NCBI RefSeq assembly: GCF_000023065.1
Contig: NC_012691.1
Span: 1,656,501-1,720,500 of the forward strand
Direction: 5' to 3'
Origin: Tolumonas auensis DSM 9187
GTDB taxonomy: Bacteria > Pseudomonadota > Gammaproteobacteria > Enterobacterales > Aeromonadaceae
DNA: 64,000 nt
Below are positions 1-64,000 of the stretch, piece by piece. How positions within the stretch are numbered: position 1 is the first letter of the stretch; the number at the start of each line of letters is the position of its first letter. The notes beneath the pieces are model-generated. The model was given only the letters and a program-made list of their open reading frames with translations. It did not search any database and had not been told where the DNA came from. Both the position numbers and the translations under genes were made by a program.

Positions 1-281
1 AAGGATACTGCAATCAGGTCGGGTTACTGCTTGAACCTGTCGCCCGCGGATTGGGGTTCACTGTGCTGCCTTGTTATGCCCGGCAGGCATTTTCCCGACA
101 AGATGACATTGCGGTCATGGATTGTGGTGTTTCGGTAGTGGATCAGCTCTGGCTTATCCATAGAGCTGAATGGCCACTTTCCTGCCGGGCAACAGTTACG
201 GTTGATTATCTCAGAACGCAGGTCGACAGGGCTTATCAGAGCTGCATACAAGCTTCGGATAATAATGAACGGAACCACTGA
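1..281 (+). CDS. LysR-family regulator, C-terminal part (5' end outside window)
   Basis: The reading frame is open from base 3 to the TGA at 279-281, with no start in the window, so this is the end of a gene entering from the left. The roughly 92 visible residues look like the last part of a LysR effector-binding domain: a GLLLEPVARGLGFTVLPCYA stretch, then an LIHRAEWPLS segment. LysR proteins are cytoplasmic regulators that usually control neighbouring genes. Here the next gene downstream is a PLP-dependent dehydratase 50 bases away on the same strand. The family call is fairly safe; the target is unknown. Confidence 0.7.
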   Translation, partial: GYCNQVGLLLEPVARGLGFTVLPCYARQAFSRQDDIAVMDCGVSVVDQLWLIHRAEWPLSCRATVTVDYLRTQVDRAYQSCIQASDNNERNH

Positions 282-330
282 AGTTCATCCACATAAATAC
301 AGGTAACAGAGAAGCAGGGATCGTAATTTT

Positions 331-1263
331 ATGGCACTTCATATTGAAACACCGCTTGTTGAATCCCGTCCGCTGAGTCTGATTGCGGAACGGTCTGTCT
401 ATTTAAAACTGGATGCATTACAACCACCGGGATCATTCAAGATCCGCGGGATCGGTCTTGCCTGTGAAACCTATCTGGCTCGGGGGGCACAACGTTTTAT
501 TTCATCATCAGGCGGCAATGCCGGGCTGGCTGTTGCTTATGCCGGGCGTCGTCTCGGTGTGCCGGTGATCGTGGTTGTTCCGGAAACCACCAGCAACAAA
601 GCCAAAGAACTCCTTCGCATGGAAGATGCCGAAGTCATCGTATATGGCGCATCCTGGCAGGAAGCTAACGCATTTGCACAATCGCTGCTTGGTGAAACCG
701 ATGCATTCCTTCATCCGTTTGATGATCCTTTGCTCTGGCAAGGACATGCCTCCATGATTGATGAAGTTGCTCAGACGGGGTATAAACCCGATGCTGTTCT
801 GCTTTCTGTCGGTGGTGGCGGCTTACTTTCAGGCGTTGTGGAAGGCTTGCAACGTAATAAGTGGCATGATGTGCCTGTATTCGCGATTGAAACCGAGGGT
901 GCCGCTTCATTTCATGCCGCTGTAAACGCCGGTCATACGGTCGAGCTGGACAGTATCACCAGTGTGGCAACATCTCTGGGCGCGAAGCGAGTATGTGAGC
1001 GTGCACTACAATGTGCGAAAGAACATCCGATCCACAGTGTCGTCATTTCGGACAAAAATGCGCTGGCTGCCTGCGAACGTTTTCTGGATGATCACCGGAT
1101 CCTGGTTGAACCTGCCTGTGGTGTGAGTCTGGCCATGGTTTACGATCACGCACAGATGTTAGAAGGTTATAAAAACATACTGGTTATCGTGTGCGGCGGA
1201 GCTACAACCACGATTGATCAAATCCGGGATTGGTCTGGGAAAAATAGGATACAACCATGCTAA
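331..1263 (+). CDS. PLP-dependent serine/threonine dehydratase-like enzyme
   Basis: This 310-residue protein has the fold-type II PLP signature. The Schiff-base lysine is probably K37 in PPGSFKIRG, followed by an SSSGGNAG loop near residue 60 and a glycine-rich phosphate-binding loop (SVGGGGLLSG) near 160. The family deaminates L-serine or L-threonine to a 2-oxo acid and ammonia. The protein is short and lacks the C-terminal ACT-like regulatory domain of biosynthetic IlvA, so a catabolic single-domain dehydratase is likely. Its stop overlaps the start of the next LysR gene (ATGCTAA, 1257-1263), which suggests translational coupling. Exact substrate is not decidable from sequence. Confidence 0.75.
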   Translation: MALHIETPLVESRPLSLIAERSVYLKLDALQPPGSFKIRGIGLACETYLARGAQRFISSSGGNAGLAVAYAGRRLGVPVIVVVPETTSNKAKELLRMEDAEVIVYGASWQEANAFAQSLLGETDAFLHPFDDPLLWQGHASMIDEVAQTGYKPDAVLLSVGGGGLLSGVVEGLQRNKWHDVPVFAIETEGAASFHAAVNAGHTVELDSITSVATSLGAKRVCERALQCAKEHPIHSVVISDKNALAACERFLDDHRILVEPACGVSLAMVYDHAQMLEGYKNILVIVCGGATTTIDQIRDWSGKNRIQPC

Positions 1264-2153
1264 AAGAAAACATCAATGACCTTCTCTCGTTTCTTGTTGT
1301 AGCGCAGGAGAGCAGTTTCACCAAAGCGGCGGCAAAACTGGGTGTATCACAATCGGCGCTGAGTCACTCAATCCGGGGGCTGGAGGAGCGGTTGAATTTA
1401 CGTTTGCTTAACCGTACAACACGAAGCGTTTCTCTCACCGAAGCCGGAGACAGATTGCGTCAAACGCTATCTCCGCGTATTGAAGAAATTGAAGAAGAAT
1501 TAGACGCCCTGAATGAAGAGCAGAATGGCCCATCAGGGAGTATCCGGATTAGTGCCCCTGAATACGCTGCACAGAATATTCTCTGGCCGGTATTAGAAAA
1601 GTTTCTGGTTCAGTATCCGGATATCCGTGTTGAAGTGAATATCGAAAATAGCTTTACCGATATTGTGGCGGAACGTTATGACGCAGGTATTCGTCTTGGC
1701 GAACAAGTGGCGAAAGATATGATTGCGGTTCGTATTTCGCCTGACCTGAAAATGGCTGTAGTAGGGACACCATCCTATTTTTCCAACCGGGAAATACCTT
1801 TAATCCCTGAAGATCTGCATCAGCACAGATGTATTAATTTAAGACCATCTACTGCCGGTGGTGTCTATGCCTGGGAGTTTGAAAAAGAGAACAGAAATAT
1901 AAACGTGCGTGGTGAAGGGCAATTGATCTTTAACACCACGACTCAAAGTCTGAAAGCATCATTGGCCGGATTCGGTGTTTCGTATGCCCCCGAAAATCTG
2001 ATTAAGGGCTATGTAAAAGAAGGAAAGCTAATCAGCGTATTAGAAGATTGGTGTCCTACCTTTCCCGGCTTTCATCTGTATTACCCCAGCAGAAAGCAGC
2101 ATAAAAAAGCGTTTGCGCTATTAATTGATGCTTTGCGTTACAAAGGTGCGTAG
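1257..2153 (+). CDS. LysR-family transcriptional regulator (paralog 1)
   Basis: A full-length (298 aa) LysR regulator. The N-terminal winged HTH (about residues 5-65, with SFTKAAAKLGVSQSALS) precedes the effector-binding domain. The start codon lies inside the end of the upstream dehydratase gene in a 7-base overlap, so the two are probably cotranslated. It is very similar to the regulator at 4179-5072, including VAKDMIAVRISPD and a YAWEFEK segment, so the two look like duplicates. It resembles the DmlR/YafC-like branch that often controls nearby oxidoreductases or hydrolases. Effector unknown. Confidence 0.85.
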   Translation: MLKENINDLLSFLVVAQESSFTKAAAKLGVSQSALSHSIRGLEERLNLRLLNRTTRSVSLTEAGDRLRQTLSPRIEEIEEELDALNEEQNGPSGSIRISAPEYAAQNILWPVLEKFLVQYPDIRVEVNIENSFTDIVAERYDAGIRLGEQVAKDMIAVRISPDLKMAVVGTPSYFSNREIPLIPEDLHQHRCINLRPSTAGGVYAWEFEKENRNINVRGEGQLIFNTTTQSLKASLAGFGVSYAPENLIKGYVKEGKLISVLEDWCPTFPGFHLYYPSRKQHKKAFALLIDALRYKGA

Positions 2154-2297
2154 CACCGCGAAAGCCTGACGATCACAAACAACAGAAGCGGGGAAAACCT
2201 GCCTCAGAAATTAATGATTCAGCGGCCAATATGCCAAGACCATCAGAAGAGCCGGTAATAAATATTCGTGACATTCAGCGTTCCTCATTCTGCGGAT

Positions 2298-2329
2298 TTG
2301 TTCATCGTATGTTGATATACGATGAACAA
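2298..2329. terminator. Perfect 13-bp hairpin between convergent genes
   Basis: TTGTTCATCGTAT and its exact reverse complement are separated by six bases (GTTGAT). The structure sits between the end of LysR paralog 1 (+) and the end of the esterase gene (-). There is no clear U-tract on either side, so it may be a transcript-end stabilising hairpin rather than a classic intrinsic terminator. Confidence 0.45.
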
Positions 2330-2347
2330 GACCCATATGTGAGATTG

Positions 2348-3991
2348 TTATTTACTCAACGAGTTCCAGAATTCGCACTGGTGCTGACTGGCGAACTTAC
2401 CAGCAGCCGCTGTTGCTGGTTTAGGCTGTTGTAGTAATTGCCAGTGATCAGTACCGGATTTATCTTTATAACTTGGCCAATGTGGTGTTTTCTTTGAATT
2501 CGGATTACCGTTTTTGGCAAACGTTGTCCAATACGCCACCATTTGATCAGATAAATGTGTTTGTCCTGCATTGAGTGGATGTGGAGTCCCCGTTGAACCA
2601 TGATAGAGCGGGAACAGATATTGGATCTCCGATGTATGCGCAGCCCCATAAGGGAATGAAACCGGCTGCATATAAGAAGGCGCAGTTTCATCCATAAATT
2701 CATATGCATAAGTATTTGATTCATAGCGTGCAACGTCTTGAATCATTTCTCGCATTGGACAGCTGAATCCCCCATCTGTTTCTGCTGCTGCCAGTGCAAC
2801 ACTTGCTGAAGGGTATGCACTCAACGGGTAATGACGAATGATTTCCTCTGCATTTTTGGCGCCGAATGTTGCTGCAATAGCGGCTGGATAGTCTGCTGCT
2901 TTCATCGGTTTACCAGAACCAATTTCAACAATACCTCTGAGCCAACGCCATTCGTCCTTGTTCATCCCCATGATTAATGGCATATGGTTGAATTGACCGG
3001 TAGAAAAGGCTTTGGCATAAGACAGAGGAAGAATGGCGCCATCGACAATATGCTGGTTTGTTTGAAATTCTCCGCTCCGTTTCAAAATATCAGCGGCAGA
3101 GAGCGCACGCAGGCATTCGGCTGATTGGTCTGGACAACCAACGGCATCAGCAAAACGTTTGCCGAATGTTTCTGCTGTCGGTAAGTCTTTATTCCAATTA
3201 CCTAAAATCGGGCTGACAACCGGCCCACTTTCGACAATTCCCCGATGAAATAAACCGTGTGCTGCTGGGGAGACCATATTAGCCAGTGTACTTTCACCTC
3301 CGGCAGATTCACCAAACAACGTGACGTTATCTGGATCTCCTCCGAATTGTGCAATATTGTCTCTGACCCACCGAAGTGCGGCTTGTTGATCCAATATGCC
3401 GTAGTTTGCAAATGGATGACCTTCATTATCTAACGCGGGATGAGCCAGAAAACCAAAAACATTAAGTCGGTAATTGAATGTGACAACAATGGTATGCCCA
3501 TCTTGTACCAGTTTAGTGCCATCATAATCATCGCCGGAACCGTTGAAATGACCGCCACCGTGGATCCACACCATAACAGGACGTTTTTGTTTCAGATCTG
3601 TTTTAGCCGGTGCAAACACATTCAGATAAAGACAGTCTTCCGACACGCTCTGAGATGCAAAAACACCAAAAGTGAATGATTGGGCACATTGGTTGCCATA
3701 TTTATTTGTTTCTATTAAGTCGTGATTAGCGACAGGCGCAGGTGGCATCCAGCGTAGTTTACCGACTGGCGGTGCCGCATATGGAATACCTAGAAACAGA
3801 GCTAATCCATTTTTTTCGATACCACGGATCGGACCGTTGGCCGTTTGAATAACAGGGCGTGTGTTTTCAGCCTGCTTATTTTTATCAAGATGTAGACTCT
3901 CTGCCGTGGCAGAAAACACGATGGCTAAACCTGTCAATGTAGCAAACAAGTAACGGGCCAATGAGGCTGTGATTTTATTATTTCTGATCAT
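2348..3991 (-). CDS. Secreted type-B carboxylesterase (para-nitrobenzyl esterase family)
   Basis: This 547-residue alpha/beta hydrolase belongs to the carboxylesterase type-B family. A signal peptide is visible (hydrophobic stretch near residues 8-30 ending around ATAES), so it should act in the periplasm or outside. Family motifs are present: SEDCLYLNVF, the nucleophile elbow FGESAGGES with the catalytic serine, and a C-terminal GAAHTSEIQY carrying the probable catalytic histidine. Enzymes of this family hydrolyse carboxylic esters, but the natural substrate cannot be inferred. It is transcribed divergently from LysR paralog 2, which is therefore its most likely regulator. Confidence 0.85.
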   Translation of the reverse strand: MIRNNKITASLARYLFATLTGLAIVFSATAESLHLDKNKQAENTRPVIQTANGPIRGIEKNGLALFLGIPYAAPPVGKLRWMPPAPVANHDLIETNKYGNQCAQSFTFGVFASQSVSEDCLYLNVFAPAKTDLKQKRPVMVWIHGGGHFNGSGDDYDGTKLVQDGHTIVVTFNYRLNVFGFLAHPALDNEGHPFANYGILDQQAALRWVRDNIAQFGGDPDNVTLFGESAGGESTLANMVSPAAHGLFHRGIVESGPVVSPILGNWNKDLPTAETFGKRFADAVGCPDQSAECLRALSAADILKRSGEFQTNQHIVDGAILPLSYAKAFSTGQFNHMPLIMGMNKDEWRWLRGIVEIGSGKPMKAADYPAAIAATFGAKNAEEIIRHYPLSAYPSASVALAAAETDGGFSCPMREMIQDVARYESNTYAYEFMDETAPSYMQPVSFPYGAAHTSEIQYLFPLYHGSTGTPHPLNAGQTHLSDQMVAYWTTFAKNGNPNSKKTPHWPSYKDKSGTDHWQLLQQPKPATAAAGKFASQHQCEFWNSLSK

Positions 3992-4120
3992 TTATTTCTC
4001 TTTAGACGAATGTGTTTTACAGACATTGTATTGAAGCGTGGTAGGTCGTGAGCGTTAGTTGTTTTTTCGGGATGCCTTTACAGTGTTGGTTACTTCAACT
4101 GACAAATTGAGTATAACGAG

Positions 4121-4142
4121 CACCTATATATGTCGGTAGGTG
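4121..4142. promoter_or_regulatory. Possible LysR operator between esterase and LysR paralog 2
   Basis: CACCTA and TAGGTG form an inverted repeat separated by 10 bases in the 187-bp divergent intergenic region. Its size and symmetry are those of a LysR-type binding box, and it sits 36 bases upstream of the chosen LysR start. No binding data; inference from position and symmetry. Confidence 0.35.
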
Positions 4143-4178
4143 GTATATTTTGTTAATCGTTATGACAGGAATTCATAT

Positions 4179-5072
4179 ATGAATGACATCGACCTGAATA
4201 ATCTTTTGGCTTTCATTGTGGTTGCTCGTGAACGTAGCTTTACACGAGCAGCAGCACAGTTGGGTGTTTCTCAATCGGCGCTCAGTCATACCATTCGCCG
4301 ACTGGAAGAGAAAATGGGGATCCGACTTCTAACACGCACCACCCGAGGTGTGTCTACCACGGAAGCGGGTGAGCGGTTATATATTAATCTGGGACCGCAT
4401 TATGAGGGAATACAAACTGAGCTTTCAGCGCTTTATGCTTTGAATGATAAGCCTGCCGGGACAATACGTATTAGCACGCATGATCGTCCAGCAGACACAA
4501 TCCTTTGGCCCAAATTATCAAAATTATTACCACTGTATCCCGAGCTTAATATCGAAATTTCCATTAATTATGAGTTAATTGATATCGTGGCTGAACGCTT
4601 TGATGCAGGAGTCCGTCTCGGAGATCAAGTGGCAAAGGATATGATCGCGGTCCGGATTTCCCCCGATGTACGAATGGCAGTCGTGGGGGCACCATCTTAC
4701 TTTAAGAACAGAGTCATACCACAAACACCGCAGGAGCTTACTGGGCAGAATTGCATCAGACTACGTTTGCCAACACATGGCGGTATCTATGCCTGGGAAT
4801 TTGAAAAAGGCGGGCAGATTTTGCATGTGCAGGTTCAAGGACAAATGATATTCAACCAATCAGTACATATCCTAAATGCAGCCCTGCAAGGTTATGGTAT
4901 TGCTTATTTACCTGAAGAGCAGATCAAACCTTATGTCGATCAGGGGCAATTAATACAGTTACTTGAGCCGTGGTGCCCGACATTCCCTGGCTACCATTTA
5001 TACTTTCCAAGTCGTCGGCAATCATCACCCGCTTTTTCACTGGTCGTCGATACCTTACGCTACAGAACATAG
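4179..5072 (+). CDS. LysR-family transcriptional regulator (paralog 2)
   Basis: A 297-residue LysR regulator. I place the start at 4179 (MNDIDLNNLL) rather than at 4140, because an ACAGGA Shine-Dalgarno lies just upstream of 4179 and the LysR domain begins there. The HTH carries SFTRAAAQLGVSQSALS. The effector domain shares long identical stretches with paralog 1 (VAKDMIAVRISPD, YAWEFEK). It is divergent from the esterase and 308 bases upstream of an aldo/keto reductase on the same strand, so either neighbour could be a target. Confidence 0.85.
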   Translation: MNDIDLNNLLAFIVVARERSFTRAAAQLGVSQSALSHTIRRLEEKMGIRLLTRTTRGVSTTEAGERLYINLGPHYEGIQTELSALYALNDKPAGTIRISTHDRPADTILWPKLSKLLPLYPELNIEISINYELIDIVAERFDAGVRLGDQVAKDMIAVRISPDVRMAVVGAPSYFKNRVIPQTPQELTGQNCIRLRLPTHGGIYAWEFEKGGQILHVQVQGQMIFNQSVHILNAALQGYGIAYLPEEQIKPYVDQGQLIQLLEPWCPTFPGYHLYFPSRRQSSPAFSLVVDTLRYRT

Positions 5073-5144
5073 CGCTTTGCCATTACCTTATCTCTATTTT
5101 GTTGTCCCTGAGCGTATTTAATCAGCTTAGGGCAATGAACACTG

Positions 5145-5173
5145 ATACGACAATATATGAATTATTGTCATAT
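5145..5173. promoter_or_regulatory. Dyad in the 308-bp gap before the aldo/keto reductase
   Basis: GACAATA and TATTGTC flank a 7-base centre, with an outer ATA/TAT pair extending the symmetry. It lies in the otherwise featureless AT-rich gap 5073-5380. It could be an operator for the flanking LysR protein or a weak hairpin. No other gene or RNA is visible in this gap. Confidence 0.25.
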
Positions 5174-5371
5174 CAATATCAAAAATACCCCATCTACCGT
5201 CATTAATTTAACCTTCCTATACTGAACATCCTGATAAGGGAATTGAGTAGTTTACAGGCTGATGCCCTAAGTAATTCTGACTTCTTTTCTCATGGGAAAG
5301 CGCTACTGACACCATGACAATTCGGAGCGTAGCCGCTTTTTATCTTGGTATTTTGCTGAACTGTATATTAA

Positions 5372-6367
<996 letters not shown>

Positions 6368-6370
6368 CGC

Positions 6371-6401
6371 TGTATCCGGCTTATTCGCCGGATACATTTT
6401 C
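6371..6401 (+). terminator. Hairpin after aldo/keto reductase
   Basis: TGTATCCGGC pairs exactly with GCCGGATACA across a 6-base loop and is followed by a short T-rich stretch. It lies four bases after the stop codon. It probably ends or attenuates transcription before the ABM gene at 6435. Confidence 0.6.
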
Positions 6402-6434
6402 TAAGTACAATATTGAGTAATTCACAGGAATACT

Positions 6435-6764
6435 ATGACTACTTTGCATAGTGAAACCCGTCATATCGTTTGTACCGTTCATGCACAGACGGCGTATCGC
6501 GAGCAAGTAAAGCAGCTGTTGTTCGAGTTGGTACAACCGGCGCGTGACGAAAAGAGCTGCCTTTATTACGACCTGAATCAGGATATCAAGAACCCTGATT
6601 TTTTTTACATCATGGATGGATGGGTGTCTGATGAAGCAATTGCAGCGCATATGGCACATCCTAATGTACCGCGAGTAGTTGAACAGCTAAAGCCGTTACT
6701 GGCAGAGCCATTGAGTTTGTCTATAAGCCATCGAATATCTGCAGGCACAAGTTGTGGCGGCTAA
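6435..6764 (+). CDS. Antibiotic biosynthesis monooxygenase (ABM/YgiN-like) domain protein
   Basis: A 109-residue single-domain protein resembling the dimeric alpha+beta barrel ABM family. It has an initial VCTVHAQTAYREQVKQLL strand-helix, then an SCLYYDLNQD segment and a W-containing strand (YIMDGWVSDEAI). Relatives include quinol monooxygenase YgiN and heme-degrading enzymes, but many have no known substrate. A CACAGGAA ribosome site precedes the ATG. Its location beside an aldo/keto reductase and a carboxymuconolactone-decarboxylase-like gene fits electrophile or quinone detoxification (inference). Confidence 0.8.
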   Translation: MTTLHSETRHIVCTVHAQTAYREQVKQLLFELVQPARDEKSCLYYDLNQDIKNPDFFYIMDGWVSDEAIAAHMAHPNVPRVVEQLKPLLAEPLSLSISHRISAGTSCGG

Positions 6765-6779
6765 TCAGACGTCTTGACC

Positions 6780-7415
6780 TTATTTCATTGATTCAGCCAG
6801 CATCTCGCGGAGATTTTCAGCCGCCGCTTTCCCTACTTTGGACGCAATGACGGTGATTACATCGGTTAACAGGGCTGGCGTTAACCCCGTATTCAATCCA
6901 ACGTTTAAATGACGTCGTAACTGTAAATTGACTCCACCCAGATTGGCCAGTGCCGCGATAGTGACTAATTCTCTGGAGTGAAAATCCAGGTTGTCACGCC
7001 CCCAAATATCAGCGAACAGATGTTCTTTAACGAAAGCATCCATCGCAGGAACAAAAGTTAAAGCGGGCGAAGTTTCGGGGGAACCCAGTAAAGCGATTTG
7101 AATTTCAGTACCTAATTCAGATTTGCTTTTGTGCGCTGGCAGCGGGTTGGGTTCCTGACCCACAGCATCATTAATTCCCTGTGAGCGCCGGGTTTCCAAT
7201 ACAGCCATAAACGTGTTAATCGCATTTAAACTGCGGGGGAAACCGGTGTACGCATACAACTGGATGAGAATTTCCTTTATTTCATTAACGGTTAACCCAG
7301 CATCAAGCCCTTCAATCAGACTCTTTTTCAGCCGGTCTAAATCACCACTCGCCGTAAACGCGGCGATGGTAACGATAGATTGCTGTTTTTCGTTTAAAGA
7401 CATCGTATTAGCCAT
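6780..7415 (-). CDS. Carboxymuconolactone decarboxylase family protein (two CMD repeats)
   Basis: A 211-residue protein with two CMD-like halves. The first is around residues 10-80 (LTVNEIKEILIQLYAYTGFP) and the second around 120-205 (SRELVTIAALANLGG, LRRHLNVGLNTGLT). The family includes AhpD-type peroxidase partners and true decarboxylases. I do not see the CxxC pair of AhpD, so a peroxidase role is doubtful. GGAGCATTT upstream of the ATG is a good ribosome site. The start lies right at the broken end of an AraC-family remnant on the same strand, and the gene ends 15 bases from the convergent ABM gene. Confidence 0.8.
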   Translation of the reverse strand: MANTMSLNEKQQSIVTIAAFTASGDLDRLKKSLIEGLDAGLTVNEIKEILIQLYAYTGFPRSLNAINTFMAVLETRRSQGINDAVGQEPNPLPAHKSKSELGTEIQIALLGSPETSPALTFVPAMDAFVKEHLFADIWGRDNLDFHSRELVTIAALANLGGVNLQLRRHLNVGLNTGLTPALLTDVITVIASKVGKAAAENLREMLAESMK

Positions 7416-7429
7416 AAATGCTCCGATTG

Positions 7430-7636
7430 TCCTAGTCCATAATCGAATATCTCATCTCCCAGCGTCACCCGCTTGCCACCTTGTACTGCTAAGCCCAAAC
7501 CCAGACCATAAATACACGGCATCGGGTCGGTTACTGCACCACGCCGATACAGCATCAGCGCCGGAATTTGCGTGGTGTAGTCCCCGTCAGTTTGGAGCTG
7601 ATCACTCACCAGAAAAGCCAGTGTACTGACAACCAC
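7430..7636 (-). pseudogene. Truncated AraC-family regulator (AraC_N domain fragment)
   Basis: About 68 codons matching the N-terminal AraC_N (YqhC-like) domain: GDYTTQIPALMLYRRG, then DPMPCIYG and VQGGKRVTLGDEIFDYG. After FDYG the similarity stops and the frame ends within the start of the CMD-family gene. The rest of the sensor domain and the whole HTH domain are missing. YqhC-type regulators typically sit beside aldehyde reductases, which are present nearby (5381 and the YqhD-like gene at 11.6-12.8 kb). I read this as a regulator destroyed by a deletion whose breakpoint is near 7430. Confidence 0.65.
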
Positions 7637-7826
7637 CGATTAAATTGAGGTGTCGTTTTTCATGTTTCACCCGCAGAAATAATCACAACGTAAGCCTAGC
7701 AGTTTCGATAACCCCTTTCTGCCTATCTGATGCAGATCCATCAGATCAGGCAAAAACATCGTCAAATCAGGCAAACGAACTCCGGTCTTTATGTATTAAT
7801 CGATATATAGTGCTTATCGGGCTGGT

Positions 7827-9698
7827 TTATGTTTTTCCGCGCCGGGTGTAGGTAGTGTGCAGCAATTCGTGGGCCTTGTGACCGCACGGCCCACCTTGCA
7901 GGAACTCCCGGTAGATTTGCAGTACCTGCGGATTCTCGATTGACTTGCGAACCTCATAGTGAGCATCTTCGCTGTAGATGGCTTTTGCCCGTTTAGCCCG
8001 GATCTCAGGGCTGGTCGGGATCGGCTGGCCACCGCCACCGAGACAACCGCCCGGGCAGGCCATCATTTCAATGAAATGGCAGGTACTGAAAAAACCGCCA
8101 CTTTTGATGTCATCCATCACTTTCCGTGCATTGGGGGTACCGTGAGCAACAGCGACCCGCAGGGTAACGCCTTTCAGCCATTCAAAGTCGGTGAACAGAT
8201 GCCCGAGCAATTCGGGGACGGGGCCGACGTCCGGGATAGGAACCTCGGCCAGACGAATGCCTTCAAATCCGCGAACCGGAATGATGTCCGCATGCACGTA
8301 GAAATCCTCGACCTTCTTGCCGGTGACTATTTCAATCACGGTGCGTAAAGCCGACTCCATGACACCGCCTGTAGCGCCGAAAATGATGCCGGAACCGGTA
8401 GGTGTCTCAAAAGGATCGTCGAAATTAGTCTTGGGTAACTTAGGCAGATCTATACCGGACTCCCGCATCATTCTGGCGAGTTCACGCGTCGTGACAGCAA
8501 AATCGACATCCTTAAAGCCGGAAGCTGTCATTTCAGGACGGTTACATTCGAATTTCTTCGCAGTACAGGGCATCAGAGCCACCGAAACGATGTCCTTGGG
8601 ATCGATGCCTTTCTTCTGCGCGTAGTAAGTTTTGATTACAGCGCCGAACATCTGTTGTGGACTCTTGGCTGTGGACAGGTGATCGAGCATCTCTGGATAG
8701 AAGTATTCAATGTATTTAATCCAGCCGGGCGAACAACTGGTTAGCAGCGGCAACCGGACCGTGTTGCTCTTTTCAACCAGAGCCTGATGCAGACGCAGAA
8801 GCAGTTCTGTGCTTTCCTCGATGATAGTCAGGTCGGCGGAAAAATTGGTGTCGAACACCGCATCAAAACCCATCATTTTGATCGCGGTATTCATCTCGAA
8901 TGTGAGCGGGGTGCCGGGTTCCAGCCCGAAGCATTCGCCAATCGATGCACGGGGGGCTGGTGCGGTCTGGATCACGACATGCTTGGTCGGATCGTCAATC
9001 ATCTTCCAGATTTCATCGGTTTGATCGATTTCAGTGAGTGCGCCGGTCGGACAATGGACAATGCATTGTCCACATTCAATGCAAATAGATGAAGCCAACG
9101 CCTTATCGCCGAAAGTAGCAACCCGGGATTCTGCGCCCCGTTCCATAATGGCGAGACAACCCACGTCCTGAAACTCATTACAGGCGCGAACACAACGGCG
9201 GCAAAGTATGCACTTGTTCATGTCGCGTACGATTGACGCGCCAGAGCAGTCAATTACGTATTCCGGTTCGGTGGGACGGCCGAAGCGGAATGTGTCGACG
9301 CCGTATTCTGCCGCCAGAGACTGCAACTCGCAGTTGTGATTGCGCTTGCAGGTGTTGCAGTCGCCATAATGGTTGGCAAGCAGCAGATCGATGATATGAC
9401 GGCGCGCCTTGCGTACGGTAGCACTGGTGGTCATCACCTTGATTGGCCGGGTGATTGGGTAGGTGCAGGCAGTCTGAAGACCGTGCTGACCCTCGACTTC
9501 GACCACGCAGATCCGGCAAATACCGGCAGGCTTAAGATCAGGGTGATCACATAATGTTGGTATTTGCAGGCCGATGCTTCTGGCTGCGCTCAGAATGGTG
9601 GTTCCTGACGGTACTGTCACTTCAATACCATCAATGGTGATAGTGACGGGTGGAGGAATGACTTCCGCACCAGCAGCAGTTTCAGTTGTGGAGGACAT
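7827..9698 (-). CDS. [FeFe] hydrogenase catalytic subunit, HndD/HydA type
   Basis: A 623-residue iron-only hydrogenase that interconverts protons and H2. Domain order: N-terminal plant-type [2Fe-2S] domain (C50, C61, C64, C78); His-Cys [4Fe-4S] site (H110, C114, C117, C123); two [4Fe-4S] motifs (C163/166/169/173 and C206/209/212/216); then the H-cluster domain. H-domain signatures are TSCSPGW (320-326), MPCTAKKFE (376-384) and MACPGGC with GGGGQP (546 onward). The first is a variant of the usual TSCCPxW. A short cysteine-containing C-terminal tail follows. It directly abuts the NuoEF-like gene (no gap), so the complex is probably NAD(P)H-linked. Base composition looks GC-richer than the flanks, suggesting transfer. 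No maturases HydE/F/G are in the window. Confidence 0.93.
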   Translation of the reverse strand: MSSTTETAAGAEVIPPPVTITIDGIEVTVPSGTTILSAARSIGLQIPTLCDHPDLKPAGICRICVVEVEGQHGLQTACTYPITRPIKVMTTSATVRKARRHIIDLLLANHYGDCNTCKRNHNCELQSLAAEYGVDTFRFGRPTEPEYVIDCSGASIVRDMNKCILCRRCVRACNEFQDVGCLAIMERGAESRVATFGDKALASSICIECGQCIVHCPTGALTEIDQTDEIWKMIDDPTKHVVIQTAPAPRASIGECFGLEPGTPLTFEMNTAIKMMGFDAVFDTNFSADLTIIEESTELLLRLHQALVEKSNTVRLPLLTSCSPGWIKYIEYFYPEMLDHLSTAKSPQQMFGAVIKTYYAQKKGIDPKDIVSVALMPCTAKKFECNRPEMTASGFKDVDFAVTTRELARMMRESGIDLPKLPKTNFDDPFETPTGSGIIFGATGGVMESALRTVIEIVTGKKVEDFYVHADIIPVRGFEGIRLAEVPIPDVGPVPELLGHLFTDFEWLKGVTLRVAVAHGTPNARKVMDDIKSGGFFSTCHFIEMMACPGGCLGGGGQPIPTSPEIRAKRAKAIYSEDAHYEVRKSIENPQVLQIYREFLQGGPCGHKAHELLHTTYTRRGKT

Positions 9699-11411
9699 TT
9701 ATGTACTCCTTGCAGAATGTTCTGCGGTGAGGTGAGCATTGATCTCGTTCCGGAAATACCGGTTGATCGAAAGCAGCACCTTCGGGCTGGATTGCCCAAG
9801 ACCACATTTTGAGGCCACACAGATGGTTTCGGCGAGGCTGAGTAACTCGTCCAATTGCTGACCGGAGCATTTGCCGTTACGCAACGACCTGATGCCATTG
9901 AGCAGAACCACGTTGCCATCGCGGCATGGCGTGCATTGACCACAGGATTCCTCAACGAAAAATTCCAGGTAGTTTTCTGCCACTTCAAGAAGATCACGGT
10001 CAGGACCATATATGATCACCGAACTGCCAGCCCCCAGATCCTCGTAAGCCAGCTTGCGGCCGAACTCAGCGGCCGGCAGGAACCGTCCTGAATATCCGCC
10101 GATCTGAACAGCTTTGGCTCCTTCTCCGCCAGCAAGAGCCAGCAAGCCGGATACCGTGGAGCCCCATGGCAGCTCATAGAGGCCGGGGCGGGCACACTCA
10201 CCGGAGACGCTGAATAGCTTGAAGCCTTTTGACTTTTCGGTGCCGATGCCAGAAAACCATTGAGCACCGCGAGCAAGAATAACGCTGACCGTAGCAAGTG
10301 TCTCGACGTTATTCACCACCGTTGGCTGGCCGAGAAAACCGGCTTCGGTCGGGTAAGGTGGACGATTACGCGGCTCGCCCCGGTTGCCTTCCAGTGATTC
10401 AATCAGCGCAGTTTCCTCGCCGCAAACATAGGAACCAGCGCCCATCTGAATTCGGATGTCGAAATTAAAACCTTCTTTTCCGGAAATGTCGCAGCCCAGC
10501 AATCCGGCTTCACGCCGGGCTTTCAGCACTTGTTCTAGGTGAGGCAGGAGATAGGCGTATTCGGCCCGCAGATAGACGATGCCCTGGCTTGCCCTGATGG
10601 CATAGGCGGCAATCGTCATTCCTTCAAACACCAGATCCGCAAACCAGGACAGGGTGATCCTGTCTTTGAAAGTGCCCGGTTCTCCCTCATCCGCATTGCA
10701 GATCATGTATTTCACATCGCCATTTGCGTCAGCTGCCATCTTCCATTTCGTACCGGTAGGAAAGCCGGCGCCGCCGCGGCCACAAAGGCCGGATGCGGAT
10801 ATCTCTGCAATAACTTCGTCAGGTTCCATGGCTGCCGCTTTCGTGATGCCGGCGTTGGCGTGGTGGCTGGCATAGGTCAGGGTCGTAGTGAAACTGTCGC
10901 CGACCATGCCGGTTATCGGGCGGTGAGAATAGAATTTCTCAGTACATTGTCTGATAATCTGAGGGATGAGGAGAGGGGTGAGATTAGAAAATACCTCGCT
11001 GTTGATCATCATCGCTGGTGCCTGATCATCCATGCCGATGCAACTAGTCCATTGCAGAGTGAACAGACCGTCCGGAGTCGTTTCCCCGAACCTGATGCCG
11101 AGAACAGTTTCGAGTTGCCGGGCGATATCGTTTGCGCCCTTCATGATGGAAGAGATATCCCGGCTGAGGCGGATAATGAACTTGCCCTTGGGCTCGGTGT
11201 TGATGAAATGATAGAAAGTGGCAACGCCATAGACTTTGGCAGCATGAATGCCCAGTAAATCAGCGACATATTGCATGGCGAGTTCGGAGACGTAGCCGTA
11301 TTCCTCTTGTATAACCCGGAGGATCGGCAGCAGCGCTGAACGCTGGCGGTCGTATTTTCCCACCACCGTAGAGATGAATTCTCTGAGTTTTTCCTGTTCA
11401 GTCAGCAACAT
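9699..11411 (-). CDS. NuoE-NuoF fusion, NAD(P)H-binding diaphorase subunit of [FeFe] hydrogenase
   Basis: I choose the ATG at 11411 (MLLTEQEKLREF), preceded by GGAGGA, over the one seven codons upstream; the product is 570 aa. Residues about 1-150 form a NuoE/HndA-like domain. The rest is NuoF/HndC-like: GRGGAGFPTGTKW (FMN/NADH site), NADEGEPGTFKDR, and an ESCGQCTPCRDG plus KCGLG [4Fe-4S] motif. Oddly, three of the four NuoE [2Fe-2S] cysteines appear lost. The first pair reads as an SRDISS stretch and only the C of TSCIGMDDQAP remains. The protein should pass electrons between NAD(P)H and the catalytic subunit encoded immediately downstream. Confidence 0.88.
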   Translation of the reverse strand: MLLTEQEKLREFISTVVGKYDRQRSALLPILRVIQEEYGYVSELAMQYVADLLGIHAAKVYGVATFYHFINTEPKGKFIIRLSRDISSIMKGANDIARQLETVLGIRFGETTPDGLFTLQWTSCIGMDDQAPAMMINSEVFSNLTPLLIPQIIRQCTEKFYSHRPITGMVGDSFTTTLTYASHHANAGITKAAAMEPDEVIAEISASGLCGRGGAGFPTGTKWKMAADANGDVKYMICNADEGEPGTFKDRITLSWFADLVFEGMTIAAYAIRASQGIVYLRAEYAYLLPHLEQVLKARREAGLLGCDISGKEGFNFDIRIQMGAGSYVCGEETALIESLEGNRGEPRNRPPYPTEAGFLGQPTVVNNVETLATVSVILARGAQWFSGIGTEKSKGFKLFSVSGECARPGLYELPWGSTVSGLLALAGGEGAKAVQIGGYSGRFLPAAEFGRKLAYEDLGAGSSVIIYGPDRDLLEVAENYLEFFVEESCGQCTPCRDGNVVLLNGIRSLRNGKCSGQQLDELLSLAETICVASKCGLGQSSPKVLLSINRYFRNEINAHLTAEHSARST

Positions 11412-11561
11412 TCCTATCTTTCCTCCGTGCATTTGCCGGATTACGGGCTGCCGGTTCAGGCAGAATGTGTCTGTGCTGCGCTTGGTGGTTTTTAGTTTCG
11501 TTCGTGTTTGCTCACTATGAGCATAGCATCATAAGAAACGCCATCTTGATTAACAGATAGT

Positions 11562-11598
11562 AAAAAGCCTCTTTAATGAACTTAAAGAGGCTTTTTTT
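11562..11598. terminator. Bidirectional terminator between YqhD-like gene and hydrogenase operon
   Basis: AAAAAGCCTCTTTAA pairs perfectly with TTAAAGAGGCTTTTT across a 5-base loop, with A- and T-tracts on the two sides. It ends the minus-strand alcohol dehydrogenase transcript 10 bases after that gene's ancestral stop and insulates the hydrogenase operon promoter region (11412-11561). Confidence 0.85.
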
Positions 11599-11608
11599 GA
11601 TCAATCAA

Positions 11609-12768
11609 TTACAGCGCCAGTTTCAGAATTTCTTTGACATCTTCAGGTGTAATATCACCGTACTCACCCAACTTAACATGACCATGCTGAGTCAGTTTCT
11701 CGGCAACAGCAGGAATCACAGACGCATCTAAGCCATAAGCGGACAAGCGTGGCGGATTGCCCATACTTTCAAAAACTCTTCCGTTTTCTTGATAGCAGCA
11801 TCAACACGTTCATCATCGCTGCCGGTACGCAGATCTAATACACGTTCCGCATATTGCAGTAATTTGGCTTTTTTCTGCTCTTTTTTGTATTTCCATACCG
11901 CAGGCAGAACAATCGCCAGCGTTTGCGCATGATCCAACCCATACAAACCGGTAATTTCATGACCAATCATGTGGGTTGCCCAGTCGGTTGGCACACCGGT
12001 GTTCAGCGTACCATTTAATGCCATGGTGGCTGTCCACATCAGGTTAGCTCGCACGTCATAATCAGTTGGGTTAGCCAGCGCCGCAGGGCCATCTTCAAAC
12101 AGGTTATGCAATAACCCTTCCGCAAAACGATCCTGAACCTTGGCATTGACCGGGTAGGTCATATATTGCTCAACGGTGTGAACAAAGCTATCCACTACGC
12201 CATTAGCAACCTGACGGGTAGGGAGGGAGTAGGTTGTTTCAGGATCAAGCACCGAGAAACGTGGTTGCACATGAACAGAATCAAAGAACAGTTTGTCTTT
12301 TGTTTCCGCTTTAGTAATCACCGCGCCGGAATTCATTTCTGAACCGGTTGCCGGCAGTGTCAGCACACAGCCGAGTGGGATCGCATCAGCGACATGCGCG
12401 CCATAAGTCTTAAGAATTTCCCATGGATCATTCGGATAAAGAGAAGCCGCAGCGATGAATTTACTGCCATCAATTACTGAACCACCACCTACGGCCAGAA
12501 TGTAGGTAATGTTTTCTTTTTTGACGATTTCGACCGCTTTCATCAGGGTTTCAAAATGCGGGTTAGGTTCAATACCACTGAATTCAAAACAGGTGTAGCC
12601 ATTCAGAGCTGTATGAACCTGATCCAGCACGCCATTTTTTTTGATGCTGCCGCCACCATAAGTGATCAATACACGTGCATCAGCCGGGATTTCATCTTTG
12701 ATCTTAGCGATCTGACCTTTACCAAAATGGATCTGCGTTGTATTACGAACACTGAAATTATTCATCAT
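11609..12768 (-). pseudogene. yqhD: Iron-containing alcohol dehydrogenase (YqhD-like), frameshifted near 3' end
   Basis: The frame from 12768 (or the adjacent ATG at 12765) encodes a group III iron-dependent, NADPH-linked aldehyde/alcohol dehydrogenase (MNNFSVRNTTQIHFGKGQ, GGGSVIDGSKFIA, and metal-ligand region GHEITGLYGLDHAQTLAIV). After TEEFL the frame runs into a premature stop at 11728. The expected ending continues in another frame down to 11609: SMGNPPRLSAYGLD, then HGHVKLGEYGDITPEDVKEI and a final LKLAL. Restoring one base in the A5 run at 11771-11775 gives a 386-residue protein, very near the usual YqhD length. It is either a sequencing error in a homopolymer or a real lesion; the shifted product would be 346 aa. 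Confidence 0.85.
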
Positions 12769-12837
12769 ATTACCTTTATAGATTGTTATGACTTTGATAT
12801 CCGGTACGGATTAACCCGGGCGTTATAACTGGAATAA

Positions 12838-13989
12838 TCATCTGAACCATTGTGAAAAACGTTGTGCCGGATTGTCGGATTGAACCAGCTCGCCAATCAT
12901 CGGTGTCAGCAACCGGTATGATTTTCCTTTGCTGGCTTCGCTGATGCGGATGAGCGGATCATTCCAGGCATGATGAGCCAGTTTGAATTTACTGTTATGG
13001 GAAGGCAGAACCGCAGATGCGTTCAGATCTTCACCTGCCTGCGCTGTTTCCTCCGGCATCATGTGGATGAAACGCCAGTTTTCGTTATATTGTCCGCATT
13101 CCAGAATGGCCAGATCAAAACGACCGAACTGCTTTCCGATCTCTTTAAAATGTGGCCCGTATCCGCTATCACCGCCAACATAAATCTTATGACGGGGTGT
13201 CACTAATGCAAATGAAGACCATAACGTTTTATTTCTTGTCAGCAGACGGCCGGAGAAATGACGCGCAGGCAGGATATGAATTTCCAGACCATTTTGACGT
13301 TTGATGACACTACGCCAGTCACCTTCCTGAATGATATTTTTTGCAAATCCCCACTGTTCAAAATAGGAACCCACACCCAATGGTGTTATCACATTTTTAA
13401 TTTTCGATTTCAGCCCGTTTACTGTCGCATAATCAAGATGATCCCAGTGATCATGCGTCGTAATTAAATAATCAATTTCCGGTATATCATCAACAGTGTA
13501 GATATTACTGCCTGGAAATGCCTGGTTTGTTGCCGGGACAGGGGATGCGTTATCACTAAATACCGGATCAATCAAAAAACGGATACCATCCAGCTGAATG
13601 TAATAAGATGAATGTCCCATCCAGACAACCGTGTTTTCTGATTTATTTAAACGATGCAAATCAGTTTTGACAGAAGGTAAGGGTGCTGTCGGGATTGAAT
13701 TATGATCCTTACCGAATAAAAACTGCGTCATCGTTGCAATCCTGCTCTGATTGCTGGTTAATACAGGCGTTTCAACCTGATTCTGAAATACGCCGGCATC
13801 ATAAGATGAAACCAGGTTTCTGTTTTCAAAACTAATCTCATCCGGCAATTGTGCAAACTGAGGTTGTCGCAGATAAAAAAAGGTAAATACGACCATCATC
13901 GAAATAATGGAAAGGAATAAAATCAACATTTTGAATGCAACCTTGCTGTAAGGGCCGTAAGATTCCACTGCCATTTCGTTTTTTGCCAT
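12838..13989 (-). CDS. Membrane-anchored MBL-fold metallo-hydrolase
   Basis: I place the start at 13989 (MAKNEMAVES), preceded by CAGG; a TTG seven codons earlier is the alternative. An N-terminal transmembrane helix (about residues 20-42, KMLILFLSIISMMVVFTFFY) leads to a metallo-beta-lactamase domain with HDHWDHLD, GHSSYYI, and later ILPARHFSGR and YVGGDSGYG metal-site motifs. The arrangement resembles the UlaG/RomA/NAPE-PLD-like branch, which cleaves phosphoesters or lactones. The catalytic domain should face the periplasm. Substrate unknown; it stands alone, with 233 bases to the next gene. Confidence 0.8.
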   Translation of the reverse strand: MAKNEMAVESYGPYSKVAFKMLILFLSIISMMVVFTFFYLRQPQFAQLPDEISFENRNLVSSYDAGVFQNQVETPVLTSNQSRIATMTQFLFGKDHNSIPTAPLPSVKTDLHRLNKSENTVVWMGHSSYYIQLDGIRFLIDPVFSDNASPVPATNQAFPGSNIYTVDDIPEIDYLITTHDHWDHLDYATVNGLKSKIKNVITPLGVGSYFEQWGFAKNIIQEGDWRSVIKRQNGLEIHILPARHFSGRLLTRNKTLWSSFALVTPRHKIYVGGDSGYGPHFKEIGKQFGRFDLAILECGQYNENWRFIHMMPEETAQAGEDLNASAVLPSHNSKFKLAHHAWNDPLIRISEASKGKSYRLLTPMIGELVQSDNPAQRFSQWFR

Positions 13990-14249
13990 CACCAAACCTG
14001 TTACCGCCAAACACAGAATTAATGTCAGAGCTTAGCATGCCTGCAGGCCCCTGATTATATGTATAAAACTAATAAGTCTTGTGAGCCCAATTCATGAATC
14101 ATGGGCGCTGAGTTTTCTCTGCATTTATGAGTAGCATGCATAGCTCTATTGTCATTTTGCGGTATTAAGTCTGCTTATTTTTCACCTGTGAACTATGCTG
14201 AAAAGAACTGCTCAGTTATCAGGGTTTTTCAGAATCCGCACAGGTGAAA

Positions 14250-14660
14250 ATGATGAAAAAGCTATTGATACTTAATTTATTCTTCCTTGGAATTGTTGGG
14301 TGTGTTGCACCGAAAGCTGACAGTGCACCACCCAAAGAGGCAACCATCACTGCCAATGTACAGCAAGTACACATTGACGGTGGGGCGTATTTCTTCAAGC
14401 CAAATCACGTAATTGTTAAAGTAAATATACCAGTGGAATTAATCGTCAAAGTAGAGAGTGGATTGATTCCACATAATTTCGTTATCCAGGCACCTGAGGC
14501 TGGAATCATGGTCAAAGAGAGTCTATCCAGTGATGCCAAGACCATCCGTTTCACGCCTAAAGCCGTCGGCAAATATCCTTTTTATTGTAGTCACGGGCTG
14601 CCATTTGTTAAAAGTCACCGTGAAAGAGGTATGGAAGGTTTAATTGAAGTAGTGGAATAA
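14250..14660 (+). CDS. Cupredoxin-like lipoprotein
   Basis: About 136 residues. An N-terminal lipoprotein signal ends in a lipobox (LGIVGC). The mature part resembles a cupredoxin_1 domain: a beta-rich YFFKPNHVIVKVNIPVELIV segment with a histidine in IPHNFVIQ, and the C-terminal copper loop YCSHGLPF. It should be a periplasmic, membrane-tethered copper or electron-carrier protein. I prefer the ATG at 14250 behind an AGGTG site; a GTG at 14244 is possible. It begins a tight three-gene run with the LolA-like and SRPBCC genes (gaps of 4 and 11 bases). Confidence 0.7.
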   Translation: MMKKLLILNLFFLGIVGCVAPKADSAPPKEATITANVQQVHIDGGAYFFKPNHVIVKVNIPVELIVKVESGLIPHNFVIQAPEAGIMVKESLSSDAKTIRFTPKAVGKYPFYCSHGLPFVKSHRERGMEGLIEVVE

Positions 14661-14664
14661 CCTG

Positions 14665-15288
14665 ATGTTATTAATTTCGGTTTTTGTTGCTGCTCTTACG
14701 GGTATAGCCCCGGACGCTCTGACTAAAGCCATTGATAATTATCATCGGGTCGAATCTTATTCTGTCACTATTCGCTCTTCCGGTGAAAATGGTGCCCAGA
14801 ATATTCGCTATTACTACAAAAAACCCGGTTTCGTGCGCATGGAATTTATTCATCCGCATGAAGGCGCGGTACTGATTTACAGTCCGGATACCCGGCGGGT
14901 TCGCGTGTGGCCATTTGGCATAAACCATTTTCCGGAATTGAATTTGAGTCCTGACAATCTGTTGATCCGGGGTTCTGGTGGTCAACAAGTCGATAGCTCG
15001 GATATCGGGGCGTTATTCATGAATATTCGCACTCTGGCAACCGGCGGTACTTCTGAGATCGTGAAAGAAGAGTACGTGTCAGGGCGTACGGATCTTCATA
15101 TGGTCGTAACGGGCGCTGACAAATTTGTTGTTGGCGGGGTACATCGATATGAACTCTGGCTTGATACAGGAAATCAGTTTCCTATCAAAGTAATAAGTCA
15201 TGATCAGTACAATACCATTATTGAGACTGTGATAATGGAAGCTCCGGAAGTTAATGCTCAACTGCCGGATCGGTTGTTTAATCCATAG
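14665..15288 (+). CDS. LolA-like / outer-membrane lipoprotein-sorting family protein
   Basis: A 207-residue exported protein with a short signal peptide (MLLISVFVAALTGIAP). The body resembles the LolA/LolB/DUF1571 half-barrel fold: a repeated beta pattern with VESYSVTIRSS, NIRYYYKKPGFVRMEF and VLIYSPDTRRVRVWPFG, and a late LWLDTGNQFPIKVISHD strand. It is not the housekeeping LolA, being different in sequence and context. Many such paralogs have no defined ligand. It starts four bases after the cupredoxin stop, so coexpression is likely. Confidence 0.6.
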   Translation: MLLISVFVAALTGIAPDALTKAIDNYHRVESYSVTIRSSGENGAQNIRYYYKKPGFVRMEFIHPHEGAVLIYSPDTRRVRVWPFGINHFPELNLSPDNLLIRGSGGQQVDSSDIGALFMNIRTLATGGTSEIVKEEYVSGRTDLHMVVTGADKFVVGGVHRYELWLDTGNQFPIKVISHDQYNTIIETVIMEAPEVNAQLPDRLFNP

Positions 15289-15299
15289 TAAGGAGCAGC

Positions 15300-15782
15300 A
15301 TGGAGTACAATATTGTAACTGTCTGGCATATTGAAGCTCCGCTCGAAACAGTTTATGAACTGATCAGTCAATCTCTGAATTGGCCTCAGTGGTGGTGTAA
15401 TGTGAAAAGTGTCGAGGAAATTGCCCCCGGAGATACAAAGGGTATTGGTAACATCCGACGTTATACCTGGCAAGGCGTCCTGCCATACAGGCTCATTTTT
15501 GATATATGTGTGACCCATATTGAGCCGCAAGTTGTGATCGAAGGTATTGTCAGCGGTGACCTGGAAGGCTACGGTCGTTGGTCATTTAGTAGTCATGAGA
15601 CTATGACCATCGTGCGCTATGAATGGCTGGTACGTACGACGTCTTTCTGGATGAATCTGTTGGAGCTGTTTGCATACCCTTTAATTAAGTGGAATCACAA
15701 CCTTGTCATGCGACAAGGAGGCAAAGCGCTTGCTCACAAACTCAACTCACGTTTAATTCAGGTCGCTCATTACTCAAGATGA
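15300..15782 (+). CDS. SRPBCC-family (polyketide cyclase/START-like) protein
   Basis: A 160-residue cytoplasmic protein starting behind a strong AAGGAG site. It has the SRPBCC pattern: an early IEAPLETVYELISQSLNWPQW (binding-fold entry with the conserved W), a central VTHIEPQVVIEG strand and a GRWSFSSHET strand, then a long C-terminal helix. The fold binds hydrophobic ligands, but no specific function can be given. It is the last gene of the cupredoxin-LolA-like operon and overlaps the convergent mqo gene by nine bases. Confidence 0.7.
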   Translation: MEYNIVTVWHIEAPLETVYELISQSLNWPQWWCNVKSVEEIAPGDTKGIGNIRRYTWQGVLPYRLIFDICVTHIEPQVVIEGIVSGDLEGYGRWSFSSHETMTIVRYEWLVRTTSFWMNLLELFAYPLIKWNHNLVMRQGGKALAHKLNSRLIQVAHYSR

Positions 15783-17267
15783 TAACTTGAGAGTATCCAA
15801 TGTGTACCTTCTTACGCTGGCCGATAAATTGGCATCATTGATCAATGAGCGACCATAGGAAGGTATCATTGTTTTCAGCTTGTCTTGCCATTCAGCGGAC
15901 TGCATTTGTTGCGGGAAACATCGCTCCAGCACGTCTAACATGGTTTTGACGCTAACGGATGCGCCTGGCGAAGCCCCGAGCAATGCAGCCAGACTTCCAT
16001 CTTCCGCCGCCACAATTTCAGTGCCAAACTCAAGTTTTCCCCATTTATGATGGCAGCGTTTTATGATTTGTACCCGTTTACCTGCGTGAGCGAGTTGCCA
16101 GTCTTCTGCACGTGCATTTGGAATAAAAGCTTCCAATGATTGCATCCGCTGACTGTGCGTCTGGAATACTTCTTTCACCAGATATTTTGTTAAATCAAAG
16201 TTGTTTTTACCTGCGCCAATCAGACTTTTCAGATTGTGTGGTCTCACCGATTTAGCCAAATCGAATGGGGAGCCGTGTTTTAAAAACTTAGTCGTGAAAC
16301 CAGCATATGGCCCGAATAACAGGCTTGGTTTACCATTAATAATCCGGGTATCCAAATGGGGGACAGACATCGGCGGGGCACCAACAGCTGCCAGACTATA
16401 CACTTTGGCATGGTGCTGCCGGATGAGATCCTGGTTTTGACAAATCAGCCATTGTCCACTGACAGGAAACCCACCGTAACCGGCCGCTTCTTCAATACCT
16501 GAATTTTGCAACAAATGCAGGGCAACGCCACCGGCACCCAGAAATACAAAGGGGCTTTCGATGGTTTGTTTTGCAGCGCTATTCTGATTTTTGACTTTAA
16601 CCGCCCAAGGTTTTTTTGCGCCATGAGCCCGGTGCAAGTCAACAACCCTGGTATTGGTTAACAGCTCGAAATTGGCATTTTTCTGAAGATAACTGACGAG
16701 TATGCGGGTCAGTGCACCAAAGTTAACGTCCGCACCATGCTCAACGCGCGTTGCTGCTAACTTAGGTTCCGCCTGACGGCCTTTCATCATTAAAGGCATC
16801 CAGTCAGCCAGCGTCTGTTCGTCTTCCGACCACTTCATTTCCGAAAATAAATGATGAGACTTAAGCAGCGTGTATCTTGCTTTGAGAAAATCGATGTCTT
16901 TCTGACCCCAGACTGCGCTGAGGTGAGGAACCCGGTTGATAAATGAAGAGGGAGTTATGTTTTCACGGTCTGCATTGACTAAATGCGACCAGAATTGCAA
17001 AGAGACTTCAAACGCCGCGTTGATTTCTAAAGCGCGCTGAATAAGTACATTGCCATCTTTATCGTGTGGCGTGTAGTTAAGCTCGCAATACCCCGCGTGG
17101 CCGGTTCCTGCGTTGTTCAGGGCGCCGGAGCTTTCAAGGGCGATATCGGGTAATTGTTCAATCATACAAATATGCAATGCAGGATCCAGGCGGTGAATCA
17201 GCATCGCCAGTGTTGCACTCATGATCCCACCGCCAACCAAAGTAACATCTGCATGAATTGAAGCCAT
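15774..17267 (-). CDS. mqo: Malate:quinone oxidoreductase
   Basis: A 497-residue FAD enzyme, the usual Mqo length. It oxidises malate to oxaloacetate and passes electrons to the quinone pool at the inner membrane, bypassing NAD-linked malate dehydrogenase. Visible features are the N-terminal dinucleotide-binding motif VTLVGGGIMSATLA, then LESSGALNNAGTGHAGYCEL, FVFLGAGGVALHLLQ, and a C-terminal LGASPGASVSVKTML. All are characteristic of the family. A GGG-containing ribosome site lies about nine bases before the ATG. It is convergent with, and overlaps, the SRPBCC gene end. Confidence 0.93.
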   Translation of the reverse strand: MASIHADVTLVGGGIMSATLAMLIHRLDPALHICMIEQLPDIALESSGALNNAGTGHAGYCELNYTPHDKDGNVLIQRALEINAAFEVSLQFWSHLVNADRENITPSSFINRVPHLSAVWGQKDIDFLKARYTLLKSHHLFSEMKWSEDEQTLADWMPLMMKGRQAEPKLAATRVEHGADVNFGALTRILVSYLQKNANFELLTNTRVVDLHRAHGAKKPWAVKVKNQNSAAKQTIESPFVFLGAGGVALHLLQNSGIEEAAGYGGFPVSGQWLICQNQDLIRQHHAKVYSLAAVGAPPMSVPHLDTRIINGKPSLLFGPYAGFTTKFLKHGSPFDLAKSVRPHNLKSLIGAGKNNFDLTKYLVKEVFQTHSQRMQSLEAFIPNARAEDWQLAHAGKRVQIIKRCHHKWGKLEFGTEIVAAEDGSLAALLGASPGASVSVKTMLDVLERCFPQQMQSAEWQDKLKTMIPSYGRSLINDANLSASVRRYTLDTLKLSS

Positions 17268-17416
17268 TCAACAACCCTGTTAAGCATGTCAATGATAGAT
17301 GGATTATAAATACATTTTTACTAATATGATATGCATGTAAGTTTTCTTTAAATATTAATAAGTCCGGTTATGGCGTATAAATATAGTGTCTTATAAGCGA
17401 TTTAATCGGGATATAT

Positions 17417-17722
17417 ATGAATCTCAAACTACTGGCTATAGCGGCTTTGCTCATTTCTGGCACTGCATCAGCTGACAGTACATTACGTTGTGGCAATTCA
17501 CTTATTACCGTCGGTGATACCAAGTTTGAATTGATTATGAAGTGTGGCGAGCCGATCGGCGCCAAAAATAAAGAGATAATAGTAGTAAACGAATACGGGA
17601 TGAGAATGGCCGTAATCAAAGAAGAGTTGATAATCGATATGGGTAATGATCGGCTTATCGGACTGGTGTCGGTTGTAGATGGTGTGATCACATCAATAGA
17701 AGATGGCCCCAGAAACAATTAA
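17417..17722 (+). CDS. DUF2845-like small secreted protein
   Basis: A 101-residue protein with a clear signal peptide (MNLKLLAIAALLISGTASAD). The mature part begins STLRCGNSLITVGDTKFELIMKCGEP, the pattern of the DUF2845 family: two cysteines that probably form a disulfide, then short beta strands. Function unknown; periplasmic location expected. It is flanked by mqo (divergent) and a shared terminator. Confidence 0.65.
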   Translation: MNLKLLAIAALLISGTASADSTLRCGNSLITVGDTKFELIMKCGEPIGAKNKEIIVVNEYGMRMAVIKEELIIDMGNDRLIGLVSVVDGVITSIEDGPRNN

Positions 17723-17758
17723 TCAGGTTAAGAGTAATTGGCCGGCCCCAAATAACAA

Positions 17759-17786
17759 AAAAGGCGACTATCACTAGCCACCTTTT
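17759..17786. terminator. Bidirectional terminator between DUF2845 gene and SspB-like gene
   Basis: AAAAGGCGACTA pairs with TAGCCACCTTTT (two G-U wobbles) around a TCAC tetraloop. A- and T-runs flank the stem, so it can serve both convergent genes. Confidence 0.75.
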
Positions 17787-17810
17787 AAGACAATTTCATA
17801 TGACAGGATT

Positions 17811-18293
17811 TCAGTCGTTTTTAACGACCGATAGTGACGGTCTTTTTTTAATATGAACGGGCGGTTCTATCGGTGCGATTTGTTCATCTTCGTTGATAAT
17901 ATATTGAAAATGTTGAGAATCAACCAGCTCTTTACCATTCAAACCGTTCAGGCTGATCAATTGATCAGTGCCGAATGAAATCTGAGTAACCATGTTCTGA
18001 ATTCTGCATTCAAAACTGATTATGTTGTCTTTGTGGATGAAATATTTCATCGCCATCGGCGTCAGCGACAGGTTCACGAACCATAGATGTTCATCTTGAT
18101 GTACGTGAGCAACCAGAGGGGCAGGGATCCATGGGCTTAGTTTCAAATCACCATTCTGATCAAGACACGAAGCCAGAACAACAGCATGAATGCTTTTTAC
18201 TTCATTATTCTGGCACATGTCTTCATAGACGATATCAAATACCGCTGAATTGACTTTGGCGCATCTGCGCATTTGATGGTTAATATCTGTCAT
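17811..18293 (-). CDS. SspB-like protein (candidate ClpXP adaptor paralog)
   Basis: A 160-residue protein. Residues about 75-110 align without gaps to the SspB substrate-binding core: a P-x-A-M turn, then ISFECRIQNMVTQISF matching the VRFNARFGGIPRQVSV pattern of SspB, followed by a hydrophobic helix. The last residues, KRPSLSVVKND, closely resemble the SspB C-terminal ClpX-binding (XB) peptide GRPALRVVK, reached through an acidic/proline linker (INEDEQIAPIEPP). SspB delivers ssrA-tagged and other substrates to ClpXP. Here the N-terminal 40 residues differ, and the gene lies 19 bases after mltB rather than beside sspA. A paralog with a different cargo is plausible; its function is unproven. 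Confidence 0.6.
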   Translation of the reverse strand: MTDINHQMRRCAKVNSAVFDIVYEDMCQNNEVKSIHAVVLASCLDQNGDLKLSPWIPAPLVAHVHQDEHLWFVNLSLTPMAMKYFIHKDNIISFECRIQNMVTQISFGTDQLISLNGLNGKELVDSQHFQYIINEDEQIAPIEPPVHIKKRPSLSVVKND

Positions 18294-18312
18294 AACATCC
18301 TCTGAACAACAA

Positions 18313-19437
18313 TCAGTAACTATTCGCCAGTTCGGACGGCATCCCGGTATCCTGAACTGCCTGCTTCACCGCTTCACCAAGCTGCCAGACAGCCATAGAG
18401 TAGTGTACGCTCTTATTGTAGCGGGTGATGGTGTAGAAGTTCGTCAAACCGTACCAGTATTCATAGCCGGTACCGACATCCAGACGCAATACACTTGCTT
18501 CGGTATGATTACCAAGACTCTGAGTTGGCTGTAAACCTGCAGTCATCAGTGTCTGTACCGGATAGCGGTTTTCAAAACCATATTTGAAGCCAGTAGCCTG
18601 ACCATTTCCCCGGATAGCGATAGCATCGCCCGGTGTCCAGCCATGAGCCCGGAAGTAGTGGGCGACACTGCCTATTGCATCTTCCGGATCCCACAAGTTG
18701 GTATGGCCATCCTGGTTGAAATCGACGGCATAGCTTTTATAAGAGGACGGCATGAACTGGCTATAACCCATGGCGCCCGCGAAGGAACCGCGTAGTTCAT
18801 GAGCATCAATGTGTTCATCACGCGCCATCAGCAGAAACGTTTCCAGTTCTTTTGTGAAATATGCAGAACGACGCGGGTAGTTGAATGACAAAGTGGCCAG
18901 CGCATCCAGCAAACGGGTTTTGCCGGTTACACGTCCCCAGCGGGTTTCTACGCCAATGATCCCCACAATGATTTCCGGTGGTACACCATATTGCTGGTAT
19001 GCACGATCCAGCACCGCGGCATGTTGCTGCCAGAAAGCGGCGCCGTTCTGAATATTACCCGGAGTGATAAACTGCTTGCGATAACGCAGCCAGGCACCGG
19101 TAGGGCCAGATGGTTTTGTGCTAACACTTGGAGCCTGGCGATCCATCAGACGGATCACAGAATCCAGACGTTTCGCGTTACTGATCCAGTATTCCAACTG
19201 ACCACGGTCATAGTTGTGTTTGGTCACCATGTAGTCAATAAAGCGACGTGCGTTTTCGTTGTTTCTGAAGTCACCGCTGGTGATCCCGGTTCCGCCCGAC
19301 GGCTGGCTGTATTGCTGCTGCGTGATCATCACAGTTTCATTGTTTGCCGGGGTAGACTGTCGGTTGTCGTCAGTATTATTGCTGCTGCAGGCCGACAGCA
19401 GGGAACACAGGGCCAGTAAAGGTAGAGTAGTGCGCAT
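18313..19437 (-). CDS. mltB: Membrane-bound lytic murein transglycosylase B
   Basis: A 374-residue lipoprotein (signal with lipobox LLSAC) of lytic transglycosylase family 3. It cleaves the MurNAc-GlcNAc bond of peptidoglycan to form 1,6-anhydro ends at the outer membrane. Diagnostic segments are EIIVGIIGVETRWGRVTGK (catalytic glutamate), AGAMGYSQFMPSSYKSYAVD, GHTNLWDPEDAIGSVAHY and the C-terminal NFYTITRYNKSVHY. It is probably the first gene of a two-gene unit with the SspB-like gene 19 bases downstream. Confidence 0.92.
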   Translation of the reverse strand: MRTTLPLLALCSLLSACSSNNTDDNRQSTPANNETVMITQQQYSQPSGGTGITSGDFRNNENARRFIDYMVTKHNYDRGQLEYWISNAKRLDSVIRLMDRQAPSVSTKPSGPTGAWLRYRKQFITPGNIQNGAAFWQQHAAVLDRAYQQYGVPPEIIVGIIGVETRWGRVTGKTRLLDALATLSFNYPRRSAYFTKELETFLLMARDEHIDAHELRGSFAGAMGYSQFMPSSYKSYAVDFNQDGHTNLWDPEDAIGSVAHYFRAHGWTPGDAIAIRGNGQATGFKYGFENRYPVQTLMTAGLQPTQSLGNHTEASVLRLDVGTGYEYWYGLTNFYTITRYNKSVHYSMAVWQLGEAVKQAVQDTGMPSELANSY

Positions 19438-19580
19438 TGGAATTCCGTATCTCCGGTGTGAAAACTGAGCAAGGCGTCCCGTCCTTGCCGGTTCGGCCGA
19501 TGCCTCAAGACGGGGAGATGCAGACTTTACAGCTGAAAGAGGGGCAATGGAACATTAAAAAAGAATTCATCGACATTTCC

Positions 19581-19607
19581 ATGGCGGATCCAGTTTGGAT
19601 CCGCCAT
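19581..19607. terminator. Hairpin between GH3 gene end and mltB upstream region
   Basis: ATGGCGGATCCA and TGGATCCGCCAT form a perfect 12-bp stem with a GTT loop eight bases after the GH3 stop. The stem is strong but lacks a U-tract in the minus-strand transcript (GGAAAUG follows), so it may act with Rho or as a 3'-end stabiliser. Confidence 0.5.
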
Positions 19608-19614
19608 CTACTCC

Positions 19615-22062
19615 TTATTCGCTTACAGTAACAAACGAGGCTTCAGTTGTACCCTCTGGCAATGTCAATGCACTCGGCGTTGTCTTGCTGACCACAATCT
19701 CTTTACTGACAGTAAATGTGACCGGTTGAGTATTAGATACTTCCGATGACGGCGCTACGTAAACATTGTACGTACCAGGTTCAATAATCCATTGATTATT
19801 AGCAGAATCGAAACTAGATAGCGTCTGAGCAGAGATACTGAATGTCAGCGTTTCAGACTCACCGGCCGCTAATAGATCTGTCTTATCAAATGCCTTCAGC
19901 TCAATAGTCGGTTTTTTCAGTTTCACTTCAGGCGCATTCACGTAAACCTGAGCGGCCTCTTTACCGGCTACATCACCTGTATTGGTGATAGTTGTCGTTA
20001 TTGTTAGCTTGCCATCTGTAGCAAGTGTATTGGACGTTACAGCTGTATTGCCATAAGCAAACGTGGTATATGACAAACCATGACCAAATGGATAGGAAAC
20101 CTGCTTATTAAATGAGGTGTAATAGCGGTAACCGACATAAATCCCTTCGTTGTAATAAGACTTATCTGCCAAGCCATCGCCATCTATATCAGTACCGGGG
20201 AAGGTCGCTGATGACGGCACATCGCTATAGGAAGCCGGCATGGTTTGCGCCAGCTTACCACTCGGGTTGACGGCTCCGGATAATACATCGGCTACTGCAC
20301 TACCAGTTTCCTGTCCGCCCATATAGGCCAGAAGAATGGAGTCTACCTTATCAGACCAAGCGGTTGTATCAATCACACCATTGACGTTGAGTACCACAGT
20401 GACCTTTTTGTCTTTGGCATGGAACGCAGCTGAAACCGCATTGATCATTTCCAGCTCTTCGGCGCTCAGGAGGTAGTCACCTTCACCACTGTTGCGATCA
20501 CCACCCTCACCAGCCTGGCGGCCTATCGTGATAATGGCAGCATCATCACTCTCAGCTGCGCTAGCAATCAAATTTTGCAATGCCGGAGTTGCTGCAACCG
20601 AAGGTTCTTCAATGACATAACCAGATGCGAATAAAGCAGGATTAGGTACTTTGTTAGTATCCCAATAATCACTAAAGAACGTTACTAAACCATCATTGAC
20701 CTCAAATTGTTCAGCCAGTCCGCTAGCAATGTTTTTAACATAGGCCGCATTAACATCACCGCTACCCGTTCCGCCTTTAAAGGTATTGATTTGAGTTGTT
20801 CCAAATGTAGCAACTTTTTTGCCTGCCGCAATCGGTAATGCTGATGTCGTATTTTTCAGCAGCACCATACTTTCACTTGCTGCCAGGCGTGACAAGGCAG
20901 CATGCGCATTCAGATCAGGATTTTCGGAATAGTTATAATGGTTGTAAGAAGGGGTTTTCTGCACCTGGGTTAAAATGGCAACAACACTCTTATCAATATC
21001 TTCTTCTGTCAGTGTTCCATTGTCATAAGATGCCTGCAAGTCCTCTTTAAGATTGCCGGGCTCTATCAGGTTGTTACCAGCCGTGATCATTTTTGCTGCC
21101 GACTCCGGATCGCGGCCAACGTTACCCGTGAAATTGGAAGTAAGTCCGGTTACGTTGCCGGCAAACCAGTCAGACATCACTAAACCCTTGAAATGCCATT
21201 CATCTTTCAGGATATTAGTCATCACATCTTTGCGGTGATTGGCATAGGTACCATTTACCAAGTTATAAGAGCTCATGATTGCCCAAGGCTGCGCGTCCTC
21301 AACGGCGATCTGGAAACCTCTCAGGTAAATTTCCCGCAGGGTTCTTGGTTCGGCAATGGAATCGTTAAAGAATCGGTTGGTTTCAGCATTATTAGCAAAA
21401 AAATGCTTGATAGTGGTACCCACACCGTTAGATTCAACGCCGTTCACCATTGCCGCTGCAATTTTACCCGATACCACCGGATCTTCTGAATAATACTCAA
21501 AGTTACGGCCAAGCAGAGGGTTGCGTTGAATATTCATCCCTGGAGCCAGTAAAAAATCAACTCCGTATTCTTTGACTTCATCACCAAATGCCTCACCAAC
21601 TTTCTTCACCAAGTCAGTATCCCAGCTCGATGCCAGTAATGAACCGATTGGCCACGCTGTGGCATAAAAAGTACCGCTGTTACCCTCTCTGGTTGGACTG
21701 AAACGCAAACCTGCAGGACCATCGGACAATTTAGCTGCCGGGATATCGAGCACCTCGTTTTTGACGCCGTTAATATAACCAGCAATACCGGGTACATCTT
21801 TTCCTTCTTCCAAGTTAATAGGCGGTATTCCAGCATAGGTTGTCAAATCCATTCCCGGACCCTGTAGAATATCGAGTTTCTCGCTCAAGCTGAGATCTTT
21901 GAGCATGGCCTCTGCTTTCGCCCGGTATTGCGCATCCTCATCTTGGACTTGCGACGTGTTATTATCATCATCATTACAGCCGGCGAGAGTTCCGGCTAAT
22001 CCAATTGACACGGCGACTGCGACAACACTTAACTTTAACTTCTGTTGGTAAGCTATCATCAT
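19615..22062 (-). CDS. Glycoside hydrolase family 3 lipoprotein (beta-glucosidase-like)
   Basis: An 815-residue enzyme. The lipoprotein signal ends at LAGC, followed by an Asn/Asp-rich linker. The GH3 N-terminal barrel contains APGMNIQRNPLLGRNFEYYSEDP, TIKHFFANN and the nucleophile region GLVMSDWFAG (D298 proposed). The C-terminal alpha/beta sandwich and a fibronectin-III-like domain (YPFGHGLSYTTF onward) complete the standard three-domain architecture. It should hydrolyse beta-linked glucosides or related oligosaccharides at the cell envelope. The divergent AraC regulator and a CRP-like site in the shared 392-bp intergenic region point to sugar-responsive control. AAGGAATAA precedes the ATG. 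Confidence 0.88.
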   Translation of the reverse strand: MMIAYQQKLKLSVVAVAVSIGLAGTLAGCNDDDNNTSQVQDEDAQYRAKAEAMLKDLSLSEKLDILQGPGMDLTTYAGIPPINLEEGKDVPGIAGYINGVKNEVLDIPAAKLSDGPAGLRFSPTREGNSGTFYATAWPIGSLLASSWDTDLVKKVGEAFGDEVKEYGVDFLLAPGMNIQRNPLLGRNFEYYSEDPVVSGKIAAAMVNGVESNGVGTTIKHFFANNAETNRFFNDSIAEPRTLREIYLRGFQIAVEDAQPWAIMSSYNLVNGTYANHRKDVMTNILKDEWHFKGLVMSDWFAGNVTGLTSNFTGNVGRDPESAAKMITAGNNLIEPGNLKEDLQASYDNGTLTEEDIDKSVVAILTQVQKTPSYNHYNYSENPDLNAHAALSRLAASESMVLLKNTTSALPIAAGKKVATFGTTQINTFKGGTGSGDVNAAYVKNIASGLAEQFEVNDGLVTFFSDYWDTNKVPNPALFASGYVIEEPSVAATPALQNLIASAAESDDAAIITIGRQAGEGGDRNSGEGDYLLSAEELEMINAVSAAFHAKDKKVTVVLNVNGVIDTTAWSDKVDSILLAYMGGQETGSAVADVLSGAVNPSGKLAQTMPASYSDVPSSATFPGTDIDGDGLADKSYYNEGIYVGYRYYTSFNKQVSYPFGHGLSYTTFAYGNTAVTSNTLATDGKLTITTTITNTGDVAGKEAAQVYVNAPEVKLKKPTIELKAFDKTDLLAAGESETLTFSISAQTLSSFDSANNQWIIEPGTYNVYVAPSSEVSNTQPVTFTVSKEIVVSKTTPSALTLPEGTTEASFVTVSE

Positions 22063-22302
22063 TTATTCCTTTAAAAGTAGGATTATTCGAATTTAAAATA
22101 ATGAAGACATAAATCATCCGATCTTTTAACCATTAATGATTACCAGATCTTTATTTTTATGGAATGAGAAATTTAAAATTCCGAATTTAATCTAATTGAT
22201 TTTTAGCTGAACATCTTTGCATTTTGGTGGGATTGCAAAAAACACTATAGCGATCTACTCTTTACCATTTGTTACAAATAGAATAACAATGTTTTCATAT
22301 TT

Positions 22303-22318
22303 TGTGATGGCAGTCACT
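22303..22318. promoter_or_regulatory. CRP-like site in GH3/AraC divergent region
   Basis: TGTGA-TGGCAG-TCACT matches the CRP consensus TGTGA-N6-TCACA at nine of ten arm positions, with AT-rich flanks. It lies in the 392-bp AT-rich gap (22063-22454) between the GH3 gene and the AraC regulator. Catabolite control of the GH3 gene is a reasonable inference. Nothing else convincing is seen in this gap. Confidence 0.55.
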
Positions 22319-22454
22319 TTTAAATGTTAAAAAATGAAATATTTATCTTTAATGATTTTTAATAAATTTATCAATGCGTTACATATTTACTGTTTATCTT
22401 AATTTTTGTGAAACTGTCATTTTATTTCGGCGAAGAGATAAATCGGGAGCATCA

Positions 22455-23495
22455 GTGATCGCTATGGAGAAAAATGTTTCAAATAATATAGCCAGAGGGA
22501 TACTAAAACTGCTGGAATTACATGATGTTGACACAAAGAAAATACCTGAAAAATGCGGAATAAGTAGTTATGAGCTTGAAAGCAACGGGGGAAGGCTTTC
22601 AGAAGATCAACACTATAGATTTTTGATTGAAGCTGAAAAGCATAACCAATTTTTGACTGAGGATATGCTGGAGCACTGCATCTCATTTGGCACTGTAAAT
22701 TTAAGCTATAACACGTATCCCGACCTATTGGGCTTTTGCCTTAATCAGACATCAGCAACTGATGCAGTTAATGGATTTATTGATAACAGAATAGTAATTG
22801 GAAATTGTGATTCTGTTATTTTGACCCGGGGGGAAGAAAAAACCAGGATTGAATATATCAACAGCGGCCCTGGCCAGATCGGGAATCAATCTGCAATTGG
22901 TAATTTTATGATGTTGTATAGTTTAATAAAGACATACGTACCAATCAATAACATCAAGATAGGGTTTTCCGGAGAAAGACATGAGAAAAAAGGGCTGTTA
23001 AATACTTTTTTTGAAAGTAAATGTGTATTTGACAGCAACATGAATTATATGTTGATCGATAATGATTTACTGGATGCAAAAGCAGAATCCTTTAATGAAA
23101 AACTTCATTCAATACAAAAAACAAATTTAAATAGTAAAAAGATCGAGTTGGAGCATACAAAATCACTATCAAGTTTGGTCATGAATTTAATTGAGAACTC
23201 AATAAAAATAATAAGATCAGAGTCTGAAAGCAGCATTATGAATGATGTATGCTCAAATTTAAGAATGAGTCGGTGGACACTAAATGAAAAGTTAAAATAT
23301 GAAAGAACCACTTTTACCGAACTCTTAAAAAGCGTCAGAGTAAATATGGCTTGTAAGCTACTCACTGAAACAACGACAAGCATACAAGAGATAAGTGAAT
23401 TGATTTGTTTTTCTTCACAATCCGTATTCTCACGATTCTTTAAATTGAACTTAAATGTCTCTCCATTGGCATACAGAAATAGATACAAATGTTAA
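22455..23495 (+). CDS. AraC-family transcriptional regulator
   Basis: I take the GTG at 22455 as start (VIAMEKNVSNN) because GGGAG lies five bases upstream. An ATG at 22464 or an upstream ATG at 22374 are alternatives. About 346 residues: an N-terminal arabinose-binding-like sensor of the OruR/ArgR type (GILKLLELHDVD, then ISFGTVNLSYNTYPDL), and a C-terminal AraC HTH pair (MNDVCSNLRMSRWTLNEKL and IQEISELICFSSQSVFSRFF). The gene is distinctly AT-rich compared with its neighbours, suggesting separate ancestry. Likely targets are the divergent GH3 gene and/or the aldo/keto reductase 200 bases downstream. Confidence 0.85.
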   Translation: MIAMEKNVSNNIARGILKLLELHDVDTKKIPEKCGISSYELESNGGRLSEDQHYRFLIEAEKHNQFLTEDMLEHCISFGTVNLSYNTYPDLLGFCLNQTSATDAVNGFIDNRIVIGNCDSVILTRGEEKTRIEYINSGPGQIGNQSAIGNFMMLYSLIKTYVPINNIKIGFSGERHEKKGLLNTFFESKCVFDSNMNYMLIDNDLLDAKAESFNEKLHSIQKTNLNSKKIELEHTKSLSSLVMNLIENSIKIIRSESESSIMNDVCSNLRMSRWTLNEKLKYERTTFTELLKSVRVNMACKLLTETTTSIQEISELICFSSQSVFSRFFKLNLNVSPLAYRNRYKC

Positions 23496-23696
23496 CAATC
23501 AGCCAAGCCAAAGATAATTTTGATTTCGCTTATTTGCCACCCGGTTTCCCGCTACTTCCCGCAGGATTTATGCATCCTATGCATAAGTCTTAGTGTCTCT
23601 GACGCCTTTATTTCTGCGTCTGTCAGTCCGACAATAGTGCTGAACTGATCAGCACACACTTAAAAGAGACAACAACACAACGATAAGGTGACAAAA

Positions 23697-24680
23697 ATGG
23701 AATACGTTAAGCTCGGTAATACAGGATTAGATGTATCACGTATTTGTCTGGGATGTATGGGCTTTGGCGATCCCAATAAGTGGGTGCACAGTTGGGTTCT
23801 TCAGGAAGAGGACAGCCGGATCATCATCAAAAAAGCGCTGGAATTGGGCATCAATTTTTTTGATACCGCAAATGTCTACTCGCTGGGTGCAAGCGAAGAA
23901 ATACTGGGCCGCGCCATCAGAGATTATGCAAACCGGGATGAAGTCGTTGTTGCGACTAAAATTCATGGCCAGATGCATCAAGGCCCGAATGGCAAGGGGC
24001 TATCCCGTAAAGCCATCATGAGTGAGCTGGATAAAAGCCTGAAACGCCTTGAGATGGATTATGTCGATCTCTATATCATTCACCGGTGGGATTACAATAC
24101 GCCAATCGAAGAAACCATGGCGGCACTGCATGATGTCGTGAAATCAGGCAAAGTACGTTATATTGGCGCTTCCGCTATGTATGCATGGCAATTCCATAAA
24201 GCACAAAATATCGCCGAAAAAAATGGCTGGACGCGTTTTGTGTCGATGCAAAATCATCTGAATCTTATTTATCGTGAAGAAGAACGTGAAATGATCCCGC
24301 TGTGCAGAGATCAGCAAATCGCAATTACACCTTATAGCCCGCTGGCTTCAGGGCGATTAACTCGTGACTGGACGGCAGAAGCAACGAAACGTTCAGAGTC
24401 AGATAAAATCGCAATGAGTAAATATGATGCAACGGTAGATGCTGACAGAACAGTGATTGAACGGCTAGCTGAAATTGCGGAAAAAAGAGATGTTCCACGT
24501 ACTCATATCGCTCTGGCATGGCTGCTGCAAAAACAACCGGTGGTCGCACCAATCATCGGAGCCACTAAAATTTCTCATCTGGAAACGGCAATTGGTTCAC
24601 TGTCGCTGAAATTAACCGCAGAAGAAATTGACTATATGGAAGCGCCTTACGTTCCGCATAATATTGTTGGCCATAACTAG
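23697..24680 (+). CDS. Aldo/keto reductase (YajO-like)
   Basis: The start at ATG 23697 (MEYVKLGNTGLDVSRICLG) is preferred to the GTG at 23688, since AAGGTG then serves as the ribosome site. The protein has 327 residues and the AKR TIM barrel: D and Y in FFDTANVYSLG, K in VVVATKIHG, H in YIIHRWD, and a C-terminal cofactor motif PIIGATK. The nearest named relatives I recall are YajO-type enzymes. It should reduce a sugar-derived or small aldehyde/ketone in the cytoplasm. Linked to the AraC regulator and GH3 locus; substrate unproven. Confidence 0.88.
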   Translation: MEYVKLGNTGLDVSRICLGCMGFGDPNKWVHSWVLQEEDSRIIIKKALELGINFFDTANVYSLGASEEILGRAIRDYANRDEVVVATKIHGQMHQGPNGKGLSRKAIMSELDKSLKRLEMDYVDLYIIHRWDYNTPIEETMAALHDVVKSGKVRYIGASAMYAWQFHKAQNIAEKNGWTRFVSMQNHLNLIYREEEREMIPLCRDQQIAITPYSPLASGRLTRDWTAEATKRSESDKIAMSKYDATVDADRTVIERLAEIAEKRDVPRTHIALAWLLQKQPVVAPIIGATKISHLETAIGSLSLKLTAEEIDYMEAPYVPHNIVGHN

Positions 24681-24692
24681 TTAGTAAATAAA

Positions 24693-24714
24693 GAGCCAAC
24701 CAGATGGTTGGCTC
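24693..24714 (+). terminator. Hairpin after aldo/keto reductase
   Basis: GAGCCAACCA pairs perfectly with TGGTTGGCTC around a GA dinucleotide, 12 bases after the stop. No strong T-run follows, so termination efficiency is uncertain. Confidence 0.55.
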
Positions 24715-24859
24715 AATGTAAAAATTTTCCGGAAGATGCCATCACACTTAAATGCGCTATAAAAAGCATTTATATACACTTTTATGCGCGTATATATGTA
24801 GATTTTATCATTTTAACGCGCCAATAAATGTAATAAATACTCCGGTTACGGAACTCAAA

Positions 24860-25156
24860 TCATTGATCAATGACCATCAGATCTGCATCCAAAGAAACCA
24901 TGTAAGCACGTTCAGTTAGCGACCAGTTTTTCTCTGAATACTCAACTCCGCCAAGGACTAATAGATACGGAACTTCGTCAGTCGGAGCTTCAGTACATTG
25001 GATTAATTTTTGCTCCAATAACCAACTCAAACTTTTTAATATTTCGCTTTGGGAAAATTCATCGAAGAGCGCATCACAAACCAAGTCATCGACACTAATT
25101 TGTTTTTCTTGCCTCATCCAGTGAATAATGGCTGCGGTACAATGATTAATATACAT
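24860..25156 (-). CDS. Hypothetical protein, possibly the 3' part of a frameshifted gene
   Basis: Starting at ATG 25156 (MYINHCTAAIIHWMRQ), with AAGGAT six bases upstream, gives 98 residues; the same frame is open upstream to 25228. I do not recognise the protein. The middle (SVDDLVCDALFDEFSQSEILKSLSWLLEQKLI) looks like a helical, possibly winged-helix-like segment. Upstream on the same strand, a protein-like stretch in another frame (LVNEPQWPAAGFSTLDAAFS to HELRLLDEY) runs from about 25340 to 25235. An ATG at 25381 opens in the original frame. The ancestral gene may therefore span 24860-25381 with two compensating shifts. Confidence 0.4.
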   Translation of the reverse strand: MYINHCTAAIIHWMRQEKQISVDDLVCDALFDEFSQSEILKSLSWLLEQKLIQCTEAPTDEVPYLLVLGGVEYSEKNWSLTERAYMVSLDADLMVIDQ

Positions 25157-25479
25157 ACAGATCCTTGCTACAAAAAATGCAACAAATGAATCCTGCCATC
25201 CTAAAATTTGACAGGCTACAGTACTCATCCAGTAATCTTAGTTCATGAACCATCATACGGATCACGCTACGTGAAAAAGCTGCATCTAAAGTACTAAACC
25301 CTGCCGCAGGCCACTGTGGCTCGTTAACCAAATAACACAAATCTGCGCAAAATCATTCACAAACGGCTCTGCATTTGTCATTCTGATAAACAAATGTGTA
25401 TACCTGTCAGAAGTATGGGGAAGGGATGTCGCAACCAGCTTCGATTCATAATGAAAACAGCAACTTTTATGAGGTAAAA

Positions 25480-26355
25480 ATGCAAATTGACCCGATTGCT
25501 GCTGTAAGTCTTCTCGTTGCAGTTGCTGCACTGGTTTTCAGTATTGTTAGTTTTCGCCGCTCTGAACAACTGAATACCCAAGTGGCGTTACAAACACATC
25601 TGGCTGAACAGAAAAATGCGATTAAGAAAATCTGGCATGAGAGCAAACCGGTTATTGAGCAGATAAGCCAGATATTGGGCAGCGGATATTGCTTAACCGA
25701 CATAGGAAAAACCCTAAATTCAGTAGAATCAAAATCGGAATACGCCGAAGGTCGGCCATTACGTCATCATTTTTACGATCTGTATTCGGATTGTTTTTTA
25801 CAAGTTGAAGATGCTATTACTGCACCTGAACCGCATAAAGAAGTTCGGTTAGTCGTTTCGCTATTAAATATAGTTTATGAGGGCGATATTCAGCCGCTTT
25901 TGTCTGGTAAAACACCCAAAAACGACTTCAAAACCTTCGATATTTTACATACCAAAAGTGGCGCAAGAAAATATGCTGTTCTGAGCAGAATCAGCAGAAA
26001 AGATCGTGAATTGTTCTATAAACAGATTGTCAATAAAACGACTGAGGCTTTCTGTGTTTACACAATCCATAAATCAAAGATTGACGGTTGGTTGAGTGAA
26101 TTAGAAATTGTAAAAATTGACAACGAACTAGATAACTTCAAAATTAATCAAAACAGCAAATTACAACGTCGTTTTAACATCATGTTCAATATGCTTTCAT
26201 TCTTCCAATCAATGGAACTGGAATATCTCGTCAGACCTTACGAAACAAGAGACGTCGATGCAGGATGTATTCTTCATGGAGCAGTAACTTTGTATCTGTT
26301 TAGCAAGCTGGCCGAAGCATATATGCAAGGGGATTATCAGAAAATAGAGCAATAA
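25480..26355 (+). CDS. Hypothetical protein with one N-terminal membrane helix
   Basis: I choose the ATG at 25480, behind GAGGTAAAA, over 25396. The 291-residue product begins with a transmembrane helix (IAAVSLLVAVAALVFSIVSF), then a charged, mostly helical cytoplasmic region and a C-terminal segment containing DAGCILHGAVTLYLFSKLAE. I do not recognise the family. A decayed copy of its C-terminal 39 residues lies 32 bases downstream (26387-26506), and a 13-bp direct repeat brackets the locus (25260 and 26565). It is probably accessory or recently acquired DNA. Confidence 0.6.
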   Translation: MQIDPIAAVSLLVAVAALVFSIVSFRRSEQLNTQVALQTHLAEQKNAIKKIWHESKPVIEQISQILGSGYCLTDIGKTLNSVESKSEYAEGRPLRHHFYDLYSDCFLQVEDAITAPEPHKEVRLVVSLLNIVYEGDIQPLLSGKTPKNDFKTFDILHTKSGARKYAVLSRISRKDRELFYKQIVNKTTEAFCVYTIHKSKIDGWLSELEIVKIDNELDNFKINQNSKLQRRFNIMFNMLSFFQSMELEYLVRPYETRDVDAGCILHGAVTLYLFSKLAEAYMQGDYQKIEQ

Positions 26356-26386
26356 TGTCATCATCAACATTATGTTAAATTTAATC

Positions 26387-26506
26387 ATGAACTGGAATAC
26401 TATACTGAATAGCAGGCACGAGAACAACTTTGACACAGGCTGTTTATTACACAGCGCCGTGATGATGAATCTATTTGGCAAGCTGGCAAAGCAATACATT
26501 TCCTGA
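26387..26506 (+). pseudogene. Decayed duplicate of the C-terminus of the upstream membrane protein
   Basis: Forty codons ending at TGA 26504-26506. The frame contains TGCLLHSAVMMNLFGKLAKQ, which aligns without gaps to AGCILHGAVTLYLFSKLAEA at the end of the gene at 25480-26355. Only the tail is present and no start region is recognisable, so this is a leftover of a tandem paralog. Confidence 0.6.
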
Positions 26507-26858
26507 AAGACACAATATCAAAGAAGATAAAGACATTAGGTAACATACAATAGGCTCAAAACCAGATCACGCTACGTAAAAAAGTGGGAAGAACCATAGC
26601 CAAATTCTGAAACTTTTCACGTAGGAACGCGGCACATAAGGACGCTAAGTGAGACAACCCGGATGAAAACAGAGTTTTATCGAAAGAACACAGTTTTGTG
26701 GCGAATTTATAAGGAAGGCACAAAAGGCTAGGCATGCATCTTTTAACTTAGATAGTTAATTTAACATAATATACATTATGCGAAATCAATTATACCTTGT
26801 AATACAATGTTTTTCCACAGATTTCATCCTTCGGGTCACAATGATTACTGAGGTTACC
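26507..26858. other. 352-bp gap without recognisable gene
   Basis: AT-rich sequence with stops in all frames. It contains one copy of the GATCACGCTACGT repeat (26565-26577) and an inverted TTTTCACGTAG (26614-26624). No RNA gene or convincing promoter is seen. It looks like decayed accessory DNA. Confidence 0.4.
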
Positions 26859-27107
26859 ATGTCACACACTGATAATGCATGAACAAATTCACGGATTCAG
26901 CAACAGCATTTGCAGCAAAACATCGTGCGCCAAATCAGCCCGAATGTGACACAGAAGCCGCAGCCCGTTGCTCGCATTGGTGAAGCATCACAGCTCAGTG
27001 CGCAGGAAAATAAGGAAAGAAACTGCAACTTGGCAATTCTCCGCTATTCACAAACTAATTCAGCAGAAGATAAACAACAGGTTTATAAGCTGTGCCCTGA
27101 AGAATAA
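26859..27107 (+). pseudogene. Small hypothetical gene interrupted by an in-frame TGA
   Basis: An ATG at 26859 preceded by a GAGG site starts MSHTDNA, then meets TGA at 26880-26882. Afterwards the same frame stays open for 75 codons to TAA at 27105-27107. That part is polar, helix-prone and Gln-rich (NSRIQQQHLQQNIVRQISPN, then AILRYSQTN). It looks like a real 82-codon gene with a nonsense change, though it may only be a fortuitous frame. No family is recognised. Confidence 0.35.
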
Positions 27108-27138
27108 TAATATGAGATTCGACTTAACTCATTGATCT

Positions 27139-27166
27139 AATGCCGATAAATTGCGTTATCGGCATC
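27139..27166. repeat. Inverted-arm recombination-like site, left copy
   Basis: AATGCCGATAA-ATTGCG-TTATCGGCATC: two 11-bp arms, ten positions of which are perfectly complementary, around a 6-bp centre. A second copy with the same centre lies at 31490-31517. Together they bracket the HD-GYP gene and the tyrosine recombinase. The architecture is that of a tyrosine-recombinase core site and recalls dif. Confidence 0.6.
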
Positions 27167-27227
27167 GTGATTATTATATGTAATTTATAGCTATACTCAG
27201 GTAAGGATATCCAGGGCGATCATATCT

Positions 27228-30164
27228 ATGCGGACCAGAATACCTCTCTATGTTCATATCGCGACCCTATTTCTCTTGCTATTCCTGGTATTAGGCTTCT
27301 CTCTGGTCTTTCAGGGATACCGGCAGACCCTCTCCGGCAACTTTGCGCATGAAAGACAGAATTTTGCTCACCAAAGCGCAGAAGTTGAACAATCACTGCA
27401 GCTGACCATCCGTCCGGTAAGCACTTCCCTACTGTTATACAGTCGCTCTCGTGCCGTAACAGCGCAAACATTAGAGCAGCGCCTTTCGGAATTGCCGCAA
27501 CTCACTGAACTATTACGCAGTAACGAAGCTGTATCTGCTGTTTATATTGGCTACAACAATGGTGATTTTTTCCTGATCCGAAAACTCACTATTCAGGCGC
27601 AACAGGCACTCCAGAAAAAAGCACCTGAAAATGCCCATTTTCTGGTGCAAAGCATTGATAGTTCTCAGGGCAAATCTGAAGGCATCTTCCTTTTTTATGA
27701 TGCGCAATTACGGCTGCTGGAATCCCGCGCGATGCCTGACTATGTCTTTGATCCACGGAGTCGGATCTGGTATCAGGATGCACAGCAGCATTCCGGGGTT
27801 GTCATGGCCCGCCCCTATATTTTCTATACCACGCAGGAACCGGGAAGTACGCTGGCGATCAAGGCAGATTCAGGTAATGCAGTAATCGGTGCAGATCTCA
27901 GTATGCAGAATTTGTCACAACTGCTGGCCAATATGCCGCGCCCGCAAGGTAGTGAACTGGTTATGTTTGATGATGAAGGGCAATTAATTGCGGCAGCCCG
28001 GGAGCTCACTGGCAATGTGAAAGATAGTCATACCCTGCCCCGGCTTGATTTGCTTAACGTTCCTATCCTGAAAAAACTGTATGAGGAAATGCCGAAGCAG
28101 AAACCAGCAATTGGAACGCAACAAGAATTAGACCTGCAACTGACCGATGATGCCCGCTGGATCGGTTATCTGACCGCCATGCCATCCGGTAGTGAACATA
28201 CCTACTATCTGAGTTTGCTACTTCCCACCGACTCACTTTATGCACCAGCCAGAAACAACGCTCTGGAAAGTACTTACGTAACCCTATTTATGCTGCTGAT
28301 TATGTTGCCTTGCGTCTGGTATGTCGCAAAACACACCGCACGTCCGTTATCGGCGTTGAAACAAAGTATTGAAGCTATCCGGAATTTCGATTTTGAAGAG
28401 GAAATTAAACCCCTGTCACGCATTCTGGAAATCAATGAATTAGCGGATGCAATGACCAGTATGCGGCTGACCATCCATAACTTTATTTCGATCGACAAAG
28501 CGTTAGTAGCTGAACACAAATTTGACCCTCTTTTGACCCGTATTCTGCAGGAGACGCTCAAGGTGGTCGCAGCCAGCGGTGGCGTGATTTATCTGCGGCA
28601 AGATAAAGACAAACGCATGGAACCGGTTCGGGCTCTGTGGCAACAAAATGAAATATCCGGGCTTTCCGGGTTCTCGTTGTCCGGGGAACAGGAACATTCG
28701 TTACGACCAGCCATCAATGGTCGTCAGGTCGCTCATCTGCTGGACGAAGCCTCCTGGCGGCGTGATTTTATGCCTCTGGCTCCCTTTGATGAACGTTACC
28801 TGTTAGTCGCCGAACCATTACTGAGTCGCCGAAAGGAAGTTATCGGCATTCTCGTCGTTGTGTTACTTCGCAACCGCGAAGCACGTGATATTAATGCGAG
28901 GATCAACCTGATTAGCGCGCTTGCCGGAACGTCAGCAGTCGCTATTGAAACCCAGCGATTAATCGAAGAGCAGAAACATTTACTGGAGTCGTTCATTGAA
29001 CTGGTTGCCGGCGCAATCGACGCGAAAAGTGCTTATACGGGCGGACACTGCCAGCGCGTACCTGAATTAACACGCATGCTTGCACAGGCAGCCTGTGAAC
29101 AACACGAAGGTCCGTTTACTGATTTTAATCTTGATGACGAACAATGGGAGGAACTACATATAGCCAGTTGGTTGCACGACTGCGGTAAAGTCACAACACC
29201 TGAATATGTCGTGGATAAAGCCACAAAACTGGAAATGCTTTACGACAGGATCCATGAAATCCGGATGCGTTTTGAAGTGCTGAAACGCGATGCCCATATT
29301 GCAGCACTGAATGAACAGTTGTCTGAGGCACAACGGCAAACCATCTCTGATTCTCTGCAATCCCTCTGGAAAGAACTGGATGAAGAATTTACGTTTGTTG
29401 CTGAGTGTAATCTGGGTAGCGAAGTTATGGCCACAGATCGACTTGAACGTCTTCGCCAGATAGCAAACCGTAAATGGATGCGGACGCTGGATGATCGTTT
29501 AGGTGTGTCGTATGAAGAGTTGCAGCGCAAAATGCAGGTTCAGGAGCAAACGCTCCCCTGCATGGAGCCATTGCTTTCTGATCGCCCGGAACATCTCATC
29601 CCCCGGCCAGTATCAGAACAACTCTCCAGTGACAACCCTTGGGGATTCAGGGTGCAGGTTCCGGAATATCTCTATAACCGCGGCGAGTTGTATAACCTGT
29701 CAGTGACTCACGGCACACTGACCGATGAAGAACGTTACAAGATAAACCAGCATATTATCCAGACCATCATAATGCTCAGTAAGCTGCCATTCCCGCAGCA
29801 TCTGAAAAATGTACCTGAGATTGCCGGCGGTCATCATGAAAAAATGGATGGTAGCGGTTATCCGAAACGCCTTGTGCGCGATGAGCTGAGCATCCCCGCC
29901 AGAATGATCGCCATCGCCGATATTTTTGAAGCCCTGACAGCCAGTGATCGACCTTATAAACCGGGCAAAACAACAAGTGAAGCACTTCGGATTATGCAAC
30001 GGATGGTGCAAAATAATCACATCGATCGCGAGCTGTTTGTTCTGTTTGTACAAAGCGGGATCTGGCGTGTTTATGCCGAACATTTTCTGCTACCGGAGCA
30101 ACGTACTCCTGTTGATCAGGAGGAACTGCTGGCGGGTATTACCGCAGATCGCCCAGCCGGTTGA
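27228..30164 (+). CDS. Membrane HD-GYP domain protein (predicted cyclic-di-GMP phosphodiesterase)
   Basis: 978 residues. A transmembrane helix (about 8-30) is followed by a periplasmic Cache-like sensor (about 40-340), a second helix (about 350-368), HAMP (370-425), GAF (430-585) and a C-terminal HD-GYP domain. HD-GYP motifs seen are the TGGHCQRVPEL histidine, HDCGK near 650, HHEKMDGSGYP near 870 and ADIFEALTASDRPYK near 900. The spacing between HDCGK and GSGYP is about 220 residues, far more than usual, so the catalytic domain carries a large insertion (charged, helical). The family hydrolyses c-di-GMP in response to a signal. The 3' end overlaps the recombinase gene by 26 bases. Confidence 0.88.
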   Translation: MRTRIPLYVHIATLFLLLFLVLGFSLVFQGYRQTLSGNFAHERQNFAHQSAEVEQSLQLTIRPVSTSLLLYSRSRAVTAQTLEQRLSELPQLTELLRSNEAVSAVYIGYNNGDFFLIRKLTIQAQQALQKKAPENAHFLVQSIDSSQGKSEGIFLFYDAQLRLLESRAMPDYVFDPRSRIWYQDAQQHSGVVMARPYIFYTTQEPGSTLAIKADSGNAVIGADLSMQNLSQLLANMPRPQGSELVMFDDEGQLIAAARELTGNVKDSHTLPRLDLLNVPILKKLYEEMPKQKPAIGTQQELDLQLTDDARWIGYLTAMPSGSEHTYYLSLLLPTDSLYAPARNNALESTYVTLFMLLIMLPCVWYVAKHTARPLSALKQSIEAIRNFDFEEEIKPLSRILEINELADAMTSMRLTIHNFISIDKALVAEHKFDPLLTRILQETLKVVAASGGVIYLRQDKDKRMEPVRALWQQNEISGLSGFSLSGEQEHSLRPAINGRQVAHLLDEASWRRDFMPLAPFDERYLLVAEPLLSRRKEVIGILVVVLLRNREARDINARINLISALAGTSAVAIETQRLIEEQKHLLESFIELVAGAIDAKSAYTGGHCQRVPELTRMLAQAACEQHEGPFTDFNLDDEQWEELHIASWLHDCGKVTTPEYVVDKATKLEMLYDRIHEIRMRFEVLKRDAHIAALNEQLSEAQRQTISDSLQSLWKELDEEFTFVAECNLGSEVMATDRLERLRQIANRKWMRTLDDRLGVSYEELQRKMQVQEQTLPCMEPLLSDRPEHLIPRPVSEQLSSDNPWGFRVQVPEYLYNRGELYNLSVTHGTLTDEERYKINQHIIQTIIMLSKLPFPQHLKNVPEIAGGHHEKMDGSGYPKRLVRDELSIPARMIAIADIFEALTASDRPYKPGKTTSEALRIMQRMVQNNHIDRELFVLFVQSGIWRVYAEHFLLPEQRTPVDQEELLAGITADRPAG

Positions 30165-31437
30165 TCAGTTTACCTGCTGCGGTTTCATGTCGTTCCGTTT
30201 TAGTGGTATGCAGATATTGTGATGTCGTATCGATACTGTCATGTCCGGCATCCGCCTGCACATGCGACAGTGGCCGGCCATTCAGATTAATGTCATGTGT
30301 AATCCCCGTATGACGAATACTGTGCGGCGTCATTTGCCGCATTTCCTGCGCGTCTTGCTCAAATCCATCATCCAGCGCCGAATCTGCGGCGGTCTGGATC
30401 AGATGATTGATCTCATCGCGGAGCTGCCGGATCCCTAAATTAGCATTCCGTAAGCCCACATCACGACCACGCCCAGCCGCTTTGTGACGCATGAATAATG
30501 GCGTATTTTCGTTCGGTGCCGGTAACGCAGCTAACCCCAGATATTCCCGGTAACGTTTCAGTGCACTCAATAATTGATTGGAAACCGCAACGGTCCGGCG
30601 TTTTCCACCTTTACTGACCGGAATAAAAAATCCCCAGACACCACTGTGACTATCACGCCGGAATTGGCCCATCACAGGAGAAAAACCAGGTCTGGCCGCG
30701 ACTTCTGAAATGCGCAGATAACAGCTGTACATCAAACTCACCAGAAACAGCGTCCGCTCATGCAGATCCGGCTGTTCAGCTGCCATGTTCTCTGCGGCAG
30801 ACATAATGTAAGACCACTGTAGTTCACTGAAGGCTTTGATGTTTTCATCATCATCCAGACTACGCGATTTCATCGGTTGTGACGCGAAACGGCTGTGTTT
30901 CATCCACATCATGGCCGGATTGCGCTCGGTATATTCCTCATTAATCAGATAACCATAAAATGATGATAATATTGCCATTTTTGTCTTTAATGCTTTATCA
31001 CTCAGACGATATGGCAACACCTGTCCGTTATCTTTTTTCCCCAGGAATGGTCGCCATAAAGGATTAGGCGCCCGTTCTCCCCATTCTTTAATCGTGACAA
31101 ATTGAGCAACGTTACGATATGCGATTAATTCAGCCGGCGGATCAAGACAGTAATCAACATACCGGTTCATCATACGGCGATTAATTTCAGCGACTGAAAT
31201 GCCTTCAACATCAAAACACCAATGCAGAAATGTGGTTAATTCGCTGCGGTAAGTTTTGTAATTATTCTCGTTGAAACGTTGTTCCGACAGCCAGTCGACC
31301 GCATGTTCATAGACCAGCGCAGCATCATTTACCTGGTTAATCGTGATGGCGGCTAAATGCTGATTAATGTTTGGGTTGCCTTCATCCAAATATTGAAAGG
31401 CATCAAACAATGGGATAACCGGCGGTAGATTTTGCAT
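30139..31437 (-). CDS. Tyrosine recombinase / phage-type integrase
   Basis: A 432-residue tyrosine recombinase with all catalytic residues: R242 in CYLRISEV, K near 274 in SKGGKRR, H-x-x-R near 373-376 in HSIRHTGI, H near 398 in AGHDSIDTT, and the tyrosine nucleophile in SQYLHT. The N-terminal half is a long core-binding region (residues 1-200). It should catalyse site-specific strand exchange. The inverted-arm sites at 27139 and 31490, with an identical 6-bp centre, are the obvious candidate substrates. Its stop lies inside the end of the HD-GYP gene. Confidence 0.9.
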   Translation of the reverse strand: MQNLPPVIPLFDAFQYLDEGNPNINQHLAAITINQVNDAALVYEHAVDWLSEQRFNENNYKTYRSELTTFLHWCFDVEGISVAEINRRMMNRYVDYCLDPPAELIAYRNVAQFVTIKEWGERAPNPLWRPFLGKKDNGQVLPYRLSDKALKTKMAILSSFYGYLINEEYTERNPAMMWMKHSRFASQPMKSRSLDDDENIKAFSELQWSYIMSAAENMAAEQPDLHERTLFLVSLMYSCYLRISEVAARPGFSPVMGQFRRDSHSGVWGFFIPVSKGGKRRTVAVSNQLLSALKRYREYLGLAALPAPNENTPLFMRHKAAGRGRDVGLRNANLGIRQLRDEINHLIQTAADSALDDGFEQDAQEMRQMTPHSIRHTGITHDINLNGRPLSHVQADAGHDSIDTTSQYLHTTKTERHETAAGKLINRLGDLR

Positions 31438-31489
31438 GACAGACTCTGATTATTTCTTATATTTTCATTATATATCAATGAGCTGATGC

Positions 31490-31517
31490 AATACCGGTAA
31501 ATTGCGTTATCTGCGTT
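31490..31517. repeat. Inverted-arm recombination-like site, right copy
   Basis: AATACCGGTAA-ATTGCG-TTATCTGCGTT. It has the same centre and 23 of 27 matching positions with the left copy at 27139-27165, in direct orientation. Its own arms are less perfectly symmetric than in the left copy. It lies 53 bases upstream of the recombinase start and 101 bases upstream of tyrB. Confidence 0.6.
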
Positions 31518-31617
31518 AACATCCGGATCCGCCGCCAGAAATAAAATGTTATGATGTCCTTTAAGCTATATGGTTTTCACTCGATTATTTCAATAATACA
31601 GCCGGAGTTCCCCCAGC

Positions 31618-32814
31618 ATGTTTCAACACGTAGACATCTACCCAGGCGACCCTATCCTCTCGCTGGTAGATACTTTCAAAAAAGATCCCCGCTCCCATAA
31701 AGTTAATCTCGGTATTGGCATTTATTACGATGAAGCCGGCAATATTCCGGTTTTAGGTTCAGTACAAAAGGCTGAAACAGAAATCGCACAAAAAATCACT
31801 CCTCGTCCCTACCTTCCAATGGAAGGCGCAACTGATTACCGCACAGCGGTACAGGAATTATTGTGGGGCGTGGATCATGACGCATTAAAAGCGGGCCGCA
31901 TTACCACGATCCAGACACTGGGTGGCTCTGGAGCCCTGAAAGTCGGTGCTGATTTCCTGCATCGCTACTTCCCGCAAAGTGAAGTCTGGGTAAGCGATCC
32001 AACCTGGGATAACCATCATGCTATTTTCCAGGGTGCCGGTATCAATACGCATACTTATCCTTACTATGATGAAACTACCGGTGGTGTTCGTTTTGCTGAC
32101 ATGCTGGAAACCTTCCGCCAGTTACCGCTGAAAAGCATCATTCTGATGCATCCTTGCTGTCATAACCCGACCGGTGTTGATCTTTCCCGCGCACAATGGG
32201 AAGAGCTGCTGCCGGTTATCACAGAACGCGAGCTGATCCCATTCCTGGATATTGCCTATCAGGGTTTTGGTGACAGCATTGTCGAAGATACTTTTGCAGT
32301 ACGCATGCTGACTGACGCTAAGATCAGTTTCTTTGTCAGTAACTCCTTCTCTAAAAACCTGTCTCTTTACAGCGAACGCTGCGGCGGTTTATCGGTAGTT
32401 TGCCCGAATGCTGAAGAAGCTGATCGCGTGCTGGGCCAACTGAAATTGACCGTTCGCAAAATCTACTCCAGTCCGCCAAGTCATGGTGCACAAGTTGTAG
32501 CTTCAGTGCTGACTCAACCTGAACTGCGTGCTGCATGGGAGCAGGAAGTTTCGGAGATGCGTGAACGTATCAAAGCAATGCGCCAGAAACTCTATGAAAC
32601 CCTGACCGCGAAAGTACCAGGCAAAGACTTTAGCTACATGATCACACAACGTGGCATGTTCAGTTACACCGGTTTGACACCGGAACAAGTTGATCGTCTG
32701 CGTGAAGAATTTGCGGTTTATCTGGTCAGAACCGGTCGTATGTGCGTGGCTGGTCTGAATACCCGCAATGTTGAATATGTGGCCAATTCCATGGCAGCAG
32801 TGTTACAAGACTAA
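31618..32814 (+). CDS. tyrB: Aromatic amino acid aminotransferase
   Basis: 398 residues, the normal length for fold-type I PLP aminotransferases of the AspC/TyrB group. Motifs: VNLGIGIYYDEAGNIPVL, the TLGGSGALKVGADFL phosphate region, HPCCHNPTGVDLS, and the PLP lysine (K246) in SNSFSKNLSLYSERCGG. The PCCHNPTG variant and overall sequence favour TyrB (tyrosine/phenylalanine transamination with 2-oxoglutarate) over AspC. No TyrR box was found upstream. It lies just outside the putative element boundary. Confidence 0.88.
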   Translation: MFQHVDIYPGDPILSLVDTFKKDPRSHKVNLGIGIYYDEAGNIPVLGSVQKAETEIAQKITPRPYLPMEGATDYRTAVQELLWGVDHDALKAGRITTIQTLGGSGALKVGADFLHRYFPQSEVWVSDPTWDNHHAIFQGAGINTHTYPYYDETTGGVRFADMLETFRQLPLKSIILMHPCCHNPTGVDLSRAQWEELLPVITERELIPFLDIAYQGFGDSIVEDTFAVRMLTDAKISFFVSNSFSKNLSLYSERCGGLSVVCPNAEEADRVLGQLKLTVRKIYSSPPSHGAQVVASVLTQPELRAAWEQEVSEMRERIKAMRQKLYETLTAKVPGKDFSYMITQRGMFSYTGLTPEQVDRLREEFAVYLVRTGRMCVAGLNTRNVEYVANSMAAVLQD

Positions 32815-32832
32815 TCGGTATATGTAATAAAT

Positions 32833-32867
32833 TGCCGGAATGCCGCTTCAGAATGCGGGTTCCGGCA
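32833..32867. terminator. Hairpin downstream of tyrB
   Basis: TGCCGGAA pairs with TTCCGGCA, with an inner CCGC/GCGG stem. It lies 18 bases after the tyrB stop. No T-run follows. Confidence 0.5.
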
Positions 32868-32913
32868 CTCCTCGATGTCAAACAAATAAAGTTGTCACAA
32901 TCTTATTCCAATT

Positions 32914-32936
32914 TTATCCACCGAAATTGTGGATAA
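32914..32936. promoter_or_regulatory. Inverted pair of DnaA-box-like sequences upstream of azoR
   Basis: TTATCCACC (+, one mismatch) and TGTGGATAA (a perfect TTATCCACA on the minus strand) lie head to head with a 5-base spacer. They are in the 281-bp tyrB-azoR gap, about 160 bases before azoR. They may bind DnaA or simply be a chance dyad. Confidence 0.4.
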
Positions 32937-33095
32937 CATCTGAGATCCACCCTGCCCTGATTTTCACTTTCATCTGCCAACCTCTAAAACCTTTCTAAAA
33001 AATCGAAAGATAAGAGCTATTTTTTGCTATTTTATTCTCATAAATAGACTGTAAAGTGTTTATTAAGGCGCTAGGCCACTACTGAGGAATAAATA

Positions 33096-33701
33096 ATGAG
33101 CAACGTTTTAGTGATTCAATCAAGCATTCTGGGGTCTTACTCACAATCAGCTAAGCTGCTGGACAATTTTGCTGTTGAGTGGAAACAAAAACACCCAACC
33201 GACAATATCGTTATTCGTGATCTGGCAGCAGAGCCATTACCAGTGCTGGATGGTGAAATCATTGCTGCATTAGGCGGTAATGGTGAATTGAATGAGCGCC
33301 AGAAAGCTGCCGCTGAACTGTCACTTAACCTGATTGAAGAAGTAAAAACAGCTGATTACGTCGCGATTGCTGTACCAATGTATAACTTCGGTATTCCGGT
33401 TCAGCTGAAAACCTGGATCGACCTGATTTGTCGTGCCGGTGTGACGTTCTCTTACACTGAAAACGGCCCGCAGGGTCTGCTTGTTGGTAAGAAAGTGCTG
33501 GTTGTGACCACTACTGGCGGTGCGCACCGCAATACAGCAACTGATCTGGCCCTGGCTCATATTCAGGCAGTACTGAGTCTGGTAGGTCTGAATGATATCT
33601 CTGTTGCTTATGCTGAAACACTGAACATGGGTCCTGAAGCGCAGGAACGTGGTCTGGCTGAAGCAACAAAAGCAATTCAGGCATTTATTGCTGCACATTA
33701 A
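33096..33701 (+). CDS. azoR: FMN-dependent NADH-azoreductase
   Basis: A 201-residue flavodoxin-fold protein matching AzoR (AcpD): an FMN phosphate loop SSILGSYSQSAKLL near the N-terminus, PMYNFGIPVQLKTWIDLIC around residues 94-112, and TTTGGAHRN around 140. It reduces azo compounds and quinones with NADH as a dimer in the cytoplasm and may protect from thiol or quinone stress. CTGAGGAATAA precedes the ATG. It is monocistronic, with a strong terminator directly after it. Confidence 0.92.
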   Translation: MSNVLVIQSSILGSYSQSAKLLDNFAVEWKQKHPTDNIVIRDLAAEPLPVLDGEIIAALGGNGELNERQKAAAELSLNLIEEVKTADYVAIAVPMYNFGIPVQLKTWIDLICRAGVTFSYTENGPQGLLVGKKVLVVTTTGGAHRNTATDLALAHIQAVLSLVGLNDISVAYAETLNMGPEAQERGLAEATKAIQAFIAAH

Positions 33702-33709
33702 TTAATGTT

Positions 33710-33746
33710 ATGCTGAGGGAAGTCATTCTTTCCTCAGCATTTTTTT
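33710..33746 (+). terminator. Intrinsic terminator after azoR, abutting the next start codon
   Basis: ATGCTGAGGGAAG pairs with CTTTCCTCAGCAT (one wobble) over a 5-base loop, followed by seven T residues. The T-run ends immediately before the ATG of the HD-domain gene at 33747. Confidence 0.9.
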
Positions 33747-34367
33747 ATGACCACAATCTCAGCTCTGTCTTTCCGCTCTGCAATCGAAACCTATATTCGT
33801 CAACATGCCCTTCCGGTCGATAAATACAGTCATCAACCCCGTCTCTATGCTCTGACACAAGCGCTGGCGCAATCAGAAAATCTCGCTTTTGACGATGACA
33901 TTTTGCATGCCGCTGTCTGGTTACATGATCTTGGTGTGTTTGAAGGTCACAGACCTGCCAGTCCTGAATTGCTGGCCAAATGGGATAATGTCGCTTATGC
34001 CTGTCAGGTGATCCCGGCTTTACTCACTGGCTGGAATTTTCCGGCTGAAAAAATCCCGGCTGTAATTTATGCCATTGAGCAACATGCAGCCCCTTGCCGT
34101 CCGGTTTCACCTGAAGCAGTTCTCCTGCATGATGCCGATATACTCGAGCAATTGGGCTCAGTGGGTATCATGAGGACACTTTGCAAAGTCGGACGCGACA
34201 CCCGTTACGCCACTCATGGCCTGGCAGTAAAAGTGCTCGAATCGGCACTGCAACTACCCGACTTTCTGCTGCTACCTGCCGCAAAAACACAGGCTGAAAA
34301 GCGAATAACAACGCTGCAGCAGTTTTTATCCTCACTTTCAGATGAAACTTTTGGTGTTTCATATTAA
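33747..34367 (+). CDS. HD-domain phosphohydrolase family protein
   Basis: A 206-residue protein with an HD superfamily core: H in HQPRLYALTQAL, HD in AVWLHDLGVFEGHRP, and a late D in LLHDADILEQLGS. The family hydrolyses phosphate esters of nucleotides or related molecules with a divalent metal; the substrate here is unknown. The chosen ATG directly follows the T-tract of the azoR terminator, leaving no Shine-Dalgarno. No later methionine before the HD core offers a better start. Expression may come from read-through or from a leaderless message. Confidence 0.75.
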   Translation: MTTISALSFRSAIETYIRQHALPVDKYSHQPRLYALTQALAQSENLAFDDDILHAAVWLHDLGVFEGHRPASPELLAKWDNVAYACQVIPALLTGWNFPAEKIPAVIYAIEQHAAPCRPVSPEAVLLHDADILEQLGSVGIMRTLCKVGRDTRYATHGLAVKVLESALQLPDFLLLPAAKTQAEKRITTLQQFLSSLSDETFGVSY

Positions 34368-34575
34368 AAATATTATAAGCTTCTGCAAAGCAGATCACAG
34401 GAGATGGGGGATTTATTTGACCAACATCTACCTTTAAAAAATTAATAAATGGTTATATACGCTTGTGTCGATGAAGTTAAAAACTCCAGATACAGGTGGT
34501 GAACGTCAGCATAATCAATTACATAAATATACTGTCATTCGTATCATGAGCACCTTTAGTGACGAGAAGCATTTT

Positions 34576-35316
34576 ATGCATCCAAGACATTCGGTTATTT
34601 TAGAACTGGTAAACAGCACGGGACGGATCAGTGTTGCTGATTTATCCATGCAACTCGGTGTTTCAGAAGTGACAGTCCGGCAGGATTTGACGCAACTGGA
34701 AAATCAGGGTTTTCTGAAGCGGGTACACGGTGCGGCCACCGTACTTGATAGTGAAGATCCGGAACATCGCTTGTGGGCCAACAGTAAAGTGAAACAAGAC
34801 ATTGCCAGTTACGCCTACTCGCTCATCAATCGTGATGATTGTGTGCTTATCGAAGGTGGCAGCGTTAATGTCATGCTGGCAAAGTTGCTGGCAGATCGTT
34901 CAGACATCACCATCATCACTTCCAGCTCTTATATTGCACACCAGTTACGTACCAGCAAGGCCGAAATAATACTTCTGGGCGGACAGTATCAACCCAGCAG
35001 CGAAAGTCTGGTGGGACCATTAACCCGTTTATGCATTGAACATGTACATTTCAGCAAAGCATTTATCGGTGTGGATGGTTTTGATATTCAAACCGGATTC
35101 ACCAACCGGAATATGATGCGTGCTGATATTGCTAACGCCATTCTGAACAAACATCAGGATGTCTTTGTACTGACCGATTCCAGCAAGTTCGGACGAATTC
35201 ATACCGCACCAATTGGCCCGACTTCACTCATCAAGCATGTCGTTACAGATAAAAATGCGCCTGATGAATCTTTGCAATGGCTCACCCGGCAAGGGGTGCA
35301 GGTTCATATCATCTGA
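34576..35316 (+). CDS. yciT: DeoR-family transcriptional regulator, YciT-like
   Basis: I start at ATG 34576 (MHPRHSVILELVN), behind GAGAAG, because that matches the length and beginning of YciT; upstream starts would add 37 unrelated residues. The 246-residue protein has an N-terminal DeoR winged HTH (ISVADLSMQLGVSEVTVRQDL) and a sugar-phosphate-sensing DeoRC domain (ITIITSSSYIAH, EIILLGGQYQPSSESLVGPL, HFSKAFIGVDG, LTDSSKFG). YciT is a global-type DeoR regulator linked to osmotic and sugar responses in E. coli. Targets here are unknown. Confidence 0.82.
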   Translation: MHPRHSVILELVNSTGRISVADLSMQLGVSEVTVRQDLTQLENQGFLKRVHGAATVLDSEDPEHRLWANSKVKQDIASYAYSLINRDDCVLIEGGSVNVMLAKLLADRSDITIITSSSYIAHQLRTSKAEIILLGGQYQPSSESLVGPLTRLCIEHVHFSKAFIGVDGFDIQTGFTNRNMMRADIANAILNKHQDVFVLTDSSKFGRIHTAPIGPTSLIKHVVTDKNAPDESLQWLTRQGVQVHII

Positions 35317-35328
35317 GATCAAAATGAA

Positions 35329-35355
35329 AAAGCCCCTTCCGGGGCTTTAATTTTA
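35329..35355. terminator. Terminator between yciT and dcd
   Basis: AAAGCCCC and GGGGCTTT form a stem with a TTCC loop, flanked by A- and T-runs. It serves yciT and probably also the convergent dcd, whose last bases it touches. Confidence 0.85.
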
Positions 35356-35934
35356 ATCCTGATCAATCCGACTGGCGACAGCGCCTTGCTGACTTTTATA
35401 TTTCGCATTCGTCCGCTTGTTGTATGGCCGTGCCGCAGAACCTGACATTGTTTCAAAGTTCAGTGCACCGATCACCATTCCCGGACGCAGAGCCAGCGGT
35501 AAACGACCGCCGTTATAAAACTCCAGCACGATTCTGCCAGACCAGCCCGGATCAATACGGTGTGCAGTCACATGCACCATTAATCCCAGACGGGCCAGTG
35601 ATGAACGACCGTCCAGCCAGCCAACAATATTGTCTGGCAACGTCACTGACTCGTGAGTCACAGCCAGCGCAAGCTCACCCGGATGAAGAATGAATACTTC
35701 GCTATCTTTAATATAGATTTCATCGCTCATCACCCGATCAATAGCGGCAGAAACTTCTTCTTTAGGGCCACTCAGATCAATATAAGGTGCGGTATGAGCC
35801 TGAAAAACACGGAATTCATTACCAAGCAACACATCAACACTGACACCACTGATACGTGAACTGTCAGGACGCGGCTCAATCACGATTTTACCTTCTTCAA
35901 GGTGCTGCTCTATGTCGCGATCACAAAGACGCAT
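35353..35934 (-). CDS. dcd: dCTP deaminase
   Basis: 193 residues, the same length as E. coli Dcd. It deaminates dCTP to dUTP, the main route to dTTP precursors in enterobacteria-like bacteria. Diagnostic segments: [19 protein letters not shown], the active-site region [20 protein letters not shown], and [17 protein letters not shown] precedes the ATG. It follows udk by 20 bases on the same strand, and the two are probably cotranscribed with mrp upstream. Confidence 0.96.
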
Positions 35935-35954
35935 GTTTTCTCCAGAATAAATAA

Positions 35955-36599
35955 TCAGCTCAGTAATAAATGACGGATACGCGATTTCAGCATTTCAATC
36001 GCGATACGGTTACGGCCACCGCGCGGGATAATAATATCGGCATATTGTTTCGATGGCTCAATAAATTGTAAAAACATTGGTCGTACCGTTTTCTGGTACT
36101 GCTCCAGCACAGAGTCCATGGTTCTGCCACGTTCCTGAACATCCCGGGCCAGACGACGAACCAGACAGATATCCAGCGGCGTATCCATAAAAATACTGAC
36201 ATTCAGTAATTTACGCAGGGCCGAATCATTCAGCAGCAGAATACCTTCCAGAATAATGATCCGCTTTGGTGTGAAGCGAATGGTCTGGTCAGTCCGCGTA
36301 TGCTCGGAATAAGAATAGGTCGGAATATCAACCGCCTTCCCTGCCATTAACTGCTTCAGATGTTCTGCCAGCAGTGCATGATCAAACGCTGCCGGATGGT
36401 CATAGTTCGTTTTAATACGTTCAGCCATGGGTAAATGGCTTTGATCTTTGTAATAGCAATCTTCTGTGATCACGCCGATCTGATCTTCACCCAGCTCAGC
36501 GGTTAGTTCATTGTATATTGTTCTGGCGATCAGACTTTTACCTGACGCGGATGCACCGGCAATACCTATTATCACGCAGTCAGGATTTGTATCAGACAT
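35955..36599 (-). CDS. udk: Uridine kinase
   Basis: 214 residues with the P-loop [11 protein letters not shown] near the N-terminus and typical uridine/cytidine kinase segments ([43 protein letters not shown]). It phosphorylates uridine and cytidine to UMP and CMP in pyrimidine salvage. It is placed between mrp and dcd on the same strand, the order known in related gammaproteobacteria. Confidence 0.96.
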
Positions 36600-36671
36600 G
36601 GACAGATCTCTTTTTGCTATTTCAAGCGGCGCATTATATATAAATCACCGCCTGAAATAACATGTCATTAC

Positions 36672-37745
36672 TTAGCTATTCACGGTAAAAATGGTGCTTG
36701 GTTCCGTTTTTCCTGAAAAATAAAGCGAAGAAGCTATTTTTCTCGCAATCCGCTTATAAGTGCCTGCCAGTTTACCCGTCGGCTCTGCCGCAACAATTGG
36801 TGTCCCGTCATCCGATTTTTCCCGGATCTGAATATGCAACGGTATCTGACCAAGCAATTCAATACCGTACTGTTCAGCCACTTTGATGCCGCCACCTTCA
36901 CCAAAAATTTTCTCTTTATGGCCGCATTTACTGCAGATGTGATAACTCATATTTTCAATGACGCCCAATACCGGAATATTCACTTTTTCAAACATGGATA
37001 TCCCCTTCCGGGCATCAATTAACGCCAGATCCTGCGGTGTAGTGATCACAATAGCGGCCGTCGTCGGCACTTGTTGTGCGATTGTCAGCTGAATATCACC
37101 GGTTCCGGGCGGTAAATCGACTACCAGGTAATCAAGTTCTCCCCAGCGGGTGTCATACAAAATCTGTGATAATGCTTTGCTGGCCATCGGGCCACGCCAA
37201 ACCGCAGCCTCGGTCTCTGGCACCAGAAAGCCGATACTATTACAAACTATCGAATGTGCCTTTACCGGACGCATATGTTTTTCATCAATAATCTCAGGGT
37301 GCGCCCCAGCCTTGCCAAGCAGCACAGGAATAGATGGGCCATAAATATCCGCATCCAGTAATCCGACTTTTGCCCCTTCCTGATGTAAGGCCAATGCCAG
37401 ATTCACCGCCGTCGTTGATTTCCCGACTCCGCCTTTACCAGAACTAACCGCAATAATATTTCTTACACCCGGAATAGCCGGAACACTGTTTTTACGGGCA
37501 ATTGTTTCAACCTGAACATCGAACTGCCACCACACCCGGCTGATATCGGCGACCTGACGAATCCGCTCATCCAGCAATTCTTTGATCTCGTTTTCCCATG
37601 ACAAACCGGCAAATGGCAACTGAATGTGTATATACAGTTTGCGATCAATAAGTTCTGTTTTTTTTACAAAACCGGCAGACAGTAAATCTTTATCCCATGA
37701 TGCAGGTTTAAACTCACTTAACAACTGGCGTACAGTTTCAATCAC
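36672..37745 (-). CDS. mrp: Iron-sulfur cluster carrier protein Mrp/ApbC
   Basis: 357 residues from a GTG start (37745) preceded by AAGGGGG. An N-terminal MIP18/DUF59-like domain (1-85) is followed by the ParA/Mrp ATPase with the deviant Walker A SSGKGGVGKSTT, DLPPGTGDIQLT, and the CSKC metal-binding pair near residue 270. Mrp/ApbC binds and transfers Fe-S clusters and hydrolyses ATP as a dimer. It is divergent from metG, the usual arrangement. Confidence 0.95.
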   Translation of the reverse strand: MIETVRQLLSEFKPASWDKDLLSAGFVKKTELIDRKLYIHIQLPFAGLSWENEIKELLDERIRQVADISRVWWQFDVQVETIARKNSVPAIPGVRNIIAVSSGKGGVGKSTTAVNLALALHQEGAKVGLLDADIYGPSIPVLLGKAGAHPEIIDEKHMRPVKAHSIVCNSIGFLVPETEAAVWRGPMASKALSQILYDTRWGELDYLVVDLPPGTGDIQLTIAQQVPTTAAIVITTPQDLALIDARKGISMFEKVNIPVLGVIENMSYHICSKCGHKEKIFGEGGGIKVAEQYGIELLGQIPLHIQIREKSDDGTPIVAAEPTGKLAGTYKRIARKIASSLYFSGKTEPSTIFTVNS

Positions 37746-37871
37746 AAAGACCCCCTTGAATGGAGAAAATCATCTATTAATGCATGAGATAAAAGGCATT
37801 GAGCCTAGGCAGTCAGCGCTTAATTCAGGTAACATTGCCATTATTTCCATTCAAAACAAAGTCCGAACACT

Positions 37872-39899
37872 ATGTCTAGCGCATCAAGAAATATTCTGGT
37901 CACCTGTGCCTTACCTTACGCCAACGGTTCTATTCATCTCGGTCATATGCTGGAACACGTCCAGGCAGATATCTGGGTTCGTTTTCAACGCATGCGCGGG
38001 CATAACATTCATTTCATCTGTGCTGACGATGCGCATGGCACGCCAATCATGCTTAAAGCGCAACAACTCGGTATCACACCGGAAGAGATGATCGCCGCGG
38101 TATCGCAGGAACATCAGACCGATTTCGCCGGTTTCAAAATCAGTTTCGACAACTATCACTCTACCCACAGCGATGAAAACCGTTATTTCTCTGAATTGAT
38201 TTATACGAAGCTGAAAGATAATGGGTTCATTAAGAGCAAGACTATTTCTCAGCTGTATGATCCTGAAAAAAACATGTTCCTGCCGGATCGCTTTGTAAAA
38301 GGTACTTGTCCGAAATGTAAGGCTGTAGATCAATACGGTGATAACTGTGAAGTTTGTGGTGCAACTTATAGCCCGACTGAACTGATCAATCCGAAATCTG
38401 CGGTTTCTGGTGCCACACCAGTAATGAAAGAAACTGAACACTTCTTCTTCGACCTGCCACAATTCGCTGACATGCTGCAGGCATGGACGACGTCCGGAGC
38501 CCTGCAGGAAGAGATTTCGAACAAACTGAACGAATGGTTCACTTCTGGTTTACATCAGTGGGATATCACCCGTGATGCGCCTTATTTCGGTTTTGAAATT
38601 CCGGGCGCACCGGGCAAATTCTTCTATGTATGGCTGGATGCACCAATCGGTTACATGGGTTCTTTCAAAAACCTGTGCGACAAACGTGGCGATATCGATT
38701 TTGACGCCTTCTGGAGTCAGAACAGTGATGCCGAGCTATATCACTTCATCGGTAAAGACATCGTTTACTTCCACAGCCTGTTCTGGCCTGCGATGCTGGA
38801 CGGTGCCGGCTTCCGCAAACCAAGCAATATATTCGTGCATGGTTATGTGACCGTGAATGGCGCGAAAATGTCCAAATCCCGCGGCACGTTCATTAAAGCC
38901 TCAACCTATCTGCAACATCTGGATCCGGAATGTCTGCGCTATTACTACGCAGCCAAACTGAACAACCGTATCGACGATCTGGATCTGAATCTGGATGATT
39001 TCGTTGCGCGCGTTAACAGCGATGTCGTTAACAAACTGGTTAACCTGGCATCCCGTACTGCCGGTTTCATCACCAAACGTCTGGACGGTAAACTGGCTGA
39101 CACCCTGTCTGAGCCAGCGCTGTATGCTACTTTTACCTCAGCCAGTGAACGCATTGCGGAAGCTTACGAAAATCGTGAATTTAGCCGCGCCATTCGTGAA
39201 ATCATGGCATTAGCTGATGAAGCTAACCGTTATGTTGATGAAAAAGCACCTTGGGTTATCGCCAAGCAGGAAGGTCAGGAAGCTGAGCTGTCTGCCGTAT
39301 GCTCCACTACACTTAACTTGTTCCGTGTACTGATGACGTACCTGAAACCGGTTATGCCAGAACTGGCTGCCCGCGCCGAAGCATTCCTGAATGTGACACT
39401 GAACTGGAATGATATTGAACAGCCATTGCTGGCACACAATGTTGCCCCGTTCAAAGCACTGTTTAACCGTATTGATCCAGTTAAAGTGACGGCAATGGTT
39501 GATGCATCAAAAGAAGAACAGCAAACTGCAGCACCGAAAGCGACGGGTCCGCTGGCTGATGAACCGATTGCACCGGAAATCACCTATGACGATTTCGCAA
39601 AACTGGATCTGCGTATAGCGCTGATCAAGAAAGCAGAAGCTGTACCGGAAGCAGATAAACTGCTGCGTCTGCAGCTTGATCTGGGCGGTGAAGTTCGTCA
39701 GGTATTTGCTGGTATCAAGTCAGCATATTCCCCTGAACAACTCGAAGGTAAGCTGACGGTGATGGTTGCTAACCTGGCACCGCGTAAAATGCGTTTTGGT
39801 ATGTCTGAAGGTATGGTGCTGGCAGCCGGCCCAGGCGGAAAAGATCTGTTTATTCTCGAACCTAATGCAGGCGCAAAACCTGGCATGCGTGTGAAATAA
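37872..39899 (+). CDS. metG: Methionyl-tRNA synthetase
   Basis: 675 residues, matching the long bacterial MetRS with a C-terminal tRNA-binding domain. Motifs: a HIGH-type [13 protein letters not shown] near residue 15, the zinc knuckle CPKC...CEVC around 145-160, KMSKSRG near 335, and an EMAP/Trbp111-like domain from about 570 ([15 protein letters not shown]). It charges tRNA-Met and initiator tRNA. It is divergent from mrp and followed after 12 bases by a DsbA-like gene. Confidence 0.97.
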
Positions 39900-39911
39900 C
39901 AAGGACATAAC

Positions 39912-40646
39912 ATGAAATTAAAAACACTGGCTACCGTTTTATTAGGCGGAATGCTCTCTTTCAGCACCATCGCGGCTGAAATGACTAAAACTGAAGTTGA
40001 AAAAATAGTGCGTGAATATCTGGTATCAAATCCGGAAATTCTGATTGAGATGTCAAATGGGCTGCGTGCCAAACAGGAAATGCAGCAGGATGAAACAGAT
40101 AAAGCATTACTGAAAAAACATGCTGATCAGCTTTTCCGGCAAAAAGATGATCCGGCAACAGGCAATGCTAAAGGCACTCTGACTATTGTTGAGTTTGTTG
40201 ACTATAACTGCGGTTATTGCAAACGTTCAGCGCCTTTGGTTCAGGCGTTGCTGAAAAAGGACCAGGATATTCGTTACATCTATAAAGAATTTCCTATCCT
40301 GAGCGATACCTCCGTTTACGCATCTAAAGCGGCGCTGGCCGTGAATGCGCTGTTCCCGGAAAAATATGCGGCCTTCCACGATGCGTTGATGTCGCACAGT
40401 GGCGCATTTAAAACTAATGACGATATTGCTCTCGTTGCTAAAAACCTGGGTCTGGACTGGGACAAAATTGCAGAAAAAGCAAAAGATCCGGCCATTGAAA
40501 GTAAAATTGCCACCAACCATGCGCTGGCCCGGACATTGAACATTACCGGCACACCTGCATTTATAATCGGCGATCAATTGTTACGTGGCGCGCCACAGAC
40601 ATTAGAGATGCTGGAAACAAGTGTTAAACAGGCTCGTGGTAAATAA
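39912..40646 (+). CDS. DsbA-family periplasmic thiol oxidoreductase (Com1/ScsC-like)
   Basis: 244 residues with a signal peptide (MKLKTLATVLLGGMLSFSTIAAE). An N-terminal helical extension (about 25-75), as in trimeric or dimeric Com1/ScsC/BdbD proteins, precedes a thioredoxin-like DsbA domain with active site CGYC and a cis-proline loop ITGTPAFIIG. It should oxidise or isomerise disulfides in the periplasm. It begins 12 bases after metG, so it may ride on the metG transcript, and a terminator follows. Confidence 0.85.
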   Translation: MKLKTLATVLLGGMLSFSTIAAEMTKTEVEKIVREYLVSNPEILIEMSNGLRAKQEMQQDETDKALLKKHADQLFRQKDDPATGNAKGTLTIVEFVDYNCGYCKRSAPLVQALLKKDQDIRYIYKEFPILSDTSVYASKAALAVNALFPEKYAAFHDALMSHSGAFKTNDDIALVAKNLGLDWDKIAEKAKDPAIESKIATNHALARTLNITGTPAFIIGDQLLRGAPQTLEMLETSVKQARGK

Positions 40647-40660
40647 TTACTCACATCCTT

Positions 40661-40688
40661 GAGCGAGGCATTCTGTCTCGCTCTTTTT
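40661..40688 (+). terminator. Terminator after DsbA-like gene
   Basis: GAGCGAG pairs with CTCGCTC over a 9-base loop, followed by TTTTT. It lies 15 bases after the stop and before roxA. Confidence 0.75.
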
Positions 40689-40709
40689 ACCTTTTATCTA
40701 AGGTGTTCT

Positions 40710-41855
40710 GTGAATCAGCTAAATCTTGATCTTGCCGCATTTATGCGGGAATTCTGGCAAAAAAAACCGACTGTTTTACGTGGTGCCTACGCCCCTTTTA
40801 CTGATCCGATCACGCCGGATGAACTGGCCGGATTAGCCACCGAAGAACAGGTTGAAAGCCGTCTGGTAACTTTTGCTGATGGTAAATGGACTGCGGAACA
40901 TGGGCCGTTTGATGATTACAGCCAGCTTGGTGAAAGTCACTGGGCATTATTAGTTCAGGCTACTGATCACTGGATCAAGCCTGTCGCTGATCTGATCACC
41001 CCCTTCCGTGGCCTGCCGAACTGGCGTATTGATGACGTCATGATCTCCTACTCGGTACCCGGTGGTGGCGTCGGTCCGCATATTGATCAATATGATGTAT
41101 TTATTATTCAGGGCTCTGGGAGTCGTCGCTGGCGTGTTGGCGCTGATACTCCGGCCGAGCAATTCGTTGCAACACCGGGTTTACTGCATGTTGAGCAGTT
41201 TGAGCCGATCATTGATGTTGAACTTCAATCGGGCGACATACTCTATATTCCGCCTGGATTCCCGCACGATGGTTATGCCATTACCGAAGCCATGAGTTAC
41301 TCCATTGGTTACCGGGCACCGAATCAGCAGGATCTGTTTTCTTCCTTCGCTGATTTCCTGTTACAGGAAAATGCAGGACAAGTACGTTATACCGATCCGA
41401 AACGGGAACTGACTAAAACGCCGGGGCTGGTGACGAATAAAGACGTGAATGATTTACGTGATCTGATGCGAACGCTGCTACACGATGAGCAACTGTTCTC
41501 AAAATGGCTCGGTACGAATCTGAGTCAGGCAAAACATGAACTGAACATTCTGTCGCAGGAATGGGATCTGATCCCGGATGAATTACTCCCGGCTTTAGAA
41601 GCTGAGGATGAGTTGTATCGTCTGGGCGGACTGCGCTGTCTCTATTTCGCCGCATTGCCTGACTGCTGTTTCGTCAATGGCGAACAGTTACAAATCCCGG
41701 AAGGCGGTCGTGCATTAGCGCATCTGATGTGTAACAGCACAGTGCTGACACACAAAGAATTACAACCTTATCTGGACAACCCAATCCTGGTGGATTGGAT
41801 CTGTTACTGGTTCAATCAGGGATACTGGTATCTGGCTTCCGATGCCGAAGAGTAA
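40710..41855 (+). CDS. roxA: Ribosomal protein uL16 3-hydroxylase (RoxA/YcfD, JmjC cupin)
   Basis: The start is the GTG at 40710 (NQLNLDLAAFMREFWQKKP follows), with TAAGGTG just upstream; this gives 381 residues, close to YcfD. Family features: WRIDDVMISYSVPGGGVGPH, the iron ligands H and D in GPHIDQYD and the distal H in GFPHDGYAI, followed by the dimerisation and winged-helix tail. RoxA is a 2-oxoglutarate/Fe(II) oxygenase that hydroxylates an arginine of ribosomal protein uL16 (L16). Confidence 0.92.
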   Translation: MNQLNLDLAAFMREFWQKKPTVLRGAYAPFTDPITPDELAGLATEEQVESRLVTFADGKWTAEHGPFDDYSQLGESHWALLVQATDHWIKPVADLITPFRGLPNWRIDDVMISYSVPGGGVGPHIDQYDVFIIQGSGSRRWRVGADTPAEQFVATPGLLHVEQFEPIIDVELQSGDILYIPPGFPHDGYAITEAMSYSIGYRAPNQQDLFSSFADFLLQENAGQVRYTDPKRELTKTPGLVTNKDVNDLRDLMRTLLHDEQLFSKWLGTNLSQAKHELNILSQEWDLIPDELLPALEAEDELYRLGGLRCLYFAALPDCCFVNGEQLQIPEGGRALAHLMCNSTVLTHKELQPYLDNPILVDWICYWFNQGYWYLASDAEE

Positions 41856-41896
41856 TTCATTGCTCTGCCCCGGCATCTGAACCTGACCGACCCAGT

Positions 41897-42136
41897 CTAA
41901 TTCAGTAAATAACGAACAGCGGTGCGCATATTCGATGCGCGCCCTTTTACATCCCCCCGACAGTCACAGGCTAGAAACTCACTGCCGGCTGCATCGATCT
42001 TCACCTCACCAACCCGGCATGGCCAGCCACGGGAATCCTGCTGACGAATCATCCACTGCTGACCAACGCGTTCTTCTGCGAATACGCCCGGATAAACCTC
42101 ATTACCTACATAAAATCCATTAACAAAAACACTCAT
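41897..42136 (-). CDS. Small hypothetical protein
   Basis: 79 residues when started at 42136 (MSVFVNGFYVGNEVYPGVF), where AGGAG lies seven bases upstream; a start at 42172 is less supported. The composition is that of a folded cytoplasmic protein (VGQQWMIRQQDSRGWP, then VGEVKIDAAGSEFLACDCRG). I do not recognise a family. It is convergent with roxA. Confidence 0.55.
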   Translation of the reverse strand: MSVFVNGFYVGNEVYPGVFAEERVGQQWMIRQQDSRGWPCRVGEVKIDAAGSEFLACDCRGDVKGRASNMRTAVRYLLN

Positions 42137-42492
42137 AATGCGCTCCTGTGGACTGATGTCGCTGAAGTACAATCTACTGTATCTTTATACAGTATAGCAA
42201 GTATATTTTGTATCTCCGTTCTCAGATTTAGATGCACCAAACAAAAGCAATTCATTCGTTCCACTGTCAAACCAATCAGGTTTTGGCATTAAATCATCTG
42301 GAATAGCGCTCTTATGCAGGATAAACAAACAGTATTTATCGGTTTCATCATGATGTGCGTTTGTTTTTCACACCAAACTTGCGATTTTATGGTGCACAGA
42401 TACCCAAAACAGGTCGTTGACAAAATATTTTGGCCACGAGCATTTAAATTTAACTAACTGATTAACATGGAGATTTTGTTTTTGGTTCCGGG
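42137..42492. other. Upstream region of the ethanolamine operon
   Basis: This 356-bp stretch has no gene. ACACCAAAC/GCACCAAAC words occur at about 42232 and 42370 with a GGTGCAC in inverse sense near 42391. A CAAAATATTTTG palindrome lies near 42422. Such repeated words upstream of a sigma-54-like promoter could be enhancer-protein sites (inference). Confidence 0.3.
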
Positions 42493-42508
42493 TTGGCACA
42501 TCCTTTGT
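42493..42508 (+). promoter_or_regulatory. Sigma-54-like -24/-12 promoter for eat-eutBC
   Basis: TTGGCACATCCTTTGT matches the TGGCAC-N5-TTGC pattern with correct 10-base spacing between the -24 GG and the -12 G; the last C is T. It ends about 50 bases before the eat ATG. In Pseudomonas I recall eat-eutBC being under a sigma-54 enhancer-binding activator, which fits. Confidence 0.5.
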
Positions 42509-42521
42509 AATACGTAGATGT

Positions 42522-42537
42522 CGTGATTGAGATCACA
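42522..42537. promoter_or_regulatory. CRP-like palindrome in the eat leader
   Basis: CGTGA-TTGAGA-TCACA matches the CRP consensus at nine of ten arm positions. It lies downstream of the predicted promoter and just before the ribosome site. If functional it would more likely repress than activate; it could be fortuitous. Confidence 0.35.
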
Positions 42538-42558
42538 TAACAATACAGAGGAACTGTC

Positions 42559-43944
42559 ATGCAAAAGGACACTGCTGCACCGGGGCTGAAACGTACACTC
42601 GGTAAATTCCATTTATGGGGTATCGCCGTTGGTCTGGTTATTTCCGGCGAATATTTTGGCTGGAGCTATGGCTGGGCCCAGGCCGGAACATTAGGTTTCA
42701 TGGTCACCGCCGTACTGATCGCAACCATGTATACGGCTTTCATTTTCAGCTTCACTGAATTAACCACCTCTATTCCGCATGCAGGCGGTCCATTCGCCTA
42801 TGCGTATCGTGCTTTTGGTCCGGTCGGTGGTTATATTGCCGGGTTTGCAACGCTGATTGAATTCGTATTTGCTCCGCCCGCGATTGCCATGGCAATTGGT
42901 GCCTATCTGAATGTGCAGTTTCCGGCCATTGACCCCAAATTGATCGCGGTAAGTGCTTACATTGTATTTATGGCGTTGAATATTGTCGGGGTCAGCATCG
43001 CCGCAACCTTCGAATTATGCGTAACCATTCTGGCCATTGTTGAATTGCTGGTCTTCATGGGCGTTGTCTCTCCCGGCTTCTCTATCACTAATTTTGTTGC
43101 TAATGGCTGGGCCGGTAGCAATGAATTCTCAGTCAGTGCTGTTTCTGGCATCTTTGCCGCCATTCCGTTTGCAATCTGGTTTTTCCTGGCCATTGAAGGC
43201 GCAGCGATGGCAGCGGAAGAAGCAAAAGATCCAAAGAAAACGATTCCGATTGCATTCATCTCCGGCATTCTGACCCTGGTTGTTCTGGCTATCGGCGTTA
43301 TGATCTTTGCAGGTGGTGCTGGTGACTGGAGTAAACTTGCCAATATCAACGATCCTCTGCCTCAGGCAATGAAAATGATCGTCGGTGATTCCAGCGGCTG
43401 GTTACATATGCTGGTCTGGTTAGGCCTGTTTGGTCTGATTGCCTCTTTCCACGGCATCATCATGGGCTATTCCCGTCAGATTTTTGCACTGGCACGTGCT
43501 GGTTTTCTGCCAAAACCACTGGCTGCAATCAATAGCCGTTTCCAGACCCCTCACTGGGCTATTCTGGCGGGTGGTGTCGTTGGTATTGCCGCTATTTTCT
43601 CTGACAATCTGATTGTGATTGGCGGTTTGCCATTAACCGCAAACATCGTAACCATGTCAGTGTTCGGTGCCATCGTTATGTACATCATCTCTATGGCTGC
43701 ACTGTTTAAACTGCGTCGGACAGAACCAAATCTGGAACGTCCGTTCTTTGCCCCACTCTATCCTTTTGCTCCGGCTTTAGCGCTTGTACTGGCGGTACTG
43801 TGTCTGGTTGCCATGATTTATTACAACACACTGCTGTCATTAATCTTTGCAGGACTTTTTGTTGCCGGTTTCATTTACTTCAAAGCAACACACAGCACAG
43901 ATGAAATGCAGGACGGTAATGAATTGCTACAGGCTCAGGGTTAG
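42559..43944 (+). CDS. eat: Ethanolamine permease
   Basis: A 461-residue APC-superfamily transporter with about 12 hydrophobic helices. Start-proximal GKFHLWGIAVGLVISGEYFG and the TTSIPHAGGPFAYAYRAFGP segment are typical of ethanolamine permeases (Eat) rather than general amino-acid permeases. It imports ethanolamine across the inner membrane. It is followed 10 bases later by eutB and eutC, an arrangement that supports the substrate. CAGAGGAAC precedes the ATG. Confidence 0.88.
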   Translation: MQKDTAAPGLKRTLGKFHLWGIAVGLVISGEYFGWSYGWAQAGTLGFMVTAVLIATMYTAFIFSFTELTTSIPHAGGPFAYAYRAFGPVGGYIAGFATLIEFVFAPPAIAMAIGAYLNVQFPAIDPKLIAVSAYIVFMALNIVGVSIAATFELCVTILAIVELLVFMGVVSPGFSITNFVANGWAGSNEFSVSAVSGIFAAIPFAIWFFLAIEGAAMAAEEAKDPKKTIPIAFISGILTLVVLAIGVMIFAGGAGDWSKLANINDPLPQAMKMIVGDSSGWLHMLVWLGLFGLIASFHGIIMGYSRQIFALARAGFLPKPLAAINSRFQTPHWAILAGGVVGIAAIFSDNLIVIGGLPLTANIVTMSVFGAIVMYIISMAALFKLRRTEPNLERPFFAPLYPFAPALALVLAVLCLVAMIYYNTLLSLIFAGLFVAGFIYFKATHSTDEMQDGNELLQAQG

Positions 43945-43954
43945 AGGAATCAGT

Positions 43955-45346
43955 ATGTATCGGACGTCCATAGGCCAACGCACTTATCAGTTCCCTGACC
44001 TGAAAAGCCTGATGGCTAAAGCCAGCCCGGCCCGTTCCGGGGATTATCTGGCTGGTGTGGCGGCAGCTACTGCTGAAGAGCGCATGGCGGCAAAGATCTG
44101 TCTGGCAGATCTGCCTTTAAAAGCATTTTTAGAAAATGCATTGATCCCCTATGAAGAAGATGAAATCACCCGGCTGATTATGGATGAACATGATCTGCAG
44201 GCATTTTCGCTGATCAGCCATCTGACAGTTGGTGATTTCCGCGACTGGCTGCTCAGCGAGCATGCCGACAGCTTTACGCTGGCGCGATTAGCACCAGGGC
44301 TAACGCCGGAAATGGTCGCTGCTGTCAGTAAATTGATGCGTAATCAGGATCTGATCCTGGTTGCCAAAAAATGTCAGGTAATAACCAAATTCCGCAGCAC
44401 TATCGGCCTCCCGGGGCGCTTAAGTGTACGTCTTCAGCCCAACCACCCGACTGATGCGCTGCCTGGTATTGCCGCCGCTATGCTGGATGGTCTGTTATAC
44501 GGCAGTGGTGATGCGGTGGTCGGCATCAATCCGGCAACAGACAGCCTGCCCGGATTGGCAAAACTCAATCATATGCTGGACGAAGTGATCCAGCGTTTTG
44601 AGATCCCGACACAATCCTGTGTACTGACACACGTCACCAATACCATTGAACTGATCAATCGTGGCGTACCAATCGATCTGGTGTTTCAGTCGATAGCCGG
44701 AACAGAAAAAGCCAACTCCGGTTTTGGTATTAACCTCTCGCTCCTGGCAGAAGCAGAAGCTGCAGCACAAAGTCTGCAGCGTGGAACGGTCGGAAATAAC
44801 GTCATGTATTTCGAAACCGGTCAGGGTAGTTGCCTTTCTGCTAATGCTCATTTTGGTGTAGATCAACAAACCTGTGAAGCCCGAGCCTATGCTGTTGCCC
44901 GTAAATTCAAACCGCTGCTGACAAATACTGTTGTCGGATTTATCGGTCCGGAGTACCTCTACGATGGTAAACAAATCATCCGGGCAGGGTTAGAAGATCA
45001 CTTCTGCGGAAAACTGCTGGGTGTACCGTTAGGGTGCGATGTTTGCTATACCAATCATGCCGAAGCGGATCAGGACGATATGGATACTCTGCTTACGCTG
45101 CTTGCAGCCGCCGGCCTGACGTTCCTGATCGGCGTTCCCGGTGCTGACGACATCATGCTGAATTATCAGAGCACCTCGTTCCATGATGCTCTTTATATCC
45201 GCGAATTGCTGAGTCTGAAACGCGCTCCGGAATTTGATAGCTGGCTGGAAAAAATGCGCTTGATCGATACACAAGGCCACCTGCTTGATCCTTCAAAACA
45301 GCATCCGTTGCTGATGCAATTACCATCACTGGGGAGTGCAGCATGA
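43955..45346 (+). CDS. eutB: Ethanolamine ammonia-lyase large subunit
   Basis: Start at ATG 43955 ([19 protein letters not shown]), preceded by GAGGA; about 463 residues. Typical EutB segments: [68 protein letters not shown] and [18 protein letters not shown]. With EutC and adenosylcobalamin it converts ethanolamine to acetaldehyde and ammonia. No microcompartment shell genes, EutA reactivase or aldehyde dehydrogenase adjoin, so this is the simple cytosolic version. The stop overlaps the eutC start by four bases. Confidence 0.96.
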
Positions 45347-46137
45347 GTAACGATGTAATACATCAGAATCCATGGGATGAATTGCGGCAATTCACTGCAG
45401 CCCGCATAGCACTTGGGCGCACAGGCAACAGCCTTCCAACTAAAGAATTACTGAAATTCGGCTTGGCGCATGCGCAGGCGCGTGATGCCGTACACCTGCC
45501 TTTTGGCGCTGAAACGCTGGCTGAAGAGCTACAGCAACAGGGCTTTTCTACTTTACAGGCTCATAGTGCAGCACCGGATCGTGAAACCTATCTACGCCGC
45601 CCTGATCTGGGCCGTCAACTAGCCAATGACTCACGTGAATGGTTAAAACAACACGCAGCACCTGTAGATTTGCTCATTGTTGTCGGAGACGGATTATCCT
45701 CTACCGCCATCCACCGTAATACAGTGCCATTTTTACTGGAATTACGTCCCCGGCTCGAGGCATTAGGCATCACGCTGGGGCCTGTTGTTTTAACCCGGCA
45801 GGCCCGAGTTGCTGTTGGTGATGATATTGCTGAAACCATGCAGGCCAAAGCGGTAGCGGTATTGATCGGTGAACGCCCCGGATTGTCTTCCCCCGACAGT
45901 CTCGGCATTTATCTGACATGGGCGGCAAAAGTTGGCTTGCTGGATTCTGAACGCAATTGCATCTCAAATGTAAGACCCGAGGGACTTAATTATCCGGAGG
46001 CTGCCCACAAACTTAGCTGGTTATTAAGCGAGGCCTTCCGCCGTCAGTTAAGCGGCGTGGCGCTGAAAGACGAAAGCGATGATGTACCAGATATTCTCTT
46101 GCAGCGTAGAACATCAGCTACACTGAATATAACGTAG
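45343..46137 (+). CDS. eutC: Ethanolamine ammonia-lyase small subunit
   Basis: 264 residues, starting in the ATGA overlap with eutB, which supports coupled translation in the lyase complex. Family segments: [66 protein letters not shown] and [15 protein letters not shown]. It contributes to the adenosylcobalamin site. A strong terminator follows 64 bases later, closing the three-gene operon. Confidence 0.96.
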
Positions 46138-46200
46138 TTGTTCATTACCCTTCCTCCTGTTGTGTTGTTTGTTGTTAATTCGCTTTGTTTGATTTTCTTA

Positions 46201-46224
46201 AGGAGCCTTGGGCTCCTTTTTTTT
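46201..46224 (+). terminator. Terminator after eutC
   Basis: AGGAGCC and GGCTCCT form a stem with a TTG loop, running into eight T residues. Confidence 0.92.
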
Positions 46225-46342
46225 GTTCTTTCAGATCAAAATAACCATTTTGACCGTATTTTTTTGATATGAATCACAATATGTTGACGACACCGTAATT
46301 AATGGTGTAATTTTACTACATCTTTTAGGTGGAGACGTACCT

Positions 46343-47332
46343 ATGAAAATCGCATTATTCAGCGCTAAAGCATACGACCGTGATTATTTCGAACAAGCGA
46401 ACCAACAATTCAGCTATGAGCTGGATTACTTCGATGTCCGGTTAGATCTGAAAACTTCCCGATTAGCTCATGGTTATCCGGTGGTCTGTGCTTTTGTGAA
46501 TGACGATCTCTCACGACCTGTTCTGACCGATCTGGTAAATAACGGCACCCGCTTATTAGCAATGCGTTGCGCCGGATACAACAATGTCGATTTGGTCGCA
46601 GCAAAAGAGCTTGGGCTGACTGTAGTCCGTGTTCCTGCATATTCCCCTGAAGCTGTTGCAGAACACAGCGTTGGCCTGATGATGACCCTGAATCGCCGTA
46701 TTCATAAAGCCTATCAACGTACCCGTGATGCCAACTTTGCACTGGATGGTCTGGTTGGTTTTAATATGTTCGGCAAAACAGCCGGGATCATTGGTACCGG
46801 GAAAATTGGTATCGCAACCTTAAGAATTCTCAAAGGTTTTGGTATGCGTTTGCTGGTCAATGATCCATTCCAAAATCAGGCTGCGATTGAGCTGGGTGCT
46901 GAATATGTTGATCTCGATACCCTGTTCCGGGAATCGGATGTCATCAGTCTGCACTGCCCGCTTTTCAAAGAAAACCATCATTTGCTGAATGCCGAGTCAT
47001 TCGCGAAAATGAAAAAAGGCGTGATGATCATCAACACCAGCCGTGGTGCATTACTGAATGCACAAGATGCGATCCAAGCCCTTAAACAAGGCAAGATTGG
47101 CGCACTGGGTCTGGATGTTTATGAAGAAGAAAGTGAACTTTTCTTCGAAGACAAATCGAATGAAGTGATCACCGACGATACTTTCCGTCGTCTGTCTGCA
47201 TGCCATAACGTACTGTTCACAGGACATCAGGCCTTCCTGACCCGGGAAGCACTGTTATCGATTGCCGGAACAACGCTCAATAATGCAAAAATCTTTGCAG
47301 CAAACGGAACAAGCGGCAACGAAGTGGAATAA
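46343..47332 (+). CDS. ldhA: D-lactate dehydrogenase (fermentative)
   Basis: 329 residues, the length of E. coli LdhA. The D-2-hydroxyacid dehydrogenase fold is visible: MRCAGYNNVDLVAAKELGLT, the NAD motif GTGKIGIATLRILKGFG near residue 150, INTSRGALLNAQD, and the catalytic histidine region FTGHQAFLTREAL. It reduces pyruvate to D-lactate with NADH during fermentation. GGTGGAG lies upstream of the ATG; a terminator follows. Confidence 0.94.
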   Translation: MKIALFSAKAYDRDYFEQANQQFSYELDYFDVRLDLKTSRLAHGYPVVCAFVNDDLSRPVLTDLVNNGTRLLAMRCAGYNNVDLVAAKELGLTVVRVPAYSPEAVAEHSVGLMMTLNRRIHKAYQRTRDANFALDGLVGFNMFGKTAGIIGTGKIGIATLRILKGFGMRLLVNDPFQNQAAIELGAEYVDLDTLFRESDVISLHCPLFKENHHLLNAESFAKMKKGVMIINTSRGALLNAQDAIQALKQGKIGALGLDVYEEESELFFEDKSNEVITDDTFRRLSACHNVLFTGHQAFLTREALLSIAGTTLNNAKIFAANGTSGNEVE

Positions 47333-47357
47333 ATTTACAATATTCCAACATCATACA

Positions 47358-47380
47358 GGGGAAGCTGATGCTTCCCTTTT
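47358..47380 (+). terminator. Terminator after ldhA
   Basis: GGGAAGC pairs with GCTTCCC around a TGAT loop, followed by TTTTGTTTT. Confidence 0.85.
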
Positions 47381-47549
47381 GTTTTAGAAAAGTCCGTATA
47401 TTTACTACATAAAAACTTCTTTGATCTATCTCTCAAATTCACTTGCACATGACTGATCAGCCCTCTAGAATCGCGCGGATTTTTACATAAATCTAACGTT
47501 CATCAGGACGATGAACCCTTTGTGTGAGTTATTAACCGGAGAACTTCTC

Positions 47550-48113
47550 GTGAGCGAAAAATTGGCAAATCCAGCACCATTAGGTCTGATGGGTTTTGGT
47601 ATGACCACTGTGCTGCTGAACATCCATAATGCAGGCTTCTTCCCTATCAGCGCTATGATTCTGGCAATGGGTCTGGCATATGGCGGTATGGCGCAAGTGA
47701 TCGCTGGTATCCTGGAATACAAAAAAGGTAATACTTTTGGTGTTACTGCTTTCACTTCTTATGGCTTTTTCTGGATCAGCCTGGTATTCCTGATCCTGAT
47801 GCCAAAATGGGGTTGGGCTGAAGCGGCTGACGAATTCGCAATGGGCTGCTACCTGCTGATGTGGGGTATTTTCACCCTGTTCATGTTCTTCGGTACGCTG
47901 AAAGCACCAAAAGCACTGCAAGTTGTATTCGGTTCTCTGGTTGTCCTGTTCTTCCTGCTGGCAGCTAAAGACTTTACCGGCAACGCGGCGTTAGGCACTT
48001 TCGCTGGCTTTGAGGGTATTTTCTGTGGTGCATCAGCCATCTACCTGGCAATGGCTGAAGTACTGAACGAAAAATTCGGTCGTACCGTACTGCCAATCGG
48101 TGAAGCTAAATAA
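47550..48113 (+). CDS. satP: Acetate/succinate transporter (GPR1/FUN34/YaaH family)
   Basis: I choose the GTG at 47550 ([19 protein letters not shown] follows), with GGAG about ten bases upstream. It gives 187 residues, near E. coli SatP, whereas the ATG at 47511 has its purine site too close. Six transmembrane helices and the family signature [14 protein letters not shown] are clear, as is the C-terminal [20 protein letters not shown]-like ending. It should be an acetate and/or succinate:proton symporter or channel. Its place between ldhA and the terminator-insulated ndh fits fermentation-product handling. Confidence 0.92.
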
Positions 48114-48134
48114 GCTGAATTGATAATTAAAGAG

Positions 48135-48159
48135 ACGTCGCTTAATGCGGCGTTTTTTT
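48135..48159 (+). terminator. Terminator after satP
   Basis: ACGTCGC pairs with GCGGCGT (one wobble) around TTAAT and runs into seven T residues. Confidence 0.8.
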
Positions 48160-48179
48160 ATAGCTGAAAACAGTAAAAA

Positions 48180-48204
48180 CAAAAAGCCGGCATCTCAGCC
48201 GGCT
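48180..48204 (-). terminator. Terminator after ndh
   Basis: AGCCGGC and GCCGGCT form a stem with a 6-base loop. On the minus strand it runs into a T-run (AAAAA on +). It lies 21 bases beyond the ndh stop. Confidence 0.8.
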
Positions 48205-48224
48205 CTCTTTTATCAAAAACTGAA

Positions 48225-49538
48225 TCAATGCAACTTCAGGCGTGGACGTAAAATACGGTTCAGCTGACCAACCAGCATGATCAAACCTGTTTTCACATAA
48301 CCATACAGCGCAACCTGATGCATACGATACAGAGAGATATACATCATGCGTGCAATACGGCCTTCAATCATCATTGATCCACGCATCAGGTTACCCATTA
48401 AGCTACCAACGGTAGAGAAATTACTCAGGGAAACCAGTGAGCCGTAATCAACATACTGATAAGGTTTCAGTTCACCACCATTGATCTGTGCCAGAATATT
48501 CTTCATGCACTGTGTTGCCATCTGGTGTGCAGACTGGGCACGAGGCGGAACCAGTTTGCCATCTTCCATCGCACAGGCAGCACAGTCACCGATCGCGTAG
48601 ATATGATCATCAACTGTCGTCTGCAAAGTACCTTTCACAACCAGCTGGTTGGCACGGTTCGTTTCCAGACCACCGATTTCTTTCATGAAATCAGGTGCTT
48701 TCACACCGGCAGCCCATACCATCAGGTCAGCTTCAATCAGCTCACCGTCTTTAGTCATCAGGCCTTTATCCGTCGCTTCGCTGACAAAAGTTGCGGTACG
48801 GATATCCACTCCCAGCTCTGTCAATTCATGATGAGCAGCAGCAGAAATACGCTCCGGCAAAGCAGGCAGAATACGAGGACCAGCTTCAACAACGGTCACA
48901 TTCAGGCTACGGCGGGACAGGTTTTTATAACCATATGCCGTCAGCTCTTCTACTGCATTATATAATTCGGCAGAAAGTTCGATGCCGGTTGCACCAGCAC
49001 CTACGATAGCAATCTTGATGCTACCTTCCTGAGGAATATCAGTATTGCTGGTGGTACGGGAACCCGCAAAACGCAGGAATTTATCCATCAGAATATTATG
49101 GAAACGGAACGCCTGATCCGGGCTATCCAGGAAAATACAATTATCACGAACACCCGGCGTATTGAAATCATTAGAAACAGAACCCAGTGCAATCACCAGA
49201 TAGTCATACTCGATTTCACGTTCACCTAGAACTTCTTCGCCCTTCTCACCATAAATAGGTGCCAGAACAACACGTTTTTCCTGACGTTTGATATCGGTCA
49301 ATGTGCCTAACTGGAATTCAAATGCATTGTGGCGTGCCTGAGATTGATAGCTCAATGCATCAACCCCTGCATCAAGCGAGCCGGCAGCTACTTCGTGCAG
49401 TAATGGTTTCCATAAATGGGTACGGTTACGATCAACCAGCGTGATCTGAGCCTTACCATTTTTACCCAATTTACGCCCCATACGAGTGGCCAACTCCAGG
49501 CCACCGGCTCCACCGCCAATAATGACAATTTTGGTCAT
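48225..49538 (-). CDS. ndh: NADH dehydrogenase type II
   Basis: A 437-residue FAD-dependent NADH:quinone oxidoreductase. It has the N-terminal [21 protein letters not shown] motif, a second dinucleotide motif [18 protein letters not shown] near residue 175, and [10 protein letters not shown] near 305. The C-terminal amphipathic region binds the membrane. It feeds NADH electrons to quinone without pumping protons. It is followed on the same strand (upstream) by ycfP and nagZ, as in E. coli. Confidence 0.95.
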
Positions 49539-49594
49539 ACCAGAAATACCTTTTTCATTACTTATGTTAAGGATGCGTTATACGTCCTCAAAAA

Positions 49595-50146
49595 TCACTT
49601 GCTTAAGCCTGCATCTTTAAATGCTTTGATTTGTTGCAAGTGAGCTGACAGATCCTTGAATTTATGGGTTTGTTTCTCATCCCATATAATGTCGTAATAA
49701 TCTTTCAATGTATCTGCAATGCATCTATTATCCATGACTTCATCGTTAACAGAAAGGATACAAATGCACTTTCCTGCATTTTTTTTACGGAATTCAGTTA
49801 CACATTTAGATGCAATATCTGTGTATTCTTCCGGTCTTTCAATCCTGCCCTGCATATTCTTTTCAGGGGAAAGATTAGGATTAATCAGTACTTGCCGGAT
49901 ACCACATAAAAAACCAATACGCTCACTCCAGTACCCCCCAAGACCCACGCCACAAATCAGCGGAGCCGGATCATCAGATGTCGTGATATGGCGATGTACT
50001 TCTTTCAATAAATCACTCATATCCTGACGAGGATGGATAGTGCTGTAACTCACCAGGCGGACATCAGGATCGATAAAGCGAAGTTGCATTATTTTTTCAA
50101 AATTGCCAGGGCTGGTGGCGTCAAAGCCGTGCAGATAAATAATCAT
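49595..50146 (-). CDS. ycfP: YcfP-family alpha/beta-fold protein
   Basis: The start at 50146 ([18 protein letters not shown]), behind GAGGGATCC, matches E. coli YcfP. The protein has 183 residues. It is an alpha/beta-hydrolase-like UPF0227 protein with [20 protein letters not shown] around the nucleophile-elbow position and WDEKQTHKF near the C-terminus; the elbow has G-x-G rather than a clear G-x-S. No reaction is established as far as I know. Context nagZ-ycfP-ndh is conserved. Confidence 0.9.
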
Positions 50147-50252
50147 GATGGATCCCTCAATCAACAACCTTGTCAGGGATCCACCATAGCAGGTCTTACG
50201 CTAAGCGGTCACTGCCAAGCCTCGAAAGGCTGCTTAAGATCAAAATATGATG

Positions 50253-51257
50253 TTAATTAACAAACTCTTCGGTAAAAATCTGCACTCTGTTCTGCGTGTT
50301 TTTCCAGCGGGATGTCGACGTTAAACGAGACCAGTCACCATTATTTGTGCTGAGTAATGATTCTGCCCGGCTTGCCGGCGGATTTTGCAACCCATCCAGA
50401 ATAGCCACTGCACCCGCTCTGTTATTACAGGCAAGCAGCATGTCACAACCGGCATTGAGGGCAGCCTGTGCGCGTTCAGGATAACCGCCGGCAACAGCCG
50501 CACCTTCCATGGTCAGATCATCACTGAAGATAATACCATTGAAACCATATTTTCCCCGTAACACTTCCTGTAACCAGAAGCGCGAGAAACCGGCCGGTTG
50601 ATCATCCAATTCGGTATAAATAACGTGTGCCGGCATGATGGCATCCAATTTCCCGGCAGGAATTAACTCCCGGAAAGGCACCAGATCAGTTGCTTCAATT
50701 TCTTCCCAGGAACGATTGTCGCGTGGGCTTTCCAAATGTGAATCCGCTCTGACACTGCCATGACCAGGAAAATGTTTACCTGTCGCCTTCATGCCTGCCT
50801 GGTGCATACCATCAATAAAAGCAGAAGCAAGCTGGATAACCTGCTCCGGATCGCTACTGAAACTACGATCACCAATCACATTGCTGCCCCGCTCTAAATC
50901 CAGCACAGGCGCAAAACTCAGATCAATATCATGTGCCAGCAATTCAGCGGCCATCAGCCAACCGCACTCTGTCGCTAAGTCTGTAGCCTGATTCCTAGCC
51001 TTATGTAATATCCCCATAGGTGGAATCCGGGAAAAACCATTCCGGAAACGTTGAACCCGTCCGCCTTCATGATCAACTGCAATCAGCAATGGTTTATTTG
51101 CTGCCTGACGGATCGTCTTTACCAACGCGGATAATTGTGACCGGTCATGATAATTACGGCCGAATAAGATCACCCCACCCACAGTCGGATGTCTCAGTAT
51201 TTCCCGTTCTTCTGCGTCCAGTTCACAACCCTGAACATCTAACATCAAAGGACCCAT
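50253..51257 (-). CDS. nagZ: Beta-N-acetylhexosaminidase
   Basis: A 334-residue cytoplasmic GH3 enzyme that removes GlcNAc from anhydro-muropeptides in peptidoglycan recycling. Signatures: PLMLDVQGCELDAEEREIL, AVDHEGGRVQRFRNGF, the KHFPGHGSVRADSH loop with the acid/base histidine, and FSDDLTMEGA with the nucleophile aspartate. GGGGATGTA precedes the ATG. In many gammaproteobacteria its product feeds AmpR-type beta-lactamase control. Confidence 0.95.
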   Translation of the reverse strand: MGPLMLDVQGCELDAEEREILRHPTVGGVILFGRNYHDRSQLSALVKTIRQAANKPLLIAVDHEGGRVQRFRNGFSRIPPMGILHKARNQATDLATECGWLMAAELLAHDIDLSFAPVLDLERGSNVIGDRSFSSDPEQVIQLASAFIDGMHQAGMKATGKHFPGHGSVRADSHLESPRDNRSWEEIEATDLVPFRELIPAGKLDAIMPAHVIYTELDDQPAGFSRFWLQEVLRGKYGFNGIIFSDDLTMEGAAVAGGYPERAQAALNAGCDMLLACNNRAGAVAILDGLQNPPASRAESLLSTNNGDWSRLTSTSRWKNTQNRVQIFTEEFVN

Positions 51258-51421
51258 TACATCCCCGCTTATAATTAAGACATGATTTCTTGTGACTATT
51301 CTATATATAGGCAGACAGGAAGTGTTACCATTTGCTGCATCAGAATGATTTACTTCTGATGATGTTTTCTTTAGTTTTCATATGCGTAATGATTATTGAA
51401 TTTATACAAGGAGAGTAAGCC

Positions 51422-52585
51422 ATGGCCACACTGGATGAGATCCGCCAGTCCATAAATGAGATTGACACCCAGTTGCTCGCTCTTTTTGCCAAACGCCGCG
51501 CAATCAGTCTTGAAGTAGCAAGAAATAAACTATCTAGTCAGCGTCCAATCCGCGATCAACACCGTGAGCAAGAATTACTCGCCTATCTGACACAGGTAGG
51601 TCGCCCGATGGGGCTTTCAGCACATTTCATTCAGCGTGTATTTCAGCTGATTATTGAAGATTCTGTTTTGATTCAGCAGGATTTTATCCAGCAACAGCAA
51701 AACCCTGAAATAAAAGAAACCGGAACCAGTGTTGCTTACCTGGGGCCTCTGGGTTCGTATTCCAGCCTCGCTGCCCGCAAATTTCTGGGGCGTCAGCTGT
51801 CGGATATCCGGGAAGTTGGCTGCAGCAGTTTTAACCAGGTTTTTCAGGAAGTCGAAAGTGGTGCCTGCAGCTACGGCGTATTGCCAATTGAAAATCTAAC
51901 GTCAGGTTCGATTAATGAAGTTTATGACCTGATGCAGCAAACCAGCTTATCTATTGTTGCCGAGCTCACCTATCCTATCGATCATTGCCTGTTGACTGCA
52001 GTTGATACAGATATTGCTGATATCGACGTTATTTATGGACATCCACAGCCCATAACGCAATCATCCCATTATCTCGATAATCATCCACATATCCGCAAAG
52101 TATTTTGTGACTCATCATCAGCAGCAATGCTGAAAGTAAAAGAGTTGGCTTTACCGAATGCAGCTGCTATCGGAAGTGCAGAGGGTGGTGAAATTTACGG
52201 CCTCATTAAATTAACCAATGGATTGGCCAATCAGCCCGAGAACTGTACCCGATTCTGGGTTGTCGCCCGTGATCCTGTGCGTGTATCACCATTAGTGCCG
52301 GCAAAAACGACTTTTATTATGTCGACAACACAGAAAACCGGCTCATTAGTTGAAGCATTGCTGATATTACGTAACCACAATATCAATATGACGAAACTGG
52401 AATCCCGTCCAATTCCCGGGAATCCGTGGGAAGAAATGTTTTATGTCGATGTGGCTGCTAATCTTGAAAGTGATGAAATGAAGTCAGCTATTAATGAACT
52501 GAAAGCTTCAATCAGATACATAAAAATTCTGGGATGTTACCCCAGCGAAGATGTTCATCCGGTTAATAGCCCGACAGCAGAATAA
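51422..52585 (+). CDS. pheA: Bifunctional chorismate mutase/prephenate dehydratase
   Basis: 387 residues. Three parts: chorismate mutase (about 1-90; EIRQSINEIDTQLLALFAKR), prephenate dehydratase (about 104-285; VAYLGPLGSYSSLAARKF, and the TRFWVV motif), and a C-terminal ACT domain with the phenylalanine-binding ESRP motif (TKLESRPIPG). It makes phenylpyruvate and is feedback-inhibited by phenylalanine. I looked for a PheL-like leader peptide and attenuator in 51258-51421 and saw none. AAGGAGAG precedes the ATG. Confidence 0.97.
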   Translation: MATLDEIRQSINEIDTQLLALFAKRRAISLEVARNKLSSQRPIRDQHREQELLAYLTQVGRPMGLSAHFIQRVFQLIIEDSVLIQQDFIQQQQNPEIKETGTSVAYLGPLGSYSSLAARKFLGRQLSDIREVGCSSFNQVFQEVESGACSYGVLPIENLTSGSINEVYDLMQQTSLSIVAELTYPIDHCLLTAVDTDIADIDVIYGHPQPITQSSHYLDNHPHIRKVFCDSSSAAMLKVKELALPNAAAIGSAEGGEIYGLIKLTNGLANQPENCTRFWVVARDPVRVSPLVPAKTTFIMSTTQKTGSLVEALLILRNHNINMTKLESRPIPGNPWEEMFYVDVAANLESDEMKSAINELKASIRYIKILGCYPSEDVHPVNSPTAE

Positions 52586-52586
52586 G

Positions 52587-52617
52587 AAAAAGCCCCGGAC
52601 AAAATCCGGGGCTTTTT
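52587..52617. terminator. Terminator after pheA (bidirectional)
   Basis: AAAAAGCCCCGGA pairs perfectly with TCCGGGGCTTTTT around a 5-base loop. It serves pheA and probably the convergent zapC. Confidence 0.93.
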
Positions 52618-52637
52618 CTTATATATCCACAATATAT

Positions 52638-53177
52638 TTACGCCATTTTAGACAGATATTGGGTCGCAGCCTGATATGGTAAAAGCTTACTATTCATTAA
52701 TTTACATACAGATGACTGCCTCAGCGATTTATCTGCATCTAATTGGATAGCCTGACTAATTACAATACAGAGAGACGCATTACTACCTGGCGAAATAATC
52801 ATCACATCACCATAGGTGAATTCTGTTACGACAGAGAATACTTCACCAAGCTCCGGCTCACCAGACAGCATATCGACATCCCGATAATACCAACTCTGAC
52901 TTACTAGTGGCCTAGTGTATTTCACAGCAGCAACAGCATTCAGCACAATCTGAACTCTTTCCGGGTCAGTAAACGGAAATTCTCCGAGACATTCCAGAAA
53001 ATGAAAATACAGAGACGAGTCGTCTAAAGAAAAATGCTCGGTGAATGCTTGTTTCTGCGCCAGCTGTTTTGGCGGCACAGACACAACAAATTGCATATCA
53101 TCCGACAAATCAAGTAGAAGAGATTGGCGCTGCTCATCAAATACCCAGCGCCAATTTTCATCAGGAAGTAATATCAT
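52638..53177 (-). CDS. zapC: Cell division protein ZapC
   Basis: Started at ATG 53177 (MILLPDENWRWVFDEQ), the product has 179 residues, like E. coli ZapC (180); a TTG at 53234 would add 19 unsupported residues. Shared features: D-x-NWRW near the start, LYFHFLECLGEF, VQIVLNAVAAVKYTRP and SWYYRDV. ZapC binds FtsZ and stabilises the Z-ring. It lies downstream of pyrD on the same strand, a conserved neighbourhood. Confidence 0.85.
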   Translation of the reverse strand: MILLPDENWRWVFDEQRQSLLLDLSDDMQFVVSVPPKQLAQKQAFTEHFSLDDSSLYFHFLECLGEFPFTDPERVQIVLNAVAAVKYTRPLVSQSWYYRDVDMLSGEPELGEVFSVVTEFTYGDVMIISPGSNASLCIVISQAIQLDADKSLRQSSVCKLMNSKLLPYQAATQYLSKMA

Positions 53178-53260
53178 CCGTTTGCTCTCTATCCCGTTTT
53201 TTTCTTTTATAAAACAAACTGGAATATTTTTCAAACTGACAATGATATTTTCTGCAAATA

Positions 53261-54274
53261 TCAGATGTTATTTACAATATTCTTTACCAAATCCGGTCCG
53301 TGATAAATAAAACCGGAATAAATCTGTACCAGCTGAGCACCTGCCTGCATTTTTTCTCTGGCAGCCATCGCAGAATCAATACCGCCCACACCAATGATCG
53401 GAATTTGCCCTTTCAGATATTCGTGCAATGACCGGATGATTTCTGTGCTCTTATTTTGCAGTGGGCGACCACTCAAACCACCGGTTTCAGCCGCATGTGG
53501 CATGTCATGGATCAACTCGCGATCCAGCGTAGTATTGGTTGCGATTACCCCATCGATACCATAACGCAGTAATGACTCTGCAACTTGCTTTAATTCTTCC
53601 TGAGATAAGTCAGGAGCAATTTTAACTGCCACCGGAACATACTTATTATGTTTCGCCGCCAGTTCTTTTTGACGCTCTTTAAGCGCCTTTAATAAATCAT
53701 CCAGTGCTTCACCATACTGCAACTGACGCAAATTAGGTGTATTAGGTGATGAAATATTAACCGCAATATATCCGGCGTAGGCATAGACCTTATCCATACA
53801 GATCAGGTAATCATCCTTACCATTTTCGATAGGCGTGTCTTTATTTTTCCCGATATTAATACCCAGGATCCCTTTATAATGGCTTTTTTTGACATTCTCG
53901 ATCAGATTGTCTACGCCCTTATTATTGAATCCCATCCGGTTAATAATTCCCTGAGCAGGAATAACACGGAAAATCCGGGGTTTATCATTTCCCGGTTGCG
54001 GACGTGGCGTTACAGTGCCAACTTCAATAAAACCAAATCCCATAGCGCCAAACGCATCAATGGCATCGCCATCTTTATCCAGTCCAGCGGCCAGACCTAC
54101 AGGATTATCAAATTTGAGCCCCATAACTTCAACCGGGCGAGAAGGCAGTTTATTACGGAAAAACAACTCAAATGGAGTCCCTCCCATCCATGCCAGCTGA
54201 TGAATACTCAATTCATGAGCAACTTCAGGATCAAGTTTAAACAGAAAATGGCGGGCTAACGGATAATAAAACAT
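53261..54274 (-). CDS. pyrD: Dihydroorotate dehydrogenase (quinone), class 2
   Basis: 337 residues from ATG 54274 ([20 protein letters not shown]), preceded by AGGA. Class 2 features: the N-terminal amphipathic membrane extension, [34 protein letters not shown], the catalytic serine region, and [10 protein letters not shown]. It oxidises dihydroorotate with quinone reduction at the inner membrane in UMP synthesis. It is located between pepN and zapC, as in relatives. Confidence 0.96.
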
Positions 54275-54440
54275 CAAGGTCCTCTCTCGAATGCGTTGGG
54301 GTCTCAGGCATTTGCTCTTTTCCCGGGTATTTTAGCCCGAAAAGCAGACCTGCGCATCTTTATGCAGTTGTATGAAAGATATTAATGACCCCAGAATATC
54401 AGTGAAGATATTTCCGGGGAAAATGTATACATAATGATTT

Positions 54441-54468
54441 GAAAGCAGGCGTGAATGTTCACACCTGC
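54441..54468 (-). terminator. Hairpin after pepN
   Basis: GCAGG-C-GTGAA and TTCAC-A-CCTGC pair with one internal mismatch around TG, directly after the pepN stop. On the minus strand TTTC follows. Confidence 0.5.
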
Positions 54469-54474
54469 AATATT

Positions 54475-57072
54475 TTACTGCGCCAGAGCGCGGGATACTT
54501 TTTCATACAAGTCACGGGATAAATCAGCCCGCTCAGATAACCGCTGTAATTCCTGTCGCATCAACGATTGGCGTACAGGATCAAAACGTTTGAACTGTAG
54601 CAATGGTGTAATCAAACGCGATGCCACCTGCGGATTACTATGATTTAACTCATCCAGCATTTCTCTGAGGAAGGCATATCCTGAGCCATCAATTGCATGG
54701 AAGCGGTACGGATTAGCCGCACTAAATGTCCCGATTAGTGCACGCAACCGGTTCGGATTCTGCATACTGAAAGAAGGATGCGTGAGCAACGATTTCACAA
54801 CACTCAGGCAATCAGTCGCTGGGGATGTAGCCTGCAAGCGGAACCAATTATCCATTACCAGCCCATCGTGCCGCCATTTGGCTTCAAATTCTGCCATCAT
54901 TTTCTGCAGAACAGGCAATTCGCCCTGCTTTGCAGCCTGCATGGCAGACAACACATCTGTCATATTATCTGCAGCCTGGTAATGCGCAGCGATAATACTC
55001 CGATCGGTGTCATCACCATGCAGAGCGAGATATGTGAGACAGACAGCCACCAGATCACGTTTTGCTATTTCCTGCTGATTAAGCTGATAACTCGCTGATT
55101 TATTCTGCCGATATGTTTCCAGGAATACCTCATGCAGTTGTGTTGCCACTGTCTGTTCAATAAAGCATTTAACTTTGTGGATAGCATCAATATCAATTTC
55201 ATCAAATAATTCAGCCATGCTACTTTCTGACGGCATCCGCAAGATTTCAGCGATGAGTGATTTATCCAACTCCGGATCGCGCAAAATTCCCATCAGTGCA
55301 TTCAGCAATCCCTGAGGAAGTTCAAGTTCCTGTTGGTTGTGAATATGTTCAACATTAAGACGGATATACTTATTCAGCAGGGTCTGTGCTGCATCCCAAC
55401 GTGTGAAAGCACTTTTTGAATGTTGCAATAAAACCAGCAGATCCTGATCATCATATGCAAATTCCAGTTTTACCGGTGCAGAAAAATCCTGCAGCAGAGC
55501 AACAACAGGCTTTTCAGTAATTTCGGTGAACTCAAATGATTGCTGATCACTGCAGACATTCAACACCTGATCATATTGATCACCAAGATAACCACCCCGC
55601 TGATCATACAAAGCTACACTCAGCGGAATATGCAAAGCAGACTTCTCATTCTGACCGGCCGTAGCAGGAGTATGCTGTTTAACATGCAGACTGTATCTTT
55701 GACTGTCGGCATCAAATTCATCGGTTACTGTCAGTACCGGAGTACCAGACTGGGCATACCAGCGTCGGAAAAGAGTCAAATCGGCACCTGATGCATCCTG
55801 CATTGCCTGGATAAAATCATCACAAGTTACGGCCTGCCCATCATGCCGATCCACATATAACTTCATCCCGGCCTGGAATTTATCTTCACCAAGAATAGTA
55901 TGTAACATGCGGATCACTTCTGAACCTTTCTCATACACCGTCAGCGTGTAGAAATTATTCATTTCCATCACAACATCCGGACGGATCGGATGAGACATTG
56001 GACCAGCATCTTCTGCAAATTGAGGACCACGGATGATTTTGACGTTTCTGATGCGATTGATCGCTCTGGAACCCAGATCAGATGAAAACTCCTGATCCCG
56101 GAACACAGTCAGCCCTTCTTTTAAACTGAGCTGGAACCAGTCCCGGCAAGTGATCCGATTGCCCGTCCAGTTATGAAAATATTCATGGCCGATCACCCGT
56201 TCAATATCAAAATAGTCGGTATCGGTTGCAGATTCCGGATTTGCGAGAACAAATTTGGCATTAAAAACATTAAGCCCCTTGTTTTCCATCGCACCCATAT
56301 TGAAGAAATCAACCGCAACGATCATGTAAATATCCAGATCGTATTCAAGTCCGAAACGCTGCTCATCCCATGCCATTGATTTTTTCAGACTCGCCATAGC
56401 ATGATAACTTCGGTTCAGATTGCCCTTATCGACGAATAACTCCAGTGCAACAGTCCGGCCACTTTTTGTTTCAAAGGTATCTTTGAGAACATCGAAATCA
56501 CCAGCCACCAACGCAAACAGATAACAAGGTTTAGGAAACGGATCACTCCACTGCACCCAGTGAGTACCGTTCGGGTTATCGCCTGCAGCGATACGATTTC
56601 CATTTGAAAGCAGAATAGGATAAGCCGTCTTATCAGCCGTTATTCTGGTAGTAAAACGGGCAAGGACATCCGGCCGGTCAAGATAATAAGTAATGCGTCT
56701 GAAACCTTCCGCTTCACACTGCGTACAAAAAGCATTTCCTGATTTATATAACCCTTCCAACGCGCTATTTGCAGCCGGATTAATCTCCGTCACAATTTGC
56801 AACTCGAATGAGTCAGGAACACCATCAATGCATAACTGATTATTTTCAATACGATAATCGGCTGTTTTTTTATCAACTAAAACAGAATGTAAAATTAATT
56901 CTTCACCATCAAGTACCAGTGAATTGGGGTGATTTCCCTGACGTTTAACCCGGCTCGTTGCAATGACTTTAGTGCAGTTTTCATCCAGTGAGATATCAAG
57001 ATCAATCTGATCAATTGTGAAATCGGGCGATTTATAAGCTAAACGATGTTTTTCCTTTGCTACGACTGCCAT
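54475..57072 (-). CDS. pepN: Aminopeptidase N
   Basis: 865 residues, close to the standard PepN length. M1-family zinc aminopeptidase: the GAMEN substrate motif in MGAMENKGLNVFN near residue 260, HEYFHNWTGNR with HExxH zinc ligands near 295, and the downstream ligand glutamate in LKEGLTVFRDQEF. A long C-terminal helical domain completes the fold. It removes N-terminal residues from peptides in the cytoplasm. GGAGG precedes the ATG. Confidence 0.97.
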   Translation of the reverse strand: MAVVAKEKHRLAYKSPDFTIDQIDLDISLDENCTKVIATSRVKRQGNHPNSLVLDGEELILHSVLVDKKTADYRIENNQLCIDGVPDSFELQIVTEINPAANSALEGLYKSGNAFCTQCEAEGFRRITYYLDRPDVLARFTTRITADKTAYPILLSNGNRIAAGDNPNGTHWVQWSDPFPKPCYLFALVAGDFDVLKDTFETKSGRTVALELFVDKGNLNRSYHAMASLKKSMAWDEQRFGLEYDLDIYMIVAVDFFNMGAMENKGLNVFNAKFVLANPESATDTDYFDIERVIGHEYFHNWTGNRITCRDWFQLSLKEGLTVFRDQEFSSDLGSRAINRIRNVKIIRGPQFAEDAGPMSHPIRPDVVMEMNNFYTLTVYEKGSEVIRMLHTILGEDKFQAGMKLYVDRHDGQAVTCDDFIQAMQDASGADLTLFRRWYAQSGTPVLTVTDEFDADSQRYSLHVKQHTPATAGQNEKSALHIPLSVALYDQRGGYLGDQYDQVLNVCSDQQSFEFTEITEKPVVALLQDFSAPVKLEFAYDDQDLLVLLQHSKSAFTRWDAAQTLLNKYIRLNVEHIHNQQELELPQGLLNALMGILRDPELDKSLIAEILRMPSESSMAELFDEIDIDAIHKVKCFIEQTVATQLHEVFLETYRQNKSASYQLNQQEIAKRDLVAVCLTYLALHGDDTDRSIIAAHYQAADNMTDVLSAMQAAKQGELPVLQKMMAEFEAKWRHDGLVMDNWFRLQATSPATDCLSVVKSLLTHPSFSMQNPNRLRALIGTFSAANPYRFHAIDGSGYAFLREMLDELNHSNPQVASRLITPLLQFKRFDPVRQSLMRQELQRLSERADLSRDLYEKVSRALAQ

Positions 57073-57275
57073 TGCGCAACCTCCGATAGAAATCTATTTC
57101 ACGTCATGAAATCATTATTTACATCAATAGCAAAGTAATTCCTCTTCACTTTTTTACTGTCAGCCAGCATACTGAAGACGGCAGGAAGCATGTTTTATAT
57201 ACATATGTAAGTGTGTATCCGGTGTTTACTATAATTTGTTAAACATCCTTCTTAGTCATAGGCGGAGCAACTCGA

Positions 57276-57923
57276 TTGATTAGTGTATTTCTTGTGGATG
57301 ATCATGAGCTGGTACGCACAGGCATTCGCCGCATACTGGAAGACGTTCGTGGTCTTCGGGTAGTCGGAGAGGCCGTGAGTGGAGAGCAGGCAGTCCAATG
57401 GTTCAGAGAAAATCAGGCAGATGTTATCCTTATGGATATGAACATGCCCGGAATTGGCGGTCTGGAAGCAACAAAAAAAATCCTGCGATTTAATCCTGAC
57501 ATCAAAATTATTGTTTTAACCGTTCAGACCGAAACGCCTTTCCCCCTGAAAGTGATGCAAGCGGGTGCCGTAGGTTATCTGACAAAATGTTCAGCACCCG
57601 ATGAAATGATCCAGGCCATTCGCGCCGTTAACTCCGGACAGCGTTATATTTCCCCGGAAATTGCTCAGCAAATAGCACTGAGTCAGGTCTGCACACCGAC
57701 AACAGACAATCCATTTAAAGCACTGTCTGATCGGGAAATGCAGATCACCATGATGATCACCAAAGGTGACAAGGTGCAGGATATTGCAGAGAGTCTCAAT
57801 TTAAGTCCGAAAACAGTTAACAGCTACAGATACCGGCTTTTTGAAAAATTAAACATAAGCGGTGATGTTGAATTAACCAGAATGGCTATCCGTTACGGAA
57901 TTTTGGACGCAGAAACGCTGTAA
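57276..57923 (+). CDS. uvrY: Response regulator UvrY (GacA/VarA family)
   Basis: 215 residues, probably started from TTG (57276) behind GGCGGAGC. A receiver domain (FLVDDHELVRTGIRRILED, phosphoacceptor D in VILMDMNMPGIGG, K in YLTKCSA) is followed by a LuxR-type HTH (LSDREMQITMMITKGDKVQD and SLNLSPKTVNSYRYRLF). It is the partner of BarA and activates CsrB-type sRNAs in related bacteria. uvrC follows after 18 bases. Confidence 0.95.
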   Translation: MISVFLVDDHELVRTGIRRILEDVRGLRVVGEAVSGEQAVQWFRENQADVILMDMNMPGIGGLEATKKILRFNPDIKIIVLTVQTETPFPLKVMQAGAVGYLTKCSAPDEMIQAIRAVNSGQRYISPEIAQQIALSQVCTPTTDNPFKALSDREMQITMMITKGDKVQDIAESLNLSPKTVNSYRYRLFEKLNISGDVELTRMAIRYGILDAETL

Positions 57924-57941
57924 GCATCCAAAGGATAAGCA

Positions 57942-59786
57942 TTGAAAGAGACTATTTTGCCTGAGTTTGATTACCGCAGATTTCTCAAAGTAGTAACAGA
58001 ACAGCCCGGTGTTTACCGAATGACCGATAACACGGGCTGTATTATTTATGTTGGGAAAGCAAAGAATCTTAAAAAAAGATTATCTTCCTATTTCCGCACT
58101 AATGTTGATAGTGCCAAAACCCGCGCGCTGGTCAGCAACATTGCCGACATTCAAATTACTGTCACCCTCACAGAAACTGAAGCCCTGATACTTGAACATA
58201 ATCTGATCAAGCAGCATCGTCCTAAATACAATATTTTACTGCGCGATGATAAATCCTATCCTTATATATTTTTATCCTCCCATCCGCATCCCCGCCTCAG
58301 CCTGCACCGGGGCGCCAGAAAACAAAAAGGTGAATATTTTGGTCCCTACCCTAGCGGATACGCTGTAAAGGAAAGTTTGCATGCGATGCAAAAAATATTT
58401 CCGATACGGCAATGTGAGGACTCTTTTTACGCTAATCGTTCACGCCCGTGTCTGCTTTATCAGCTGAAGCGGTGCAGTGGCCCCTGTGTTCCCGGATTGG
58501 TCAGCGATGCACAATATATGGAACAGGTTAATCTGGCGCGGATGTTTCTACAGGGAAAGGATCAGCAAGTTATTGCGCTGTTAGCCAATAAAATGGAACA
58601 GGCCAGTACTGAATTGCGTTTTGAGGATGCGGCTAAATTACGCGATCAGATACAGAATATGCGTAAAATCCAGGAGCAGCAGTCTGTCAGTGGTAACATC
58701 TTTGATGATTTAGATATCATCGGCACAGCAATCAGGAATGGCATTGCCAGTGTACATGTCCTTTTTATCAGACAAGGGAAAGTCCTTGGTAGCAGGAATT
58801 ATTTCCCATCGCTACCTGCAGACAGCGATATTTCAGAACTGCTTTATGCTTTCGTTCAGCAATTTTATCTTTCTGATATTTCAGGAAAGCAGTTACCGAA
58901 AGAGATCATCCTTGATCATGAGTTAGAAGACGAAGATGGCCTTTCTGAGATGCTAAGCCAAATTTCAGGTGCCAAAGTAAGAATTACCAGCCGCACACGT
59001 AGTGAACGTGCCCGTTATTGTCAGCTTGCCACAACGAATGCAGAAGCCGCACTAAACAGCAAACTCGCACATAAAACAACCGTTGAACAAAGATTCCGGC
59101 AATTACAGGAAATTCTCAACCTCACCACCCCAGTACAACGGATGGAATGCTTTGATATTTCGCATACTCAGGGTGAAGCAACTGTTGCATCCTGCGTCGT
59201 ATTCGACCGTGAAGGACCAAGAAACAGCGAATACCGGCTGTATAATATTGAAGGTATAACGCCTGGTGATGATTATGCTGCAATGAAACAGGCATTATTC
59301 CGCCGGTTCAGCAAGCAACAAGATGCAGAAAAAATCCCGGATATACTGTTTATTGATGGTGGCTTGGGACAATTAAAACAGGCGGAATCCGTAGTATCAG
59401 ATTTGATTCATCTGGTACAGAAGCAACCCCTTCTTATCGGTATCGCTAAAGGCGAATCAAGAAAGCCGGGATTAGAAACCCTGATTTTCGGAAATACGCA
59501 TGAAGAAATTCACTTGCCTGCAGATATGCCCGCATTGCATCTGATACAACACATTCGCGATGAATCTCACCGCTTTGCGATCACTGGGCACCGGCAACGC
59601 AGAAATAAAAAACGAACCGAAAGTCTTCTGGAAAAAGTTCCGGGTGTTGGAGCTAAACGTCGACAAGCTTTATTAAAATATCTTGGCGGTATGCAGGAAA
59701 TAATTCGTGCAACCCCCGATGAATTAGCAAAAGTTCCGGGTATAAGCCCTGCCTTAGCACGGGTCATTTATGATACCTTACATTAA
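57942..59786 (+). CDS. uvrC: Excinuclease ABC subunit C
   Basis: 614 residues from a TTG start behind AAAGGAT. Domain order: GIY-YIG nuclease (about 15-95; [20 protein letters not shown]), Cys-rich linker ([13 protein letters not shown]), UVR motif near 205-240 ([18 protein letters not shown]), RNase-H-like nuclease ([28 protein letters not shown]), and C-terminal helix-hairpin-helix pair. It makes both incisions in nucleotide excision repair. Cotranscription with uvrY and pgsA is the typical arrangement. Confidence 0.97.
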
Positions 59787-59807
59787 AAATAGTCTGGATC
59801 GCTGATC

Positions 59808-60359
59808 ATGCTAAACATACCTAACCTTTTGACACTGTTTCGTCTCGCTCTGATTCCTGTATTTGTGGCGGTTTTCTACTTTCCGGTAGAGTGGAGTTAC
59901 TTTGCTGCTGCAACGTTCTTTGTAGTAGCAGCAATTACTGACTGGTTTGATGGTTATCTGGCCAGAAAATTAAATCAAAGTACGGCCTTTGGTGCATTTC
60001 TGGATCCTGTTGCGGATAAAGTCATGGTAGCAACTGCACTTGTGCTTATTGTGGAACATTACAGTTCGGTTTTTATCACCATCCCTGCGGTTATTATGAT
60101 CGGACGTGAGATCTTGATATCAGCCTTACGGGAATGGATGGCCGAATTAGGAAAGCGCGCATCTGTTGCTGTCGGTCTTGCTGGTAAATGGAAAACGACG
60201 ATCCAAATGATTTCACTGACCGGACTGATCTGGCAATACAACATTTGGATGATCTGGTTATCATATGCCCTGCTCTATGTTGCTGTTATTTTGACCTTTT
60301 ATTCAATGATGCAGTATCTTAAAGCAGCAAAACCAGAGCTACTCAGAACAGCCAAATGA
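59808..60359 (+). CDS. pgsA: CDP-diacylglycerol-glycerol-3-phosphate 3-phosphatidyltransferase
   Basis: 183 residues with several membrane helices. The CDP-alcohol phosphotransferase motif D-G-x2-A-R-x8-G-x3-D-x3-D is intact (from DGYLAR to DPVADK, residues about 48-70). It makes phosphatidylglycerophosphate in the inner membrane. It starts 21 bases after uvrC and is followed by a tRNA cluster. Confidence 0.96.
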
Positions 60360-60407
60360 TATTTTGCATAAAAAAACACCGAACAAACGCGTTAATATGA
60401 AATGATG

Positions 60408-60435
60408 TTGACTCTGCGTCAGATATATATAGAAT
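60408..60435 (+). promoter_or_regulatory. Promoter of the tRNA cluster
   Basis: TTGACT and TAGAAT are separated by 16 bases. The predicted start lies about nine bases before tRNA-Gly. Confidence 0.55.
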
Positions 60436-60450
60436 TCAACAACATTGAAA

Positions 60451-60526
<76 letters not shown>

Positions 60527-60532
60527 AAATAT

Positions 60533-60606
60533 GGCGCGTTAACAAAGCGGTTATGTAGCGGATTGCAAATCCGTCTAGCCCGGTTCGACTCCGGGACGCG
60601 CCTCCA
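60533..60606 (+). tRNA. cysT: tRNA-Cys (GCA)
   Basis: A 74-nt cloverleaf with encoded CCA. Acceptor GGCGCGT/ACGCGCC, anticodon GCA at 60565-60567 in the loop ATTGCAAAT, T-arm CCCGGTTCGACTCCGGG. Six bases after tRNA-Gly. Confidence 0.97.
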
Positions 60607-60612
60607 AAATAT

Positions 60613-60699
60613 GCCGCTGTGGTGAAATTGGTAGACACAAGGGATTTAAAATCCCTCGCTGGTTACAGTGTGCCGGTTCGACTCCGGCCAGCGGCACCA
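60613..60699 (+). tRNA. leuZ: tRNA-Leu (TAA)
   Basis: An 87-nt class II tRNA with a long variable arm and encoded CCA. Acceptor GCCGCTG/CAGCGGC, anticodon TAA at 60647-60649, T-arm GCCGGTTCGACTCCGGC. Last gene of the cluster; foreign or decayed DNA lies beyond its 3' end. Confidence 0.97.
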
Positions 60700-60712
60700 T
60701 CAGATTCAAAGA

Positions 60713-60746
60713 ATTAAGGCCACTTTTATAGTGGCCTTAATCTTTT
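60713..60746 (+). terminator. Terminator after tRNA cluster
   Basis: ATTAAGGCCAC pairs perfectly with GTGGCCTTAAT over a 7-base loop, followed by CTTTT. Confidence 0.85.
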
Positions 60747-61027
60747 CCGGCTTATGTACCATTATCAGTGACGCTGTAAACGACTTCTATTGAGATCCCA
60801 CTTGGCTTCGTCGATCTTCGGGTTATGCCCTTTCAAAGTGACAAGAAGCGCTGGAATCAATTCCGGTACGCTATATTGAACGCTTACTGCTGGCTATCCT
60901 GCCGACCAGAAACAGAGCAATTCAAACTGACTGAATCAAGCAAAAATCGAATTATATACACAAAAATCGAAGTCGAATAAATCCACGCATTCCCCATCAG
61001 GACTAAATTATTGTTCAAAGTTATCTA
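60747..61027. other. Gap between tRNA cluster and IS element, decayed sequence
   Basis: No intact gene. One frame (about 60850-60935) reads ALESIPVRYIERLLLAILP and then PTRNRAIQTD before a stop, which could be a remnant of a coding sequence. AAAAATCGAA occurs twice near 60942 and 60961. The sequence ends at the IS630 left boundary. Confidence 0.3.
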
Positions 61028-61053
61028 AATAACTGATCCTAATTGTGCTCCAC

Positions 61054-62073
61054 CTATTTATTCTGTGCTGCTATTGCAAACGGGCTGACATGATCTAAAA
61101 AATACTTCACCTTTCGCAATAATTCCCACATCGCCCGACATCGGTGGTTTCTGGTGACCATCTCGTGCATTGAGCGCCAGAGTAGTTCAATCCGATTGAC
61201 CCACGGTGAGTAAACAGGTTGAAACAGTAACTCAAATTTTGGATTGTTCTTGAGCCATACCTGCGTCTTTTGGCTTTTGTGGATCACGTAATTATCAAGG
61301 ACCAGGATAATTTTCTTCGCCCGACGGTAATGCCGTTTCAGCTTTTCCAGTAGTTGAATAAATAGGTCTGAATCCTTACTCAGCCCTGTGGTGTAAATTA
61401 CCTTGCCCGTCTGACTATTAAGTGCACCGGCAACATAGTGTTTTTCGTTTTTCCCTGGTGTGGGTATTCGTTTTTGTTGATGACGACGCATCCAATCCGC
61501 ACCAATTTTAGGATTCAGGTCGATATCTGCTTCATCGACATAAAAAACCGGTTCATTAATAGAGTGACTTTGTAATGCATTGTTTATTAATGCCATTTTC
61601 TCATCACGATGTGGGTCACGAATATGGAGTGTCGGCGCAGCTCTACGCCAAACAATGCCCATTTTAGGTAACCAACGGCGGATGGTAGAGGCAGCAATGT
61701 TGAGTTCTGGACACATGCGATGAATAAGCGATGCAAAAAGCTCTGAACTCCAACGTGAACGTTGATAACCAAAATCTTCTGGCGAGAACTGAATAAGCAG
61801 CTCTAAAATGAGTCGAATTTGTTGGTATGGCAAAGAACAAAATCGTCCGCGTTGTTTACTTTCGAGACCGGAAATACCACATTCCTGATACCAGCTGAGC
61901 CAGCGTTGAATAGAAGAACGAGCAGCGGCAGTCAGTTGATGAACCATCGAAACAGTCTGCCCCTGATGCAGCATGAGAATAGCAGTCAGACGCCGGGCAT
62001 GTTCTTTATCGTTGGTTTTATAAATGATTTTTTCGATGCGTCTGCGTTCGGCGCGAGATAAAACTGGTAACAT
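61054..62073 (-). CDS. IS630-family transposase
   Basis: 339 residues, apparently intact. An N-terminal HTH region (about 1-110; AARSSIQRWLSWYQECGISG) is followed by a second winged-HTH and the DDE catalytic core: D in YVDEADIDLNPK, D in LVLDNYVIHKS, and E in PWVNRIELLWRSMH. It catalyses cut-and-paste transposition into TA sites. The ATG lies just downstream (minus strand) of a strong 13-bp inverted repeat that may control its expression. Confidence 0.93.
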   Translation of the reverse strand: MLPVLSRAERRRIEKIIYKTNDKEHARRLTAILMLHQGQTVSMVHQLTAAARSSIQRWLSWYQECGISGLESKQRGRFCSLPYQQIRLILELLIQFSPEDFGYQRSRWSSELFASLIHRMCPELNIAASTIRRWLPKMGIVWRRAAPTLHIRDPHRDEKMALINNALQSHSINEPVFYVDEADIDLNPKIGADWMRRHQQKRIPTPGKNEKHYVAGALNSQTGKVIYTTGLSKDSDLFIQLLEKLKRHYRRAKKIILVLDNYVIHKSQKTQVWLKNNPKFELLFQPVYSPWVNRIELLWRSMHEMVTRNHRCRAMWELLRKVKYFLDHVSPFAIAAQNK

Positions 62074-62077
62074 AGCG

Positions 62078-62143
62078 GTAACTCGGTTTTGGGCGATTGT
62101 TTAGTTTGGCGACGATATGATCGCATAACTAAAACCGAGTTAC
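62078..62143. repeat. 13-bp inverted repeat in the transposase leader
   Basis: GTAACTCGGTTTT at 62078-62090 and AAAACCGAGTTAC at 62131-62143 are perfect reverse complements 40 bases apart. They lie inside the IS between its right end and the transposase ATG. They may be a subterminal transposase-binding pair or an mRNA stem limiting translation. Confidence 0.6.
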
Positions 62144-62339
62144 TCCCACCAAGTGATCTACATTTCGGAACAGTTATTTAGTATAGCTACGTATACTTTA
62201 TCAATATGCAATCAAACTCATTGATTGTTTTTACGCAATCTAATTCACATTTTTTATCAATTTCTCAGGTAAAATGCATAGCGCTTTATGAACAATCCGG
62301 AATGACATGACGTATATATAGCCTGGTTATGAAAGTCAA

Positions 62340-62356
62340 CATATCTGTCAGATATG
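62340..62356. promoter_or_regulatory. 17-bp perfect palindrome upstream of hns
   Basis: CATATCTG-T-CAGATATG lies 138 bases before the hns ATG, in the AT-rich gap 62179-62493. It could be a regulator site. Apart from this and the promoter below, nothing is seen in the gap. Confidence 0.35.
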
Positions 62357-62427
62357 AACATATGGACTAACTCAGCACTAATTAAAGTCATTTTTAGCAG
62401 TAAAAATAAAAATAATCCTCTATTTGA

Positions 62428-62456
62428 TTGACTATTTTATTAATCATTTATAAATT
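62428..62456 (+). promoter_or_regulatory. Possible promoter of hns
   Basis: TTGACT and TAAATT are separated by 17 bases, about 37 bases before the hns ATG, within very AT-rich DNA. Confidence 0.35.
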
Positions 62457-62493
62457 AACAATGTAACCCAATTATTTATATAAGGTCATTTCC

Positions 62494-62901
62494 ATGTCTG
62501 ATTTTTTAAGAGTTTTTTTAAATGTTCGCAGTCTGCGAGCTGTTACCCGCGAATTGACTTTGGAACAGTTAAATGAAGGTTTTGAAAAGTTAGCTGCAAT
62601 CGTTGAAGAACGTCGCGAATCAGAAGAAAGCATGCGTAAACAGCAGGAAGAGCGTACTCGTAAAATCACAGAGTATAAAGAATTACTGCGTGCTGAAGGT
62701 ATCGACATTAATGAATTACTGCAAGGTCAGCCAGAAGTAGAAAAAGTCAGTAAACGAGCACCGCGCCCTGCTAAATATCGTTATACCGATTCTGATGGCC
62801 AGGAACAAACCTGGACCGGTCAGGGCCGTCAACCAGTACCAATCCGCGAAGCTATTTCGCGTGGTCAATCTCTGGATGATTTCCTGATCGAAAAACAATA
62901 A
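62494..62901 (+). CDS. hns: H-NS family nucleoid-associated protein
   Basis: 135 residues. The N-terminal coiled-coil dimerisation region (about 1-65; SDFLRVFLNVRSLRAVTRE) and a charged linker lead to the C-terminal DNA-binding domain (KYRYTDSDGQEQTWTGQGRQ) with the QGR minor-groove hook. It binds and silences AT-rich DNA, relevant to the foreign-looking AT-rich loci in this window. AAGGTC precedes the ATG. Whether it is the main H-NS or a paralog cannot be told. Confidence 0.93.
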   Translation: MSDFLRVFLNVRSLRAVTRELTLEQLNEGFEKLAAIVEERRESEESMRKQQEERTRKITEYKELLRAEGIDINELLQGQPEVEKVSKRAPRPAKYRYTDSDGQEQTWTGQGRQPVPIREAISRGQSLDDFLIEKQ

Positions 62902-62905
62902 GTTT

Positions 62906-63508
62906 ATGACCGCACATAATTCTATTACCTGTTATGTGCGGTATATTCTTTCCCGCCCCAATATTGTTTTTTTCCTGACTGCATCCCTACTTCTGTTTGT
63001 TTTCCAATTTATTCAGCAATTTATCGTAGATCTCGCTTACCATCGGGCGCTAATAGAAAACCAGGAATACTGGCGATTATTAACTGGAGGGTTGGTGCAT
63101 GCTAATACTGCCCACTTACTTCTTAATATTGCAGGGTTATTCTGTCTGCTCATGTTATACGAGCATCAAATCACAACCCAGGTATGGTGTGGTATAAGCC
63201 TCTTACTGGTGTTTTGTGTAAATATTGCGATATACGTACTCTTACCCTCAACAGAGTTCTATCTCGGCTTTTCTGGCGCATTACACGGGTTATATGCCTG
63301 GTACTCAATAGTTGAGTGGGCCCGAAAGCAATCCTGGTTTCCTGTATGCGTTATTTTGTTACTAATGATCAAACTCGGCATTGATGCCCAGTCAGGTAAC
63401 AACTTTAGCAGTGAAATAATAGGAATGAGAGTTCACTGGCAATCTCATTGGATTGGTTCATTAGCTGGGGCCGTACTGGCATTGGCTTATAAAAGAAAAG
63501 CCGCATAA
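62906..63508 (+). CDS. rrtA: Rhombosortase-like rhomboid intramembrane protease
   Basis: A 200-residue protein with about six membrane helices. The serine motif GFSGALHG near residue 130 has the S-G-x-L-H-G form of rhombosortases rather than the plain GxSG of GlpG-type rhomboids. A late histidine-bearing helix (HWQSHWIGSLAGAVLAL) supplies the catalytic partner. HANTAHLLLNIAG supplies the conserved early loop. Rhombosortases process GlyGly-CTERM secreted proteins; none is in this window. It starts four bases after hns with no clear ribosome site, so coupling is possible. Confidence 0.8.
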   Translation: MTAHNSITCYVRYILSRPNIVFFLTASLLLFVFQFIQQFIVDLAYHRALIENQEYWRLLTGGLVHANTAHLLLNIAGLFCLLMLYEHQITTQVWCGISLLLVFCVNIAIYVLLPSTEFYLGFSGALHGLYAWYSIVEWARKQSWFPVCVILLLMIKLGIDAQSGNNFSSEIIGMRVHWQSHWIGSLAGAVLALAYKRKAA

Positions 63509-63517
63509 AGCGGCTTT
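63497..63517. terminator. Terminator between rhombosortase and pyrF
   Basis: AAAGCCGC and GCGGCTTT form a stem with an ATAAA loop, overlapping the rhombosortase stop. It is usable in both directions for the convergent pair. Confidence 0.75.
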
Positions 63518-63535
63518 AATGGTTACATTAGCTAA

Positions 63536-64000
63536 TCAGGCTAAAGACAGGTTAATCTTCCGTAATACATCCAGAGGATGTGCAGCCTGCGTCACAGGAC
63601 GGCCAATGACCAGATAATCAGCGCCAGCCTTGATAGCATCAACCGGAGTCATGACACGGCTTTGATCATCGACTTTTGTTGAGACATCCAGTCGTATACC
63701 CGGAGTAATTAATTTAAACTCATTACCTAATCTGGATTTCAGTACAGAGGCTTCCTGCGCTGAACATACCACACCATCCAGACCAGCTTGCTGTGTTAAT
63801 GTAGCCAAGCGCAATACCTGCTCAAAGGGTGGAATATCAAGTCCGATGTCCGCCAGATCGCTCTGCTCCATACTTGTTAATACAGTAACAGCAATCAGTA
63901 AGGGAGCTTTGTCCCCATAAGGTAATAAAGCGCTACGGGCAGCCTCCATCATTTTTCGGCCGCCGGATGCATGCACATTGACCATCCACACGCCCATTTC
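63536..64000 (-). CDS. pyrF: Orotidine 5'-phosphate decarboxylase, 3' part (start outside window)
   Basis: The visible 154 or so residues are the C-terminal two thirds of Pyr[38 protein letters not shown], the phosphate-binding TPGIRLD, and [14 protein letters not shown]. It decarboxylates OMP to UMP, the last step of pyrimidine synthesis. The N-terminus with the D-x-K-x2-D catalytic set lies beyond base 64000. Confidence 0.95.

What the first reader, a model, noticed from the sequence alone, without database searches (positions are those of the whole stretch)
27139..31517. Compact two-gene element: HD-GYP phosphodiesterase plus tyrosine recombinase between matching inverted-arm sites
Seen directly: two 28-bp sites 4.35 kb apart share 23 of 27 positions and an identical 14-bp core. 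Each has 11-bp arms around the same 6-bp centre ATTGCG, with arm ends ATAA/TTAT (GTAA/TTAT in the right copy), like dif/Xer sites. The left copy is a 10-bp perfect inverted repeat. Inside are only a c-di-GMP-type HD-GYP gene and an intact tyrosine recombinase, each starting 50-60 bases from its nearest site. Known: tyrosine recombinases act on inverted arms with 6-8 bp overlap. Inference: this is a minimal mobile or invertible unit carrying a signalling gene, or one mimicking the host Xer site.
Basis: partly seen in the sequence, partly recalled or inferred. Interest (0 to 1): 0.8.

Follow-up and report, generated by a model that had tools for sequence, protein, structure and literature searches.

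The report
Second dimer-resolution module beside dif
The two matching sites belong to an extra DNA recombinase that sits beside the standard chromosome-unlinking site dif, so these bacteria appear to carry two unlinking systems next to each other, and filamentous phages that insert at dif often bring a copy of the second system's site with them.

Summary
The sites are real; the two-gene mobile element is not. The left copy (27140-27165) is a perfect palindrome, ATGCCGATAA-N6-TTATCGGCAT; the right copy (31492-31515) is a decayed relic. The recombinase (Int) is a dif-linked chromosomal gene in Tolumonas, Aeromonas, Oceanimonas, Oceanisphaera, Shewanella and Marinobacterium. Of 33 genomes with close Int (window's own included), 29 have an exact site; of 28 others, none. 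Of 59 Int loci with dif in reach, 38 have the exact site upstream of int only, 19 between int and dif only, none both. HD-GYP is a passenger: beside int in 3 of 9 Int-bearing genomes of the genus. Int's family resembles Legionella XerL, a published single-recombinase dimer-resolution system: of 45 same-class genomes with a distant member, none passes the XerC cut-off. The window's clade keeps XerC, XerD and dif too. Dif-integrating filamentous phages often carry the second site. Best reading: a second, XerL-type dimer-resolution module beside dif. Recombination itself is not shown.

The parts
26759..26784 (-). Host dif (XerC/XerD site), TTCGCATAATGTATATTATGTTAAAT on the minus strand
   Evidence: pattern hit at G000:C1:1683259-1683284 (one mismatch to the search pattern); close to the Aeromonas hydrophila dif in a passage of PMC2731167
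27140..27165 (.). Intact Int site (second dif-like site): ATGCCGATAA-ATTGCG-TTATCGGCAT
   Evidence: only copy with up to 2 mismatches in the genome; exact site in 29 of 33 genomes with close Int
27228..30164 (+). HD-GYP protein, 978 aa (HD_5 match; dCache_1, HAMP and GAF_3 matches below Pfam cut-offs); passenger gene between site and int
   Evidence: HD_5 5e-56; beside int only in G000, G002, G005
30139..31437 (-). Int: XerL-like tyrosine recombinase, 432 aa; R228, K276, H372, R375, H399, Y408 present
31492..31515 (.). Decayed Int site upstream of int (4 arm mismatches, same centre ATTGCG)
   Evidence: perfect at this position in G003, G006, G009, G010
26910..27107 (+). Small ORF between dif and the intact site; relatives lie between dif and site in G005 and G007
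   Evidence: 73% and 60% identity
31618..32814 (+). Aminotransferase (TyrB-like, name from recall) gene: right-hand neighbour of the module in the genus
   Evidence: same neighbour in 7 of 8 fetched int loci of the genus (L071-L075, L077, L078; not L076, whose contig ends near int)

Best explanation
The recombinase and its palindromic site are a single-recombinase chromosome-dimer-resolution module of the XerL kind, kept at the replication terminus next to the ordinary XerCD-dif system. Int would bind both identical arms and exchange strands across the 6-bp centre between the two sister copies of the site when the chromosome is dimeric; this needs only one site per chromosome, near the point where FtsK delivers the terminus. 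Filamentous phages that integrate at dif through XerCD wedge between int and dif and often bring their own copy of the site; my inference is that this copy may then be the one kept while the int-proximal copy decays. In the window's lineage the kept site lies 0.36 kb from dif, HD-GYP has come to lie between it and int, and the old copy upstream of int is decaying. Shown: gene, site, location, conservation, the one-site pattern, catalytic residues, phage copies, and the class-wide scarcity of XerC/D where distant family members occur. Inferred: that Int binds and recombines the site, that this resolves dimers, and that FtsK is involved.
For: (1) Site and gene go together: of 33 genomes with Int at 63% identity or more (own genome included), 29 have an exact site and 2 more a one-mismatch site (G028, G036); of the 28 others (8 with a distant match) none has an exact site and one, G054, a one-mismatch hit. 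(2) Arms fixed, centre free: CGCAAT, CCCCAT, CTGGAT, CTGTAT, ATAACG, TGCTAT and others. (3) Location: of 80 non-identical Int loci, 59 have dif 3' of int in the fetched stretch; 38 have the exact site upstream of int only, 19 between int and dif only, 0 both, 2 a one-mismatch site; site and dif are 267-1614 bp apart in 55 of 57. (4) Int groups by genus in a tree. (5) Catalytic residues unchanged in all aligned rows, 111 close and 31 distant. (6) Of 45 same-class genomes with a family member at E 1.2e-45 or better, 0 pass the XerC cut-off and 42 have no match to the XerC model at 1e-60; of 20 Int-negative controls 14 pass and 19 match. (7) G042 and G052, in the window's order, have a CCRATA-N8-TATYGG palindrome exactly once, beside the family member. 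(8) 4 of 8 plasmid or large-replicon loci read have such a palindrome near the gene. (9) Published: the XerL dif has uninterrupted 10-bp arms unlike other dif sites, and XerL is necessary and sufficient for recombination there (PMC9765430).
Against: XerC and XerD are both present in the window's genome and XerC-model matches in all 33 (two each in 32), so a second resolver is not needed on paper. No recombination product was seen. L. pneumophila XerL itself was not compared; the link runs through a Legionella fallonii plasmid homologue (34% identity). Only 4 of 31 distinct distant loci scanned (G042, G052, G089, G387) show the CCRATA palindrome in the fetched stretch, as do 4 of 8 plasmid loci, so site-gene linkage is not general in the wider family. 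Two of the 33, G008 (70% complete) and G026, show no site. In G003 int and its site lie about 130 kb from dif, though a one-mismatch site stays 1.1 kb from dif. The tree groups Tolumonas and Oceanimonas with Shewanella rather than with Aeromonas, so descent is clean within genera but not between families. The 118 loci were found by the exact site, so site conservation counted on them is biased; the 33-genome count is not. G042 has a divergent Xer-like protein (211 bits).
Confidence: 0.7

Rival explanations
1. Int and its site are a domesticated or selfish element parked at dif, used to manage dif-integrated phages (for example to delete or excise tandem prophages) rather than to resolve dimers.
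For: Different filamentous phages carry the site; in G022 two fully compared 7,726-bp tandem units are identical, each bounded by identical sites; where two exact sites occur in one IMG/VR stretch the centres differ in 9 of 9, as if matching pairs were lost.
Against: The three phage junctions read lie in dif, not at this site. G022 phage A and G024 have the host's centre and still keep phage and int. G023 has a 7.5-kb insertion with a Rep match and no second site. Distant family members occur where XerC/D is missing, which phage control alone does not predict.
Confidence: 0.17
2. The palindrome is an operator for a repressor of int (or of phage rep), not a recombination site.
For: It lies some 40-110 bp upstream of int in many genomes and about 51 bp upstream of rep in one phage lineage; the window's HD-GYP starts 62 bp from it.
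Against: In 19 of 59 loci int has no upstream site and the exact copy lies between int and dif; in phages B and T it follows zot; one site per genome near dif is odd for an operator.
Confidence: 0.06
3. One reading: a two-gene mobile or invertible element carrying HD-GYP between att sites.
For: Direct repeats with the same centre ATTGCG flank HD-GYP plus int, as integration of a circle at the site would leave; this may be how HD-GYP arrived.
Against: Int and site stay without HD-GYP; the right site is decayed; Int groups by genus; no site without int was found among 61 relatives. The aminotransferase locus of the two int-less genomes of the genus, G001 and G004, gave only partial matches, apparently at contig ends.
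Confidence: 0.05

Closest known systems
XerL/dif of Legionellales (Nicholson et al. 2022, PMC9765430)
   Same: Single tyrosine recombinase of similar size (catalytic Tyr387 there, Tyr408 here), far from XerC and XerD, site with uninterrupted 10-bp inverted arms, terminus location, site shared with integrating elements
   Different: No XerC/D homologues are known in Legionellales; xerL lies over 400 kb from dif in L. pneumophila; here int, its site and XerCD's dif sit within about 1.6 kb in most loci, and XerC and XerD are present too
XerS/difSL and XerH/difH
   Same: Recombinase gene next to its own terminus site, one protein for both arms
   Different: Those stand in for XerCD and their arms are only partly symmetrical (PMC9765430 discussion); Int scores 22.4 bits to the XerS model (cut-off 267); no XerH model was tried
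XerC/XerD-dif
   Same: ATAA-N6-TTAT inner core, terminus location
   Different: Two recombinases and asymmetrical arms; Int scores 58.6 bits to XerC (cut-off 335) and 57.5 to XerD (cut-off 330)
IMEX filamentous phages such as CTXphi (recalled; passage of PMC5357621)
   Same: Phages beside int have half-dif junctions
   Different: They also carry a copy of a different recombinase's site, which I did not find described in the searches named in the full report

Membership tests
XerL-type single-recombinase system | Tyrosine recombinase with complete catalytic set | tested here: met
   R228, K276, H372, R375, H399, Y408 in 111 of 111 close and 31 of 31 distant rows aligned (some rows from the same species; 3 matches with a stop inside the aligned stretch left out)
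XerL-type single-recombinase system | Cognate site with long uninterrupted inverted arms and short centre | tested here: met
   10-bp arms, 6-bp centre; that Int acts on it is inferred
XerL-type single-recombinase system | Site at the replication terminus | tested here: met
   0.36 kb from dif; KOPS strand pattern, cumulative skew peak about 10 kb away
XerL-type single-recombinase system | Sequence kinship with L. pneumophila XerL | tested here: inconclusive
   Only a Legionella fallonii plasmid homologue compared (34%, E 5e-83)
XerL-type single-recombinase system | Sole dimer-resolution system, no XerC/XerD | tested here: not met
   XerC and XerD both present in G000; XerC-model match at 1e-70 in all 33 genomes with close Int, two matches in 32
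XerL-type single-recombinase system | Recombinase necessary and sufficient at the site; loss gives filamentation | not testable with these tools
   Needs a bench assay
XerC/XerD orthologue | Score over the NCBIfam cut-off | tested here: not met
   58.6 of 335 and 57.5 of 330 bits
Mobile element integrase | Patchy distribution and tree unlike host groups | tested here: inconclusive
   one full copy per close genome and four genus-level groups supported 100/98 or better, but one plasmid copy nests in Shewanella and branching between families does not follow the hosts; distant members are on many plasmids
Mobile element integrase | Two intact att sites flanking cargo, empty site in relatives | tested here: not met
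   one intact site in the window; 0 of 59 loci with both exact sites; no int-less exact site among 61 relatives

The most novel reading that the evidence does not exclude
Several genera carry two independent chromosome-dimer-resolution systems, XerCD-dif and an XerL-type one, about 1.5 kb apart, a living intermediate between XerCD hosts and lineages where the XerL type has replaced XerCD; filamentous phages that occupy dif supply a fresh copy of the second site that takes over from the host's copy.
Probability: 0.5. Interest if true: 0.87.

Novelty: new variant of a known kind. Interest (0 to 1): 0.77.

Why it matters
Chromosome dimer resolution is usually described as one system per chromosome. 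Here a second recombinase with its own strictly kept site sits beside dif in well-known genera (Shewanella, Aeromonas), while distant relatives occur in genomes that lack XerC/D. That makes the switch from two-recombinase to one-recombinase systems testable in living strains, widens the XerL kind beyond Legionellales and onto large plasmids, and shows that dif-integrating phages carry a second host recombination site whose role is unknown.

Tried and rejected
Two-gene mobile element: rejected, see rivals. Operator: unlikely, because the site changes side of int. Phage integration at the palindrome: rejected for the three junctions read, which fall in dif; my early thought that the tandem units in G022 used Int's site as att was wrong for that reason. 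Empty site lacking int: the aminotransferase locus in G001 and G004 gave only partial matches, no answer. Fixed orientation of the centre relative to dif: dropped, Shewanella and Aeromonas differ. Rfam gave only tRNAs. Exact palindromes in Cupriavidus and Burkholderia (6 loci looked at) have no close Int or dif in the stretch (one weak 24% hit in L193, 3.5 kb away) and are probably a different thing, so the pattern is not exclusive to this system; 36 of the 118 loci had neither close Int nor dif in the stretch. Difference of centre between host and phage sites (9 of 9 IMG/VR two-site stretches; G009, G019 and G022 phage B differ, G022 phage A and G024 match) was noted but not tested against chance.
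Full report
What is there. The window holds a perfect palindrome, ATGCCGATAA-ATTGCG-TTATCGGCAT, at 27140-27165, and a second copy at 31492-31515 with the same 6-bp centre and four changed arm positions. Between them are an HD-GYP gene on the plus strand and a 432-residue tyrosine recombinase (Int) on the minus strand, overlapping at their 3' ends. The host's dif lies 0.36 kb to the left, at 26759-26784. Six of seven KOPS-like motifs point toward that spot, and the cumulative GC skew of the window peaks some 10 kb to the left of it and then falls. XerC (360 bits) and XerD (390 bits) are both encoded in the same genome, so Int is a third Xer-like protein. The genus is taken as Tolumonas because the same-genus genome G005 has a contig of the same length as a named Tolumonas osonensis contig.

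The recombinase is a resident. In 61 genomes (own included) Int matches in 41 at E 0.001 or better; 33 have it at 63% identity or more, one full copy each (G011 has an extra fragment). A tree of 77 rows gives supported groups for Tolumonas (100/100), Aeromonas (100/100), Oceanimonas with Oceanisphaera (100/98) and Shewanella (100/99, with one Shewanella plasmid copy inside); between families the branching does not follow the hosts, since Tolumonas and Oceanimonas group with Shewanella and not with Aeromonas. All rows aligned, 111 close and 31 distant, keep the catalytic residues. By sequence Int is far from XerC or XerD (58.6 and 57.5 bits against cut-offs of 335 and 330). The predicted model (mean pLDDT 80.8, pTM 0.63) is nearest to XerA, integron integrase, XerH-difH, Tn1549 integrase and Cre-lox structures, with modest TM-scores (about 0.3-0.4 by query length).

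The site follows the close recombinase. Of the 33 genomes with close Int, 29 carry TGCCGATAA-N6-TTATCGGCA exactly and two more with one mismatch (G028, G036); G008 and G026 have none. Of the other 28 genomes, 8 of which have a distant Int match, none has an exact copy and one (G054) a one-mismatch hit; two-mismatch hits occur in both groups and are at chance level. Arms are fixed while the centre varies, as expected of a recombinase site whose partner is its own sister copy. 69 of these have Int at 50% identity or more and 63 have dif (up to 4 mismatches) in the stretch, always within 1,725 bp of the site; 36 have neither.

One site, on either side of int. After removing identical int sequences, 80 Int loci remain; many were found by the exact site, so this set speaks to position, not to how often the site is kept. 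In 59 of them dif lies 3' of int in the fetched stretch: 38 have an exact site upstream of int and none downstream, 19 have none upstream and one between int and dif, none has both, and two have a one-mismatch site (L065, L068). Site and dif are 267 to 1,614 bp apart in 55 of 57 cases; the other two (G019, G023) have about 7.5-8.2 kb between int and dif. Four phage-bearing genomes do have two copies: G009, G022 and G024 two or more exact ones, G019 an exact and a one-mismatch one. Upstream of int the site is mostly perfect or gone: best arm match 0 mismatches in 56 of 88 loci, 6 or more in 28, 2-5 in 4 (not made non-redundant). The window's right copy, with 4, is one of the few intermediates. 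This speaks against a simple operator of int and suggests that what is kept is one site near dif.

HD-GYP is a passenger. It adjoins int in G000, G002 and G005, that is 3 of 9 Int-bearing genomes of the genus. In G003, G006, G007, G008 and G009 no match to it lies beside int in the fetched stretch (only 1.7 kb available in G007); in G010 the contig ends there. G006 has int 77 bp from dif. Aeromonas relatives of HD-GYP (45-54%) lie elsewhere, for example at 0.87 Mb against int at 2.27 Mb in G016. The equal centre of the two sites around HD-GYP and int would fit arrival by integration at the site followed by loss of the older int, but I have no evidence that decides it.

Phages. In G009, G019, G022 and G024 filamentous phage genes lie between int and dif or the contig end (Rep and Zot or pI-like families tested for G009 and G022 proteins, the other two judged from like ORFs). 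Three junctions read (G009, and phages A and B of G022) are half-dif joined to phage DNA, so these phages appear to use XerCD at dif, in the manner of CTXphi (recalled; passage). Yet they carry their own copy of Int's site: two lineages about 25 and 45 bp from their att, just after zot; another about 0.7 kb away and 51 bp before rep. In G022 two fully compared tandem units of 7,726 bp are identical. Of 65 IMG/VR stretches with the exact site, 50 have Rep or Zot matches, some weak, 26 of those also show host int, and 15 show neither. G023 carries a 7.5-kb insertion with a Rep match but no second site, so the site is common but not universal in such phages. In G028 the dif-side site lies beside a Rep remnant, which fits the idea that dif-side sites come from phages; that idea is inference.

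Wider family. Distant homologues (27-43%) occur in 57 of 368 other genomes of the class. I tested the 45 best of these (E 1.2e-45 or better; the 12 weaker ones were not tested) and the 20 Int-negative genomes printed with the XerC model, which in hosts with both also picks up XerD: 0 of 45 against 14 of 20 pass the curated cut-off, and 3 of 45 (G042, G189, G356) against 19 of 20 have any match at 1e-60. The one control without is a 0.4-Mb genome. G042 and G052, in the window's own order, have no XerC or XerD over cut-off (G042 has a divergent one at 211 bits) and no dif at two mismatches, but have a family member with a TCCRATA-N8-TATYGGA palindrome that occurs once in the genome, beside the gene; eight other genomes searched have none. 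Against general linkage, only 4 of 31 distinct distant loci scanned show such a palindrome in the fetched stretch (G042, G052, G089, G387). Int relatives were found in 1,250 of 72,556 plasmid records at E 1e-15 against 1 of 50,697 phage records at 1e-10. Of eight plasmid or large-replicon loci read, four have such a palindrome within about 1 kb of the gene: pSbal01, the A. mediterranea plasmid (recombinase only 38% identical, arms identical to the window's), L. fallonii plasmid II and a Pseudoalteromonas 843-kb replicon; the V. campbellii, P. damselae, S. xiamenensis and P. nitroreducens loci do not show it. A ninth record is, by its size, an Aeromonas chromosome filed as a plasmid.

Comparison with the literature. 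Nicholson et al. 2022 (PMC9765430; outline, abstract, parts 1-3 of 7 of the text, discussion, one methods section and passages seen) showed that L. pneumophila XerL alone recombines a terminus site with perfect 10-bp arms and that loss causes filamentation; the methods describe the homology search as made against Legionellales. A passage of Carnoy and Roten 2009 (PMC2731167) gives an Aeromonas dif like the one used here. The passages I saw of PMC3025954 and PMC5357621 mention no second system in these genera. Eight literature searches listed nothing that I recognised as a description of a dif-linked second recombinase; subscription journals are largely missing from the library.

Verdict. The anatomy and distribution fit a second, XerL-type dimer-resolution module beside dif, present together with XerCD. 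Membership in the XerL system proper is not claimed: being the sole resolver was tested and is not met, direct kinship with L. pneumophila XerL was not tested, and activity is unshown.

Noticed in passing
L072 and L136 (G003): dif with a one-mismatch site lies about 130 kb from int with its perfect site, in inverted arrangement; a large terminus inversion is likely.
   Followed up: partly
L388 (Shewanella baltica plasmid pSbal01): The plasmid carries a chromosomal-type int and site with the Shewanella centre ATAACG; its Int nests inside the Shewanella chromosomal clade.
   Followed up: partly
L193, L210, L212, L217, L230, L237: Cupriavidus and Burkholderia contigs hold the exact palindrome without close Int or dif; in L230 and L237 it lies near a gene that looks like imuA (recalled, not tested).
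   Followed up: partly
L389, L390, L391: Vibrio, Photobacterium and S. xiamenensis plasmid Int loci have near-palindromes ending in TTGAA or ATGAA around a 6-bp centre, perhaps a second site type of this family, perhaps chance.
   Followed up: no
Distant Int relatives occur on 576 Klebsiella plasmid records, possibly plasmid multimer resolution.
   Followed up: no
L177: A contig binned as Hyphomicrobiales reads as a filamentous phage with this site about 70 bp from a gamma-type dif; probably misbinned.
   Followed up: no
L079:3643-3918: Fragment of a second int gene (52%) about 4 kb from the intact int in G011, perhaps a relic of an older copy.
   Followed up: no
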